Source of the DNA: a virus
DNA length: 48,627 bases
Strand: one strand, 5' to 3'
Virus record (IMG/VR): IMGVR_UViG_3300025707_000011
Coordinates: 1-48,627 of that record
A program made the position numbers and the translations under genes. Positions 1 through 48,627 of the stretch are shown here, in pieces. Below the pieces are notes generated by a model that searched no databases, was not told the origin of the DNA, and saw nothing but the letters and a program-made list of their open reading frames with translations. Positions within the stretch are counted from its first letter, which is position 1, and the number at the start of each line of letters is the position of its first letter.

Positions 1-338
1 ACGCTAAATTAGAACCAAGATATACAACATTAGTTGCTAAAGGTACAGGAACAAATCAAACATTAGATTTTGCAACTGCTACAACTTTTACAGCGACCAT
101 GAACGGAGATGCTACCTTTACAATAACAAACCCTAAACAAGGGCAGGTAGTCGATCTTATAGTTGCGGGTAACTACGCGTTAACACTTGCAATGACAGGT
201 GCTACATTTAATAAAATAGGAACAGTTAATTACGACGGCTCTACAACTAATTTAATACAGATTGTTGTTGCCGATGATGCATCAAGTGAGATATTCTACT
301 ATTCAGTTGCGCCTATAGCGTCAGATACAACACCATAA
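1..338 (+). CDS. 3' end of a virion/tail structural protein (cut by window edge)
   Basis: The reading frame is already open at base 3 and runs to a TAA at 336-338, so the gene begins upstream of the window; the internal ATG at 99 is not a convincing start because the preceding codons read on in the same style. The visible 112 residues are rich in Thr, Ala, Asn and Gly with alternating hydrophobic residues, the texture of a beta-rich tail or fibre domain. The tail ends in ASDTTP. It sits just upstream of the fibre-chaperone-like gene and the tail fibre, so a role as a fibre or baseplate component is likely. I do not recognise a named family from this fragment. Confidence 0.6.
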   Translation, partial: AKLEPRYTTLVAKGTGTNQTLDFATATTFTATMNGDATFTITNPKQGQVVDLIVAGNYALTLAMTGATFNKIGTVNYDGSTTNLIQIVVADDASSEIFYYSVAPIASDTTP

Positions 339-348
339 TAAATAATAT

Positions 349-828
349 ATGAAAGCAGTAAATAATAACGGAAAAATAAAAGTATACGCTTCAGTGCCAG
401 ATTCTTTTCACTCTTCTACAGGTGTGCATATGAATGCAACCAAAATGTCAGCAGAAAAGTTAAAGAATGCAGGAATGTTTGATGTTGTAATAAGTGATGA
501 CTATGATGAAAGAGTTCATACACTGGGCGAAATATATTTTGATTCACCAAACACTGTATTTAGAAAAGATTTAGTTGATAAAACATGGACTGAAACTTTA
601 GGTGAATTAAAAACAAGAAGAATAAACCATTTTAAATCAATAGTCAATTCTAAATTAGCTGAAACGGATTGGTATGTTATTAGAAAAACAGATAACAACG
701 ATGCAATTCCAAGTGATGTGCAAACAGCAAGAACAAGTTTAAGAACACAATCAGCAACTGTTGAAACAGAAATAAATGCTTTACCAGAAAAAAAAGAAGT
801 AGTATTATACGATTTTCCTAATATTTAA
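349..828 (+). CDS. putative tail fibre assembly chaperone-like protein
   Basis: The protein has 159 residues. The N-terminal third is unremarkable. The C-terminal part (about residues 90-150) reads RRINHFKSIVNSKLAETDWY, then a run with D/P, then a helix with ARTSLRTQ. This resembles the pattern R-x-x-x-L-x-x-(T/S)DW...P...R-x-x-L-R found in phage tail assembly chaperones of the pfam16778 type, which help fold or assemble fibres. That assignment is by eye. Such genes usually lie beside the fibre gene, and this one ends five bases before the large tail fibre gene starts. It could also be a minor structural protein. There is no Shine-Dalgarno sequence; the leader is AATAATAT. Confidence 0.5.
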   Translation: MKAVNNNGKIKVYASVPDSFHSSTGVHMNATKMSAEKLKNAGMFDVVISDDYDERVHTLGEIYFDSPNTVFRKDLVDKTWTETLGELKTRRINHFKSIVNSKLAETDWYVIRKTDNNDAIPSDVQTARTSLRTQSATVETEINALPEKKEVVLYDFPNI

Positions 829-832
829 TTAA

Positions 833-3800
833 ATGAGTTTAAATAAAAGATTAATGTCTTCTCAACCCGCTCCATTTGTAGCGAGTGAAAACTTTAAGGT
901 AGTTACTTATACAGGTAATGGTGGAACTCAAAGTATCAACGTAGGGTTTAAGCCAGATTTTGTATGGATTAAGCAAAGAAATGCTAATAATCATCATAGA
1001 CTTTTAGATAGCACAAGGGGAGCAACAAAAATATTATACTCATCACTACAATATGCAGAAGATACAGAAAGCACAGGGTTAACAGCTTTTACATCTACAG
1101 GATTTAATTTAGGTGCACAACAATCTGTTAATGATACTAACGACACGTATGTAGCTTGGTGTTTTAAAGCAAACGGAGGAACTACAAGCAGCAATACTGA
1201 TGGAACGATTACAAGTACAGTACAAGCAAACACAGATGCAGGGTTTTCAATAGCTACTTGGGACGGTAATGGCTCATCAGCAAGTATAGGTCACGGACTG
1301 GGAGTTGCACCTGATATGTTACTGGTAAAAAATTTAGATGGTACTAATTCTTGGATTGTAAGACACAAAGATTTTAATGGCTATTTATCTTTAGAACAAA
1401 GTGCTGCAGGAAGTTCATCTGATGTATTTGGAACTGCACCTGATACTACAAAATATTATTTTAATACTGCAGCAGGGGGTAATGGTTATTTAAGTGGCAA
1501 CACTTATGTTGGTTATTTTTTCGCAGGTATTGATGGGTTTTCAAAGTTTGGCTCATACACAGGTAATGGTTCAGATAACGGCCCGATTGTAGAAACTGGG
1601 TTCGAACCTGCTTTTTTAATGTTCAAAAGAACAGATTCTGCAAGTGCTTGGGTTATGATAGATAATGCAAGAGACCCAAGTAATCCAAGATTAAAATATT
1701 TAATGGCACAAGGATTAAATTCTGAAGCTTCTGATTTAAATGGTGTTGATTTTTTAGCTAATGGATTTCAAATAAAAGATGATTATGCTGATTGGAATAC
1801 TTCGGGAAGTCCTTATATCTATATGGCATTTGCTGCAGACCCTGACACAGAAGCACCAACACTTGCAGATAGTTTTGCAGTAAAAACTTATACTGGTAAT
1901 GGTGGTACACAAAGTATTACAGGTTTAGGATTTAAACCTAATTTGGTTTGGCTGAAAAATAGAACTGATGTAGTAGGAAATAGAATAATTGATAATATAT
2001 GGGGCCCAAATTATTATTTAGAAACTGATACTACTGCGGCAAAAACAGGAGCAGGGACTGCAGGTTTAACTTCTTTTGATAGTGATGGATTTTCTTTAGG
2101 TTTGGGAAATGCACATAATGGAAATGGTGATGCTTTAGTTGCTTGGGCGTGGAAAGCTGATGATAACGAACCTACACTATTTGGTGGTAATGCAAGAGCA
2201 GTATATAAATTTGAGGACAATGCAAATGATGTTAGAGGTAATTACAATGGTACGACTTCAAACATAACTTATACAACTGGAAAGTTTAATAAAGCTGCAG
2301 TTTTTGTTGAAAGTAATAGCAGTGAAATAAATTTTAACAATAGTTTACACGGTTCAACTTTTTCTATGTCTTTTTGGCTGAAAGCTACAGATATGGGTGC
2401 AGGTACATCTGCTACAGCTTATTCGTTATATTCTGCTTGGATAGATGCTAACAATTATTTTAGACCAGTATTGTATGGAGATGGTAAATTATTATTATTG
2501 ACTAAATACGCTGGTACTTTTAAAAGCAATACAACAGCAGCAGGTCTTATAACAGAAAATACTTGGCATCATATTGTGTTTAACTTTACTCCTACAGATA
2601 CTAAAGCTTATGTTGATGGTGTTAATGTTGGTACTTTCCCTACTTACGATTCAATATCTTTTACATCTAAAGCTCTTGGAACAGATAGAGGTACACCAGA
2701 TTTTACAGGGCAAATTGACCAATTAAGATTTTATGATGCGGCATTAATACAAGAAAATGTAACAGCTTTATATGAGGAAACTGCGGCTGACAATGATGAT
2801 TTAACTTTCGGTGCTCCAGGAGAAACTATAATTAGTGCAAACGCCAATGCAGGATTCTCTATTGTAAAATATGAAGGTGATGGTGTATCAGGTAAACAAG
2901 TTCCTCACGGACTTTCAGCAGCACCTGAAATGATAATTTCTAAAAGATTAGATTCTACTAACAACTGGAGTGTGTATCATAAAGATTTAAGTTTAAGTCA
3001 TTCTACATACCCTAATTGGTTGTATTTAAATTTAACAAGTTCAGAACAAAATAGTGTATCAAGTGCAAATCACCCTTATTATGTGAGACCATCAGCTACA
3101 GTAATATATCAAAACACAGGTACAAGCGAAAGTACAAATGTAAGCGGAGGTGATTATATATCTTACTGTTTCCATTCAGTATCAGGATATAGTAAGATTG
3201 GAAGTTATACTGGAACAGGGACAACGAATAGTATAACGGGACTTGGATTTCAACCTGACTGGTTAATGATAAAAAGAGCAACAGGGGGTAGTTCTAATGG
3301 TTGGGTAATATGTGATTCTGTAAGAGGTGTAGGTGTAAATTTAAGAGCAGATACAACTGGTGCTGAAGCAGATGAAAGTGCATACACAACATCATTTGAT
3401 AGTGATGGATTTACATTAGCTCAAGCGGGAGGTAATACAAATGTATCAGGAAGTACTTATATATATATGGCATTCAAAATAAACCAAACTGGTATAATGA
3501 GCTGGCTTGTAATTGCAGGTGGTGCTTCTGGTGGTAGAGATGATGATCGTTCAGGAGGTGGAGGTGGAGCTGGTGGTTTAAGAACTTCTTATGGTTCTAC
3601 ATCCGGTGGTGGTGCAGTAGCAGAAAGCGATATAACTTTAGCAGCAGGAACATATACAATTACTGTTGGCGATGGGGGCACAGCTGTCAGTAGTTTGGAC
3701 GGATATGGAAATGATGGAGGAGACTCTTCTATAGCAGCAACAGGATTAACAACCATCACTTCAACTGGAGGTGGTGGAGGTGGACGGAATCAGACTGGTA

Positions 3801-4303
3801 GAGATGGAGGTTCAGGAGGAGGTGGAGCTCACGGTAGTCAAGCTGGTGGTGGCGGAACAGCTAATCAAGGTTTTGATGGTGGGCAAGGAATAGGAGAATC
3901 TACTTACAACGGTGGTGGAGGTGGAGGTGCTTCTGCGGCTGGTTCAAATAGTAGTTCAAGTGCAGGTGGAGCAGGTGGAGCAGGATTAGCTATAAGTATT
4001 ACAGGAAGTTCTGCAACCTACGCCGGAGGTGGAGGAGGAGGAGGTGGAGGAACCGCTGGTTCTGGAGGCTCTGGTGGTGGAGGTGCTGGAAGTACAACAA
4101 CTGCTACAGCTGGTACAGCAAATACCGGTAGTGGTGGGGGTGGTGCTCAAGGTACATCAGGAGCAGGAGGTTCAGGAGTAGTAATATTAAGATTACTGAC
4201 ATCTGAATATTCAGGTTCAACAACAGGTAGCCCTACTGTAACAACATCAGGAAGCGATACAATATTAAAATTTACATCTAGTGGGACATATGTTCACAGT
4301 TAA
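833..4303 (+). CDS. modular tail fibre / receptor-binding protein with LamG and Gly-rich tip
   Basis: The protein has 1156 residues. Six copies of a related module start near residues 25, 140, 240, 351, 680 and 789; each has a Y/W-x-G-(N/D/T)-G turn followed about 15-25 residues later by P-D/E/N-(F/L/M)-(V/L/M) and a basic K-N/R strand, as in FKPDFVWIKQR and FQPDWLMIKR. The copies alternate between two subtypes. Between copies four and five (about residues 451-648) lies a LamG/concanavalin-like fold, with AVYKFEDNANDVRG at its start and GQIDQLRFYDAAL near its end. From residue 889 to about 1121 the protein is dominated by Gly-Gly-Gly runs, like the Gly_rich_2 domain of phage adhesins, where such loops bind receptors. 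It is most likely the host-recognition fibre. The fold of the repeat is not known to me beyond resemblance to cyanophage fibre domains. Confidence 0.85.
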   Translation: MSLNKRLMSSQPAPFVASENFKVVTYTGNGGTQSINVGFKPDFVWIKQRNANNHHRLLDSTRGATKILYSSLQYAEDTESTGLTAFTSTGFNLGAQQSVNDTNDTYVAWCFKANGGTTSSNTDGTITSTVQANTDAGFSIATWDGNGSSASIGHGLGVAPDMLLVKNLDGTNSWIVRHKDFNGYLSLEQSAAGSSSDVFGTAPDTTKYYFNTAAGGNGYLSGNTYVGYFFAGIDGFSKFGSYTGNGSDNGPIVETGFEPAFLMFKRTDSASAWVMIDNARDPSNPRLKYLMAQGLNSEASDLNGVDFLANGFQIKDDYADWNTSGSPYIYMAFAADPDTEAPTLADSFAVKTYTGNGGTQSITGLGFKPNLVWLKNRTDVVGNRIIDNIWGPNYYLETDTTAAKTGAGTAGLTSFDSDGFSLGLGNAHNGNGDALVAWAWKADDNEPTLFGGNARAVYKFEDNANDVRGNYNGTTSNITYTTGKFNKAAVFVESNSSEINFNNSLHGSTFSMSFWLKATDMGAGTSATAYSLYSAWIDANNYFRPVLYGDGKLLLLTKYAGTFKSNTTAAGLITENTWHHIVFNFTPTDTKAYVDGVNVGTFPTYDSISFTSKALGTDRGTPDFTGQIDQLRFYDAALIQENVTALYEETAADNDDLTFGAPGETIISANANAGFSIVKYEGDGVSGKQVPHGLSAAPEMIISKRLDSTNNWSVYHKDLSLSHSTYPNWLYLNLTSSEQNSVSSANHPYYVRPSATVIYQNTGTSESTNVSGGDYISYCFHSVSGYSKIGSYTGTGTTNSITGLGFQPDWLMIKRATGGSSNGWVICDSVRGVGVNLRADTTGAEADESAYTTSFDSDGFTLAQAGGNTNVSGSTYIYMAFKINQTGIMSWLVIAGGASGGRDDDRSGGGGGAGGLRTSYGSTSGGGAVAESDITLAAGTYTITVGDGGTAVSSLDGYGNDGGDSSIAATGLTTITSTGGGGGGRNQTGRDGGSGGGGAHGSQAGGGGTANQGFDGGQGIGESTYNGGGGGGASAAGSNSSSSAGGAGGAGLAISITGSSATYAGGGGGGGGGTAGSGGSGGGGAGSTTTATAGTANTGSGGGGAQGTSGAGGSGVVILRLLTSEYSGSTTGSPTVTTSGSDTILKFTSSGTYVHS

Positions 4304-4335
4304 AATTAAGTTAAATTAAATTAAATAAATAAATT

Positions 4336-4602
4336 ATGAGTAAAAAAACAAAGAAAATAACAGATAAAGAGCTTGGGGATTTGCAAGCCAAAATAAGTAT
4401 ACTTACTGATTTACAATATAAAATAGGTGCTTCAGAAGTAGAAAAAAATAATTTACTACAATCTTATAGTGTGGCTAAACTAAATTTACGCGATATGCAA
4501 GGAGAATTAAAAGATAAATATGGGCATGTTAGTATAGATATAAAGGGTGGTGATATTACAGAAATAAAAGAGGCAGATGAGCAAGCTGATAAGAAAGATT
4601 AG
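4336..4602 (+). CDS. small coiled-coil protein, unknown function
   Basis: The protein has 88 residues, is highly charged and mostly helical. Residues 10-60 show heptad-like spacing of Leu/Ile (LQAKISILTDLQYKI, LLQSYSVAKLNL) and predict a short coiled coil. The C-terminus is acidic and lysine-rich (EADEQADKKD). No catalytic motif is visible. The leader is a run of TTAAA/TAAA units with no Shine-Dalgarno sequence. The gene overlaps the next one by 26 bases, which suggests translational coupling. Its position between tail fibre and packaging genes gives no clear clue; it could be a chaperone or a minor virion protein. Confidence 0.6.
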   Translation: MSKKTKKITDKELGDLQAKISILTDLQYKIGASEVEKNNLLQSYSVAKLNLRDMQGELKDKYGHVSIDIKGGDITEIKEADEQADKKD

Positions 4603-4798
4603 TGTTGGGAAGGACTATAAAACCGACGCTATGCATTATGCTGTAGGCCAAGAAGTTTATGGAGGGCACACTATATGTGATATATTAGAAGAAGAGAATA
4701 AATTCTGCATATACATTAAAAAGAACAATGATGTATTACCATGGAAAGATTTTAATAAAAACATGGGAATATCTGTAGAATATAATCTTGAATACTAA
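4577..4798 (+). CDS. small conserved marine-phage protein, unknown function
   Basis: The protein has 73 residues and starts at an ATG inside the previous gene. I chose this start rather than the Met at residue 18 because the N-terminal segment RKISVGKDYKTDAMHYAVG reads as part of one small domain, with a pattern I recall from hypothetical proteins of marine phages. The C-terminal part has LPWKDFNKN followed by SVEYNLEY, suggesting a small beta-rich fold. Its stop TAA overlaps the ATG of the next gene (TAATG), so the two are probably translated together. No function can be given. Confidence 0.6.
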   Translation: MSKLIRKISVGKDYKTDAMHYAVGQEVYGGHTICDILEEENKFCIYIKKNNDVLPWKDFNKNMGISVEYNLEY

Positions 4799-5385
4799 TG
4801 AAACCAATACATACTTTTTTAATAACACCAAAAAAAGAAAGATACGACAATATTAAAAAGGTCAATGGTACAGAATTAATATTAAATTCTGGTATAACTG
4901 ATCATAAATTTGTAAGTCGTGAAGCTGTAATACATGAAACACCAATAATAGATGGCAAGCATTTTACTAGAGGCACTGAGCTTTATGTGCATCATAACAT
5001 ATTTCGCCGTTGGCATGACGTTAGAGGTATTGAAAAAAACAGCAAAAGTTATTTTAAAGATAATCTATATTTTTGTGAACTCGATCAAATCTTCCTTTAT
5101 AAACACGAAGGCATCTGGAAAGCAAATCAAGGCTACTGTTTTATAAAACCATTAGCGAGCGAGGATAAGTTCTCTACTAATAAAGAAAAACCTTTAATGG
5201 GTATTGTTAAGCACACCGATGATTCAGGTTTATTAACAATAGGTGAGAAGATAGGTTTTACCCCGGATAGTGAATACGAATTTATAATAAACGGTGAAAG
5301 ATTATACAGGGTAATGACAAAGGAAATTTCAATTAAATATGAATATAAAAAAGAAGAAAGAGAGTATAATCCAAGCTGGTTATAA
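4798..5385 (+). CDS. GroES-like co-chaperonin homologue (putative)
   Basis: The protein has 195 residues. The C-terminal half (about 130-180) has the layout of a GroES beta barrel: MGIVKHTDD, then GEKIGFTPDSEYEF, then INGERLYRVMTKEI, matching the usual 'G-x-V ... G-D-x-V-x-F ... Y ... I-D/N-G-E-x-Y ... I' order. The N-terminal half holds what may be a second, more diverged module ending in YFCELDQIFLYKHEG. Phage GroES-like proteins such as T4 gp31 partner with host GroEL to fold the major capsid protein. The location directly before the terminase genes and in the late operon fits that. The match is by pattern only, and a non-chaperone beta-barrel protein is possible. Confidence 0.5.
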   Translation: MKPIHTFLITPKKERYDNIKKVNGTELILNSGITDHKFVSREAVIHETPIIDGKHFTRGTELYVHHNIFRRWHDVRGIEKNSKSYFKDNLYFCELDQIFLYKHEGIWKANQGYCFIKPLASEDKFSTNKEKPLMGIVKHTDDSGLLTIGEKIGFTPDSEYEFIINGERLYRVMTKEISIKYEYKKEEREYNPSWL

Positions 5386-5611
5386 AGCTGTTGATGAATT
5401 AGTAAAAGTAGCAAAAGAACCAATTGTAGAAACTGATGATGATGTGTCTGCGGATAGATTAAAAAATGCAGCTGCTACAAAAAAGTTAGCTATATTCGAT
5501 GCTCTCGAGATTTTAAATAGAATTGAACAAGAACAAGCTATTTTAGAAAACAAACCTATACAAGATGAAACAAAAGCATTTAGTGGGTTTGCTGAAAAAA
5601 GATCTAAATAA
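5339..5611 (+). CDS. putative terminase small subunit
   Basis: The protein has 90 residues, is helical and charged, and lies immediately before the large terminase gene; the stop and the terL start share bases (TAATG at 5609-5613). The central segment RLKNAAATKKLAIFDALEIL followed by an acidic helix (EQEQAILENK) resembles the short DNA-binding or oligomerisation helices of small terminase proteins in marine phages. The C-terminus FAEKRSK is basic and could contact DNA or TerL. It overlaps the previous gene by 47 bases. The role rests mainly on size and position; no classical helix-turn-helix is obvious. Confidence 0.55.
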   Translation: MNIKKKKESIIQAGYKAVDELVKVAKEPIVETDDDVSADRLKNAAATKKLAIFDALEILNRIEQEQAILENKPIQDETKAFSGFAEKRSK

Positions 5612-7830
5612 TGGGTTATCAACAAACATTATATAAGATTATTGAACCTATTAAGCGAACAACAATACATAGGTTGAATAAAAAGAAAGCTTGGGAATAT
5701 GGTTATAACAAAGAACATGATGTGATTGTTATAAGCAAGACTGGTAGGATTGGTGAAGTATATGAAATACAAAATTTAAAGATTGCATTACCGGAAGTAA
5801 AAGAAGTGTATAGCAAACATAATAAATGGACACCTCATGAATATCCTAGAGAATTAAAAAATATAAAAACAATATTTGACTGGGAAACATACCCTGCTCA
5901 ATTTAAAGAAACATGGCATGTATACATTAATAGAGAATTTACAAGAAGGGAAGAAGGGTATTGGTTCCGTAATAAGGGGGTTGATACTTATATTACTGGC
6001 TCTCATTACAATTACTTGCAGTGGTCCAAGATTGATGTTGGGAAGCCAGACTTTCGAGAAGCAAACAGATTATTCTTTATTTTCTGGGAGGCATGCAAGG
6101 CAGATACAAGATGCTATGGAATATGCTACCTTAAGAATAGACGGTCGGGGTTTAGTTTCATGTCAAGCAGCGAGACAGTTAATCAAGCTACACTCACTTC
6201 AGATGCTAGATTCGGAATCTTATCGAAGACTGGTAGCGATGCAAAGAAGATGTTTACCGACAAGGTCGTCCCAATTTCATTACACTACCCATTCTTCTTT
6301 AAGCCAATACAAGACGGGATGGACCGTCCCAAGACAGAGCTTGCCTACCGTGTCCCAGCATCCAAACTCACAAGGAAGTCCATCACCAGTACAACCAACG
6401 CCTCCAAAGGGAAAGACCTCGACGGGCTCGATACAACGATAGACTGGAAAAACACAGGGGACAACTCATATGATGGTGAAAAGTTAAAATTACTTGTTCA
6501 CGATGAATCTGGTAAATGGGAAAGACCAGATAATATATTAAACAATTGGCGTGTTACAAAAACAACGTTGAGATTAGGAAGCAGGATTATAGGAAAATGT
6601 ATGATGGGATCCACCTCAAACTCTTTAGACAAAGGTGGTGATAACTTTAAAAAATTATATAATGGCTCAGACGTTACAAAAAGAAACCGCAATGGACAGA
6701 CTGGCTCTGGATTATATAGTTTGTTCATACCTATGGAATGGAACTACGAGGGATTCATTGATTCTTATGGATTACCTGTTTTCGAAACACCAAGGGAGGC
6801 ATCCGAAGGACCTCAAGGCGATAAAATCGATATTGGGGTTATAGAGCATTGGCAGAATGAGGTTGATGGACTTAAAAGCGATCAAGACGCATTAAACGAA
6901 CTCTATAGACAATTTCCAAGAACAGAGGAACATGCTTTTAGAGATGAAACAAAAAACAGTATATTTAATTTACAAAAGATATACGAGCAAATAGATTACA
7001 ATAACGATTTAAAAAGTTCAGGCTTTGTGTCTAAAGGTAATTTCCAATGGGAAAATGGTATAAAAGATAGCAAGGTTATATTTATGCCGGAATTAAAAGG
7101 AAGATTTAATATTTCTTGGATTCCACCGGTACAAATGCAAAACATTGTAATAAATAATAGAGGTAGAAAAACTCCAGGAAATGAACACTTAGGGGCTTTT
7201 GGATGTGATAGTTACGATATATCCGGAACGACAGATGGTCAAGGATCTAAAGGAGCATTGCATGGATTGACTAAGTTTAGCTTAGATGAAGCCCCTTCTA
7301 ATAGTTTTTTTCTTGAATATGTATCAAGACCACCAACAGCGGAAATGTTTTTTGAAGATGTATTAATGGCATTAGTATTTTATGGAATGCCACTATTAGC
7401 AGAAAATAATAAACCTAGGCTTTTATATTATTTAAAAAGAAGAGGGTATAGGGGTTATTCAATAAACAGACCGGATAAAATATATAATAAATTATCCGTA
7501 GCGGAAAGGGAAGTAGGGGGTATACCTAATTCATCTGAAGATATAAGACAAGCACACGCAGCGGCTATTGAATCATATATAGATAGATATGTAGGATTAA
7601 AAGAAGATAATAACTATGGAGATCTTTATTTTGATCGTACATTAAATGATTGGGCTTTGTTTGATATAAATAAAAGAACAAAGTTTGATGCGGCAATTAG
7701 CTCAGGTTTAGCAATTATGGCATGCAATAAAAACCTATATAACCCCGCTATAGCTAGAACAACAAAAAAATTAGAATTTGAATTTAAGAAGTACAATAAT
7801 AAAGGTAATTTATCCAAAATATTAAAATAA
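5611..7830 (+). CDS. terL: terminase large subunit (packaging ATPase-nuclease)
   Basis: The protein has 739 residues and drives genome packaging into the prohead and cuts the concatemer. The ATPase has a diverged Walker A at about residues 174-182 (LKNRRSGFS, with GF where classical P-loops have GK), a Walker B at about 294-299 (LLVHDE) and a coupling motif near 330 (CMMGSTSN). The RNase H-like nuclease half begins with an acidic strand near 532 (GCDSYD), and further acidic residues near GDLYFDRTLND could complete the site. The length is at the upper end for the family. An internal stretch, about 6061-6480, is clearly more GC-rich than the rest of the gene (see findings). It is followed after its TAA directly by the portal gene ATG. 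Confidence 0.92.
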   Translation: MGYQQTLYKIIEPIKRTTIHRLNKKKAWEYGYNKEHDVIVISKTGRIGEVYEIQNLKIALPEVKEVYSKHNKWTPHEYPRELKNIKTIFDWETYPAQFKETWHVYINREFTRREEGYWFRNKGVDTYITGSHYNYLQWSKIDVGKPDFREANRLFFIFWEACKADTRCYGICYLKNRRSGFSFMSSSETVNQATLTSDARFGILSKTGSDAKKMFTDKVVPISLHYPFFFKPIQDGMDRPKTELAYRVPASKLTRKSITSTTNASKGKDLDGLDTTIDWKNTGDNSYDGEKLKLLVHDESGKWERPDNILNNWRVTKTTLRLGSRIIGKCMMGSTSNSLDKGGDNFKKLYNGSDVTKRNRNGQTGSGLYSLFIPMEWNYEGFIDSYGLPVFETPREASEGPQGDKIDIGVIEHWQNEVDGLKSDQDALNELYRQFPRTEEHAFRDETKNSIFNLQKIYEQIDYNNDLKSSGFVSKGNFQWENGIKDSKVIFMPELKGRFNISWIPPVQMQNIVINNRGRKTPGNEHLGAFGCDSYDISGTTDGQGSKGALHGLTKFSLDEAPSNSFFLEYVSRPPTAEMFFEDVLMALVFYGMPLLAENNKPRLLYYLKRRGYRGYSINRPDKIYNKLSVAEREVGGIPNSSEDIRQAHAAAIESYIDRYVGLKEDNNYGDLYFDRTLNDWALFDINKRTKFDAAISSGLAIMACNKNLYNPAIARTTKKLEFEFKKYNNKGNLSKILK

Positions 7831-10254
7831 ATGGCAACATCACATCCAAAAGGATTATTCCCGAGTCAGTCAGTATCTAACTCAGAAAAATCAAGTCAAG
7901 AATACGGTGCGAAAATCGGAATGGCAATAGAGTCAGAGTGGTTTAAGCAAGATTCAGGAACCTCTAGGTATCAGTCGAACCGTGAAAATTTTCATCGATT
8001 AAGATTATATGCGAGGGGAGAACAATCAATACAAAAATATAAAGACGAATTATCTATAAACGGTGATTTATCATATCTAAATATTGATTGGAAACCAGTA
8101 CCGATAATTCCAAAATTTGTAGATATTGTAGTAAATGGTATTGCAGGAAGAATGTATGATGTAAAAGCTTATTCACAAGATCCTGTTTCAGTTGAACAAA
8201 GAGCTGGTTATATGGATAATATTATATCTGATATGAATTCAAAAAGTTTTATAGAAAATGTTGACAAGCAATTAGGTATTAGTTTATATAAATCTGACCC
8301 TTCAAAATTACCAGCTGATGATACAGAATTATCAGTACACATGCAACTTGACTATAAACAAGGAATAGAAATTGCACAAGAAGAAGCTATATCAAACGTA
8401 TTAGATAAAAATAAATTTGATTTAACAAAAAGAAGATTAGATTATGATATTACTGTGCTAGGTATAGGATGTGTTAAAAATGGGTTTAATAAATCAGAGG
8501 GAATAACAATAAATTATGTAGATCCAACTGATATAATATATTCATTTACAGAATCACCATATTTTGATGATTTATATTATGTGGGTGAAATTAGAAAAAT
8601 TAGTATAGTTGAACTTAAAAAACAATTTCCAAATATTTCTGATGAAGAAATAAAAAACATAGAAGATAATGGCCATGGTTCTGGGCGTATGTTATATAAT
8701 AAATCTTATGGTGCATTAGATGGTGGTGATGATGGATTTGTATATGTATTATATTTTGAATATAAATCATATAAAAACCAAACATATAAAATTAAAGAAA
8801 CAACATCTGGTGGTAAAAAAGCAATTAAAAAAGATGATAATTTTAATCCTCCAAAAGATCAAAAAGCTAGATTTGAAAAAGTAGATAGAGCAATAGAAGT
8901 ATTATATTCTGGAGCTAAAATTATTGGTAGCGAGAATATATTAGAGTGGAAGCTTGCTGAAAACATGACAAGGCCAAAATCAGACACCACTAAAGTACAA
9001 ATGTCATATAATATAGTGGCACCTAGAATGTATAAAGGAAGACTTGAGTCGCTTGTAAGTAGAATGACAACATTTGCTGATATGATTCAATTGACTCATC
9101 TTAAATTACAACAAGTATTAGCAAGAATGGTACCAGACGGTGTATTTTTAGATGCAGATGGAATTGCAGAAGTAGATTTAGGTAATGGTACAAATTATAA
9201 TCCTCAAGAAGCTTTAAATATGTATTTCCAAACAGGTTCTGTTATAGGCCGTTCTATGACACAAGATGGGGAATTTAATAATGGTAGAGTACCAATACAA
9301 GAATTACAAACCGGTAGTGGTGGTGCAAAAATACAAAGTCTTATTACGGCTTACAACTATTATTTACAGGGGATGAGAGATGTTACAGGATTAAATGAGG
9401 CAAGGGATGGTTCAAAACCTGACCCAAACGCGTTGGTGGGTTTAGAGAAACTAGCTGCTGCAAATTCAAATACTGCTACAAGACATGTATTACAATCCGG
9501 TTTATATCTATCATTAAAAACAGCTGAAGCTATATCACTTAGAATATCTGATGTTTTAGAGTTTGCTAATACAAAAAATGCTTTTATAAATTCACTGGGC
9601 AGATTTAATGTTGCTTCCTTAAAAGAAGTAAGTAAATTACATTTGCATGATTTTGGTATATTTCTGGAAATTGCCCCCGATGACGAAGAAAAACAACTAT
9701 TAGAAAATAATATACAAATGTCTTTATCTAAGGATCAAGTTAAATTAGAAGATGCAATCGATATACGAGATGTTAAAAATCTTAAATTAGCAAATCAGTT
9801 ATTAAAACTTAGAAGAAGGAAAAAAATGGAAGAAGATCAAGCTATTTCTGCCAGGAATATGGAATTACAATCTAAGTCTAATGCAGAAGCAGCTCAAGCA
9901 GCAGCCGCAGCAGATATTCAGAAAAACCAAATTATGACTGAAAATAAAGTTAAAATGAACCAAGCACAAGTAGAGTTTGATATTAAGAAGATGGAAAGAG
10001 AAGCTGCAATTAAGAAAGAGCTTATGCTTCATGAGTTCCAATTAAACGTAAAGCTTAAAGAAATGGATTTAAATGTAATTAATGATAAAGAGAAGTATAA
10101 AGAAGACAGGAAAGATGGTAGAACTAAAATACAAGCTTCTCAACAATCTGAATTAATAGAGCAAAGAAAAAATAATACCCCCCCAAAGAATTTTGAATCA
10201 GCAGGATTTGATAGTTTAGGAGGATTTGGTTTAGAGCAATTTGAACCAAGATAA
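7831..10254 (+). CDS. portal protein
   Basis: The protein has 807 residues and directly follows terL (TAAATG junction), the usual portal position. The N-terminal half has the mixed alpha/beta texture of podovirus portals, with PIIPKFVDIVVNGIAGRMYD at about residues 90-109, typical of the clip-to-wing entry helix. The segment MRDVTGLNEARDGSKPDPNA at about 512-531 matches the conserved portal 'crown/stem' loop seen in many short-tailed phages. The C-terminus from about 640 to 765 is a long Lys/Glu/Ala/Gln-rich coiled coil (RRRKKMEEDQA, IKKMEREAAIKKE), as in the barrel of long P22-type portals. It forms the dodecameric channel for DNA and the attachment site for the adaptor. The next gene follows after a 25-base A/T leader. 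Confidence 0.85.
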   Translation: MATSHPKGLFPSQSVSNSEKSSQEYGAKIGMAIESEWFKQDSGTSRYQSNRENFHRLRLYARGEQSIQKYKDELSINGDLSYLNIDWKPVPIIPKFVDIVVNGIAGRMYDVKAYSQDPVSVEQRAGYMDNIISDMNSKSFIENVDKQLGISLYKSDPSKLPADDTELSVHMQLDYKQGIEIAQEEAISNVLDKNKFDLTKRRLDYDITVLGIGCVKNGFNKSEGITINYVDPTDIIYSFTESPYFDDLYYVGEIRKISIVELKKQFPNISDEEIKNIEDNGHGSGRMLYNKSYGALDGGDDGFVYVLYFEYKSYKNQTYKIKETTSGGKKAIKKDDNFNPPKDQKARFEKVDRAIEVLYSGAKIIGSENILEWKLAENMTRPKSDTTKVQMSYNIVAPRMYKGRLESLVSRMTTFADMIQLTHLKLQQVLARMVPDGVFLDADGIAEVDLGNGTNYNPQEALNMYFQTGSVIGRSMTQDGEFNNGRVPIQELQTGSGGAKIQSLITAYNYYLQGMRDVTGLNEARDGSKPDPNALVGLEKLAAANSNTATRHVLQSGLYLSLKTAEAISLRISDVLEFANTKNAFINSLGRFNVASLKEVSKLHLHDFGIFLEIAPDDEEKQLLENNIQMSLSKDQVKLEDAIDIRDVKNLKLANQLLKLRRRKKMEEDQAISARNMELQSKSNAEAAQAAAAADIQKNQIMTENKVKMNQAQVEFDIKKMEREAAIKKELMLHEFQLNVKLKEMDLNVINDKEKYKEDRKDGRTKIQASQQSELIEQRKNNTPPKNFESAGFDSLGGFGLEQFEPR

Positions 10255-10279
10255 TAAATAAACAATTAAAATAAACACA

Positions 10280-10846
10280 ATGTCATATAAACTAAGGAAA
10301 ATGCGTGAGGGTATTACGGATGATCAACCTAATACGCCAACTGTTTTTAATGAAAAGCAAGTAGATACAATAGGTAAATTAGGGGGAAAAGAAGAATCTA
10401 TATCATGGGCTGAAGCACATGGACGTCTTAATATATCAAAGGGCAATAAAAGCAAAAGAAAGCAGTTAAATGAATTTGATCAAAAATCATTTTCACGAGA
10501 GCAAGCTTCAAAGGAATTTCCAAAGAATGACCCTAGTAATGTTTCTACCCTTAGACTGTCTTCTAAAAGAAAAAATAAAACTGATAAAATAGGGGGGTTA
10601 AGTTTTTCTACATCTTTTACAAAACAAAAATCAAAGTTTAAGGCTGTTGAAGATAACGAACTTCTGAAACATGTGAGAAAAGGTGTTTCTAAATCAGCAG
10701 GGTTTAGATTAGGGAATATAGGCTCTTCGGCATCAGTAGGAAGAAGTAGTTCTAGAGAAGAAGTAAGACCCATAACTCCTGCAGCAGCAGAAAGAAAAGG
10801 TAATCGTTGGCAAAGACGACAAGAAAGAAAAAATAAGAAAAAATAA
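10280..10846 (+). CDS. basic head-region protein, unknown function
   Basis: The protein has 188 residues and is strongly basic; it ends in NRWQRRQERKNKKK. Serine, lysine and arginine dominate the second half, and long stretches look disordered. No motif or membrane segment is visible. It lies between portal and the small virion protein, where phages place head completion, internal or decoration proteins. A basic, disordered protein in this position could bind packaged DNA, but that is a guess. The leader AATTAAAATAAACACA contains no Shine-Dalgarno sequence. Confidence 0.55.
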   Translation: MSYKLRKMREGITDDQPNTPTVFNEKQVDTIGKLGGKEESISWAEAHGRLNISKGNKSKRKQLNEFDQKSFSREQASKEFPKNDPSNVSTLRLSSKRKNKTDKIGGLSFSTSFTKQKSKFKAVEDNELLKHVRKGVSKSAGFRLGNIGSSASVGRSSSREEVRPITPAAAERKGNRWQRRQERKNKKK

Positions 10847-10871
10847 ATAACAATTAATAAATAATCAAACA

Positions 10872-11189
10872 ATGAGCAAAGTAGTAAAAAATGATTGGAC
10901 CGCTAGTATAAACGGTTCAGCGTATACAACAGCAAGTTCTGCTGCAATAACTCCAACTTCTGGAAATGTATGGATAGCAATAACAATCCTTACAGATACA
11001 GTCTTTGATAGTGCAAGCGGATTAGTTGCAGAAAGTGCAACAACATATATAAATACCGAAGGCATTGGTGCCGGAGCTGCAGGGGTAGTAGTTGATAGTG
11101 TAACATTTCCAAAAGGAGTAACAATTTATGGTCGTTGGACTGAAATTGATGTAGCTTCAGGAACTATAGTAGCTTATCAAGGTATATAA
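10872..11189 (+). CDS. small beta-rich virion protein, candidate head decoration protein
   Basis: The protein has 105 residues, is rich in Thr, Ser, Ala, Val and Gly and almost free of charge clusters, with alternating hydrophobic strands (VWIAITILTDTVF, VVVDSVTFPKGVTIYGRW). The segment PKGVTIYGRWTEIDVASGT is typical of a small beta-barrel or jelly-roll virion protein. The genes for decoration proteins often sit close to scaffold and capsid genes, as here. No family is recognised with certainty, and a neck or fibre function is possible. It is followed by a 58-base gap that holds a perfect 8-bp hairpin. Confidence 0.55.
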   Translation: MSKVVKNDWTASINGSAYTTASSAAITPTSGNVWIAITILTDTVFDSASGLVAESATTYINTEGIGAGAAGVVVDSVTFPKGVTIYGRWTEIDVASGTIVAYQGI

Positions 11190-11203
11190 TTAAAGGGTTT
11201 ATA

Positions 11204-11229
11204 GTATTCTTACCCTTACAAAAGAATAC
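11204..11229 (+). other. 8-bp perfect inverted repeat before the scaffold gene
   Basis: GTATTCTT (11204-11211) is an exact reverse complement of AAGAATAC (11222-11229), with a 10-base loop. No T-run follows, so this is not a classical terminator. It may be an RNA processing or stability element between the decoration-like gene and the scaffold gene. A hairpin of this size can arise by chance in AT-rich DNA. Confidence 0.4.
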
Positions 11230-11247
11230 AAATAATTATATTATATT

Positions 11248-12381
11248 ATGTCAGAAGAAACACAAGTAAATGTAGTAGAGGAAGAAAATCCCTCTGCTGC
11301 TGAAAAAGAAACGAAAGCACTCAAAAAAATGGGTGCTGATATAGGTGATGAGTCTATAACTAAAGTAGACCTAAGAGAACCTAAAGAAGATACTACTGAG
11401 GAAACTCCTGTAATAGAAGAAACAGCTAAGGAATCTACAAAGGAAGAACCTATAATTGAAGAAATTAAGGAAGAACCAACAAAAGAAAAACCTAAAGCTG
11501 AAGAAAAAATTCCTGAACCTATAAAAGAGCAAGTACAACCAGAAATAAATATTCCAGAAGGAATACCTGAACTTGTTAATTTTATAAATGAAACAGGGGG
11601 ATCAATGGATGATTATGTAAAACTTAATAAAAATTATTCAGAATTAAATGATGATAATCTTTTAAGAGAATTTTATAATACTACTAAATCACATTTATCA
11701 TCAGATGAAATAAATTTTATAATTGAAGATAAATTTTCTTATGATGATGATATGGATGATCCTACAGATATAAAAAGAAAAAAATTGGCATATAAAGAAG
11801 AATTAGCAAAAGCTAAAAATCATTTAGAAGGCCAAAAAGAAAAATACTATAAAGAAGTAAGAACAACTGACAATTTATCAGCTGAACAGCAAAAAGCTGT
11901 AGACTTTTTTAATAGACACAATATTGAGCAAGAGTCTTTTGCTCAATCTAAAGAGAGCGCGGAAAAAAACTTTAAACAAAAGACAAATGAAGTTTTCGAT
12001 CAAGAATTCAAAGGTTTTGATTTTAATATTGATGATAAAAAATTCAGGTTTAAAGTAAATGATGCAACAAAAGTTAAAGATACCCAATCAGATCTTATGA
12101 ACGTTATAGGTGGTTACCTTGATGAAAATAATTATCTTACCGATGGGTATGGTTATCATAAAGCATTATTTGCCGCTCAAAATGCTGATAAAATCGCAAA
12201 TCATTTTTATCAATTAGGTAAAACAGAAGCCATTAAAGAAGTCTCATCAGAGTCCAAAAATATAAACATGGACCCGAGACAGACTAGTACTGGTTATGTT
12301 GAAGCTGGTGGTATAAAAGTGCGAGCAATTAGCGGAGACGATAGCTCTAAGCTACGTATCAAATTAAGAGATAAAAAATAA
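11248..12381 (+). CDS. putative capsid scaffolding protein
   Basis: The protein has 377 residues and lies immediately before the major capsid gene. The first 110 residues are a disordered, acidic and Pro/Lys/Glu-rich tract with repeated E-E-P-x-x-E units (EEPIIEEIKEEPTKEKPKAE). The middle is charged and helical (residues about 165-260), and the C-terminal part is more compact, ending in KLRIKLRDKK, a basic tail of the kind that docks scaffold to capsid subunits. This architecture matches scaffolding proteins of short-tailed phages, which fill the prohead and leave before packaging. No protease motif is seen. The call depends on composition and position rather than on a conserved signature. 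Confidence 0.7.
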   Translation: MSEETQVNVVEEENPSAAEKETKALKKMGADIGDESITKVDLREPKEDTTEETPVIEETAKESTKEEPIIEEIKEEPTKEKPKAEEKIPEPIKEQVQPEINIPEGIPELVNFINETGGSMDDYVKLNKNYSELNDDNLLREFYNTTKSHLSSDEINFIIEDKFSYDDDMDDPTDIKRKKLAYKEELAKAKNHLEGQKEKYYKEVRTTDNLSAEQQKAVDFFNRHNIEQESFAQSKESAEKNFKQKTNEVFDQEFKGFDFNIDDKKFRFKVNDATKVKDTQSDLMNVIGGYLDENNYLTDGYGYHKALFAAQNADKIANHFYQLGKTEAIKEVSSESKNINMDPRQTSTGYVEAGGIKVRAISGDDSSKLRIKLRDKK

Positions 12382-12409
12382 AAATAATAATTTAAAAAAT
12401 TTATAAATA

Positions 12410-13858
12410 ATGGCAGCAATAACTCCAACAGCCGGAGGCAGTCTAAATTCAACACCTGCACCGGCTAAACAGACTTTGTCTTCTAACTACCTATCTTTTA
12501 CAGGTGGTTCTAATGACTGGTCTCAACAATACCTACCAGATTTATATGAGAAAGAAGTTGAAGTATTTGGAAACAGATCCGTAGCTTCTTTCCTAAGATT
12601 AGTAGGCGCTGAAATGCCTATGACTTCTGACCAAGTAGTTTGGTCTGAGCAAGGTAGATTACATTTACATTACAAAGGTGCAGCAGTAGCTAACACCGGT
12701 GTAATTACAATCGCATCAAGTGGCACACATGCCGTAAGAGTAGGGCAAACAATCGTATTAAGCGATAACCAAACTTCTCCTACAGTAATTAAGTGTTACA
12801 TCTCTGCGGTTGCGTCCGACAACACAACATGTACTGCAATTCCTTATACAGGAGCTGCAACGGTTGGTGCAGTGTCTGGATTCGATACCACTGATGATAG
12901 TGCATCAAACACGTGTGACTTTTTCGTTTATGGTTCTGAATTTAAGAAAGGAACTTCAGGAATGTCTAACGCGGTACAGCCTTCTTTCGCTTCTTTAACT
13001 AACAAACCAATTATCATTAAAGATAAATATGAAGTATCAGGATCTGACGCTTCTCAAATTGGTTGGGTTGAAGTAACAGGGGAAGCAGGACAAACAGGTT
13101 ACCTATGGTATTTAAAAGCTGAAGGTGACACGAGACAAAGATTCGAGGATAATTGTGAAATGGCAATGATTGAGGGTGAACTAGCAGCAGCAGCTGGTGG
13201 CGTAGACTCACAACTTGGTACAGCTGGATCAGCTGATACTGCAGGTACACAGGGTCTTTTTGCAGCAATAACTGCAAGAGGTCACATTACCACTGGTATC
13301 GCAGGTACTTCAGCTACAGATGACTTAGGTTCGTTTGATAACATTCTTAAGAAATTTGATGCTCAAGGGGCGATCGAAGAAAATATGTTATTTATTAACA
13401 GAAACGTATCTTTAGCAATTGACGATATGCTTGCAACGCAAAATTCTTACGGTGCGGGTGGTACATCTTATGGTGTATTCTCAAATAGTGAAGATATGGC
13501 ACTTAACTTAGGATTTTCTGGATTTAGAAGAGGTTCTTATGACTTCTATAAAACTGACTGGAAATACTTAAATGATGGCTCAACAAGAGGAATTATTGAA
13601 GACGACGTAAGAGGTGTAGTAGTACCGGCTGGTACATCTACTGTTTATGACCAAATTCTTGGTAAAAACATTAAAAGACCTTTCTTACACGTAAGATATA
13701 GAGCTTCTGAAGCTGATGACAGGAAGCTGAAATCTTGGACAACTGGTTCAGTTGGTGGAAACATCACTTCTGACCTAGATGCGATGGAAGTTCATTACCT
13801 AACTGAAAGATGTCTAATTACACAAGGTGCTAACAACTTTATGTTATTGACTTCTTAA
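12410..13858 (+). CDS. major capsid protein
   Basis: The protein has 482 residues. The order scaffold - this gene - strong terminator is the usual one for a major capsid protein. The N-terminal arm contains YLSFTGGSNDWSQQYLPDLY; residues about 85-185 form a Thr/Ser/Val-rich insertion with GVITIASSGTHAVRVGQTIV, probably an Ig-like or beta insertion domain on the capsid surface. The rest has the expected HK97-type mix of long helix and beta strands, for example RQRFEDNCEMAMIEGELAAA for the spine helix. Codon use differs from neighbours, with many AAC, TTC and GGT codons, as expected for a very highly expressed gene. HK97 fold is inferred from context. Confidence 0.85.
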   Translation: MAAITPTAGGSLNSTPAPAKQTLSSNYLSFTGGSNDWSQQYLPDLYEKEVEVFGNRSVASFLRLVGAEMPMTSDQVVWSEQGRLHLHYKGAAVANTGVITIASSGTHAVRVGQTIVLSDNQTSPTVIKCYISAVASDNTTCTAIPYTGAATVGAVSGFDTTDDSASNTCDFFVYGSEFKKGTSGMSNAVQPSFASLTNKPIIIKDKYEVSGSDASQIGWVEVTGEAGQTGYLWYLKAEGDTRQRFEDNCEMAMIEGELAAAAGGVDSQLGTAGSADTAGTQGLFAAITARGHITTGIAGTSATDDLGSFDNILKKFDAQGAIEENMLFINRNVSLAIDDMLATQNSYGAGGTSYGVFSNSEDMALNLGFSGFRRGSYDFYKTDWKYLNDGSTRGIIEDDVRGVVVPAGTSTVYDQILGKNIKRPFLHVRYRASEADDRKLKSWTTGSVGGNITSDLDAMEVHYLTERCLITQGANNFMLLTS

Positions 13859-13870
13859 TACTTTTTTACA

Positions 13871-13912
13871 GTAGAGCAGGGCGCGGTAACAGCGCCTTAG
13901 CTTTACTTTTTA
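13871..13912 (+). terminator. intrinsic terminator after the major capsid gene
   Basis: A stem of 14 base pairs with one bulged A and two G-T pairs is formed by GTAGAGCAGGGCGC (13871-13884) and GCGCCTTAGCTTTAC (13892-13906), enclosing a 7-base loop GGTAACA. It is followed at once by TTTTT (13907-13911). The hairpin is far more GC-rich than its surroundings. It lies 12 bases past the capsid stop codon and would end or attenuate the capsid transcript, which is a common way to keep capsid mRNA abundant. Confidence 0.85.
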
Positions 13913-13934
13913 TTAACTTATATTATATTATATC

Positions 13935-14798
13935 ATGAAAAAAAATAAATCTGCCCAAAGGGCACAAAGTGCTGTTAAATCAGCACCAATACAAGAAACA
14001 TTTACAGAAGAAGTTGCTGTTAAAGAACTAGTGACTAAAAAAACTGTAAAAGAAATGCCATTACCAGAACCGAACTCTGGTTGGGCAATGAAAGATAGGT
14101 TATATGCACTCAAAGATGGATTATCCCCTTTGACATATACTATAAAAAGTTCCGGTATATTCTATTTTGATGAAGAAAAAGGATATGAACGAGAATTAAA
14201 ATATACTACTAATCAAAAAACCCCTTTTGTTGATGAGTTTAAAGGAGATGCTAAATTAGAGCACATAACATTTGTTGATGGTACACTAAAAGTACCTAAA
14301 GCAAAACAAACCCTACAAAAGTTATTATCATTATATCATCCTCAAAGAGGAAACTTATTTAATGAGTTTGATCCTGAAGCAAATGCTAAAGATGAACTAG
14401 ATATGATGACATTAGAAGTTGATGCTTTAAACGTCGCTATGGACATGGAAATTGACCATATTGAGGCAATCGTACGTACTGAGGTCGGAAATAAAGCATC
14501 TAAGATGAGTTCTAAGGAGCTTAAACGCGATTTAATTAAGCTTGCTAAGAAAGACCCACAGTTGTTCTTAGAATTAGCGAATGACGAAAACATCAATATT
14601 AGAAATATGGGTATAAGAGCCGTTGAAGCGGGAATAATTAAACTTTCTGCAGATCAAAGGACCTTTACTTGGGGAACTACTAATAGAAAATTAATGACAG
14701 TCCCTTATGAAGAAAATCCATATTCTGCTTTAACAGTATTTTTCAAAACCGATGAAGGTGTTGAAATTTATTCAGCTGTTGAAAAAAGATTAAAATAA
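13935..14798 (+). CDS. conserved-looking protein after the capsid gene, unknown function
   Basis: The protein has 287 residues. The first 45 residues are disordered and basic, rich in Lys, Glu and Ala. A compact part follows from about residue 50 (WAMKDRLYALKDGLSPLTYT). Residues 155-225 are helical and charged, with KELKRDLIKLAKKDPQLFLE and then NIRNMGIRAVEAGIIKL. The C-terminal 50 residues look like a small alpha/beta unit with WGTTNRKLMTVPYEENPYSA. No enzyme motif is visible. It stands alone between two hairpins (13871-13912 and 14805-14836), so it may be transcribed or processed separately from both the capsid and the tail genes. Confidence 0.55.
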   Translation: MKKNKSAQRAQSAVKSAPIQETFTEEVAVKELVTKKTVKEMPLPEPNSGWAMKDRLYALKDGLSPLTYTIKSSGIFYFDEEKGYERELKYTTNQKTPFVDEFKGDAKLEHITFVDGTLKVPKAKQTLQKLLSLYHPQRGNLFNEFDPEANAKDELDMMTLEVDALNVAMDMEIDHIEAIVRTEVGNKASKMSSKELKRDLIKLAKKDPQLFLELANDENINIRNMGIRAVEAGIIKLSADQRTFTWGTTNRKLMTVPYEENPYSALTVFFKTDEGVEIYSAVEKRLK

Positions 14799-14804
14799 TC
14801 AATA

Positions 14805-14836
14805 ATAGTCACGGCCCTTAATTGGGCCAAGGCTAT
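14805..14836 (+). other. GC-rich hairpin between unknown gene and adaptor gene
   Basis: ATAGTC (14805-14810) pairs with GGCTAT (14831-14836) and GGCCC (14813-14817) pairs with GGGCC (14824-14828), with a 2x2 internal loop and a 6-base loop TTAATT. The + strand sequence that follows is A-rich rather than T-rich, so it is not a standard intrinsic terminator for + strand transcripts. It may be an mRNA processing or stabilising element. Confidence 0.5.
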
Positions 14837-14850
14837 AATAAAAAAATAAT

Positions 14851-15552
14851 ATGGCCATAAATGTAAATACAGTATATAGAACCGTTTTATCTCTTACTAA
14901 TAGAGAACAACGAGGATTCATGACGCCTGACCAATATAATAGATTAGCTAGAATGGCACAGCTCGATTTATTTGAAAAGGCTTTTTTTGACTATAATCGT
15001 TATTTAACTAGGAATAAAACAGGTTCAATAAATGATGAATATGCAAATCTTGCAAAAGCAATTAAAGAAAAGATTGATGTATTTTCTACATCTTCGACTT
15101 TAACCTTTTCAAGTGGTATTGCAGCGGTTCCTTCAAATTTTTATAAATGTATAATGATTTCCACAAGTACTAGGGGTTTAGAAGTACAAGAAATACAAAA
15201 ATCAGATTTACCCCAAATTAATTCTTCCAAACTTACAGCACCAACAACCTCATACCCAATATATTATAAACAAGGTGCAAATATAAATATATTTCCTACA
15301 ACCATATCTTCTGCAACACTAGATTATATTTTTAAACCAACAGATCCAACTTGGGCATTTACAACTGGAGCAACATATGGGGACATGGCATACGCAAGTG
15401 GTTCTTCAATTAATTTTCAATTACATGATTCCGAAGAAGTGCCCTTAGTAATAAAAATATTAGCTTATTCAGGGATAATTTTAAAAGACCCTAATATAAT
15501 ACAAGTAGCTAAACAAGAAGAGGTTCAAAAAATTAATCAAGAAAATACTTAA
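14851..15552 (+). CDS. putative head-tail adaptor / connector protein
   Basis: The protein has 233 residues. The N-terminal helices (TVYRTVLSLTNREQRGFMTP, then DQYNRLARMAQLDLFEKAFF) resemble the start of structural connector proteins common in uncultured marine and crAss-like short-tailed phages, where 'N-K/R-E-Q-x-G-x-(I/M)-(T/S)-P-D/E-(E/Q)-(F/Y)-N' is a recurrent pattern. The rest is beta-rich (LTFSSGIAAVPSNFYKCIMI). It ends three bases before the next adaptor gene. A role in closing the head or forming the ring between portal and tail fits the order of genes. The identification is from memory of family patterns and not from a search. Confidence 0.55.
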   Translation: MAINVNTVYRTVLSLTNREQRGFMTPDQYNRLARMAQLDLFEKAFFDYNRYLTRNKTGSINDEYANLAKAIKEKIDVFSTSSTLTFSSGIAAVPSNFYKCIMISTSTRGLEVQEIQKSDLPQINSSKLTAPTTSYPIYYKQGANINIFPTTISSATLDYIFKPTDPTWAFTTGATYGDMAYASGSSINFQLHDSEEVPLVIKILAYSGIILKDPNIIQVAKQEEVQKINQENT

Positions 15553-15555
15553 TAA

Positions 15556-16665
15556 ATGGCACTAATAACACAAAGCGAAAGAGAATATTATGAGGGGCAT
15601 CAGCTTTTCACTGGTGATGGGAGTGATACAACTTTCACATTAACTTTTACTCCGCTGCCAACAGCAGCAACTAAATTCAGAGTTTATTATGATGGTTTAG
15701 AACAAGATGATGATGGTGTTAGTAGTTATAGTTCTAGTACAGGTGTAATAACATTTGCTACAGCACCTGCTGATGGTGTAATTATAAAAGTTCAGTTAGA
15801 AACGCCTAATACAGGTAATTATAGGTATATAGCGTTAGTAGATGTAATAAATAACTTTTTAGTGGGTTATGTTGGAGATGGAAAAATTATAAATAATGTT
15901 TCTAGGCAAGATGTATTGTTTCACGCGAAAAGAGCAATCCAAGAATTTAGTTATGATATAACTAGAGTAGAAAAAATATTTGAACAAGAAATTCCCACTA
16001 CTTTAGTAGTGCCTATACCGCAAGATTATGTAAATTATGTTAAGTTATCATGGATAGACGACAATGGGCTTGAAAGAATAATTTATCCTACAACCCATAC
16101 TTCTAGACCCTCAAAAGCAGCATTACAAGACACGGATGCCGAATATTTATATGATAACGATAATTCATTATTATTATCATCTAATTCTACAACAGTAGAT
16201 AATTTTGAAGGTATTGAAACCAACGCCGCATTGGGTTCCTCTAGCTCAAACGATTATTTTACTGCAAATTCAGATTATAGTGATAGTATTATAGGATATG
16301 GTAAAAGATATGGAAGTGATCCACAACATTTACAAGTAAACGGGGTTTTTGTACAGGACGAAGCAAATGGTAAATTTGGGTTTAGCAGTAATCTTTCAGG
16401 AAAAATATTAACTCTACACTATGTATCTGATGGTTTAGGAACAGATGCAGAAATGCAAGTACATAAAATGGCTGAAGAAGCTTTATACAAACATATTGCA
16501 TATGCAATACTTACCTCTAAAGCAAATATACCTGAATATGTTGTTAATAGATATAAAAGAGAAAGAAGAGCAGCAATGCGTAATGCTAAATTGAGATTAT
16601 CTAATATAAAATTAAATGAACTTACTCAAATAATGAGGGGCAAAACTAAACAGATAAAACATTAA
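15556..16665 (+). CDS. putative tail adaptor/stabilisation protein with inserted beta module
   Basis: The protein has 369 residues. Near the N-terminus (about residues 17-85) lies a beta module, FTGDGSDTTFTLTFTPLPTA followed by FRVYYDGLEQ and GVITFATAPADGVIIKVQLE. The remaining protein carries helices around residues 110-140 (SRQDVLFHAKRAIQEFSYDI) and at the C-terminus (EMQVHKMAEEALYKHIAYAI, then YKRERRAAMRNAKLRLSNIK), consistent with a T7 gp11- or P22 gp4-like gatekeeper that sits under the portal. The basic C-terminal helix could contact the portal or DNA. The start is chosen by the TAATAAATG junction with the preceding gene. It is four bases from the nozzle gene. Confidence 0.6.
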   Translation: MALITQSEREYYEGHQLFTGDGSDTTFTLTFTPLPTAATKFRVYYDGLEQDDDGVSSYSSSTGVITFATAPADGVIIKVQLETPNTGNYRYIALVDVINNFLVGYVGDGKIINNVSRQDVLFHAKRAIQEFSYDITRVEKIFEQEIPTTLVVPIPQDYVNYVKLSWIDDNGLERIIYPTTHTSRPSKAALQDTDAEYLYDNDNSLLLSSNSTTVDNFEGIETNAALGSSSSNDYFTANSDYSDSIIGYGKRYGSDPQHLQVNGVFVQDEANGKFGFSSNLSGKILTLHYVSDGLGTDAEMQVHKMAEEALYKHIAYAILTSKANIPEYVVNRYKRERRAAMRNAKLRLSNIKLNELTQIMRGKTKQIKH

Positions 16666-16669
16666 TTAA

Positions 16670-19600
16670 ATGCCTGAAATCAAAAATACTTTCCTTTCGG
16701 GGAAAATGAATAAAGACCTTGATGACAGATTATTGCCAGAGGGAGAGTATAGAGATGCGCAAAATATTGAGATATTAAAACCTGATGGTGGAAATGTTGG
16801 TGTTGTTCAAAATGCAGCGGGTAATACAATAGCACATACTACTTTAGGGTTATCAACAGATATAGACGTAATAGGAACATATTTTGATGAAAAAAATAAA
16901 CGTATATATTGGTTTGTTACAGATAATAATGATTTATATGCAAATGATTGGTATATAGATTCAGGAACAACTCAACCACGATCCCATGCTATTTATTATT
17001 ATGATGCTGATCCTTCTAGCGCTACTTATGAAACAGCTAAAGCAATTGTTACAGGAAGATTTTTAAAATTTAGTAAAAAATATAAAATTACAGGAATAGC
17101 TATGATTGATGACCTGTTATTTTGGACAGATAATAAAAATCAACCTAGAAGAATAAACGTAGTAAAAGCAATAAGTGATACGGATTTTTATAATAATGAA
17201 CTTAAAATAAGTCTTGCTAAATATGCTCCATATACCCCTGTTGTATTCATGACAGATAATGATATAGCTGGAACATCTACAATGAGTAATGATGCCTCTT
17301 TAAATAATGACTATATACAAGAAGAATTTGTAAGATTTTCATATAGATATAAATTTAATGATAATGAATATTCTGTATTAGCTCCATTTACACAAATAGC
17401 TTTTCAACATTCATATAAAACAGGTTCTGATTATGGTATATTTGGAGAAGAGTCTGAAATAAAAGCATATGAGTCATCAGAGTTAGATGGAATGGTAAAT
17501 AATATAAATAAAATTATATTAGGTATTGAATTACCAAGTATAAATCCAAATGGGGATTTTGAAATAAAAGAAGTTGAAATTATAATAAAAGAATCAGATA
17601 GTACCGCTGCAAGAATAGTTGAAACTAAAACATTAACAGATGCGAGTATTACTTCAACATTTTATACATATACATATAATTCAGATACTCCTCAAGAAAC
17701 TTTACCTGAAGATCAAATAACAAGAGTTTTTGATAATGTACCTACAAAAGCAAAAGCATTAGATATTGTTGGAAATAGATTAGTATTTGGGAACTATTCA
17801 CAAAACACGACAGTACCTACTTTAGATTACAATGTATCATATGGAGCAAAAAGTACTCAAACTTTTACAGGAGATGGTAGTGATACAACATTTACATTAA
17901 CGTTAAAATCTCCAACAAAAGGAAGCAGCAATATAGCCCCTACTAATACAAACCAATTTATTATATATATTAATGATGTTTTATTAGCTTCTACTAATTA
18001 TGCGTATGATGGAACAACAGGTATAATAACGTTTAATAGCGCACCTGCAAACGGGGCGGCAATTACTGTAGTATTAGCAAATCATGAATATCCTGATAGT
18101 TCTTTAAAGCAAAGAAGAACTTATCAAGTAGGGATTGTTTTAGCAGATATATTTGGTAGACAATCACCTGTTATTTTACCCTCTACAGCATCGAACTCTA
18201 TAATAACCGTACCAGCAAGAGGAACGGCAAGTGAATTTAATAGTTGGGTAGGGGATAATTTAAAAATAACTTTTAATGCACAAAGCGGAAAGTTAATACC
18301 AGATGACGATGTATACTCAAATGAATTAAATAGTGGTATTTATGCAACATATAATCCTTACGGATGGTATTCATATAGAGTAGTTGTAAAACAATTAGAA
18401 CAAGAATATTATAATGTTTATACCCCAGGGGCGTCGATAATTGACAATAATTCTTATATAACATTATTTGGAGATAATATAAATAAAGTACCTAGATTAA
18501 TGGAAACTGTATCAGGGGATTCATCAATTGCTAGGTCAGATACAATATTATACCCTAAAGTAGTTAATACTTCGTTTTATACGACTACAACTACAACAGA
18601 GGGTAAAAGAAGCGCAGAAACAGGAGGTACAACTACTACTACAGATGCTATGGTATATTCATGTAATCAATATATGATATTTAATAGACACGCTAGTTCT
18701 GCAAAAAGTTTTAAATATCTTGCTTGTGACAGTACAGTTACTAGCAGCAGTACCTTAACAAGCTCTTTAACTACAGTATCTCTTGGTGCAAGAAAAAAAC
18801 AATATGTTTGGTCTATGACATTCCCTGATTTAACACAAGTAGCTGATATTGGATTTTTAGAAATTACTCAGTTAACCTTTAATAAGGTACATGATTCTGA
18901 TTCATATTATGGATTTGGTGAAGTTACAGATGCGTCTTCAGGTCAAATAGCAAAAACAATTTCATTTGATACTGAAAAAAGAATACAAGCTCTTTCATCA
19001 GGTGATGAAATATCTATAGTTGGTATTGGAAAGCTATCTGATTTTGATTCTATAAAAATAAATACAATACAAGAATATAAAAGGTCTTCATCTGTGTATG
19101 ATGATGCAGGGGGACCGTTTTATCAAAGAGAAAGTAATCATTTAATAGCACAGTTGCCTCCTTATAGTATTTCATCTAGTATATCAAACGCATATGGAGT
19201 TAGAATGTTATTTACAGATGATACTGGTTCTGATAATACTTCGTTACCAGCATTAGGCGTTACATCTTATATAAAAAGAGGTAAAGCAATAGATTTAGCA
19301 GTGTTTGAAACAAAACCAACAGAGAGTACAATAAATATATATTATGAAACTTCTACTTCTGGATTAATTAATGAGCTTAATGCATTGGAAACAGGGGTTT
19401 TTAGTTCATCGGATGTAACGGTTTCTAATTTTGCAGTAGCTCAAAATGGTACAATTACAGCGCCTACTATTAATGTAGGCTCATTACAATCTGTTAATTA
19501 TGTTAATGCGACCACAGACGCTAGTCAAACAGTAGGATATGATTACCCAGTAGTTAGTGCAGATACAACTAGAACAGCACAATTAACTATAACAGCGCCA

Positions 19601-22039
19601 AATGGATATACTAATGCAGGCCAAAATATTATAATATCTACTACTGCAACACAAGAAGATACCCCTGGAAGTACAACAGTTCCTTTATTTTCAGATTTAT
19701 CATTAACGTCAACTACATCAACATCTAGTTCAGCTGCAACATTTACAGTTTCAGCAACCATAAGCGCTACCGGGGGTGCAGCGGTATCAGAAAAAGGATT
19801 TAAAATAGGAACAACAAATGTATATGCAAACGCAACAGGTGTAGAAGTAGGAGACGGTGGTACAGGGGTATATACAACAACAAAAAGTGATGCAACTATA
19901 AATACATTATATTATGTATGGGCTTATGCAACAAATTCAGTTGATACAGGAATACAAGGGCCAATACAGGTTACAACGCCTGCTTTAGGTTTATTCCAAG
20001 TTTCAGATTGGACAGGTAGTATGAGTGTAAATGCAGCCGGGAATATTACAATAGTTGCTGGGAATTCACCAGCTGTAGCTATTGCTCCTACAAGTGTAGC
20101 GGCAAATTCAAGCACAACAGCCACGGTTTCAGTAACACTTGGACAAACAACAGGAGATGCTGATACATATGCGGCTAATAATAATACAATAAGAATACAA
20201 ATACCAACAAGTGGATATAGTAATTCAGCTTCAACAGCATATTTGTATACAGCAGTAAGAACAGTTACACAACCAGCAGCGGCTGCCTCAGTAGCATACA
20301 CTATAGCAGATCATGCAATTCCTTCAGGATTTTCTATAGCACACGATGGTGTATTTACAGAAGGATCTTTAGCAACTCCTACATTAAATAGTGTTGCGTT
20401 ATCAGGCAACGCACTTACAGACGGAGCGTCAACTAATATTTCAACTGTTACAAATGCTACATTAAGAGCATTAACACTAAATATAACGCCCGGAGCTACT
20501 TTTACAAATTCAAGCGCAGCAGATTTTACATATAATATTGTTCAACCGAGTGTTCTTCCTACATTAACACTTGGTAGTATACCAACACAGTCAACTGTAA
20601 TTACAAGTTCTTCAGATATTGATTTAAGGAATTATTTTACAAATGGTAGGTTTTTTGAAATAACAGATAATACGCCAACAACATCGCTTGTAACCGCGTC
20701 GATAGTAAGTGGATATATATTGAGATTAACAGGACAAGGATCTTGTAATGATATAACTGGAACAACGTCGGCGGGCAATATAGTAGTAGCAGCATATAAT
20801 GAAAAAGCAACAGTAGATGGAAGTATAGCTGGAAGTACAGCATCAACATCAGTGGTGGTAAAAGGAAGTGCGTTTGTATCAGCAACAGTAGCATTAGAAG
20901 TAGCAGCTTGTGCACAAAACGCAACTCTTACAATGGTTAATACAGGGAATTCTTTAGCTGAGGGAGTATCAGTAGATGTAAGCTCTAGAACTTTAACATA
21001 TGCTGTTGGAGATATAGGAAGTGCATTTAGTGGTCAAATGGTATTTACGTATACTCATAGTTCTACTAATTTAAGTGCAACAACAAATATATCTACAATA
21101 AGTAATACTAGTCCTTTTACACTTGTTACAGCAGAGGGTTCAGGTAATGCAATAACAGTTAGCTTTAGCGGTACTTACCCAAATCAATCGGTAGGAGGAA
21201 ATATAAACTACTCGTTTGCTGTAAATGTAAATACAACTTATGTTTCTGCAACTGATGCTTATTTTGTTAAAGGGGTTAGCGGGGCTGGTTATACAGTAAG
21301 CCCTACATATATAAATACAGGGTTTGGCTCAACAGGAGATCAATTTGGAACTGGCAATACCGCTTTTGCAACAGGAGGAAATACTATAACTTTAACCTCT
21401 TCATCAGGATATAAGTTTGGAGGAGTACCAACAATAAATCATGGAAGCGGGAGTACAGAAGGAAATATTTATATTACAGGAGGACATTCAACAGCTACTT
21501 TTAATATTCCAGCACCAGCTTTAAGTGTAGGAGATACTGTCTTAACTTTACTGCCAGCATCAACTATTCAAGCAAACGCACCAGATGGACTTAGATCATA
21601 TGTTAATTTATATCCCGAATTGGTTGCTAATGAGGGGGGCACGCCAAGAGTAACAGCACTTTCAATAAATGGGGTTACAATATCTCCTGCTCAACAATAT
21701 GTATATACAGGATTATCAATAAACGGAACAAGTGGAGAAACAACAAATGTAACAATAACCGTGCAGAAAGACAACACTACCTCTACAGCTATAGCGGTAT
21801 CACTAGTTAGCAGCAATGTAAGAAACAACAGTATTTCTTCAGGCTCAAGTGTAACTCTTAATTCAAATACAGGTACCGAGACGTTTACACTTCAGTTTAC
21901 AGGTAACGGCACAAATACCGTTTCAGGAAACACATATTCGACAACAATAGGTATTACAGAAATAAATCTTACTGCTACTCCGACTGGGGGAACAGCTCAA
22001 ACATTTAGTGCTATAAGATTTAGTAATGTATCGAGTTAA
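16670..22039 (+). CDS. tail nozzle-like protein (T7 gp12 / P22 gp10 type) with Ig-like repeats
   Basis: The protein has 1789 residues. The N-terminal segment NTFLSGKMNKDLDDRLLPEG, followed by YRDAQNIEILKPDGGNVG, is the typical opening of nozzle or tail tubular B-like proteins of short-tailed phages. Residues about 60-390 have short aromatic strands (IYWFVTDNNDLYANDWYI, LLFWTDNKNQPRRINVV) compatible with a beta-propeller. A beta module like the one in the previous protein sits at about 398-475 (FTGDGSDTTFTLTLKSPTKG). Around residue 885 comes ESTINIYYETSTSGLINELN, and from about 910 to the end the protein is Thr/Ser/Ala/Val-rich with many Ig-like or bacterial-Ig-like units. It would form the distal tail tube; the C-terminal Ig-like arms may bind cells or polysaccharide weakly. 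Confidence 0.75.
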   Translation: MPEIKNTFLSGKMNKDLDDRLLPEGEYRDAQNIEILKPDGGNVGVVQNAAGNTIAHTTLGLSTDIDVIGTYFDEKNKRIYWFVTDNNDLYANDWYIDSGTTQPRSHAIYYYDADPSSATYETAKAIVTGRFLKFSKKYKITGIAMIDDLLFWTDNKNQPRRINVVKAISDTDFYNNELKISLAKYAPYTPVVFMTDNDIAGTSTMSNDASLNNDYIQEEFVRFSYRYKFNDNEYSVLAPFTQIAFQHSYKTGSDYGIFGEESEIKAYESSELDGMVNNINKIILGIELPSINPNGDFEIKEVEIIIKESDSTAARIVETKTLTDASITSTFYTYTYNSDTPQETLPEDQITRVFDNVPTKAKALDIVGNRLVFGNYSQNTTVPTLDYNVSYGAKSTQTFTGDGSDTTFTLTLKSPTKGSSNIAPTNTNQFIIYINDVLLASTNYAYDGTTGIITFNSAPANGAAITVVLANHEYPDSSLKQRRTYQVGIVLADIFGRQSPVILPSTASNSIITVPARGTASEFNSWVGDNLKITFNAQSGKLIPDDDVYSNELNSGIYATYNPYGWYSYRVVVKQLEQEYYNVYTPGASIIDNNSYITLFGDNINKVPRLMETVSGDSSIARSDTILYPKVVNTSFYTTTTTTEGKRSAETGGTTTTTDAMVYSCNQYMIFNRHASSAKSFKYLACDSTVTSSSTLTSSLTTVSLGARKKQYVWSMTFPDLTQVADIGFLEITQLTFNKVHDSDSYYGFGEVTDASSGQIAKTISFDTEKRIQALSSGDEISIVGIGKLSDFDSIKINTIQEYKRSSSVYDDAGGPFYQRESNHLIAQLPPYSISSSISNAYGVRMLFTDDTGSDNTSLPALGVTSYIKRGKAIDLAVFETKPTESTINIYYETSTSGLINELNALETGVFSSSDVTVSNFAVAQNGTITAPTINVGSLQSVNYVNATTDASQTVGYDYPVVSADTTRTAQLTITAPNGYTNAGQNIIISTTATQEDTPGSTTVPLFSDLSLTSTTSTSSSAATFTVSATISATGGAAVSEKGFKIGTTNVYANATGVEVGDGGTGVYTTTKSDATINTLYYVWAYATNSVDTGIQGPIQVTTPALGLFQVSDWTGSMSVNAAGNITIVAGNSPAVAIAPTSVAANSSTTATVSVTLGQTTGDADTYAANNNTIRIQIPTSGYSNSASTAYLYTAVRTVTQPAAAASVAYTIADHAIPSGFSIAHDGVFTEGSLATPTLNSVALSGNALTDGASTNISTVTNATLRALTLNITPGATFTNSSAADFTYNIVQPSVLPTLTLGSIPTQSTVITSSSDIDLRNYFTNGRFFEITDNTPTTSLVTASIVSGYILRLTGQGSCNDITGTTSAGNIVVAAYNEKATVDGSIAGSTASTSVVVKGSAFVSATVALEVAACAQNATLTMVNTGNSLAEGVSVDVSSRTLTYAVGDIGSAFSGQMVFTYTHSSTNLSATTNISTISNTSPFTLVTAEGSGNAITVSFSGTYPNQSVGGNINYSFAVNVNTTYVSATDAYFVKGVSGAGYTVSPTYINTGFGSTGDQFGTGNTAFATGGNTITLTSSSGYKFGGVPTINHGSGSTEGNIYITGGHSTATFNIPAPALSVGDTVLTLLPASTIQANAPDGLRSYVNLYPELVANEGGTPRVTALSINGVTISPAQQYVYTGLSINGTSGETTNVTITVQKDNTTSTAIAVSLVSSNVRNNSISSGSSVTLNSNTGTETFTLQFTGNGTNTVSGNTYSTTIGITEINLTATPTGGTAQTFSAIRFSNVSS

Positions 22040-22069
22040 TATTTAAATAATAAACGTAATAATAATAAT

Positions 22070-23797
22070 ATGGCAGTAACGCTGGAAATCAAATACTTTA
22101 ATACCTTCTTAATAAAGAATGGAGAGACTATTCATCAAGTAGTAGGGGCAGGTAATGATAGCACTACTGCATTTACTATTGCAGAGAGTAGTGGTGATAC
22201 TATATATGCTATACCAAACTCAGAATCAGACTTTCAAGTATATTTTGACAATGTACTTAAAGCAGCTTCTCTTTATGTTTATTCAAATAAAACAAGAATA
22301 ATTACTTTTGCATCTGCACCTGCAGCTTCTGTTAGTTCGATATTAGTAGTAGTTAAAAATTGGCATGTAGAGGAGTCTAGGATAAAAGGGGCGTATAATG
22401 GTAAAACTATAGATTTCGGGGTAAGAGCAGCTATAACTGATAGCGAATATACTCCTGAAACAAGAGAAGCATCACTTATATATTCAGGTATATATAATGG
22501 AAGAACAAGGGTAAATGAAATAAATCAATTTAACCCTTCTATTCCAAATACAAAATCAATTGATTCATCATTTGGATCAATACAAAAATTATATGCGGAG
22601 GATAATAATATGGTTATTTTCCAAGAAAATAAAACACATAATATACTTATAGATAAAGATATAATATATACAGCAGAAGGAGAGACAAATGTTACTGCGT
22701 CTAATCAAGTATTAGGAGAAGTTGTCGCTTATCAAGGTAATTATGGTATTAGTAAAAATCCGGAAAGTTTTGCAGTACATGCTGGAAGAAAATATTTTGT
22801 AGATAAAAATAATGGGGCTGTTCTTAGACTATCAAGAGATGGTATAACAGAAATATCAAATTTTGGTATGAGAGATTGGTTTAAAACAAATCTTAAATTA
22901 ACTGATTCTGTTATAGGAATATGGGATAATAACAGGAAAAAATATATTTTATCTCTTCAAGAGGACGAAATAAAAAATACATTTGCATGCAACGGAAGTA
23001 CTAGTACATTCTCGCTAGCATTTAGTTATGTGGATAGTGATTTTGCAACAATTAGTTTACCAGACCCAACAAATATATCGCAAATAGAAGTTTTTCAACA
23101 AAACTTTAGTGCGACAACAGCTTTAACAGCAGGGACTGAATATACATATAACACAAGCACAGGGGTTGTAACATTAACTCAAACACCTTTAACTGGAGAT
23201 GTAATAACTGTATATTTAAGAGATTATGCGGGAGGATATAAAACTGTAACATTTGATGAAGATATAAATGGGTGGTCATCATTTTATAGTTATAAACCAG
23301 AATTCGGAGGAAGTATTGATGCAAACTTTTATACATATGGTATAAATGATTTATATAAACATTATGATTTAGATACTAATAGAAATTCATTCTATGGGGC
23401 GTCTACTGCAGAATCTACTATAGATATAATATTTAATAATCCTCCTTCTGTATCAAAATATTTTAAAACAATAAATTATGAAGGGGATACTGGTTGGGCT
23501 GTAGATTCTATTGAAACAGATACAGATACAGGAGCACCAATTTCAGTTTATAATATAACAAGTGCAGCTGTCGAAAATATTTGGCAAGACTTACTTGTAT
23601 CAGGATTTAAGAAAAAAAATAATAAATATTATTCTAATATTATAAATGAAACTGCACCAAAAAGAAACGAAATAGCATCAGGGGAAGTAATATCTGGGGT
23701 AAAAGGATTCTTTAATAAAGTAAAATTAAAAACATTGGATACAGCACAAAAAGAATTATTTGCAGTATCCAGTGATTACGAACTATTAACAAATTAA
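22070..23797 (+). CDS. tail nozzle-associated structural protein (second nozzle half?)
   Basis: The protein has 575 residues. Two copies of the beta module lie at about residues 20-103 (VGAGNDSTTAFTIAESSG) and about 303-385 (FACNGSTSTFSLAFSYVDSD). Between them is a region with ESRIKGAYNGKTIDFGVRAA, then ASLIYSGIYNGRTRVNEINQ, then IQKLYAEDNNMVIFQENKT and RLSRDGITEISNFGMRDWF, a run of short strands typical of a beta-propeller or platform. In related marine phages I recall such segments within one long nozzle protein that also carries the N-terminal part found in the preceding gene, so this may be the detached second half. It is certainly a virion protein by position. Confidence 0.65.
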   Translation: MAVTLEIKYFNTFLIKNGETIHQVVGAGNDSTTAFTIAESSGDTIYAIPNSESDFQVYFDNVLKAASLYVYSNKTRIITFASAPAASVSSILVVVKNWHVEESRIKGAYNGKTIDFGVRAAITDSEYTPETREASLIYSGIYNGRTRVNEINQFNPSIPNTKSIDSSFGSIQKLYAEDNNMVIFQENKTHNILIDKDIIYTAEGETNVTASNQVLGEVVAYQGNYGISKNPESFAVHAGRKYFVDKNNGAVLRLSRDGITEISNFGMRDWFKTNLKLTDSVIGIWDNNRKKYILSLQEDEIKNTFACNGSTSTFSLAFSYVDSDFATISLPDPTNISQIEVFQQNFSATTALTAGTEYTYNTSTGVVTLTQTPLTGDVITVYLRDYAGGYKTVTFDEDINGWSSFYSYKPEFGGSIDANFYTYGINDLYKHYDLDTNRNSFYGASTAESTIDIIFNNPPSVSKYFKTINYEGDTGWAVDSIETDTDTGAPISVYNITSAAVENIWQDLLVSGFKKKNNKYYSNIINETAPKRNEIASGEVISGVKGFFNKVKLKTLDTAQKELFAVSSDYELLTN

Positions 23798-24268
23798 ATG
23801 GAATTAGTAAAAAAAACAATTGAATATAGAAATGCTATAGTTGAGTTTGAAGAACAAATAAAAAATACAGAAGGAGCTTTAGTTGGTGAAGAATTAGATA
23901 AATACAATCCATTAAAACATACTTTTGCAAATGGTTATTATATAAGAGAAATAAATACACCTGCAGGTCAAATTTTAATTACTAAAATACATAAAGAAGA
24001 ACATCCGTTTTTTCTTATGAAAGGTGAGTGCTCAATTTTAACAGAAGATGGTCCAAAAAGAATAAAGGCACCATATTATGATATAACAAAGCCAGGGACT
24101 AAAAGAATAATATATATTCATAGTGATGTTACATGGGTTACAGTACATGCAACAGATCTAAAGGATATTGATAAAATAGAAGAAAAGATTATAGCTAAGG
24201 ATTTTAATGATCCAAAAATAAGTATTGATAATTTAAAAGAAATAAAAAAGAAGTTTAACATTAAATAA
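23798..24268 (+). CDS. cupin-like small protein in the tail gene cluster
   Basis: The protein has 156 residues. Residues about 47-120 read as a small double-stranded beta-helix: NGYYIREINTPAGQILITKI, then HKEEHPFFLMKGECSILTED, then GPKRIKAPYYDITKPGTKRI and VTWVTVHATD. The His-x(4)-His spacing (H68, H72 region), the conserved 'G-E-x-x-I/V' after it and the late His (VHAT) mirror cupin metal-site positions. Cupin folds act as enzymes, sugar binders or structural parts. The gene is joined to the nozzle gene by TAAATG and is followed within seven bases by the ejection gene, so it may be a virion or assembly factor. Function and metal binding are not proven. Confidence 0.6.
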   Translation: MELVKKTIEYRNAIVEFEEQIKNTEGALVGEELDKYNPLKHTFANGYYIREINTPAGQILITKIHKEEHPFFLMKGECSILTEDGPKRIKAPYYDITKPGTKRIIYIHSDVTWVTVHATDLKDIDKIEEKIIAKDFNDPKISIDNLKEIKKKFNIK

Positions 24269-24275
24269 TAATAAT

Positions 24276-26120
24276 ATGAGTTTTTTAGTAACAGGTATAG
24301 GTGTAGGGCTAACTGCTATTGCAGGGGGCATTAAATACGGAAGCGCAAGAAAAGCTGAGCTAAAAGCTAATAAAGCTAGTAATAAAGCAGCAGATCAAGC
24401 GAATCTTAAAAATGCAGAGTTAGCTGCAAGAGAAAGAAGAAGTTTTGTTCCAGGGTTTGGGGATAGTGATAATATCCCTGGATATACTAATGATATGATG
24501 GGACCTCAGCCAGGATCAGCTGGAATAATGAGAAGCCGTGAAGGTGGGGGAATTTATACTACTGGTAACTATGGCGGAGGTGGTTTTCAAGGATTGAATC
24601 CTTATAAAAATCCTGCAGGTTTTTATGGGGATGATGATAGTGGGCTTGGTGCACCAAGGAATGAAATAAAATTTGATCCAGCTGGAAACATGATATTTAA
24701 TGAAGCCGCTATAACTCGTAGTGTACAAAAAAAGTTAACAGCAAATAAAGAATTTATGAAATACACCCAAGGCTTACCTAGATCAGAAGATGATAAACCA
24801 ATATTTCCAGATCCAAATACTGCGGCTGGTAGTAAATTTTATAAGCAATTACCAAAGTCTGTGGCGGCAATGGCCGGAAACCCTAAATTTGCGCAAATGT
24901 ATAAAGGTAGTAATATAGTAAACCCTTATGCTAACATACAAGATTTAAGTGCTGTATTAGAAGATGTAAGTGATATATATCAAGATAGAACTGGTTTATT
25001 AAAAGATAGAAGTGATATGTTTAGAGGCACTGCTGAATTAGGAGTAGACTTAAGTGACCAAGAAGATTTATCAAAAAGATTTGGAGACTTAACAACAGGT
25101 ATGGAAGACTTAAGTGGTAGAGTTGCTGATCTTAGACAAGGGGCACAAGACTACTCAGGGTTAGCTACAGACTCTAGTATATTAGCATCTAACCCATATG
25201 CAAATTTGCAAGTAGCCACACAAGCGGCTGACTTAAAAGCACAACAATCAGATCAAGCACTTGCTAATACACTGTCAACAATTAGAGCTACGGGAGCCGG
25301 CGCGGGTGGTGCTACAGCAATTGCACAAGCAGCACTTCAAAGTAAACTTGGGATTGCGGCTACTATAGAACAGCAAGAAACTCGTAATGTTCAAGCAAGA
25401 GCAGAGGGACAACAACAAATAGAGCAAATAAGAATGAGTGAGTCTCAAAGACTTCAAAATATTTCTTTAACAGAAAAATTAAGATTAGAAAGTTTAAGAC
25501 AAACAGAGGGTCGTAGAATAGATGAAACAAAATTAACTGAAGGCCGAACATTAAGACAATTAGGATTAGAAGAAGGGAGAAGTTTAAGACAATTAGAAGT
25601 AGACGAAGGGCGAGCATTAAGAGGTTTAGCTGTTTCTGAAGGCCAAAGAATGCAAGGTCTAGGAATTTCAGATAGATTAAGAGAACAAGAACTGCAACAA
25701 GGTGAATCTCTTAGATTACAAAACGCTGAATTTAACGAAGCACAAAGGCTACAAGATATGGATTATAACGAAGCAATTAGGATTCAAAGTGCTAGGTTTA
25801 ATGAGCAGCAAAGGCTTCAAGAGGCTGATTCAATGGCTAGAGAATATCAATTTAGAGTTGCTGAAACTCGTGAACAAAATAGGCTTAATAGATTACATAA
25901 CATGGCAACCCAAGCTGTACAAACTTCAGCTGATTTAGAAGCTAGTAAAATTGCCGCAAAAGCACAAAGACAAGGCGCATTAGTAGGGGCAATAGGTGGG
26001 GTTGCATCTGCGGTAGTATCGGCAGTACCAACAAAAGCAGCTACAAGCGCAGCTACAGGGTCGTCATCAGACTTTAGCAAATTTCTTATCGCGCAAAAAC
26101 CAGAACTTGGACCTAATTAA
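24276..26120 (+). CDS. internal virion / DNA ejection protein with 11-residue repeats
   Basis: The protein has 614 residues. It opens with a hydrophobic helix (LVTGIGVGLTAIAGGI) as in T7 gp14-type ejection proteins. Residues about 330-370 hold the Ala/Gly/Gln-rich core common to marine-phage internal proteins (TIRATGAGAGGATAIAQAAL, then LGIAATIEQQETRNVQARAE). Residues 388-519 are twelve exact-length 11-residue repeats. The C-terminus has a second hydrophobic stretch (GALVGAIGGVASAVVSAVP). This suggests a protein stored inside the head or tail and ejected into the envelope to make a channel. It is followed by another helical protein and the giant protein, an order like T7 genes 14-15-16. It has no similarity that I can cite to a characterised protein. 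Confidence 0.7.
   Translation: MSFLVTGIGVGLTAIAGGIKYGSARKAELKANKASNKAADQANLKNAELAARERRSFVPGFGDSDNIPGYTNDMMGPQPGSAGIMRSREGGGIYTTGNYGGGGFQGLNPYKNPAGFYGDDDSGLGAPRNEIKFDPAGNMIFNEAAITRSVQKKLTANKEFMKYTQGLPRSEDDKPIFPDPNTAAGSKFYKQLPKSVAAMAGNPKFAQMYKGSNIVNPYANIQDLSAVLEDVSDIYQDRTGLLKDRSDMFRGTAELGVDLSDQEDLSKRFGDLTTGMEDLSGRVADLRQGAQDYSGLATDSSILASNPYANLQVATQAADLKAQQSDQALANTLSTIRATGAGAGGATAIAQAALQSKLGIAATIEQQETRNVQARAEGQQQIEQIRMSESQRLQNISLTEKLRLESLRQTEGRRIDETKLTEGRTLRQLGLEEGRSLRQLEVDEGRALRGLAVSEGQRMQGLGISDRLREQELQQGESLRLQNAEFNEAQRLQDMDYNEAIRIQSARFNEQQRLQEADSMAREYQFRVAETREQNRLNRLHNMATQAVQTSADLEASKIAAKAQRQGALVGAIGGVASAVVSAVPTKAATSAATGSSSDFSKFLIAQKPELGPN
25437..25832 (+). repeat. twelve tandem 33-bp (11-residue) degenerate repeats
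   Basis: The 396 bases encode twelve consecutive 11-residue units with no insertions or deletions. Examples in order are TEGRTLRQLGL, EEGRSLRQLEV, DEGRALRGLAV, SEGQRMQGLGI, GESLRLQNAEF, NEAQRLQDMDY and NEAIRIQSARF. Position 2 is nearly always Glu, position 6 is usually Leu/Met/Ile, and position 11 is usually hydrophobic. An 11-residue period is that of right-handed (hendecad) coiled coils. The DNA copies are diverged, so this is an old repeat. Confidence 0.85.
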
Positions 26121-26135
26121 AAAATAATTAAAACA

Positions 26136-28004
26136 ATGGCATTACCAAAATTTACAACAACTCCAACACCGCTGTATCAGCAGCAGCCGATAATTAGAAC
26201 ACAAAACTATGGGGATTTATATATGCGAAACTTTGCAGCAGCAGAGGCAAGTACATATAAAACATTTGCCGGTATAGGTGTAGCTTTAGAGAAGAAAAGA
26301 GAAAAAAGAGAGAAAGAATTAGAATTAGAATTAGAAAGAGATTCTATAAAATGGAAAGCTAAAAGCCAAGGCAGAAAAGACCGAGACTATGCAGAGGTTA
26401 TAGATAGATTAAAAACATTAAATGCACAAACAGAAGGTAGCGAAGGTGGGGATGTAACTAGTAAAGTATATAGTGAATTACAAAGGATGCGAGATGGGGT
26501 ATCTGCTTTACCACAACAAATAAGAGATGGGTTAATTACAAGAGACGATGCACAAGTAATTGAAGATTCATATAATGTAGCTATAGGCACCTATAAACCA
26601 GCTTTACAGGTTTTAGATACATTTAAAACTAGGTTAAGAGATAAAAGCCGTGGGCATTTATTAGATAATTATACAAAAGGTTTAAAAGATGGTAATTTTA
26701 AGGCAGCAAGTCTTGCACATGAATTAGAAGATAAAGATGGTTATGATTTAAAATTTAGCCTAGGCGGTAGTAATGGATTACAACCTATAGTATCATGGAC
26801 AGATGATACAAAAAAAGATGATGATGGAAAATTTCTGGAATATGAATATACTTTAACAGAATTAAAAGATATAGATTTTTTTAATGATTGGGATGAAGAG
26901 TTTAATTATGAGAATGAGGATTATAAAAAAACACAAACCGTTATAAATGAAGAATTACAAAAAAATCCTGATTTTATAGAGGCCTCAAAACCACCGCCAT
27001 ATTTTACAAGTACGGTAAAGGATGATTATTCTACAGGAGTCAAGAGGACAGGAAAAGAAACTCGCCAAGAAAGAAGCATGGGGAATTATAATAGAATGAG
27101 GAAAGAATATGCAAAAGAATGGTTAAAATTGAATCCAGGAAATTCATATGAAAAATGGAAACAATTTCAAGATATTATAGTTATAGGTGCACCTGAAGAT
27201 GAATATTATGATATAGCAATGGAAATAGTATCACAAAATCCAGACCAATATAAAAGTACAGCAGATGGGGATGAAGACGGAATCCCCGATAATGTAGAAG
27301 AGCTTATAAGAGTAATTGGTAGTTTTAATACCTGGGAAGATGGATGGGAACAGGAAAAAGATAATATAAATGTAATGCGTGAATTTGATAGGATTTTAAG
27401 TAAAGATTCATTTAAAAATTTCTATGCAAATCAAACATATGGTAGAACAAATAAAGCATATAATTCATGGGATAAAGCGCCAACATTCCAAGAAGGTTTA
27501 ACTACAAATTTAACAGATATTCAAGAGAATAAGAAACGTAATTTAGAAACAATTAATTATTTACCTACAATAATAAAAATGATTGATAATACTTTAAACA
27601 GAGATCCTGCGCTTGCTAATATGGCGTCGTATAATGAAATGAAAACTACAATAATTAATAATTTTCCACATATGAAAGATGTTTTGAAGACAAAAGACGC
27701 GGTATGGGGGACTTTAGGTGATGCTGATGTCTCAACTGCAACTGATATATCGATGGGTGAAGTTAATATTCCGGTTAATGCTCCCCCGGGAATAATAAAC
27801 GATAAGAAGAGGGATATACTTACGAGAATAATCGAAAACGACCCAGCTTTTGCAGGAATGGAATTTGATAATGTAAAATTCTGGAAAGGATACAAATTTA
27901 GTGAAATGGACTTTTTAAGTGAAGAATCAGAGAAAGCTGTACAATATTATACAAATTGGCTAAAAAAAGCAGCTTTGCCTTGGGAAGAAGCTAAATTACC
28001 TTAA
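26136..28004 (+). CDS. putative internal virion protein, unknown function
   Basis: The protein has 622 residues, is mostly helical, charged and soluble. Residues about 48-75 are a Lys/Arg/Glu-rich helix (EKKREKREKELELELERDSI). Around residue 377 the stretch DGDEDGIPDNVEELI has the D-x-D-x-D-G-x-x-D-x-x-E/D spacing of a calcium-binding loop of the thrombospondin type 3 or dockerin kind. No membrane segment or hydrolase motif is visible. Its place between the repeat-bearing ejection protein and the giant protein suggests a T7 gp15-like member of the ejected complex. The leader is AATAATTAAAACA with no Shine-Dalgarno sequence. Confidence 0.55.
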   Translation: MALPKFTTTPTPLYQQQPIIRTQNYGDLYMRNFAAAEASTYKTFAGIGVALEKKREKREKELELELERDSIKWKAKSQGRKDRDYAEVIDRLKTLNAQTEGSEGGDVTSKVYSELQRMRDGVSALPQQIRDGLITRDDAQVIEDSYNVAIGTYKPALQVLDTFKTRLRDKSRGHLLDNYTKGLKDGNFKAASLAHELEDKDGYDLKFSLGGSNGLQPIVSWTDDTKKDDDGKFLEYEYTLTELKDIDFFNDWDEEFNYENEDYKKTQTVINEELQKNPDFIEASKPPPYFTSTVKDDYSTGVKRTGKETRQERSMGNYNRMRKEYAKEWLKLNPGNSYEKWKQFQDIIVIGAPEDEYYDIAMEIVSQNPDQYKSTADGDEDGIPDNVEELIRVIGSFNTWEDGWEQEKDNINVMREFDRILSKDSFKNFYANQTYGRTNKAYNSWDKAPTFQEGLTTNLTDIQENKKRNLETINYLPTIIKMIDNTLNRDPALANMASYNEMKTTIINNFPHMKDVLKTKDAVWGTLGDADVSTATDISMGEVNIPVNAPPGIINDKKRDILTRIIENDPAFAGMEFDNVKFWKGYKFSEMDFLSEESEKAVQYYTNWLKKAALPWEEAKLP

Positions 28005-28042
28005 AATTAATAACAATAAAAAAATAAATTTAATAAAGCATT

Positions 28043-31000
28043 ATGGAAGAAATCTATATACACAATGGTAATGAATTTTCAAGAGCTCAGGTTGAGGACG
28101 CTGCTTTTGAAAAAGGTATAACCGTTGAAGAGTACTTAGCAAAATATGGGGTAACTCTTAAAGATCAAGTCCCTGAGCCAGAGCCAGAGCCAGAGCTAGA
28201 GCCACAGAAAAAACCTACACTCGACTTGGAAGCGGTGGGAAAGAAGGGGGGTGTTGCAGGTCAGACGGTTGCAGATGTAACACCGGAAGTAAGTGCAACA
28301 GATACGGATTTACTATCGGAAGATACTTTATCGGAATCACAAAAATTTGTAACTGCTGATTTATTCTCAGAAAATGAAGAAGAAGTTGCAAAGGAACTTA
28401 ATGGACTCCTTGCTACTTATGGGGGATATATAAAAGAAAGTGGGGTTTTTCAAAATGGTATAGAAGTACTCATAGGGGAGGAGCCTACTTTTGAGGGGAA
28501 ATTTGTACATGGTGAGGAACAATATCTACCTAGATCAGGGAAGCTAATGACTGGGAAGAAAACTACTCCTGAGCAAAGAGAAGAGAACGCAAGGATTTTA
28601 AATTCTTTTTTAGCAACCTATGGTGATAAGGGTTATTTAGATAGCGCTCTCGCTGATGGCGAAACCATGGAAATGGTAAATGATTTTAAAAACAAAGCAA
28701 CGGTGCCTGCTTCGGGACTTACTAATGAGCAAATAATGTTTGATGTGTTTGAAAAATTCGAGCACTATGTAGATCGTGAAAATTCTATAATAGAATTAGA
28801 ACAGAAAGAAAGGGTAGGATTTATGACTGATGAACAATTAACAAACGAATTAGAAGCGGCAAAAAAAGCAGTTTCAAAGCAACTTGTTTTTAAAGATGAA
28901 AAGGAAGAGGAGCGTTATAAAAAATTTAAGGAAGGTGGTGTTATACCGGATTTTACAGAAGAAGAATACGAGGAAATGAGGCATGAAAAAAAATGGAAGA
29001 AGTATGATGAAGTAGCGAGGGATTATTCGTATGACTTATCTCAAGAAGAAAGAAATAAGATGCATGCTGTACTTTGGTCAGAGAAAAACGAGGTAGATAA
29101 AACAAGAAAAAAATTTGAAACAGATGTTGATGAGCATGTAAAAAAAACTGATACATTAGAAAAAAGAATACAGGATTATAAAGATAATCCAACTTCATAC
29201 GAACTATATAAGGAAGTAAAAGAACTTCAACTAGCCTTTATAGAAGAATCCAACAGATTACAAGAACAACAAATTATTTTACAAAGAGAGTTAAAAGAAA
29301 CAGAATTTTTGCCAATAGCAATAAAAGATTTTGGATCTAATTATAGAAGATTACAACAGTTAGGCACATCTTTTAAATCTTTAGGTACAGATATAGCATA
29401 CTCTATATTACAAATAGGACAACTTACAGGATTTGGCCAACCTGCTGCTGCTGTTCATGCCGTATCTAAGTGGTCATTAACCCCTGAACAAAGAAATAAA
29501 GCGCTTGATGAATCAACAGGTATAATTACTATGCGCGAAAGAATGAATGTAGAAACAGAATCTTATCAAAGATCAATTGGGGTTGATGAAATAAAAACTC
29601 TTAGTGATCTTGGCAGATGGACCGCTAGTTCTACTACTAATTTAATACCATCTTTAGCAATGGCTTTTACTGGGCCTGCTGCATTACCTTTATTTGCATT
29701 ATCTGGATGGGGTTCTGCTGGAACAGATGTAGCAATTAAACAAAAGAATGCAGCTGAAAGAATGATTGTAAATAAAAAAGAATTAGTAGAAAACCCTGAT
29801 ATGGATATGATTAGAAAAGTTGAGCTTGAAAATCAAATGGATGAAGATTCTAAAATTCTTAAAATATCAAATTGGGAACAGTTAAGTTTACAGGCATTAT
29901 ATGGAGTATCTGAAGTAGTATTTGAAAGACTAGGTACAATGTCATTAATAAAAGGGGCTAGGGCAGCAATAAGATCTTTACCCCCAGCAACTGTAAAAGA
30001 AGGCTTTGAATTTGCCGGAAAACAACTTTTTAAAGGTATTACAGTAGAAGGAGGTTCAGAATTTGGTACCACAATTGCTCAAAATTTTGGGGATATATAT
30101 ATTTTAGGGGAAGATAAAAATATTTTTGAAGACAGTTTAGAATCATTTGCACAAGGGGCTTTAATGGGAGCTGGAATTACGAGTGTAGCTGGGGGTAGAG
30201 CAATAAAGCATACTATATCAAGTGAATTAGCCACTAGAGCAGAAGATAGAAGAATGAGAGAAATAGTTATTCAATTAAGAGAATTAACTGGTATAACATC
30301 TTTACAAAATATTCCTGATGGTAATATAAAAATGCCTAATCAAAGTCCTGAAGTACAAACATTAATTGCAGAACTAACCCAAGAAAAAGAAAATATTACA
30401 AATGACATAATTGCTAAATTAGATAATGGCGATATAAGTATTCAACAGGCATATGAAATAGGGGGGATAAACAGAGAATTACGTAAAATTGGGGAAAGGT
30501 ATAATGCGTTAATGCATGATAAGAATTTATCACCTCAACAATTAGAAGCTGCTGAAAAAGAACTTGGGCAACAATATGAAGCCTTAAAAGAAAAAAGAGA
30601 GAATATATTAACAGACCCTAGTATATTAAAAGAAAATCAAGATTTAGCAATTAATGATAATATACGAAAAGACTGGGAGATGGGGAATAGTATGTATAGC
30701 ATGAGAATGTCTAATAATACTGCACTTAATCTTCTTGACCAATGGGGAGGACTTAATAATAGTGTAAAGCAAGGGTATTATGAAGAAGCTAAAAAAGCTT
30801 TAAGAAAAGGTGCTGAAAAATATAAAAGATTTTCAGAAAAAGAAATACAAGATAAAGCAGTAGAGCTTTATATTGAAAAAAGTTATAGGAGAAAAATTGA
30901 AGAAGGTGAGAGAAACGCTAGAACCTATGCTACTACAAGAGGAGAAGATTTAAATATATACAAAGGAGAAACCATAGAAGAAACAATAGGTTTAATGAAA

Positions 31001-34000
31001 ACCCACGGGGTTATGGAATCAATAGCTGAATCCTTGAAAAAACAAATATTAGAAGAAGGTGGAAAACCTCCATCAATGGAAGAATTATTGCGGATAGCTG
31101 AAACAAAGGCAAGAGCAGATATTAAAAATGGGATTTATGAAGCTAGTAATACTGGAGATAATATAATAGTACATATGCCAAATGCAATAAAAAATGGTAG
31201 AACCGGGATATTTGCTCATGAAGTATTACATAGTATAGCTAAGAAAAAATATGGCAGTGAAGCGGGCCTTAAGCAAGCGGGTATGGATTTATTAGATTAT
31301 TTGGAAGAAAATGATAAAGATTTATATACGTTAGTTAAACATAGAATCGACCAAAGTTATGTGAAAAGAGACCCAAAAACAAGGGAGGTAATGAAAGATG
31401 AAAAGGGTAAAACATTAAAAGAAGATGCTTATTGGGAAGAAGCAATGAACGCTATGTCAGATATTATAGCTGATGGGCAAGCTATTAAAACAAGTTCTTT
31501 AAATACAATAAGAAGATTTGTAAATAAATTATTACCTGATAATTTTAAATTTAAAGAAACAGACCAAGAAGCTGTTTTTAATTTTATAAAAGATTTTAAT
31601 AAAGAAGCACATTTTGGAAAAAAACCTATAAAGTTTGAAGATGTTTTAGGTATAGCAAAACCCGAAGATGAAGGTAAAACAACTACCCTTAAAGATGAAG
31701 ATGAAGAAGCACCTAGTACTAAATTTAGTAAAACTATAAACGAATCATATAATACCCTTACAGCTGAACAGCTTAAAACTATTAAATCTTTAAAAAGTAA
31801 AGACGCGCTTAAAGAACTTGCTGATAAAGATAATACCCTTACAGCGAAACTTAAAGAACTTGCCCAGGAAGGCAAAGGTAAAACTAAAGAATTTACAGAT
31901 TTAAACTCGCAATTAAATAAAATAAAAGATACAAAGGATGCTTGGTTTAGTGTTCAGGAATCTATACGACCTTTAGTTACAGGTTTAGTTAATAATAAAT
32001 ACTTCAAAGCTTTTAAAACCATGGACAAAAAAGAAGCGGAAGAGAAGAAAAGGGATATAATAGAAAATACGCTTACAAATCAGGTATTAAATTTAGTACA
32101 AAAATATGACCCTTCAAAGATAAAAGGCGGTGAAAGTACATTACATGGGTATTTAATGCAAAAATTAAATAGATTTGATGCTACAGGAAAAAGAATGTCT
32201 TTAATAGAGGTTAAAGTAATAGGTGAGGCAAATAAAGTGGGCCTTGATATTTCAAAAGATGTAGACGAAACAAAACAAACTATTGAACAACCTGAAATTG
32301 AAAAAGGCAAAGAAAGTGTAAAGAAAAAATTGTTTACGAAAAAATTAGATTTTGATAAAGAAGCAATAGAAGGGGAATTTAAAGTCGATAAAGATGGTAA
32401 AAAAGTTCCTAAGACATTTGCTGATATTTTTATCGATGCTGTAGCTAAAACATTCGGTACAAAATTACCAGCGGTAACTAATAAGAATTTTGTTAAAGTA
32501 TTTAGTAAAAATAATATAGCTGAATTAATGCCTTTTGTTAGAAGTTTTACAAAAATAGATCGTAAAAAAGGAATAGATAAGTTTAAACCTTTTGTTATTA
32601 AACATTTCAAAGCTATATTAGATCAATTACCAGCTAGTGTTATTAATAAAAAATATGACATGCTGCGTAAACCTGTTTTAAAAGAATCTGGTCAGCAAAA
32701 AAGAGAAGAAACTAAAGAAGGTAAAGGGGAATTTGAATATTTAAACATAGATAGAAAAGATTTTGTAGATTATTTTACTAATCCTAATCCTAATGTAATT
32801 GCAACTGTAGCAGGAAAAATAACTATTAAAGATAAAAATGGAGATGTAAAAACATATAGAATTGTAAAACCAAAAAAAGGAGAAACATTAGGGGAAAATG
32901 AAATTGATGGAACTCGATATATAGGTAAAAGAATTGGGGACACAGTTATAGTAAAAGGAGAAGAAGTACAACTTACTAATATTGAAATAGCAAGTAACAC
33001 ATTAAGTGATAGAAGAACATCGTTATTAGAAACTTTAATTAATGAATTATCCGCCGATGCAGCATTAGAAGTTGTTAAAGATAAAACAATAATGCAGAAG
33101 TTTAGGGATATTCAAGAAATTGAGGGTCAAGCGGTACCTGATAATTTCCTTGATGTTATTGTTGAAAAACTTGACAGAGGAATAGATTACTTAAATAACT
33201 TGCAAAAAAATAATGGTGAGTTATACGCAAGGCTAGGTCTACCTGAAATAATAGTACAAGCTATTAAGGTGTTTATGCAAACACTAAGTACTACTTTAAA
33301 AGCAACAAATAATTTTGGGAAAGCTTTAAAAGCTGGTATAAAAGCAGCGCAAAATCTTTTTGAAACAAAAGATGAAAAAGATATAATTAAAAAAGTTCTT
33401 GAAGAGACTTTTACTAGCGCTAAAAGTATAACCAAAGAAAAAATAGAATCAGCAGTAGAAAAAAGCGATCGTGTATTATTTACAAATGCTGGGCAAAAAA
33501 TTATTGATTCTGAAATCACTAGAATTAAAGGGCTTAAAGGTAGGACTAAATTACAAGCTACTAAAGATTTTATTAAACACATATTACCTTCTTATATTAA
33601 CAATGAACATTTAAAAAAGATAACTGGAAGTAGTAATGAACAGGCGTTTAATTATTTAAATAAGCCACTCGGACTAAAAGAGAATGGTTTTGATGTAGAA
33701 AAAGTGGGTAATAAAACAAGTATAGTTCATTATGCTAAAGATGGTACAAAAACTTCATTTAGACCCTTAGCTGATACAAGACCCTCTACTATAAACGGAA
33801 AATATTTAGCTAAAAAGTATAAGACTGTTGATGATTTTTTATCAAATTTAAATGATAATAGGTATGATATAGATAAACAATCTAAAGATTCAGCTAATGC
33901 TGTCGTTAGAGAAGTAAGCAGGATAGCCGCTACAGGAGATATACAAGGGGCTAAAGATTTATTAATGATTCTAGGTGAATATAGTGACTCTATATTAAGA

Positions 34001-36472
34001 TTAGCGGGTAAATTAAGAGACATCGAAACTAATCTAGAAGTTAAACGTAATAAAGACGGCACACTTAAACGTGATAAAAAAAATAAAAATAAAGTTATTT
34101 CAGGTATTACATATGAACATACTTTAACTATTAAGAATTTAAGAACACAAATAGAAGCTTTATTAGATGTTTATGAAAAAGATGGTAATTTAAATAAACT
34201 CGAAAAAAATATGGAAGGTGTATTAAATAGGAGCTATGTTGATTTGATTGATAAAAAATGGAAAAGTAAGATGGACACTACCGAAACGCCTAAAGATTTA
34301 CAACCCAGTGATGATAGTAGAGTTAGGCTTAAAAAAGCAGGTATAAAAACTACACCTATTTTTAGTGAAACTAAATTTAGTAAAACAAATAATAGCACCG
34401 AGCTTAATGAAATGATAGAAAGGACTAAAGGTATTCCAGCAAAAGAAAGAATTTCAATAGCAAAAGCTAAAATAGAAGGTTTTAAATCAGATAAGTTCCA
34501 ACTTTTTATGCGAAATTCAGCTGAAGATTTATTAGGTTTATTATATCAGTTTGCTGGTAAAAAAGAACAAGGAAATGCAGATTTAAAATGGATTAAAGAA
34601 ACTTTTACAAGGCCTTTAACAAGAGCTAATTTAGAATTTGAAGCACACCAAATTAAATCACATAAAACTTTACAAGAAGCGAAAGTTTTAATGGGTGAAC
34701 AAAAAATTGATTTAACAGCAGAAGTTATAGATGGTTATACAGTAGAACAAGCTATTAGAGTACATCTTTGGACTAAAAGAGGGTATGTTGTTCCAGGTAT
34801 GGATGAATTCACAGGTACAAAGAAAAGAACAAAACCTGGTCCTGAACAAGAAAAAGTAAATAAGTGGGTCAGACAAAATTTTGATTCATTAGAATTTACT
34901 GACGCTATTGAGGAAGCGTATTTTAGGGATGATAAAAAATATCCAGAACCAAATGAAGATTGGGTATCAGGGACTCTTACAACTGATTTATTAGAACATA
35001 CTAATGAGGTAACTAGAGCTGAAATATTCCAGCCATTCTTTGATAATGTAAATGTGGTGTTCGGAAAATTTGATAAATATCATGGTAAATTATCTGGGGT
35101 AAATGTAAACAAAGTAAGAGGTATTTATGGTAATAGTTTTGTTGAAGCATTAGAAAGTTCTTTTTATAGAATTGGTACAGGTAGAAATAGGAGTTTCCAA
35201 TTAGATGAGCAAGGTACTGGAATACTTGATTGGGTAAATAATGCTATTGGTAATACGATGTTTATTCACACTAGATCAGCTTTACTTCAAACAATATCAT
35301 CGGTAAACTTTATTAACCTAGGAGACAACAACCCTATAGCTGCGGCAAAAGCATTTAAGAACCAACCAAAATTTTGGGGTTACTTTAATAAAATATTCTT
35401 TTCAGATTATTTAAAACAAAGAAGAGCAGGTTTAAGAACAGATGTTAACGAACAAGAAATAGCGTCTGCTGCTTCAAATTCTAAAAATCCAACAAGAGCA
35501 GTAATAGCTACAATATTAAAGAGAGGGTTTTGGCCTACACAAATGGCTGATAGTTTTGCTATTGCTTTTGGAGGATCCTCGTTTTTAAGTAACAGAGAGG
35601 CTAAATACAAAAAAGACGGGTTGTCTGACCAAGACGCTTTTGATCAAGCTTTTGAAGACATGCGTGAAATTGCAGAAGACACACAACAATCAGGTAGACC
35701 TGAAAAAATATCGCAAGAACAGGCTGGGTTTGGAGGAAGGCTTATATTAGCTTTTCAAAATACCCCAATGCAGTACAACAGACAAATAAAAAAAGCATTC
35801 TTAGATTTAAAAAACGGAAGAGGTGATTGGAAAACTAATGTTATGAAAATATCTAATTATTTAATTATTCAAAATGTTATATTCCACTCCATGCAACAAG
35901 CTTTATTTGCTATTTTATTTGATGAGCCGGAAAATGACAAAGAAGAGAAAAGAGAAAAAACCAGAAAAATAAGAGTGATGAACGGTATGGCTGATTCTGT
36001 ATTAAGAGGTACCGGTGTATTTGGGGCATTACTAGCTACTGTAAAAAATACAATAATGAAAATTGTTGAAAGAGAGGGTTTTGATGAGAAAGCAATTGAA
36101 GAAATATTTAATATGTCGCCGCCTATTGGTAGGAAGACAAGACAATTATTTGATATGAAAGATAGGTTTACATATAAACAAAATCTTAAGAAAATGAAAG
36201 AAATGGGTCTTGATACGGAAAATCCTGCTGTATTAGCCGCAGCAGATGCACTTTCTTTTGGTATTAACTTACCAGCTGATAGAGTTCTAAGGAAAATTAA
36301 TAACATAAAAGCCGCTTCAGATAAAGAAAATGAAATGTGGCAAAGAATGGCATTGTCACTTGGTTGGAGTAAATGGGAGGTTAATATTCCGTTTGAAGAC
36401 GCAAAAGATACTGATTATGTTCAAAAACCTAAAAAAAATAAACCAAGAGCGAATAAACCTAGAAAAAATTAA
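28043..36472 (+). CDS. giant virion-associated polyprotein-like protein with HExxH metalloprotease motif
   Basis: The protein has 2809 residues. The N-terminal 40 residues (EFSRAQVEDAAFEKGITVEE) form a small helical domain I associate with large marine-phage virion proteins; a Pro-Glu repeat follows at about residue 45. Hydrophobic segments lie near residues 535-560 (LIPSLAMAFTGPAALPLFAL). A zinc metalloprotease motif HEVLH is at 1059-1063 in the context GIFAHEVLHSIAKKKYG, with a downstream YWEEAMNAMSDII near 1129-1141 that could supply the third ligand. The same motif TKFSKT occurs at 1226 and 2110. The C-terminal 450 residues are well structured, with RSALLQTISSVNFINLGDNN, TQMADSFAIAFGGSSFLSN and LILAFQNTPMQYNRQIKKAF. 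It is likely packaged and injected, combining gp16-like channel functions with enzymes as in the phage 'polyvalent proteins'. No RNA polymerase DxDxD motif was seen. Confidence 0.7.
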   Translation: MEEIYIHNGNEFSRAQVEDAAFEKGITVEEYLAKYGVTLKDQVPEPEPEPELEPQKKPTLDLEAVGKKGGVAGQTVADVTPEVSATDTDLLSEDTLSESQKFVTADLFSENEEEVAKELNGLLATYGGYIKESGVFQNGIEVLIGEEPTFEGKFVHGEEQYLPRSGKLMTGKKTTPEQREENARILNSFLATYGDKGYLDSALADGETMEMVNDFKNKATVPASGLTNEQIMFDVFEKFEHYVDRENSIIELEQKERVGFMTDEQLTNELEAAKKAVSKQLVFKDEKEEERYKKFKEGGVIPDFTEEEYEEMRHEKKWKKYDEVARDYSYDLSQEERNKMHAVLWSEKNEVDKTRKKFETDVDEHVKKTDTLEKRIQDYKDNPTSYELYKEVKELQLAFIEESNRLQEQQIILQRELKETEFLPIAIKDFGSNYRRLQQLGTSFKSLGTDIAYSILQIGQLTGFGQPAAAVHAVSKWSLTPEQRNKALDESTGIITMRERMNVETESYQRSIGVDEIKTLSDLGRWTASSTTNLIPSLAMAFTGPAALPLFALSGWGSAGTDVAIKQKNAAERMIVNKKELVENPDMDMIRKVELENQMDEDSKILKISNWEQLSLQALYGVSEVVFERLGTMSLIKGARAAIRSLPPATVKEGFEFAGKQLFKGITVEGGSEFGTTIAQNFGDIYILGEDKNIFEDSLESFAQGALMGAGITSVAGGRAIKHTISSELATRAEDRRMREIVIQLRELTGITSLQNIPDGNIKMPNQSPEVQTLIAELTQEKENITNDIIAKLDNGDISIQQAYEIGGINRELRKIGERYNALMHDKNLSPQQLEAAEKELGQQYEALKEKRENILTDPSILKENQDLAINDNIRKDWEMGNSMYSMRMSNNTALNLLDQWGGLNNSVKQGYYEEAKKALRKGAEKYKRFSEKEIQDKAVELYIEKSYRRKIEEGERNARTYATTRGEDLNIYKGETIEETIGLMKTHGVMESIAESLKKQILEEGGKPPSMEELLRIAETKARADIKNGIYEASNTGDNIIVHMPNAIKNGRTGIFAHEVLHSIAKKKYGSEAGLKQAGMDLLDYLEENDKDLYTLVKHRIDQSYVKRDPKTREVMKDEKGKTLKEDAYWEEAMNAMSDIIADGQAIKTSSLNTIRRFVNKLLPDNFKFKETDQEAVFNFIKDFNKEAHFGKKPIKFEDVLGIAKPEDEGKTTTLKDEDEEAPSTKFSKTINESYNTLTAEQLKTIKSLKSKDALKELADKDNTLTAKLKELAQEGKGKTKEFTDLNSQLNKIKDTKDAWFSVQESIRPLVTGLVNNKYFKAFKTMDKKEAEEKKRDIIENTLTNQVLNLVQKYDPSKIKGGESTLHGYLMQKLNRFDATGKRMSLIEVKVIGEANKVGLDISKDVDETKQTIEQPEIEKGKESVKKKLFTKKLDFDKEAIEGEFKVDKDGKKVPKTFADIFIDAVAKTFGTKLPAVTNKNFVKVFSKNNIAELMPFVRSFTKIDRKKGIDKFKPFVIKHFKAILDQLPASVINKKYDMLRKPVLKESGQQKREETKEGKGEFEYLNIDRKDFVDYFTNPNPNVIATVAGKITIKDKNGDVKTYRIVKPKKGETLGENEIDGTRYIGKRIGDTVIVKGEEVQLTNIEIASNTLSDRRTSLLETLINELSADAALEVVKDKTIMQKFRDIQEIEGQAVPDNFLDVIVEKLDRGIDYLNNLQKNNGELYARLGLPEIIVQAIKVFMQTLSTTLKATNNFGKALKAGIKAAQNLFETKDEKDIIKKVLEETFTSAKSITKEKIESAVEKSDRVLFTNAGQKIIDSEITRIKGLKGRTKLQATKDFIKHILPSYINNEHLKKITGSSNEQAFNYLNKPLGLKENGFDVEKVGNKTSIVHYAKDGTKTSFRPLADTRPSTINGKYLAKKYKTVDDFLSNLNDNRYDIDKQSKDSANAVVREVSRIAATGDIQGAKDLLMILGEYSDSILRLAGKLRDIETNLEVKRNKDGTLKRDKKNKNKVISGITYEHTLTIKNLRTQIEALLDVYEKDGNLNKLEKNMEGVLNRSYVDLIDKKWKSKMDTTETPKDLQPSDDSRVRLKKAGIKTTPIFSETKFSKTNNSTELNEMIERTKGIPAKERISIAKAKIEGFKSDKFQLFMRNSAEDLLGLLYQFAGKKEQGNADLKWIKETFTRPLTRANLEFEAHQIKSHKTLQEAKVLMGEQKIDLTAEVIDGYTVEQAIRVHLWTKRGYVVPGMDEFTGTKKRTKPGPEQEKVNKWVRQNFDSLEFTDAIEEAYFRDDKKYPEPNEDWVSGTLTTDLLEHTNEVTRAEIFQPFFDNVNVVFGKFDKYHGKLSGVNVNKVRGIYGNSFVEALESSFYRIGTGRNRSFQLDEQGTGILDWVNNAIGNTMFIHTRSALLQTISSVNFINLGDNNPIAAAKAFKNQPKFWGYFNKIFFSDYLKQRRAGLRTDVNEQEIASAASNSKNPTRAVIATILKRGFWPTQMADSFAIAFGGSSFLSNREAKYKKDGLSDQDAFDQAFEDMREIAEDTQQSGRPEKISQEQAGFGGRLILAFQNTPMQYNRQIKKAFLDLKNGRGDWKTNVMKISNYLIIQNVIFHSMQQALFAILFDEPENDKEEKREKTRKIRVMNGMADSVLRGTGVFGALLATVKNTIMKIVEREGFDEKAIEEIFNMSPPIGRKTRQLFDMKDRFTYKQNLKKMKEMGLDTENPAVLAAADALSFGINLPADRVLRKINNIKAASDKENEMWQRMALSLGWSKWEVNIPFEDAKDTDYVQKPKKNKPRANKPRKN
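28175..28206 (+). repeat. GAGCCA hexanucleotide repeat (Pro-Glu linker)
   Basis: About five GAGCCA-like units in tandem, one altered to GAGCTA, encode PEPEPEPELEPQ after the small N-terminal domain of the giant protein. The six-base unit keeps the frame if its number changes, so linker length could vary between strains. Confidence 0.7.
31718..31734 (+). repeat. 17-bp direct repeat, copy 1 (encodes TKFSKT)
   Basis: The sequence ACTAAATTTAGTAAAAC occurs here and again, identically, at 34370-34386 in the same reading frame of the giant gene, 2652 bases apart. Both copies encode TKFSKT (residues 1226 and 2110) in Ser/Thr/Asn-rich, probably flexible surroundings. They divide the protein into parts of about 1226, 884 and 700 residues. 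Confidence 0.7.
34370..34386 (+). repeat. 17-bp direct repeat, copy 2 (encodes TKFSKT)
   Basis: This is identical to 31718-31734 and in the same frame. The surrounding residues are PIFSETKFSKTNNSTELNE, a likely linker. See the finding on possible processing sites. Confidence 0.7.
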
Positions 36473-36473
36473 T

Positions 36474-36935
36474 ATGGAAAGGATTAGTGAACATATATCA
36501 TACAGAGAAGCTACTAAATCTAATACAGCGATGAGATTAGATATAGATAATACACCAGGGCTTTATGAGATAACTAATATGAATGGGGTTGCACATAATA
36601 TATTTGAACCATTAAGAGAATGGGTTGGTGGACCAATAAAAATTAATTCTTTTTATAGATCTGTTGCTTTGAATAAAGCTATAGGTGGAAGTTCTAGATC
36701 ACAGCATTGTGAAGGTAGAGCTATGGATATTGATGATACATTTAGATACAAGACTAACGCTGAGATGTATGAATATATAAAAGAAAACTTAAACTTTGAT
36801 CAAATGATTTGGGAATTTGGTACAGATAAAAACCCTGATTGGGTACATATAAGTTATGTATCTGAAGAACAAAATAGAAATAGATGTTTAAAAGCCACAA
36901 GAGTCAATGGAAAAGCAATGTATAGCATTATATAA
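36474..36935 (+). CDS. endolysin, peptidase M15 family (peptidoglycan endopeptidase)
   Basis: The protein has 153 residues from the ATG two bases after the stop of the giant gene; a longer reading from 36330 would overlap that gene by 143 bases and is unlikely. It shows the M15 (VanY / D-Ala-D-Ala carboxypeptidase-like) zinc site: SQHCEGRAMDID with H78 and D85, and WVHISY with H125. Arg in SFYRS (R62) and E114 before the last motif fit the substrate and catalytic positions of the family. Such enzymes cut peptide stems of peptidoglycan and act as endolysins in phages. There is no signal peptide, so it needs a holin or another release route. It overlaps the following lipoprotein gene by 29 bases, which forms a small lysis cassette. 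Confidence 0.88.
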   Translation: MERISEHISYREATKSNTAMRLDIDNTPGLYEITNMNGVAHNIFEPLREWVGGPIKINSFYRSVALNKAIGGSSRSQHCEGRAMDIDDTFRYKTNAEMYEYIKENLNFDQMIWEFGTDKNPDWVHISYVSEEQNRNRCLKATRVNGKAMYSII

Positions 36936-37152
36936 AAGACTTTTATTAGCTTTACTTGTTTTAACATTTGTTTCGTGTTACACTATAAAATCTACAGTTG
37001 TAAATAAGTTAGATAAAACTTGGCCTTGGAATACTATAAAATACAAAGGGAACCCAAACTTAGATTCCCTTCATATTTATAAACAAAACAAAACTAACCA
37101 TCGCAACTTAAGCAGTCTGGATTCATTGCCTCCGCTGCAATATCGCCTCTGA
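36907..37152 (+). CDS. small lipoprotein, candidate outer-membrane spanin-like lysis protein
   Basis: The protein has 81 residues. A positively charged start and a hydrophobic helix (LLLALLVLTF) end in a lipobox FVSC with the modified Cys at residue 24. The mature part is short and polar, with Lys, Asn and Ser. Starting inside the endolysin gene and lying last in the late operon, it fits the place of an outer-membrane spanin or similar lysis lipoprotein; no matching inner-membrane partner is visible, so a unimolecular or unrelated envelope role is possible. The gene runs 59 bases into the 3' end of nrdA on the other strand. Its TGA stop is the first part of an 8-bp hairpin. Confidence 0.65.
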   Translation: MEKQCIALYKRLLLALLVLTFVSCYTIKSTVVNKLDKTWPWNTIKYKGNPNLDSLHIYKQNKTNHRNLSSLDSLPPLQYRL

Positions 37153-38839
37153 GAACACTCTCTGTTCTCATATAATATAAAGTTTTAATTCCTCGCTTCC
37201 AAGCTTCCATATGAACTTTATTAATCCATCTAGGTTCAGCCTGTGATGGAAACGCAAGATTTAAACTTACAGATTGATCGACATAAGTTTGTCTTATACC
37301 TGCCTGATTAACTAATTCTAGTTGATTTATTTCCTTAAACGTTTTGAAAACATTTTTAACCGGCTCGCCGCCTTCTTCCTGAGTAAGCTTGCCAGTATTA
37401 TCGTAATAGTAACCATCTAATTTTTTTATACCCTGTATAGATCCTTTATCTTTTAAGACTTTATCCCAAGTCTTTTGATTATCTATACCTATTTTTTTAA
37501 ACAATTTTTTTAATTCTAAATTCTTTCTTATAAATGTACCTTTAGCAGATTGCTCTGTAAATACATTAGCAGCCCAGGGTTCAATTCCTGGTGATACATT
37601 ACCAGATAATTTACTATTTGATACTGTTGGTGCTACGGCTCTTAAGTGTGTGTTTCGCATTCCTGTACCTACACACCATAATGGTTCACCATATACATCG
37701 GCTAAGTCTCTACTAGCCCTTTCAGTTTCTAATTTTAACTGAGAAAATATTTCTCTTGTTTTAAAAAATGCAAGTAATCCTTCAAAAGCAATACCTTTTT
37801 GCTGAAGCAACGTATGCCAACCTAATACCCCAAGGCCTAGCGCTCTACCTTTCTCAGCTGATCTAACAGCATTATCAAAACCTTTCATGTTCTTAGCTCT
37901 TTGTATAAACTCAGATAACACTCCATCTAAAAACCACGTAGCATCATATATTAAATCACTATTCTTCCATTCATCATACTTAGCTAAATTAACAGAAGAT
38001 AAACAACATACAAAAGAATGTGACTCATCCGTATGTAGTGTAATCTCAGAACATATATTAGTCATATGAACTTTTAAACTATTAGCTTTGTATGCTTTAG
38101 GATTTACTTTATTAATATTTCCTTTAAACATTATATAAGGTTCACCTGTAGCTTTTCTTTTCTGTAATAGTTTACTCCATTTTTTTCTTGCCTCTGGTTG
38201 TCCTTCATCGAGTCTTCTCATAAACTTATCACCAACAACTGCACATTGATGTAAATTTAAAGACTGTCTATTAACATCGCCTTTAGGTTCTCTTATTTCT
38301 AACCAATCTAAAAAATCAGGGTGATCAATGTTTATATTAACAGATGCTGCACCTCTTCTAACCGATCCTTGATTAGTAGCTAATATAGTTGAATCATATA
38401 TTTTACAAAATGGTACAACACCATCTGAAGTTCCGTTGCCTGCAATGGTAGCACCTGCTGGTCTAATCATATTTACGCCGAGGCCAACACCGCCACCGTG
38501 TTTTGCAAGCAACATCATTTCAAGATTTTTATTACCTATATCCATAATGCTATCAGCAACATCAATACCAAAACAACTAATAGGTAAACCCCTGTCAGTT
38601 CCAGTATTAGATAATACAGGCGAAGCTAAACAAAGCCACCCTTTCCATATATAATCAAAAAACTTATCTGCAAGTTCAGGTTTATACAATCTTCTAGCAA
38701 CTGCGTTAGAAACTCTCCTGTAAGCGTCTTTAGGTGATTCGCCTTGTAATAGATAACCACCAGCTATAGTCTTCTTATATACGTCCGTATCGCCCCAGGA
38801 GGGGTAGTCTACGCCTTTCTTCCAATCATTATTCCACAT
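37094..38839 (-). CDS. nrdA: ribonucleoside-diphosphate reductase large (alpha) subunit, class I
   Basis: The protein has 581 residues and reduces ribonucleotides to deoxyribonucleotides with NrdB. Catalytic residues are visible: N261, C263 and E265 in TNICSEI; the redox pair C89 (GLPISCF) and one of C278/C279 (SFVCCLSSVNL); and the C-terminal shuttle cysteines C576 and C579 in PDCLSCDG. It starts right at the barrel domain and lacks the N-terminal ATP-cone, so it is about 180 residues shorter than the E. coli enzyme and probably not shut off by dATP. The start overlaps the stop of the small gene upstream by 11 bases. It is the last gene of the - strand operon. Marine phages often carry this pair. 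Confidence 0.95.
   Translation of the reverse strand: MWNNDWKKGVDYPSWGDTDVYKKTIAGGYLLQGESPKDAYRRVSNAVARRLYKPELADKFFDYIWKGWLCLASPVLSNTGTDRGLPISCFGIDVADSIMDIGNKNLEMMLLAKHGGGVGLGVNMIRPAGATIAGNGTSDGVVPFCKIYDSTILATNQGSVRRGAASVNINIDHPDFLDWLEIREPKGDVNRQSLNLHQCAVVGDKFMRRLDEGQPEARKKWSKLLQKRKATGEPYIMFKGNINKVNPKAYKANSLKVHMTNICSEITLHTDESHSFVCCLSSVNLAKYDEWKNSDLIYDATWFLDGVLSEFIQRAKNMKGFDNAVRSAEKGRALGLGVLGWHTLLQQKGIAFEGLLAFFKTREIFSQLKLETERASRDLADVYGEPLWCVGTGMRNTHLRAVAPTVSNSKLSGNVSPGIEPWAANVFTEQSAKGTFIRKNLELKKLFKKIGIDNQKTWDKVLKDKGSIQGIKKLDGYYYDNTGKLTQEEGGEPVKNVFKTFKEINQLELVNQAGIRQTYVDQSVSLNLAFPSQAEPRWINKVHMEAWKRGIKTLYYMRTESVLRGDIAAEAMNPDCLSCDG
37150..37170. terminator. hairpin at the convergent gene junction, possible late-operon terminator
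   Basis: TGAGAACA (37150-37157) and TGTTCTCA (37163-37170) form a perfect 8-bp stem with a 5-base loop CTCTC. It begins with the stop codon of the lipoprotein gene and lies inside the nrdA coding sequence of the opposite strand. Downstream on + is TATAATATAAAGTTTT, not a clean T-run, so it is a weak terminator candidate. It may also be a by-product of the nrdA codons for RTESVL. Confidence 0.4.
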
Positions 38840-39029
38840 CTTCTTGTTTTTCTTTTAATTCTTTAGTTAATTTTGTTATTGCTTTTTTATATCCAGGTAA
38901 TCTTTTTACAGTTTCTAACGTGCCTACAGATAGATCTCTAAGATTATTTAATTCCTGAAGAACACCTTGCATTAAAGCGCGTAGCTGTTCTATTTTTCTT
39001 TTCATTATAATTAATTCTGATTCTTTCAT
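38829..39029 (-). CDS. small coiled-coil protein between nrdB and nrdA, unknown function
   Basis: I take the ATG at 39029, giving 66 residues; a start at 39050 would add seven residues and overlap the gene upstream. The sequence is a continuous amphipathic helix (IMKRKIEQLRALMQGVLQEL, then ETVKRLPGYKKAITKLTKEL). It sits in the RNR operon, and its stop overlaps the nrdA start by 11 bases, which suggests coupling with nrdA. It could help regulate or scaffold the reductase, but nothing in the sequence proves this. Confidence 0.6.
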   Translation of the reverse strand: MKESELIIMKRKIEQLRALMQGVLQELNNLRDLSVGTLETVKRLPGYKKAITKLTKELKEKQEDVE

Positions 39030-39034
39030 GTTTA

Positions 39035-39229
39035 TTATTTTATTCCACAAGATGTAGTTATTAAGTGAACTACTTCATTTATACACTCCCCGTTAGGTGT
39101 TTGGCCATTGCATTTTTCAATAGCATACGCCTCAATTATTTTTGAGTTACACTCAACTTCTGTTTTACTACAGCTTATTAAAGCTAATAGTAATAAACTA
39201 CCAAATATCCTCAAAGTCTTCACCTTCAT
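39035..39229 (-). CDS. small cysteine-containing lipoprotein inside the RNR operon
   Basis: The ATG at 39229 gives 64 residues; the longer reading from 39385 lies wholly inside nrdB and is probably a shadow. The protein opens MKVKTLRIFGSLLLLALISC, a lipoprotein signal with lipobox LISC (Cys20). The mature part has four further cysteines (VEC, EKC, GEC, TSC), so two disulfides are possible once exported. The start overlaps the nrdB end by 32 bases. A small exported lipoprotein expressed early or in mid-infection recalls superinfection-exclusion lipoproteins such as the T5 Llp type, but only by size and location. Confidence 0.65.
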   Translation of the reverse strand: MKVKTLRIFGSLLLLALISCSKTEVECNSKIIEAYAIEKCNGQTPNGECINEVVHLITTSCGIK

Positions 39230-40166
39230 TTGCTTTAGAATAATCAGTAGGTCTGATAGCAAAAAAATCGGTGTGAGTAACACCTCCAGTAAGATGATAA
39301 AACCAATCCAAAACACTAGCACTGGCTGCATCAAATCCGAAATGATTTGCTTCTTCTGTGTAACCAAGCTCAACGATTTTTTCATTTGCTCTTTTCTTTA
39401 TAAAGTTTTTTAAATCTTCCTTTTTTAAATTTTCTATATCACCTTGTTCAAACATTTTGTCAATATATTTTAATTCAAGATCTAACATCGTATCAGCAGC
39501 TTCCAATACATGCTCTTTACATTCTTCTTTTAAATTAGGTAACTCTTCACACATATGCCTGAATAACTGACAACCCATTTTAGAATGTAATGATTCATCT
39601 CTTACAGACCATTTCATTTGTTGACCTACTCCTTTAAGTAAATTACGTAATTGAAAACTATATAGCACTGCAAATGCAGAGTATAAAGATACACCTTCAG
39701 CGAACGCAGAGAATACAGCTAAACTTTTTGCAATACCCACTGGGTCTTTTCCTTCGTAAGCAACTAAATTATCAAATCTTGCTGCTGTTGCAGGCTCGTG
39801 TAAAAATGCTTCAAAGTCTTCAAGACCTAAAGTTTCATTAAGATAACTATATGCTACAGCGTGTACTGTTTCATTTGAGCCAAAAGCCATTGCCATTTGT
39901 TGAATTTCATGTTTAGGAAACCAACCTACAACGTTTTGTGTCCAATAATCAGAAACAGCACATTCAGTTTGTGCAAATCCTAATAATATATTACCCACTA
40001 AATTCTTTTCAGAGGGCGTTAATCTTTCGTTCCAATCTTTTACATCGCCTTGCATTGGTATTTCTGTGTGTAACCAAAAGGCTTGCATAATTGGTAACCA
40101 ACCTTCATTGTAGTATACTGGATACTCAAAAGGTTTATAAGGTATCCTATTGTCAAATAATCCCAT
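39198..40166 (-). CDS. nrdB: ribonucleoside-diphosphate reductase small (beta) subunit, class I
   Basis: The protein has 322 residues. The di-metal site and radical tyrosine can be placed by spacing: E68, E99, H102, Y106, E157, E191 and H194. The distances 31, 3, 4, 34 and 3 equal those between D84-E115, E115-H118, H118-Y122, E204-E238 and E238-H241 in E. coli NrdB, with Glu in place of the first Asp. Key motifs are GSNETVHAVAY, AEGVSLY and RDESLHS. The C-terminus EGEDFEDIW is the acidic, aromatic tail that docks in NrdA. It provides the tyrosyl radical for ribonucleotide reduction. The gene lies two small genes upstream of nrdA. Confidence 0.95.
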   Translation of the reverse strand: MGLFDNRIPYKPFEYPVYYNEGWLPIMQAFWLHTEIPMQGDVKDWNERLTPSEKNLVGNILLGFAQTECAVSDYWTQNVVGWFPKHEIQQMAMAFGSNETVHAVAYSYLNETLGLEDFEAFLHEPATAARFDNLVAYEGKDPVGIAKSLAVFSAFAEGVSLYSAFAVLYSFQLRNLLKGVGQQMKWSVRDESLHSKMGCQLFRHMCEELPNLKEECKEHVLEAADTMLDLELKYIDKMFEQGDIENLKKEDLKNFIKKRANEKIVELGYTEEANHFGFDAASASVLDWFYHLTGGVTHTDFFAIRPTDYSKANEGEDFEDIW

Positions 40167-40167
40167 A

Positions 40168-40320
40168 TTAATTTTCTTTTTCTTGTTTAACTATTTCTAA
40201 AGCTATATCCACAAATGGTAAATACAACACGTGTGATACTACTTCATCTAGATCATAAGATCTAATTCCTATAAGTATTCCTGGATATAAACCTATAGAT
40301 ATTCTCCAAACTCTACTCAT
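40168..40320 (-). CDS. 50-residue conserved marine-phage protein, unknown function
   Basis: The short frame encodes RISIGLYPGILIGIRSYDLD, then VVSHVLYLPFVDIALEIV, ending KQEKEN. This 'I-G-L-Y-P-G-I-L-I-G-I-R-S-Y ... H-V-L-Y-L-P-F-x-D-I-A-L-E-I' pattern I recall from tiny proteins next to nrdB or nucleotide genes in marine T4-like phages. It ends one base before the nrdB start and its own ATG lies inside the preceding gene. Function is unknown; it may be a regulator or stabiliser of the reductase. Confidence 0.65.
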   Translation of the reverse strand: MSRVWRISIGLYPGILIGIRSYDLDEVVSHVLYLPFVDIALEIVKQEKEN

Positions 40321-40480
40321 ATACTTTTATATTATATTTATTGTGAATTTCCATAAGTTCTTTCCACCTAAGAAATCCTCTATTAACGGCCCATTTAATA
40401 TGCTTTTCAATTTGACGTTCTTTATATTTTAACCTAGCTACTTTCTTTTGTTTTTCAGAATTTCTATTACTCTGTCGCAT
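40313..40480 (-). CDS. 55-residue basic protein, unknown function
   Basis: The frame reads from ATG at 40480 to TAG at 40313-40315. It is rich in Lys and Arg at the N-terminus (SEKQKKVARLKYKERQIEKH) and ends WAVNRGFLRWKELMEIH plus a short tail. It overlaps the resolvase-like gene by 43 bases upstream and the 50-residue gene by 8 bases downstream. A small basic helical protein in this position could bind DNA or RNA. Evidence for translation is the open frame and the overlapping arrangement only. Confidence 0.5.
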   Translation of the reverse strand: MRQSNRNSEKQKKVARLKYKERQIEKHIKWAVNRGFLRWKELMEIHNKYNIKVYE

Positions 40481-40899
40481 TCTTTATGATTTTGTGGTTT
40501 AAAAAGTATATAACTTGGGAACTGCTCAGTAACTAATTTTTTAAATAACTTCCACCTAATAGGAAATGATTCATTAGGCCTACCTTTAGTTTCAATTATA
40601 AAATCATCACCTATAAAGTCAGGTGTGTATTTTATTGGCAGTATTCTTTTTTCTCCTCTGTTTATAAATTCCCCCTTTGAGTTAGCTTGTCTTTCATAAA
40701 CTTCATTTTCAAAATGAAATCCATTTAATAGTACAAAAGTTTCACCTTCGTATTTAGCTTTAATCTTTGCTTTCTGTAAAGCCATATACATATACTTCTC
40801 CAGCCCTGATGCAAAGTTATGCCCCTCATAACTAATTTTTTTAGACTGGACTGGCCCCTTTTTTTTCCTACCAGGGGCTTTCTTCCTTTTATAAAACAT
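40438..40899 (-). CDS. T7 endonuclease I-like Holliday junction resolvase
   Basis: The protein has 153 residues. It has a PD-(D/E)XK nuclease site with the spacing of phage endonuclease I: E34 (SGLEKY), D94 in KYTPDFI, and E103 with K105 in IIETKGR. The Lys-rich N-terminus (KRKKAPGRKKKGPVQSKK) fits DNA binding. Endonuclease I resolves branched DNA before packaging and helps degrade host DNA, which feeds the RNR and ThyA pathways encoded around it. The length is close to the 149 residues of T7 gp3. Its ATG overlaps the stop of the upstream gene (TAATG). Confidence 0.85.
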   Translation of the reverse strand: MFYKRKKAPGRKKKGPVQSKKISYEGHNFASGLEKYMYMALQKAKIKAKYEGETFVLLNGFHFENEVYERQANSKGEFINRGEKRILPIKYTPDFIGDDFIIETKGRPNESFPIRWKLFKKLVTEQFPSYILFKPQNHKECDRVIEILKNKRK

Positions 40900-41135
40900 T
40901 ATTCTTTTGCTTTAAGATCTCTTAAATAACATTCTTCTATTTCACTTTTTAATACCTGTCTTGTTTTTTCTATATAGTTGACAGCATCCATTAATTCTTC
41001 CTGTATATGTTGAAGCCATGTATCTAAGGTTTGGTCATCTTTATGTAAAGTAACACCGTACTTTTTATAACCTACATCAGATCTGTTAATAAACTTTTTT
41101 ACTACTGATTCTATAATCTTATCTCTTATTTCCAT
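40899..41135 (-). CDS. small helical protein with MazG-like acidic motif
   Basis: The protein has 78 residues. The core WLQHIQEELMDAVNYIEKTR has an E-E-x-x-D helix like the first metal-binding helix of all-alpha NTP pyrophosphatases (MazG/dUTPase superfamily), but the rest of that fold is too short here to be complete. Upstream of it KYGVTLHKDDQTLDTWLQ is typical of small hypothetical phage proteins that I recall near nucleotide genes. It is one base from the GIY-YIG/MazG fusion gene. It could be a diverged or partner pyrophosphatase subunit, and the assignment is tentative. Confidence 0.45.
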   Translation of the reverse strand: MEIRDKIIESVVKKFINRSDVGYKKYGVTLHKDDQTLDTWLQHIQEELMDAVNYIEKTRQVLKSEIEECYLRDLKAKE

Positions 41136-41136
41136 A

Positions 41137-41895
41137 TTAGTCTTTTACAAATGTTCCGTTTACCATTCTCCCAGTTCTACCAGAAATCTCATCATAAGCA
41201 AACTGCATACAAGTTTCAATTGAAACACCGTTGAGCTCGGCAAGATTAGTAAGAACAACAACGCTATCACCAATAGCATCGATAATACCTTCTTTATCAT
41301 TGTTAAGAAGGGATTGCGATAATTCCCCTGTTTCTTCATATAATTTTATTAATTGTGTTTTAGGATCTCCTTTATCTAAGATACCTTTTTCTTTAGCCCA
41401 TTGTCTTATTAAGTCAAATATTTCTACATTGTTATGAGTAGGCTTTGCTAAAAATGCTTCATAAAAAGCTTTGTTATAAATGTAAGTTCTGGTATCGTCA
41501 TACATAGACTTGTATGAGTTAGCCGCCATCCATTCAATTGCTTCTGTTGTTATTTCAAATTCACCTAAAGGCGTTTGCCATTTTACCCCTATGTTTTTGT
41601 TTAGTATAGATTTAAGTTTAGACTTTTTGCAAGGGAAAGTCGAGGTTTGTTCTGTTGCATTTATTTTCATTTTTTTATTTACTAAATTTTTATATAATGT
41701 TCTATCAACTTTATACCCATAAAACTTTTGAAGCTCTATTTCTCGCTTTGATATGTAATTAATATCAGACGAAGAATCTAGAACTTCATACTCTCCAAGC
41801 TTATAGCCTTGCACAAGCGTAACTCTATTATTTAAATCACGTGTTACGCCGATTTTTTTATTAGGTATGTGGTAAATATAATATATTTCTTCCAT
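41137..41895 (-). CDS. GIY-YIG-like / MazG nucleotide pyrophosphohydrolase fusion
   Basis: The protein has 252 residues in two parts. Residues 1-75 read IYYIYHIPNKKIGVTRDLNN with REIELQKFYGYKVDRTLYK, which follows the GIY-YIG nuclease layout (YIY, KIG, an Arg-rich helix, a Glu). Residues 160-252 form a MazG-type domain: KLYEETGELSQSLLNND has the EExxE motif (E187, E188, E191) and DAIGD (D206, D210) supplies the second acidic motif, ending in YDEISGRTGRMVNG. The middle (80-155) is a helical linker with no clear fold. MazG hydrolyses (d)NTPs and in cyanophages is an auxiliary gene. The N-terminal catalytic residues are not all clearly present, so nuclease activity is unsure. Confidence 0.7.
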   Translation of the reverse strand: MEEIYYIYHIPNKKIGVTRDLNNRVTLVQGYKLGEYEVLDSSSDINYISKREIELQKFYGYKVDRTLYKNLVNKKMKINATEQTSTFPCKKSKLKSILNKNIGVKWQTPLGEFEITTEAIEWMAANSYKSMYDDTRTYIYNKAFYEAFLAKPTHNNVEIFDLIRQWAKEKGILDKGDPKTQLIKLYEETGELSQSLLNNDKEGIIDAIGDSVVVLTNLAELNGVSIETCMQFAYDEISGRTGRMVNGTFVKD

Positions 41896-41901
41896 ATTGT
41901 T

Positions 41902-42735
41902 TTATTTTCCTACAGATAATTCTGCTTTAATTATAGGACTGTGGTTATATCCTTCTAATGTTATAGTATCTTTATTAGGAATGAATACAAAATCATTTGC
42001 ACCTTCTCTTAATTTAATACCACCCCAACTCATTTTAAGTTTAGGTAAATCATATTGCTTTGCGGCAATATACTCTTCAGCTTGTTCTAAATGATTATTA
42101 TATAAATGACAATCACCTAAGCTAGCAATAAGAGTTCCAGGTTTATAACCAGCTCCTTCTGCTATCATTTCTAATAACAAGCCATACATAGTTATATCAT
42201 ATGGTAATCCAAGAAATACATCTGCACTTCTTTGTTGCCACATTAAGTCCAGTTTACCATCGTTATAAAATAACTGGAAGTTATAATGACAAGGAGGGAG
42301 TACCATATCGTGAAGATCATGAACGTTCCAAGCGGAAACCATGAGTCGTCTACTGGTGGGATTTTCCCTAAGCTCCTGTAACACCATTTGTAATTGATCA
42401 ATGCCATTAGCATGGCGCCACTGGTGACCGTATACGGGACCAAGTTTTCTATCAGTCCTACCAGATCTTTGATAATCAGGAATCCAATACTTGACACCGT
42501 TATCAATAAGATAATCCAAGTCGCTTCGACCTTCGACAATCCAAAATAATTCTGTTTTTGCATGATTAAATATAATTTTCTTTTTAGTTAATATAGGGAA
42601 TCCGGCTTTCATGTCATGATACAACATTCTACCGAACACAGCTCTTGTACCTGTCCCTGTTCTATCTGCTTTAGGTTTACCTCCATGTAATATACCGGAT
42701 ATTAAACCTGTGTATTCAGTTTCTATATTTGTCAT
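41902..42735 (-). CDS. thyA: thymidylate synthase
   Basis: The protein has 277 residues and makes dTMP from dUMP with methylene-tetrahydrofolate. Family motifs are clear: DRTGTGTRAVFG near the N-terminus (Arg for the dUMP phosphate), the catalytic C149 in LPPCHYNFQ, QQRSADVFLGLPYD around 167-180, and GDCHLYNNH near 207. Length is close to that of E. coli ThyA (264). It shares the nucleotide operon with RNR and MazG-like genes and overlaps the gene upstream by 20 bases. No frameshift or missing key residue is seen. Confidence 0.96.
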   Translation of the reverse strand: MTNIETEYTGLISGILHGGKPKADRTGTGTRAVFGRMLYHDMKAGFPILTKKKIIFNHAKTELFWIVEGRSDLDYLIDNGVKYWIPDYQRSGRTDRKLGPVYGHQWRHANGIDQLQMVLQELRENPTSRRLMVSAWNVHDLHDMVLPPCHYNFQLFYNDGKLDLMWQQRSADVFLGLPYDITMYGLLLEMIAEGAGYKPGTLIASLGDCHLYNNHLEQAEEYIAAKQYDLPKLKMSWGGIKLREGANDFVFIPNKDTITLEGYNHSPIIKAELSVGK

Positions 42736-43018
42736 AATAGTATATACATGTTTTATACATCATTTTCTTACATTCATTAGCGCCATAAGATTCTGGCGAC
42801 AAGTTAGGTTTTTCACCTTTCTTATATGGCCCAATAATAATTGATATGTGCCATTCTTTAGGAGCAGCACCTGTGGAAATTGGAGAGTAAGAAATTCTTA
42901 TATTATTTTTAATACAAAAATCATTTGCCGCTCTTTCTTTAACTGTAGGAAAGTAAGTACCCATGATACTTTTCTTTCTCTTCCTACCTATATCCATTGC
43001 ACTTATTGTTCCTGCCAT
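42716..43018 (-). CDS. conserved hypothetical phage protein
   Basis: The protein has 100 residues. The central segment TVKERAANDFCIKNNIRIS followed by STGAAPKEWHISIIIGPYK is a pattern I recall from hypothetical proteins of marine phages. The rest (SYGANECKKMMYKTCIYYYD) is a helix with cysteines and tyrosines. It overlaps thyA by 20 bases and follows the primase-helicase gene by 31 bases. No enzymatic motif can be named. Confidence 0.6.
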   Translation of the reverse strand: MAGTISAMDIGRKRKKSIMGTYFPTVKERAANDFCIKNNIRISYSPISTGAAPKEWHISIIIGPYKKGEKPNLSPESYGANECKKMMYKTCIYYYDKYRN

Positions 43019-43049
43019 ATTATCTTTTTATTATCGTATTTGTTACGTA

Positions 43050-44771
43050 CTACTCCCAAGGCATTATAGTGTTTTCTGGTATAGGTTCTGAATGCGGTAT
43101 ATAACAACCAGATTTAGGTTCCCAAGTGAAGAAACATTCAGCACCATTTTCACCTAAATTTTGAAACTTAACTTTTAACACTTTAACCTTTGTTGTTTTC
43201 TTTTCATAGTCTCTATGAACTAATAAACCATGATAACTAGCATCATACCATTCACCTCCACCTTTAATATTATACATTGTAGGCTCTTCAATTTTACCGT
43301 TTGAATCCTTATACATTTTAGTTGGGTGGGCAACTATAACAACTAATACATCATATTTTTTAGCAAACATTTCAATCTTAGTTAAATATTCTAATGTATA
43401 AACATTAACATCACCGTTATTGGTGTTTAAATCTCTTACTTTATTAAATGGATCTATAACTAAACATTTAATACCTTTGCGTTTTACAAGTTCACCACCT
43501 TTTTTTAATACTGAATCTAATGTATAACGCTCCATATCGATAAAATAAAAGTTATCGTTTATATATTCTGTTGTTTGTTCCCATTTATCTGTACCTATAT
43601 CTTTTCTTGATGGCATACCTTGCCAAGCTTTTCTCATTAACTTATGAGCGTGTAAATATGTGGGTGCATTTTCAGGTGAAGCAAAAGCCGTCTTCCAACT
43701 GTGTTGCTGATTATAACCTATAACCATCTGATCTACAAAATCTGATTTACCAGATGATGGAATACCTGTAACAGTTATAAACTGCCCTGTGTATGTAGAA
43801 AATATATTGTCAAAATTACGTAAGCCTATTTGAAATCCAGGTTTGAAACCGTTTTCAACAAAGTCTACAACATCGCCTTCAATATCTTTAAAAGTTGTTA
43901 CGTTTTCTAATGGTACTGGACTTGCTGCATCAATAACTTTAACTAAAGAAGGGGCTCCGTATTTAAGTAAATATTCATTTGCATCTTTACAATCTTTAAA
44001 TGAAGTTGTATAGCAAACCTCTGCCCCTAATCTTCTTATTAATTCTTGTCTTAGCGCTTGTCCTGGCTCATCATTATCAACAGCTATAATTATCTTTTCA
44101 ATGCCTGTAAAGTAATCTATACAGTTATCTAAATAATCTAAGTTGTTTGTGCCTAGTGTGGCACCATTTGGAACTGATATAGCGTTAGATATACCTGCTT
44201 CGTGTAGAGCTAATACATCAATCTCACCTTCAGTTATAACGCAAAAAGAATGGCCTACAATAGAATCAATGTTATAGAATACTTTTTCAGCACCCTTATA
44301 TAACTTGAAGTTCTTGCGGCCATCTCTGTACTTAATGTTGATGAGTTCACCACCCATCATATAATTAAATTTAATTGCGTTCTCTTCTTTTGAAGTTTGT
44401 GGCATAAACTCAGGACCCTCAGAAACATTTAAGTCTTCAAGAGTCCTTTGAGATATACCTCTACCATTAAACCACTCTACAACTTTTGAACTAACAGGCT
44501 TATGCGTCTTAGTACTAAAATCCGGACGGACATATACTTTTTCGCTTACACCTCTTCTTTTAAAAGTATGTAACTGGAACGTTCTATTACAATTGTGACA
44601 AGTACCTAACCCTCTCTCCCAGTCATAAGAAGCACACTTCTTTTTTTTATTCTCAGATTTTCTAGTATGTGAACACATGGGGCATGTACCCTCCGGTGCA
44701 CCTACTTTTAAATCGTATTGATTAAACTGTTCGATCTGGAAACCATTAATTTCCGTGTTATTTACTTGCAT
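43050..44771 (-). CDS. bifunctional DNA primase-helicase (T7 gp4-like)
   Basis: The protein has 573 residues, close to T7 gp4 (566). It has a zinc-binding domain with CxxC pairs at 30/33 and 58/61, a TOPRIM primase core with ITEGEIDVLALHEAG and IIIAVDNDEPGQ, and a RecA-like helicase: Walker A around 335-343 (TGIPSSGKSD), Walker B in KCLVIDPFNK, a motif with VVIVAHPTK, and NIKGGGEWYDASYHGLLVH as the last hexameric-helicase motif. It unwinds the fork and makes primers for the phage polymerase, which lies outside this window. It is followed by SSB on the upstream side (21 bases). Confidence 0.95.
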   Translation of the reverse strand: MQVNNTEINGFQIEQFNQYDLKVGAPEGTCPMCSHTRKSENKKKKCASYDWERGLGTCHNCNRTFQLHTFKRRGVSEKVYVRPDFSTKTHKPVSSKVVEWFNGRGISQRTLEDLNVSEGPEFMPQTSKEENAIKFNYMMGGELINIKYRDGRKNFKLYKGAEKVFYNIDSIVGHSFCVITEGEIDVLALHEAGISNAISVPNGATLGTNNLDYLDNCIDYFTGIEKIIIAVDNDEPGQALRQELIRRLGAEVCYTTSFKDCKDANEYLLKYGAPSLVKVIDAASPVPLENVTTFKDIEGDVVDFVENGFKPGFQIGLRNFDNIFSTYTGQFITVTGIPSSGKSDFVDQMVIGYNQQHSWKTAFASPENAPTYLHAHKLMRKAWQGMPSRKDIGTDKWEQTTEYINDNFYFIDMERYTLDSVLKKGGELVKRKGIKCLVIDPFNKVRDLNTNNGDVNVYTLEYLTKIEMFAKKYDVLVVIVAHPTKMYKDSNGKIEEPTMYNIKGGGEWYDASYHGLLVHRDYEKKTTKVKVLKVKFQNLGENGAECFFTWEPKSGCYIPHSEPIPENTIMPWE

Positions 44772-44792
44772 GTAATCTATTTATATTAGTTC

Positions 44793-45104
44793 TTAAAATG
44801 GTAAATCATCTTGTGCAACTTGTGGTTTAGCAGCTGCAGCTTGTTGTTGATTATCTCTTGGTACAGGCTTAGGGAATTCACCGTCAGTCCATACAACAGT
44901 AGCGTTACCTAAAAATGTTCTAGGCTCCTTAGCTTCTCTTTCTTCCTTAGTTTGTGCCATAGCCACTGGACCATGGTTACCATAGGCATCAACGTCATTA
45001 TTAACGGTAATAGTAATTGGTAAATACTTACCTTTTTTACCTTCAATAATCCTTGATTTGTCTATAGCAGTAAGGTTTATACTTGTTTTAATTATACCTG
45101 CCAT
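44793..45104 (-). CDS. ssb: single-stranded DNA-binding protein
   Basis: The protein has 103 residues. The N-terminal part (TSINLTAIDKSRIIEGKKGK, YLPITITVNND) fits an OB-like beta barrel, and the C-terminus is Gln/Ala-rich and ends in the acidic tip AQDDLPF, the partner-binding tail of SSB proteins (DDDIPF in E. coli). It is small, as in some phage SSBs. It lies directly before the primase-helicase and after a 55-residue protein and the exonuclease, in the replication block. The barrel assignment is from composition; the tail is the strongest evidence. Confidence 0.8.
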   Translation of the reverse strand: MAGIIKTSINLTAIDKSRIIEGKKGKYLPITITVNNDVDAYGNHGPVAMAQTKEEREAKEPRTFLGNATVVWTDGEFPKPVPRDNQQQAAAAKPQVAQDDLPF

Positions 45105-45107
45105 TTC

Positions 45108-45275
45108 TTAATATGTTTGTAATTGTGAAAACATTCTTTTTAATTGAGTGCTATTTGCACCTGTTGATCTTCTTAAATTGTCAACTGCTTTTACATGCGT
45201 TTGATTGCTGTAAAAGTTTCTCTCACTTGTTGTAACACCTGTTACACTACAAGTTCTTTTCTTTGTTCTTGCCAT
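45108..45275 (-). CDS. 55-residue basic protein in the replication block
   Basis: The frame runs from ATG at 45275 to TAA at 45108-45110 and fills the gap between exonuclease and SSB genes. It opens MARTKKRTCSVTG, continues with THVKAVDNLRRSTGA and ends KRMFSQLQTY. The basic charge and the helix after residue 25 suggest a small nucleic-acid-binding protein. It lies three bases from the SSB start and nine from the exonuclease stop, so it is a proper member of the operon. Confidence 0.6.
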   Translation of the reverse strand: MARTKKRTCSVTGVTTSERNFYSNQTHVKAVDNLRRSTGANSTQLKRMFSQLQTY

Positions 45276-45284
45276 AATATAAAA

Positions 45285-46028
45285 TTAAAGTGTTTTAGTT
45301 AAAAAAAATTGTGATGGATCAAACCCATCTGTTTTAAAGAATAGTTCATATGCCTCAGTAGCTCTAAGTACTTTATCTCTACCTGATTCATAAAACTCAT
45401 CTGAACAATCAAATATTCCTATTTGATGTGTTGTCTTATCCATTACGATAAATAACATATCATAACCAAACATCTCTTTATAGATATAAGCTTGACTGTC
45501 ATAGTTGTATTTATTTGCCGACCATTTAAATTTGCTTACGTCGGCACTTGTTTTGAGGTCTATAATAAGTTGCTCGTCCTCATTTATTATATCGGCTTTG
45601 CCTTTCCACATATTACCGAACAGCCTTATTATCCCGGGTTGTTCGTATTTGATACGTGCGCCTTTTCTTGAACCCCGTATGTAATCTTTACATATGTTGT
45701 TCTTTAGCAACCTTTCTCGCATTAATTCAATTTTGTCTGCTTCATGTTGAAGTAAACACAATTCCCCTTCGGATATTTCCTTATACTTTTTTGTATTTCT
45801 TGTAGAAGATTCAATGATTTTAAAATTATCAATCTTATCTGGTTCAAGTATACTGGTATGGAAATAACCACCAACTAAAAAAGCAGAGCTCATTGCTGAG
45901 GGTACTTTAAAGCTTAGTGGGTCTTTTAATAATGCGGATATGTCTGAGTTACTTAAATACTGTTTACCAAACTTACCGTAGTAATGTTCGTCTGATTTAA
46001 GTTTTTCTAAGACTTCGTCTTTTGTCAT
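45285..46028 (-). CDS. PD-(D/E)XK exonuclease (RecE/Cas4-like, recombination partner)
   Basis: The protein has 247 residues. The nuclease site follows the RecB/exonuclease VIII layout: H57 in GGYFHTSIL, D146 in KGKADII, D157 with K159 in LIIDLKTSAD, then Q179 and Y181 in SQAYIYKEMFG. Such enzymes resect one strand of a DNA end and pair with an annealing protein; here the ERF gene is directly upstream (TAGATG junction). Together they form a phage recombination pair. The N-terminus QYLSNSDISALLKDPLSF is the typical helical start of the family. Confidence 0.85.
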   Translation of the reverse strand: MTKDEVLEKLKSDEHYYGKFGKQYLSNSDISALLKDPLSFKVPSAMSSAFLVGGYFHTSILEPDKIDNFKIIESSTRNTKKYKEISEGELCLLQHEADKIELMRERLLKNNICKDYIRGSRKGARIKYEQPGIIRLFGNMWKGKADIINEDEQLIIDLKTSADVSKFKWSANKYNYDSQAYIYKEMFGYDMLFIVMDKTTHQIGIFDCSDEFYESGRDKVLRATEAYELFFKTDGFDPSQFFLTKTL

Positions 46029-46562
46029 CTATAACGTTGTTAATGATTTTTCTTGCTCAGCGGTCATAGAATACTTCTTTTTAATTGAAGTGACTTTGCC
46101 TCCTGACTTAACATAATCTTGAGCTTGTTTTAATTGAGCTGACGTCATAGTAGTAGTCTGGGTACCATGTGTATTGGTAGCATCGGAATCTGCAGTGTCG
46201 TCAATTAACAATAGATTACCTAAGGCATATTTCTTACCATAAGATGATGCTGAACCAAATTGCTGTGGTGTTTGCATACCTTTCTGATTAAGATCTACCC
46301 CTACAATAGCTGTTGCTGATATAAAAGCGTCGCTTTCAGTGTCATGAATTTGTGCTCTTGTTTCTATTACAGGAACAGTTAAATTCGACTCTTGGAATTG
46401 CTCGTGAACAACAAAGTATACTTTATACTTTTCGTTGTACGGTTTTAATGCTTCAAGAATATCTTCGGCTGATCTGAAGTTATATTTGCCGAATGAGTTG
46501 TAACGTGATTTCTTACTTTTGAACTCTTTTTGTATTAAACTTAATTTTTGATATATTGTCAT
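46029..46562 (-). CDS. ERF-family single-strand annealing protein
   Basis: The protein has 177 residues. The ERF core is clear: KYNFRSAEDILEALKPYNEK near the N-terminus and FGSASSYGKKYALGNLLLID then DTADSDA in the middle. The C-terminal part is a linker (THGTQTTTMTSAQLKQAQDY) and a short helix (KKKYSMTAEQEKSLTTL) that may be a small interaction or DNA-binding unit. ERF proteins anneal complementary strands during phage recombination and circularisation or concatemer formation. The next gene downstream is the matching exonuclease. Confidence 0.88.
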   Translation of the reverse strand: MTIYQKLSLIQKEFKSKKSRYNSFGKYNFRSAEDILEALKPYNEKYKVYFVVHEQFQESNLTVPVIETRAQIHDTESDAFISATAIVGVDLNQKGMQTPQQFGSASSYGKKYALGNLLLIDDTADSDATNTHGTQTTTMTSAQLKQAQDYVKSGGKVTSIKKKYSMTAEQEKSLTTL

Positions 46563-46597
46563 TATCTATATATATTATTACGTGTTATCTTAACTTT

Positions 46598-46921
46598 TTA
46601 ATTACCAAGTCTATAGAACAACCATGCCTCTTTAGATTTCGGCTTTGTTATTACTAAACTTGTCTCCCCCAAATAAAACAATAAGTTGTACTCATCGTCT
46701 ACATCTGTTCTTATTATCCTTAGCTCCCCGTCAACAATTTTAATTGTGCCCTGGGCTATTATCTCTCCCACACTTCTCCTAACAAAAGTATTATTAGGTT
46801 GAATTGTCAAAAGTTCTTGTTCTTGGTTATACCAATTGCCATATAATTCTGGCGGTATTGAATTTGATTGTGTATAGCAAAAGCTAGTGGCTATCAAAAA
46901 TATAATTATTAATTTTTTCAT
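46598..46921 (-). CDS. small secreted protein, unknown function
   Basis: The protein has 107 residues. MKKLIIIFLIATSF and the following polar stretch form a signal peptide; the Cys at residue 15 is not in a good lipobox, so a type I signal is more likely. The mature part is a small beta-rich domain (ELYGNWYNQEQELLTIQPNN, then GTIKIVDGELRIIRTD and SKEAWLFYRLGN) of the lipocalin-like or immunity-like kind common in Bacteroidetes envelope proteins. It is coupled to the sigma factor gene by an ATGA overlap. An early exported protein could act in superinfection exclusion, but this is inferred. Confidence 0.65.
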   Translation of the reverse strand: MKKLIIIFLIATSFCYTQSNSIPPELYGNWYNQEQELLTIQPNNTFVRRSVGEIIAQGTIKIVDGELRIIRTDVDDEYNLLFYLGETSLVITKPKSKEAWLFYRLGN

Positions 46922-47673
46922 AAAAAATCTAATACTTGTGATTTATCTACTGTGTTTATTAAAGTGTTAATCGCATCTCTTTTTATTTGAGACACTCTAA
47001 CATAGGAGGCTACACCTTCTATATTAAGTTTTCTCGCAATTTCTTTTGCGGGCATTTTATCACAGTCAAGTCCGTAACTCATACGAAGTACGTCATATTC
47101 TCTATCCGATAGATTTGCTTTCATTAAGCCTAATAGATAAGCATTTATAATATCTATATTATACTTCTTTGAAGTATCAGGTATTTGCATTAAAGCACTG
47201 TCCTCTTCATTTTCATATTCAATATCTATACTAGAAAATATGCTGTTAAAAAACATTTGCACTATCATCTTGTCACCACCATCCGATTTTCTAATCTGAT
47301 TAAGCTTGTATTCAGGAATTCGCATATCACCTCTGTTACTATCTATTTCTCTTCTTATTGCGCCTCGAATACGTTTAGATAAAAATGATTGTAAAGTTTT
47401 AATAGGATCATCAGATTCTTGTACAATATTCCAATCTATTCTATCAACCGCTAAAATTAAACCTTCTGAACCTGCTTGCAATAAATCATTAATACTTAAA
47501 ACGCCAGAAGCTTGGTCAGACGTAGAAAATGAAAAAGCTACAGACCAGACTGTATCTAAATTTTCAATTATTATTGTGTCTCTCTCCGAGTACTTACCCT
47601 TCGAGGCTAAAATTAAACTATCCTCAACGTCATTTTTAAATCTGACGAAGTTTTGAACGTTATATCTCTTCAT
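46918..47673 (-). CDS. sigma-70-family RNA polymerase sigma factor
   Basis: The protein has 251 residues. Region 2 is visible at about 60-120 with SINDLLQAGSEGLILAVDRI and FLSKRIRGAIRREIDSNRGD, the latter being the promoter -10 recognition and melting helix area. Region 4 is at about 190-240, with LSDREYDVLRMSYGLDCDKM, AKEIARKLNIEG and YVRVSQIKRDAINTL as a helix-turn-helix for the -35 element. Region 1.1 is absent. It would steer the host core RNA polymerase to phage promoters, perhaps the late ones, since no phage RNA polymerase is seen here. The start overlaps the HTH gene by 14 bases. Confidence 0.9.
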   Translation of the reverse strand: MKRYNVQNFVRFKNDVEDSLILASKGKYSERDTIIIENLDTVWSVAFSFSTSDQASGVLSINDLLQAGSEGLILAVDRIDWNIVQESDDPIKTLQSFLSKRIRGAIRREIDSNRGDMRIPEYKLNQIRKSDGGDKMIVQMFFNSIFSSIDIEYENEEDSALMQIPDTSKKYNIDIINAYLLGLMKANLSDREYDVLRMSYGLDCDKMPAKEIARKLNIEGVASYVRVSQIKRDAINTLINTVDKSQVLDFL

Positions 47674-48280
47674 TTAAAAGTTTTTTTTCCCTAACTAATC
47701 CGTTAGTTATATTCCTATAAATTGTTCGTGTTGATACATTTAAAATAGTTGCTATCTTTTTTATTGTTATCTTTTCTTTGTTATCATTAATAGTTAACAT
47801 AGCTTCATATATATCTTCTGGCTGCGCTTTCTTTTGTCTACCTATTAACTTGCCTATTATTTGTTGTTTTTGTTTTGTATTTAATCCAGAATTATCTCTA
47901 AAAATGATTTTTCTCATTTTATTTTTAGGTGCATCACTATCAAAATCGATTAAGCTTATTTCCTCAATCATTTTATCAATAATATTTGTAGGACAGTTGA
48001 AAGTTATATAACCATTTATTTTATTTGCTACAATCTTTGCTAGCGTGTTAAATTGAAAGTGTGTCATTTCTTGATTTAAATACCATAACACAATTAGGTG
48101 CCACTTTAAAGATTTGTATGTAGTTATCTTAGCTTTACTACGAAATAGAGCATAACATTCAAACGTTCCGTTTTCATAATACCATCCCCAGTTGTATTGT
48201 TTTGTTGGTACATCATTAATAGGATCGCGTCTGTATAATATTCTATTGTCGTTTAAATATTTCAAATTTCTTTCAAACAT
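47660..48280 (-). CDS. HTH-containing protein, probable regulator or replication initiator
   Basis: The protein has 206 residues. The C-terminus holds a helix-turn-helix: TIKKIATILNVSTRTIYRNI, similar to Hin/resolvase-type or replication-protein DNA-binding domains. The N-terminal 120 residues include many aromatic residues (YNWGWYYENGTFECYALF, WHLIVLWYLNQ) and may be a compact alpha/beta domain of unknown type. It precedes the sigma factor and overlaps it by 14 bases, so it may regulate the same promoter set. It could instead bind the origin. I do not recognise a specific family. Confidence 0.65.
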   Translation of the reverse strand: MFERNLKYLNDNRILYRRDPINDVPTKQYNWGWYYENGTFECYALFRSKAKITTYKSLKWHLIVLWYLNQEMTHFQFNTLAKIVANKINGYITFNCPTNIIDKMIEEISLIDFDSDAPKNKMRKIIFRDNSGLNTKQKQQIIGKLIGRQKKAQPEDIYEAMLTINDNKEKITIKKIATILNVSTRTIYRNITNGLVREKKLLNEEI

Positions 48281-48526
48281 TTATCTTTGCATAAAAGTTA
48301 TTAGCTTTAAATACTTTTTATACCTATCTATATTAGAGGAAAGTAATACTAATCTATTAACTTTAAGTTCTAATTTCTTACCTGTTAATGTGTGTAGCTC
48401 CATAGATTCAGATGTAATTTCAGAATGCAAATCATATAATCTTTGGCCAACAAACCTTAAATGTTTTTGCTTTCTTGAATAAAGATTATGTTTATTTCTT
48501 ATGTTATGTATAAATTCTAAAACCAT
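48281..48526 (-). CDS. small basic helical protein, unknown function
   Basis: The protein has 81 residues, rich in Lys, Arg, His and Leu. The middle has RFVGQRLYDLHSEITSESME and LTGKKLELKVNRLVLL, probably two long helices. The stop TAA abuts the ATG of the HTH gene (TAAATG). A small basic protein at the front of the early operon could be a host-takeover factor, though nothing specific supports it. Confidence 0.55.
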   Translation of the reverse strand: MVLEFIHNIRNKHNLYSRKQKHLRFVGQRLYDLHSEITSESMELHTLTGKKLELKVNRLVLLSSNIDRYKKYLKLITFMQR

Positions 48527-48627
48527 AAATTATCTATTATAATACAGAGAGCAATAAACGATATAGCTATAATCCAAAGGGGTACACCAATGTAGATTAA
48601 AATCCTATTTAACTCTTTTTTTCGCAT
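48517..48627 (-). CDS. 36-residue single-pass membrane protein (5' end may be cut)
   Basis: The frame begins with ATG at the last base of the window and ends with TAG at 48517-48519, overlapping the next gene by 10 bases. After MRKKELNR there is one hydrophobic helix (LIYIGVPLWIIAISFIALCI) ending in IIDNLWF. With a basic N-terminus it would sit N-in. It may extend upstream if the true start is beyond the window. A role in the envelope (for example exclusion or lysis) is possible but not shown. Confidence 0.5.
   Translation of the reverse strand: MRKKELNRILIYIGVPLWIIAISFIALCIIIDNLWF

What the first reader, a model, noticed from the sequence alone, without database searches (positions are those of the whole stretch)
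28043..36472. 2809-residue protein with an HExxH protease core and a phage-conserved C-terminal domain
The sequence shows HEVLH at residues 1059-1063 with a downstream WEEAMNAM acid, a membrane-like segment near 535-560 and a distinct C-terminal region. In a short-tailed phage the position equals that of T7 gp16. An ejected protein that carries a metalloprotease could act on the host envelope or proteins at entry, or process itself. The combination is known in principle for phage polyvalent proteins, but this architecture is not one I can name.
Basis: partly seen in the sequence, partly recalled or inferred. Interest (0 to 1): 0.65.

Follow-up and report, generated by a model that had tools for sequence, protein, structure and literature searches.

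The report
Giant phage entry protein with protease
This 2809-residue protein of an uncultured flavobacterial-type phage belongs to a large, previously uncatalogued family of giant proteins, probably injected into the host ahead of the viral DNA, nearly all of which carry one built-in zinc protease that most likely cuts the giant protein itself or host proteins.

Summary
ORF 28043-36472 (+) encodes 2809 aa with one HExxH (HEVLH, 1059-1063), the named acid (YWEEAMNAM) and a hydrophobic segment (533-556). A DNA pattern from its C-terminus (FQNTPMQY) found 119 viral stretches, all in frame. Of 46 long family members, 45 carry exactly one HExxH (0.42 expected over all). In 47 aligned regions, 12-31% identical to this one, only H1059, E1060, H1063 and E1133 are invariant; E1133 was not selected for. 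AlphaFold (pLDDT 81) puts HEVLH on one helix behind a strand pair and E1133 on a second helix: a zincin layout. The gene is third in a tight small/medium/giant cassette after the portal-capsid genes, as in T7 gp14-15-16 and N4 gp52-51-50. Its membrane-like module recurs in 'structural' giants of four cultured flavophage groups. Pfam, PHROGs and NCBIfam have no convincing match for protease or C-terminus; T7 gp16 and N4 vRNAP are not detectable homologues. Best reading: an ejected pilot protein with an internal zincin peptidase, probably self-processing; host-protein cleavage is the rival. Protease domains in phage polyvalent proteins are known, so this is a new variant of a known kind. Activity, virion presence and cleavage are unproven.

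The parts
28043..36472 (+). giant ORF, 2809 aa (P0001): third gene of the putative ejection cassette
   Evidence: 100% nt-identical copy on IMGVR_UViG_3300025676_000033 (L001)
29450..30262 (+). membrane-like module, residues 470-740; the most widely shared part of the protein
   Evidence: its profile hits giants of phi38:1 (4.7e-28), elemo (2.9e-23), Gundel (1.2e-22) and phi13:2 (5.7e-20); hhalign probabilities 95-97%; G544 and E669 invariant in 35 sequences
29639..29710 (+). hydrophobic segment, residues 533-556
   Evidence: highest 19-residue mean hydropathy in the protein, 1.55
30950..31612 (+). zincin-like metallopeptidase domain, approx. residues 970-1190
   Evidence: A1 alignment of 47 sequences; AlphaFold strands 970-975, 1030-1035, 1038-1044, active-site helix 1056-1070, second helix 1127-1143
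31217..31231 (+). HEVLH (residues 1059-1063): two predicted zinc-binding His and the catalytic Glu
31439..31441 (+). E1133 (second E of YWEEAMNAM): predicted third zinc ligand
   Evidence: only invariant column outside HExxH in 47 sequences
31718..31732 (+). TKFSK linker just after the protease domain (residues 1226-1230), possible processing site
   Evidence: FS[KR] enriched right after the protease in the family, 9 observed vs 1.0 expected; function is inference
31733..34369 (+). variable middle region (about residues 1231-2109); in relatives it holds HAD-like, zeta-toxin/AAA-kinase and other domains; nothing recognised here
34370..34384 (+). second TKFSK linker just before the conserved C-terminal block (residues 2110-2114)
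34388..36469 (+). conserved all-helical C-terminal block (residues 2116-2809) of unknown fold
   Evidence: A2, 64 sequences, 34-58% identity, 51 invariant columns; AlphaFold pLDDT 83.8, pTM 0.82; no PDB match at E <= 0.5
35753..35776 (+). FQNTPMQY signature (residues 2571-2578)
24276..26120 (+). first gene of the cassette (614 aa): Gly-rich hydrophobic N-terminus, relative of the ~220-aa gene that precedes the giant in other members
   Evidence: family profile hits it at iE 2.2e-25; sequence
26136..28004 (+). second gene of the cassette (622 aa), in the position of T7 gp15 / N4 gp51
   Evidence: position and size; the profile of this gene family does not match T7 gp15 or N4 gp51

Best explanation
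The gene encodes a giant pilot (ejection) protein of a short-tailed, flavophage-type virus. It is probably packaged in the head with the products of the two genes before it, threads out ahead of the DNA, inserts through its membrane-like module (residues 470-740), and carries a zincin peptidase (HExxH...E, residues about 970-1190) with it. Most likely that peptidase cuts the giant polypeptide itself, either in the head or after entry, freeing the variable middle cargo and the helical C-terminal block as separate units. Shown here: the ORF, the conserved H-E-H-E set, the predicted zincin topology, the conserved C-terminal block, the cassette order. Inferred: packaging and ejection, zinc binding, catalysis, self-cleavage. 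Sub-probabilities: active zincin-type peptidase 0.85; ejected virion protein 0.85; self-processing as the main task 0.5.
For: Conservation: 45 of 46 long members have exactly one HExxH, 0.42 expected. Only H1059, E1060, H1063 and E1133 are invariant in 47 sequences; the best downstream column in eight shuffled controls reached 55-87%. AlphaFold: strands, active-site helix with HEVLH, second helix with E1133. Position: in nearly all loci where both upstream genes are on the contig, the giant is third after a Gly-rich gene of about 160-300 aa and a gene of about 320-640 aa, gaps mostly 0-20 nt; T7 and N4 have the same small-medium-giant order. Relatives at this position are annotated structural or virion structural proteins in elemo, phi38:1, phi13:2 and Gundel and share the membrane-like module. 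Variable cargo between protease and C-terminus: HAD-like DFDDT in 56 of 84, zeta-toxin/AAA kinase in 4 of 46; SLT and glucosaminidase N-terminally in one member each. FS[KR] linkers are enriched at module borders. Precedents: P1 DdrB is processed and its MPTase is the proposed agent (PMC5512222); the N4 vRNAP has an HExxH subdomain followed by a helical C2 without known homologues (PMC12633501).
Against: No solved zincin matches at E <= 0.001; the best, human MATCAP (a zinc peptidase by general knowledge), has E 0.09 and TM below 0.2. N4 vRNAP, with an MPTase domain, is packaged uncleaved (PMC5512222). Some members and relatives lack the motif: L065 and L092 in this family, phi38:1 gp101 and phi13:2 gp127 outside it. 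FSK is not the top tripeptide in the post-protease window. In P0001 no cargo domain is recognised, so what would be released is unclear. No virion proteome of this phage exists.
Confidence: 0.55

Rival explanations
1. Same ejected protein, but the peptidase is an effector that cuts host proteins (envelope, cytoplasmic or defence) just after entry; the giant protein is not its own substrate.
For: Zincins act as effectors in other conflict systems, and the polyvalent-protein paper lists this option (PMC5512222). The domain is kept in members with and without HAD cargo and is very divergent (12-31% identity to P0001), as expected for a host-facing enzyme.
Against: Divergence also fits self-processing. 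No host target or cleavage data.
Confidence: 0.25
2. The peptidase acts in the periplasm during entry, clearing envelope proteins in the way that the T7 gp16 transglycosylase clears peptidoglycan.
For: An N-terminal SLT domain and a glucosaminidase domain each occur once, so the family can carry wall-cutting enzymes; the protease lies next after the membrane-like module.
Against: At most 2 of 35 members carry such domains, and they lie N-terminal of the protease. Nothing places the protease in the periplasm.
Confidence: 0.1
3. The zincin fold is a structural or regulatory relic without proteolytic activity.
For: N4 vRNAP carries HExxH yet is packaged uncleaved (PMC5512222); some relatives lack the motif.
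Against: H, E, H and E are invariant while nearly everything else has drifted.
Confidence: 0.09
4. The HExxH is a chance motif in a helical structural protein.
For: T7 gp16 shows such a motif (HERLH at 559) in a protein not known as a protease.
Against: 45 observed against 0.42 expected, a conserved third ligand and predicted zincin topology.
Confidence: 0.01

Closest known systems
Flavobacterium phage elemo giant 'structural protein' (MT497075 gp1, 3667 aa)
   Same: same genomic position, same membrane-like module (2.9e-23), homologous peptidase with HEIFH (7e-11; hhalign 96%)
   Different: C-terminal block not detectable; much longer middle region
Tenacibaculum phage Gundel gp74 (2482 aa, Pachyviridae)
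   Same: same cassette position, membrane-like module (1.2e-22), part of the C-terminal block (2e-11), an HEFGH motif
   Different: its peptidase region matches A1 only weakly (hhalign 42%)
Cellulophaga phage phi38:1 gp101 and phi13:2 gp127
   Same: giant last gene of the structural module, same membrane-like module, annotated structural proteins
   Different: no HExxH and no C-terminal block
N4 virion RNA polymerase gp50 (3500 aa)
   Same: small-medium-giant order; N-terminal likely membrane-spanning domain, HExxH subdomain C1 and large helical C2 without known homologues (PMC12633501)
   Different: carries an RNA polymerase, not recognised here; peptidase and C-terminal profiles give no significant match
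crAss001 cargo proteins gp45-gp46-gp47
   Same: three consecutive genes ending in a giant; all three found in virions by mass spectrometry (PMC10172136); gp47 (2341 aa) shows HEAFH with EENMAE downstream
   Different: HExxH lies near the C-terminus of gp47; no significant profile match; first-gene similarity to gp45 only suggestive (7.4e-5; hhalign 36%)
Zincin-like MPTases of polyvalent proteins (Iyer et al. 2017, PMC5512222)
   Same: HExxH helix plus Glu on the next conserved helix, strands before it, phage late genes, multidomain giants
   Different: one widespread phage clade has His at the end of strand 2 and Asp three residues after HExxH; this family mostly has Asn there (33 of 47; P0001 itself has His) and no conserved Asp; whether it falls in one of their 12 clades could not be tested

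Membership tests
Zincin (gluzincin-type) metallopeptidase | HExxH on one helix | tested here: met
   HEVLH inside helix 1056-1070
Zincin (gluzincin-type) metallopeptidase | third ligand, Glu on a following helix | tested here: met
   E1133 invariant in 47 sequences, helix 1127-1143
Zincin (gluzincin-type) metallopeptidase | three-stranded sheet before the active-site helix | tested here: inconclusive
   three strands predicted, 970-975, 1030-1035, 1038-1044; their pairing was not seen, no coordinates
Zincin (gluzincin-type) metallopeptidase | significant structural or sequence match to a solved zincin | tested here: inconclusive
   best PDB hits are MATCAP chains, E 0.09-0.26; M48 and snapalysin at E 0.34-2 by sequence
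Zincin (gluzincin-type) metallopeptidase | zinc binding and proteolysis | not testable with these tools
   needs the expressed protein
Polyvalent protein (phage type) | several unrelated enzymatic domains in one polypeptide | tested here: inconclusive
   met for the family (zeta-toxin kinase, HAD-like, SLT, glucosaminidase); in P0001 only the peptidase is recognised
Polyvalent protein (phage type) | late/virion gene neighbourhood | tested here: met
   follows terminase, portal and virion structural genes
Polyvalent protein (phage type) | delivered into the cell with the genome | not testable with these tools
   inferred from position only
T7 gp16-type ejection protein | third gene of a small-medium-giant cassette | tested here: met
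   (in the window itself the first gene is enlarged to 614 aa)
T7 gp16-type ejection protein | membrane-spanning segments | tested here: inconclusive
   hydropathy peaks at 533-556, 2607-2626, 2657-2675; hydropathy only
T7 gp16-type ejection protein | sequence homology to T7 gp16 | tested here: not met
   peptidase, C-terminal and membrane-module profiles: hhalign probability below 1%
T7 gp16-type ejection protein | N-terminal transglycosylase | tested here: not met
   no Pfam hit in P0001; one SLT among 35 N-terminal regions; P22 gp16 also lacks it (PMC8954989)
N4-type virion RNA polymerase | T7-like RNA polymerase domain | tested here: not met
   no Pfam match in P0001 or in 46 middle regions; a very divergent one cannot be excluded

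The most novel reading that the evidence does not exclude
The giant pilot is a self-dismantling polyprotein: the repeated FS[KR] linkers at module borders (after the protease, before the HAD-like cargo, before the C-terminal block) are cut by its own zincin during entry, so that one injected chain becomes a membrane anchor, exchangeable effectors and a helical hub.
Probability: 0.2. Interest if true: 0.75.

Novelty: new variant of a known kind. Interest (0 to 1): 0.52.

Why it matters
A family found in over a hundred environmental phage contigs has no convincing model in Pfam, PHROGs or NCBIfam. It joins a pilot-protein position, a near-universal peptidase, swappable cargo and a conserved C-terminal block of unknown fold. 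It gives a testable case for an open question: what the HExxH domains in giant injected phage proteins, including the N4 polymerase, actually do. Cultured relatives (elemo, Gundel) exist, so the test can be done on isolates.

Tried and rejected
Pfam, PHROGs and NCBIfam scans of the protein and of family alignments: nothing convincing for the peptidase or the C-terminus; scattered Pfam hits such as PF19067 in 17 of 64 C-terminal regions were not followed. The weak thermolysin hit (0.13) lies at 1739-1783, away from HEVLH, and was discarded. Single-sequence tblastn reached only elemo; the DNA pattern opened the family. Homology to T7 gp16, N4 gp50 and crAss001 gp47 was tested and not found for peptidase or C-terminus; a weak match of the membrane module to the N4 N-terminal domain (2.5e-5 in a 28-protein set) has a high composition bias, fails hhalign and was not used. 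Gene splits in L012 and L076 look like frameshifts (overlaps of about 10-22 nt) and were set aside. FSK as cleavage site: enriched at borders but not the top tripeptide, so kept only as a lead. No virion proteomics for these giants was found in the held papers searched.

Full report
What is there. The frame 28043-36472 (+) is open and encodes 2809 residues. HEVLH at 1059-1063 is its only HExxH; composition alone would give about 0.027. YWEEAMNAM starts at 1130 and the strongest hydrophobic stretch is 533-556. The window is an IMG/VR record. An 8430-nt identical copy lies on IMGVR_UViG_3300025676_000033. No record in the phage collection matches the DNA in a megablast search.

The phage. The large terminase matches Flavobacterium elemo phages (46%), Cellulophaga phages of the phi13:2 and phi38:1 types (35-37%), Gundel (32%) and an environmental podovirus, ctfjg026 (61%). 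The window runs terminase, portal, virion structural genes, a 1789-aa virion protein, adhesin-like genes, then 614 aa, 622 aa and the 2809-aa giant. An M15 endolysin gene follows, whose first ATG lies inside the end of the giant gene; nucleotide-metabolism and replication genes lie beyond on the other strand.

The family. All read the motif in frame, nearly all inside long ORFs. ORFs closed at both ends on their contigs are mostly 2100-3330 aa. Selection was by this motif only, so family size is a lower bound and more distant members are missed. Four bacterial-genome contigs also carry relatives, three in Bacteroidota bins and one in a Maricaulis bin; binned contigs are weak host evidence.

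The peptidase. Of 46 ORFs with more than 1950 residues before FQNTPMQY, 45 contain exactly one HExxH; 0.42 are expected in all of them together. The distance to FQNTPMQY is 1351-2298, median 1626. In 47 aligned regions, 12-31% identical to P0001, the only invariant columns are H1059, E1060, H1063 and E1133. HExxH was used to choose the rows; E1133 was not. In eight controls with shuffled downstream sequence the best column reached 55-87%, so E1133 stands out, though the control is small. D or E at 1140 (45 of 47) and Asn at 1044 (33 of 47; P0001 has His) are further marks. AlphaFold on this alignment (mean pLDDT 80.6, mostly above 90 up to the active-site helix) gives strands 970-975, 1030-1035 and 1038-1044, a helix 1056-1070 with HEVLH, and a helix 1127-1143 with E1133. 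That is the zincin order described for polyvalent-protein peptidases (PMC5512222). Foldseek found no PDB match at E <= 0.001; the top five rows are all MATCAP chains, E 0.09-0.26, with poor superposition. In the viral library one uncultured-virus protein matched at 5e-5, and weaker rows include MuF-type, ART-PolyVal and zincin proteins.

The C-terminal block. Residues 2116-2809 align over 64 sequences at 34-58% identity with 51 invariant columns. AlphaFold gives an almost all-helical model (pLDDT 83.8, pTM 0.82) without a PDB match better than E 0.5; the weak rows are mostly transporters. A membrane-associated helical fold is possible but unproven.

Modules in between. The membrane-like module (470-740) is the most widely shared part: phi38:1 gp101, elemo gp1, Gundel gp74 and phi13:2 gp127 match at 5e-28 to 6e-20 (hhalign 95-97%). 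phi38:1 and phi13:2 lack HExxH, so the peptidase is not universal beyond this family. Between peptidase and C-terminus the family carries swappable cargo: a HAD-like DFDDT signature in 56 of 84 and zeta-toxin/AAA kinase in 4 of 46. N-terminal SLT and glucosaminidase domains occur once each. L071, the closest relative over the C-terminus (58%), has a stretch that looks like a restriction-endonuclease core by eye (not tested). P0001 has no recognised cargo.

Position. In nearly all loci where both upstream genes are on the contig, the giant follows a Gly-rich gene of about 160-300 aa and a gene of about 320-640 aa, with gaps mostly of 0-20 nt. T7 (196, 747, 1318 aa) and N4 (150, 644, 3500 aa) show the same order. 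The first gene is homologous to phi38:1 gp99 and Gundel gp72 (hhalign 95%) and perhaps to crAss001 gp45 (36%). crAss001 gp45, gp46 and gp47 were found in virions (PMC10172136). No homology to T7 gp14, gp15 or gp16 was detected, so this works like, but is not shown to be, a T7 gp16 relative.

Linkers. FS[KR] is enriched: 123 against 47 in shuffles over whole proteins, 9 against 1.0 just after the peptidase, 13 against 0.84 just before the C-terminal block, 50 against 15.7 in between. The C-terminal border is one homologous site, some matches lie inside folded domains, and FSK is not the top tripeptide after the peptidase. P0001 has TKFSKT at both ends of its variable region. These may be self-cleavage sites; that is inference.

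Mechanism and verdict. I commit to an ejected pilot protein carrying an active zincin that most likely processes its own chain. Host-protein cleavage is the main rival, and N4 vRNAP, packaged uncleaved despite its MPTase (PMC5512222), is the main caution. Peptidase domains in giant phage proteins were predicted in 2017 (PMC5512222), so this is a new variant of a known kind. The new points are the large unlisted family, the invariant H-E-H-E set, the conserved C-terminal block and the cassette context.

Noticed in passing
family middle regions, e.g. L038, L064, L100: A HAD-like phosphatase signature (DFDDT ... LTARP ... FADDA) sits just before the conserved C-terminal block in 56 of 84 family members but not in the window protein.
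   Followed up: partly
L009, L058, L059, L060, L107, L121: Walker A motifs (FMVGGPGSGKS type) in the variable region; Pfam finds zeta-toxin or AAA kinase in four of 46 scanned middle regions.
   Followed up: partly
L071 7424-9706: By eye, a restriction-endonuclease-like stretch in the variable region of the closest relative over the C-terminus.
   Followed up: no
crAss001 gp47, residues 2157-2161 (L134): HEAFH followed by EENMAE in a 2341-aa protein found in virions by mass spectrometry and annotated as a putative RNA-polymerase subunit; looks like another zincin site.
   Followed up: partly
MW202828.1 741-12320 (L125): The 3859-aa counterpart in podovirus ctfjg026, annotated 'reticulocyte binding/rhoptry protein', carries two HEFGH motifs; both regions match the A1 profile.
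   Followed up: partly
window 36330-36935: M15-peptidase endolysin gene whose first ATG lies inside the end of the giant gene; similar genes in 22 family loci.
   Followed up: partly
L065, L092: Two related family members of about 2280 aa without any HExxH.
   Followed up: partly
L012, L076: Giant gene split into frames overlapping by about 10-22 nt; frameshift, sequencing error or true split.
   Followed up: no
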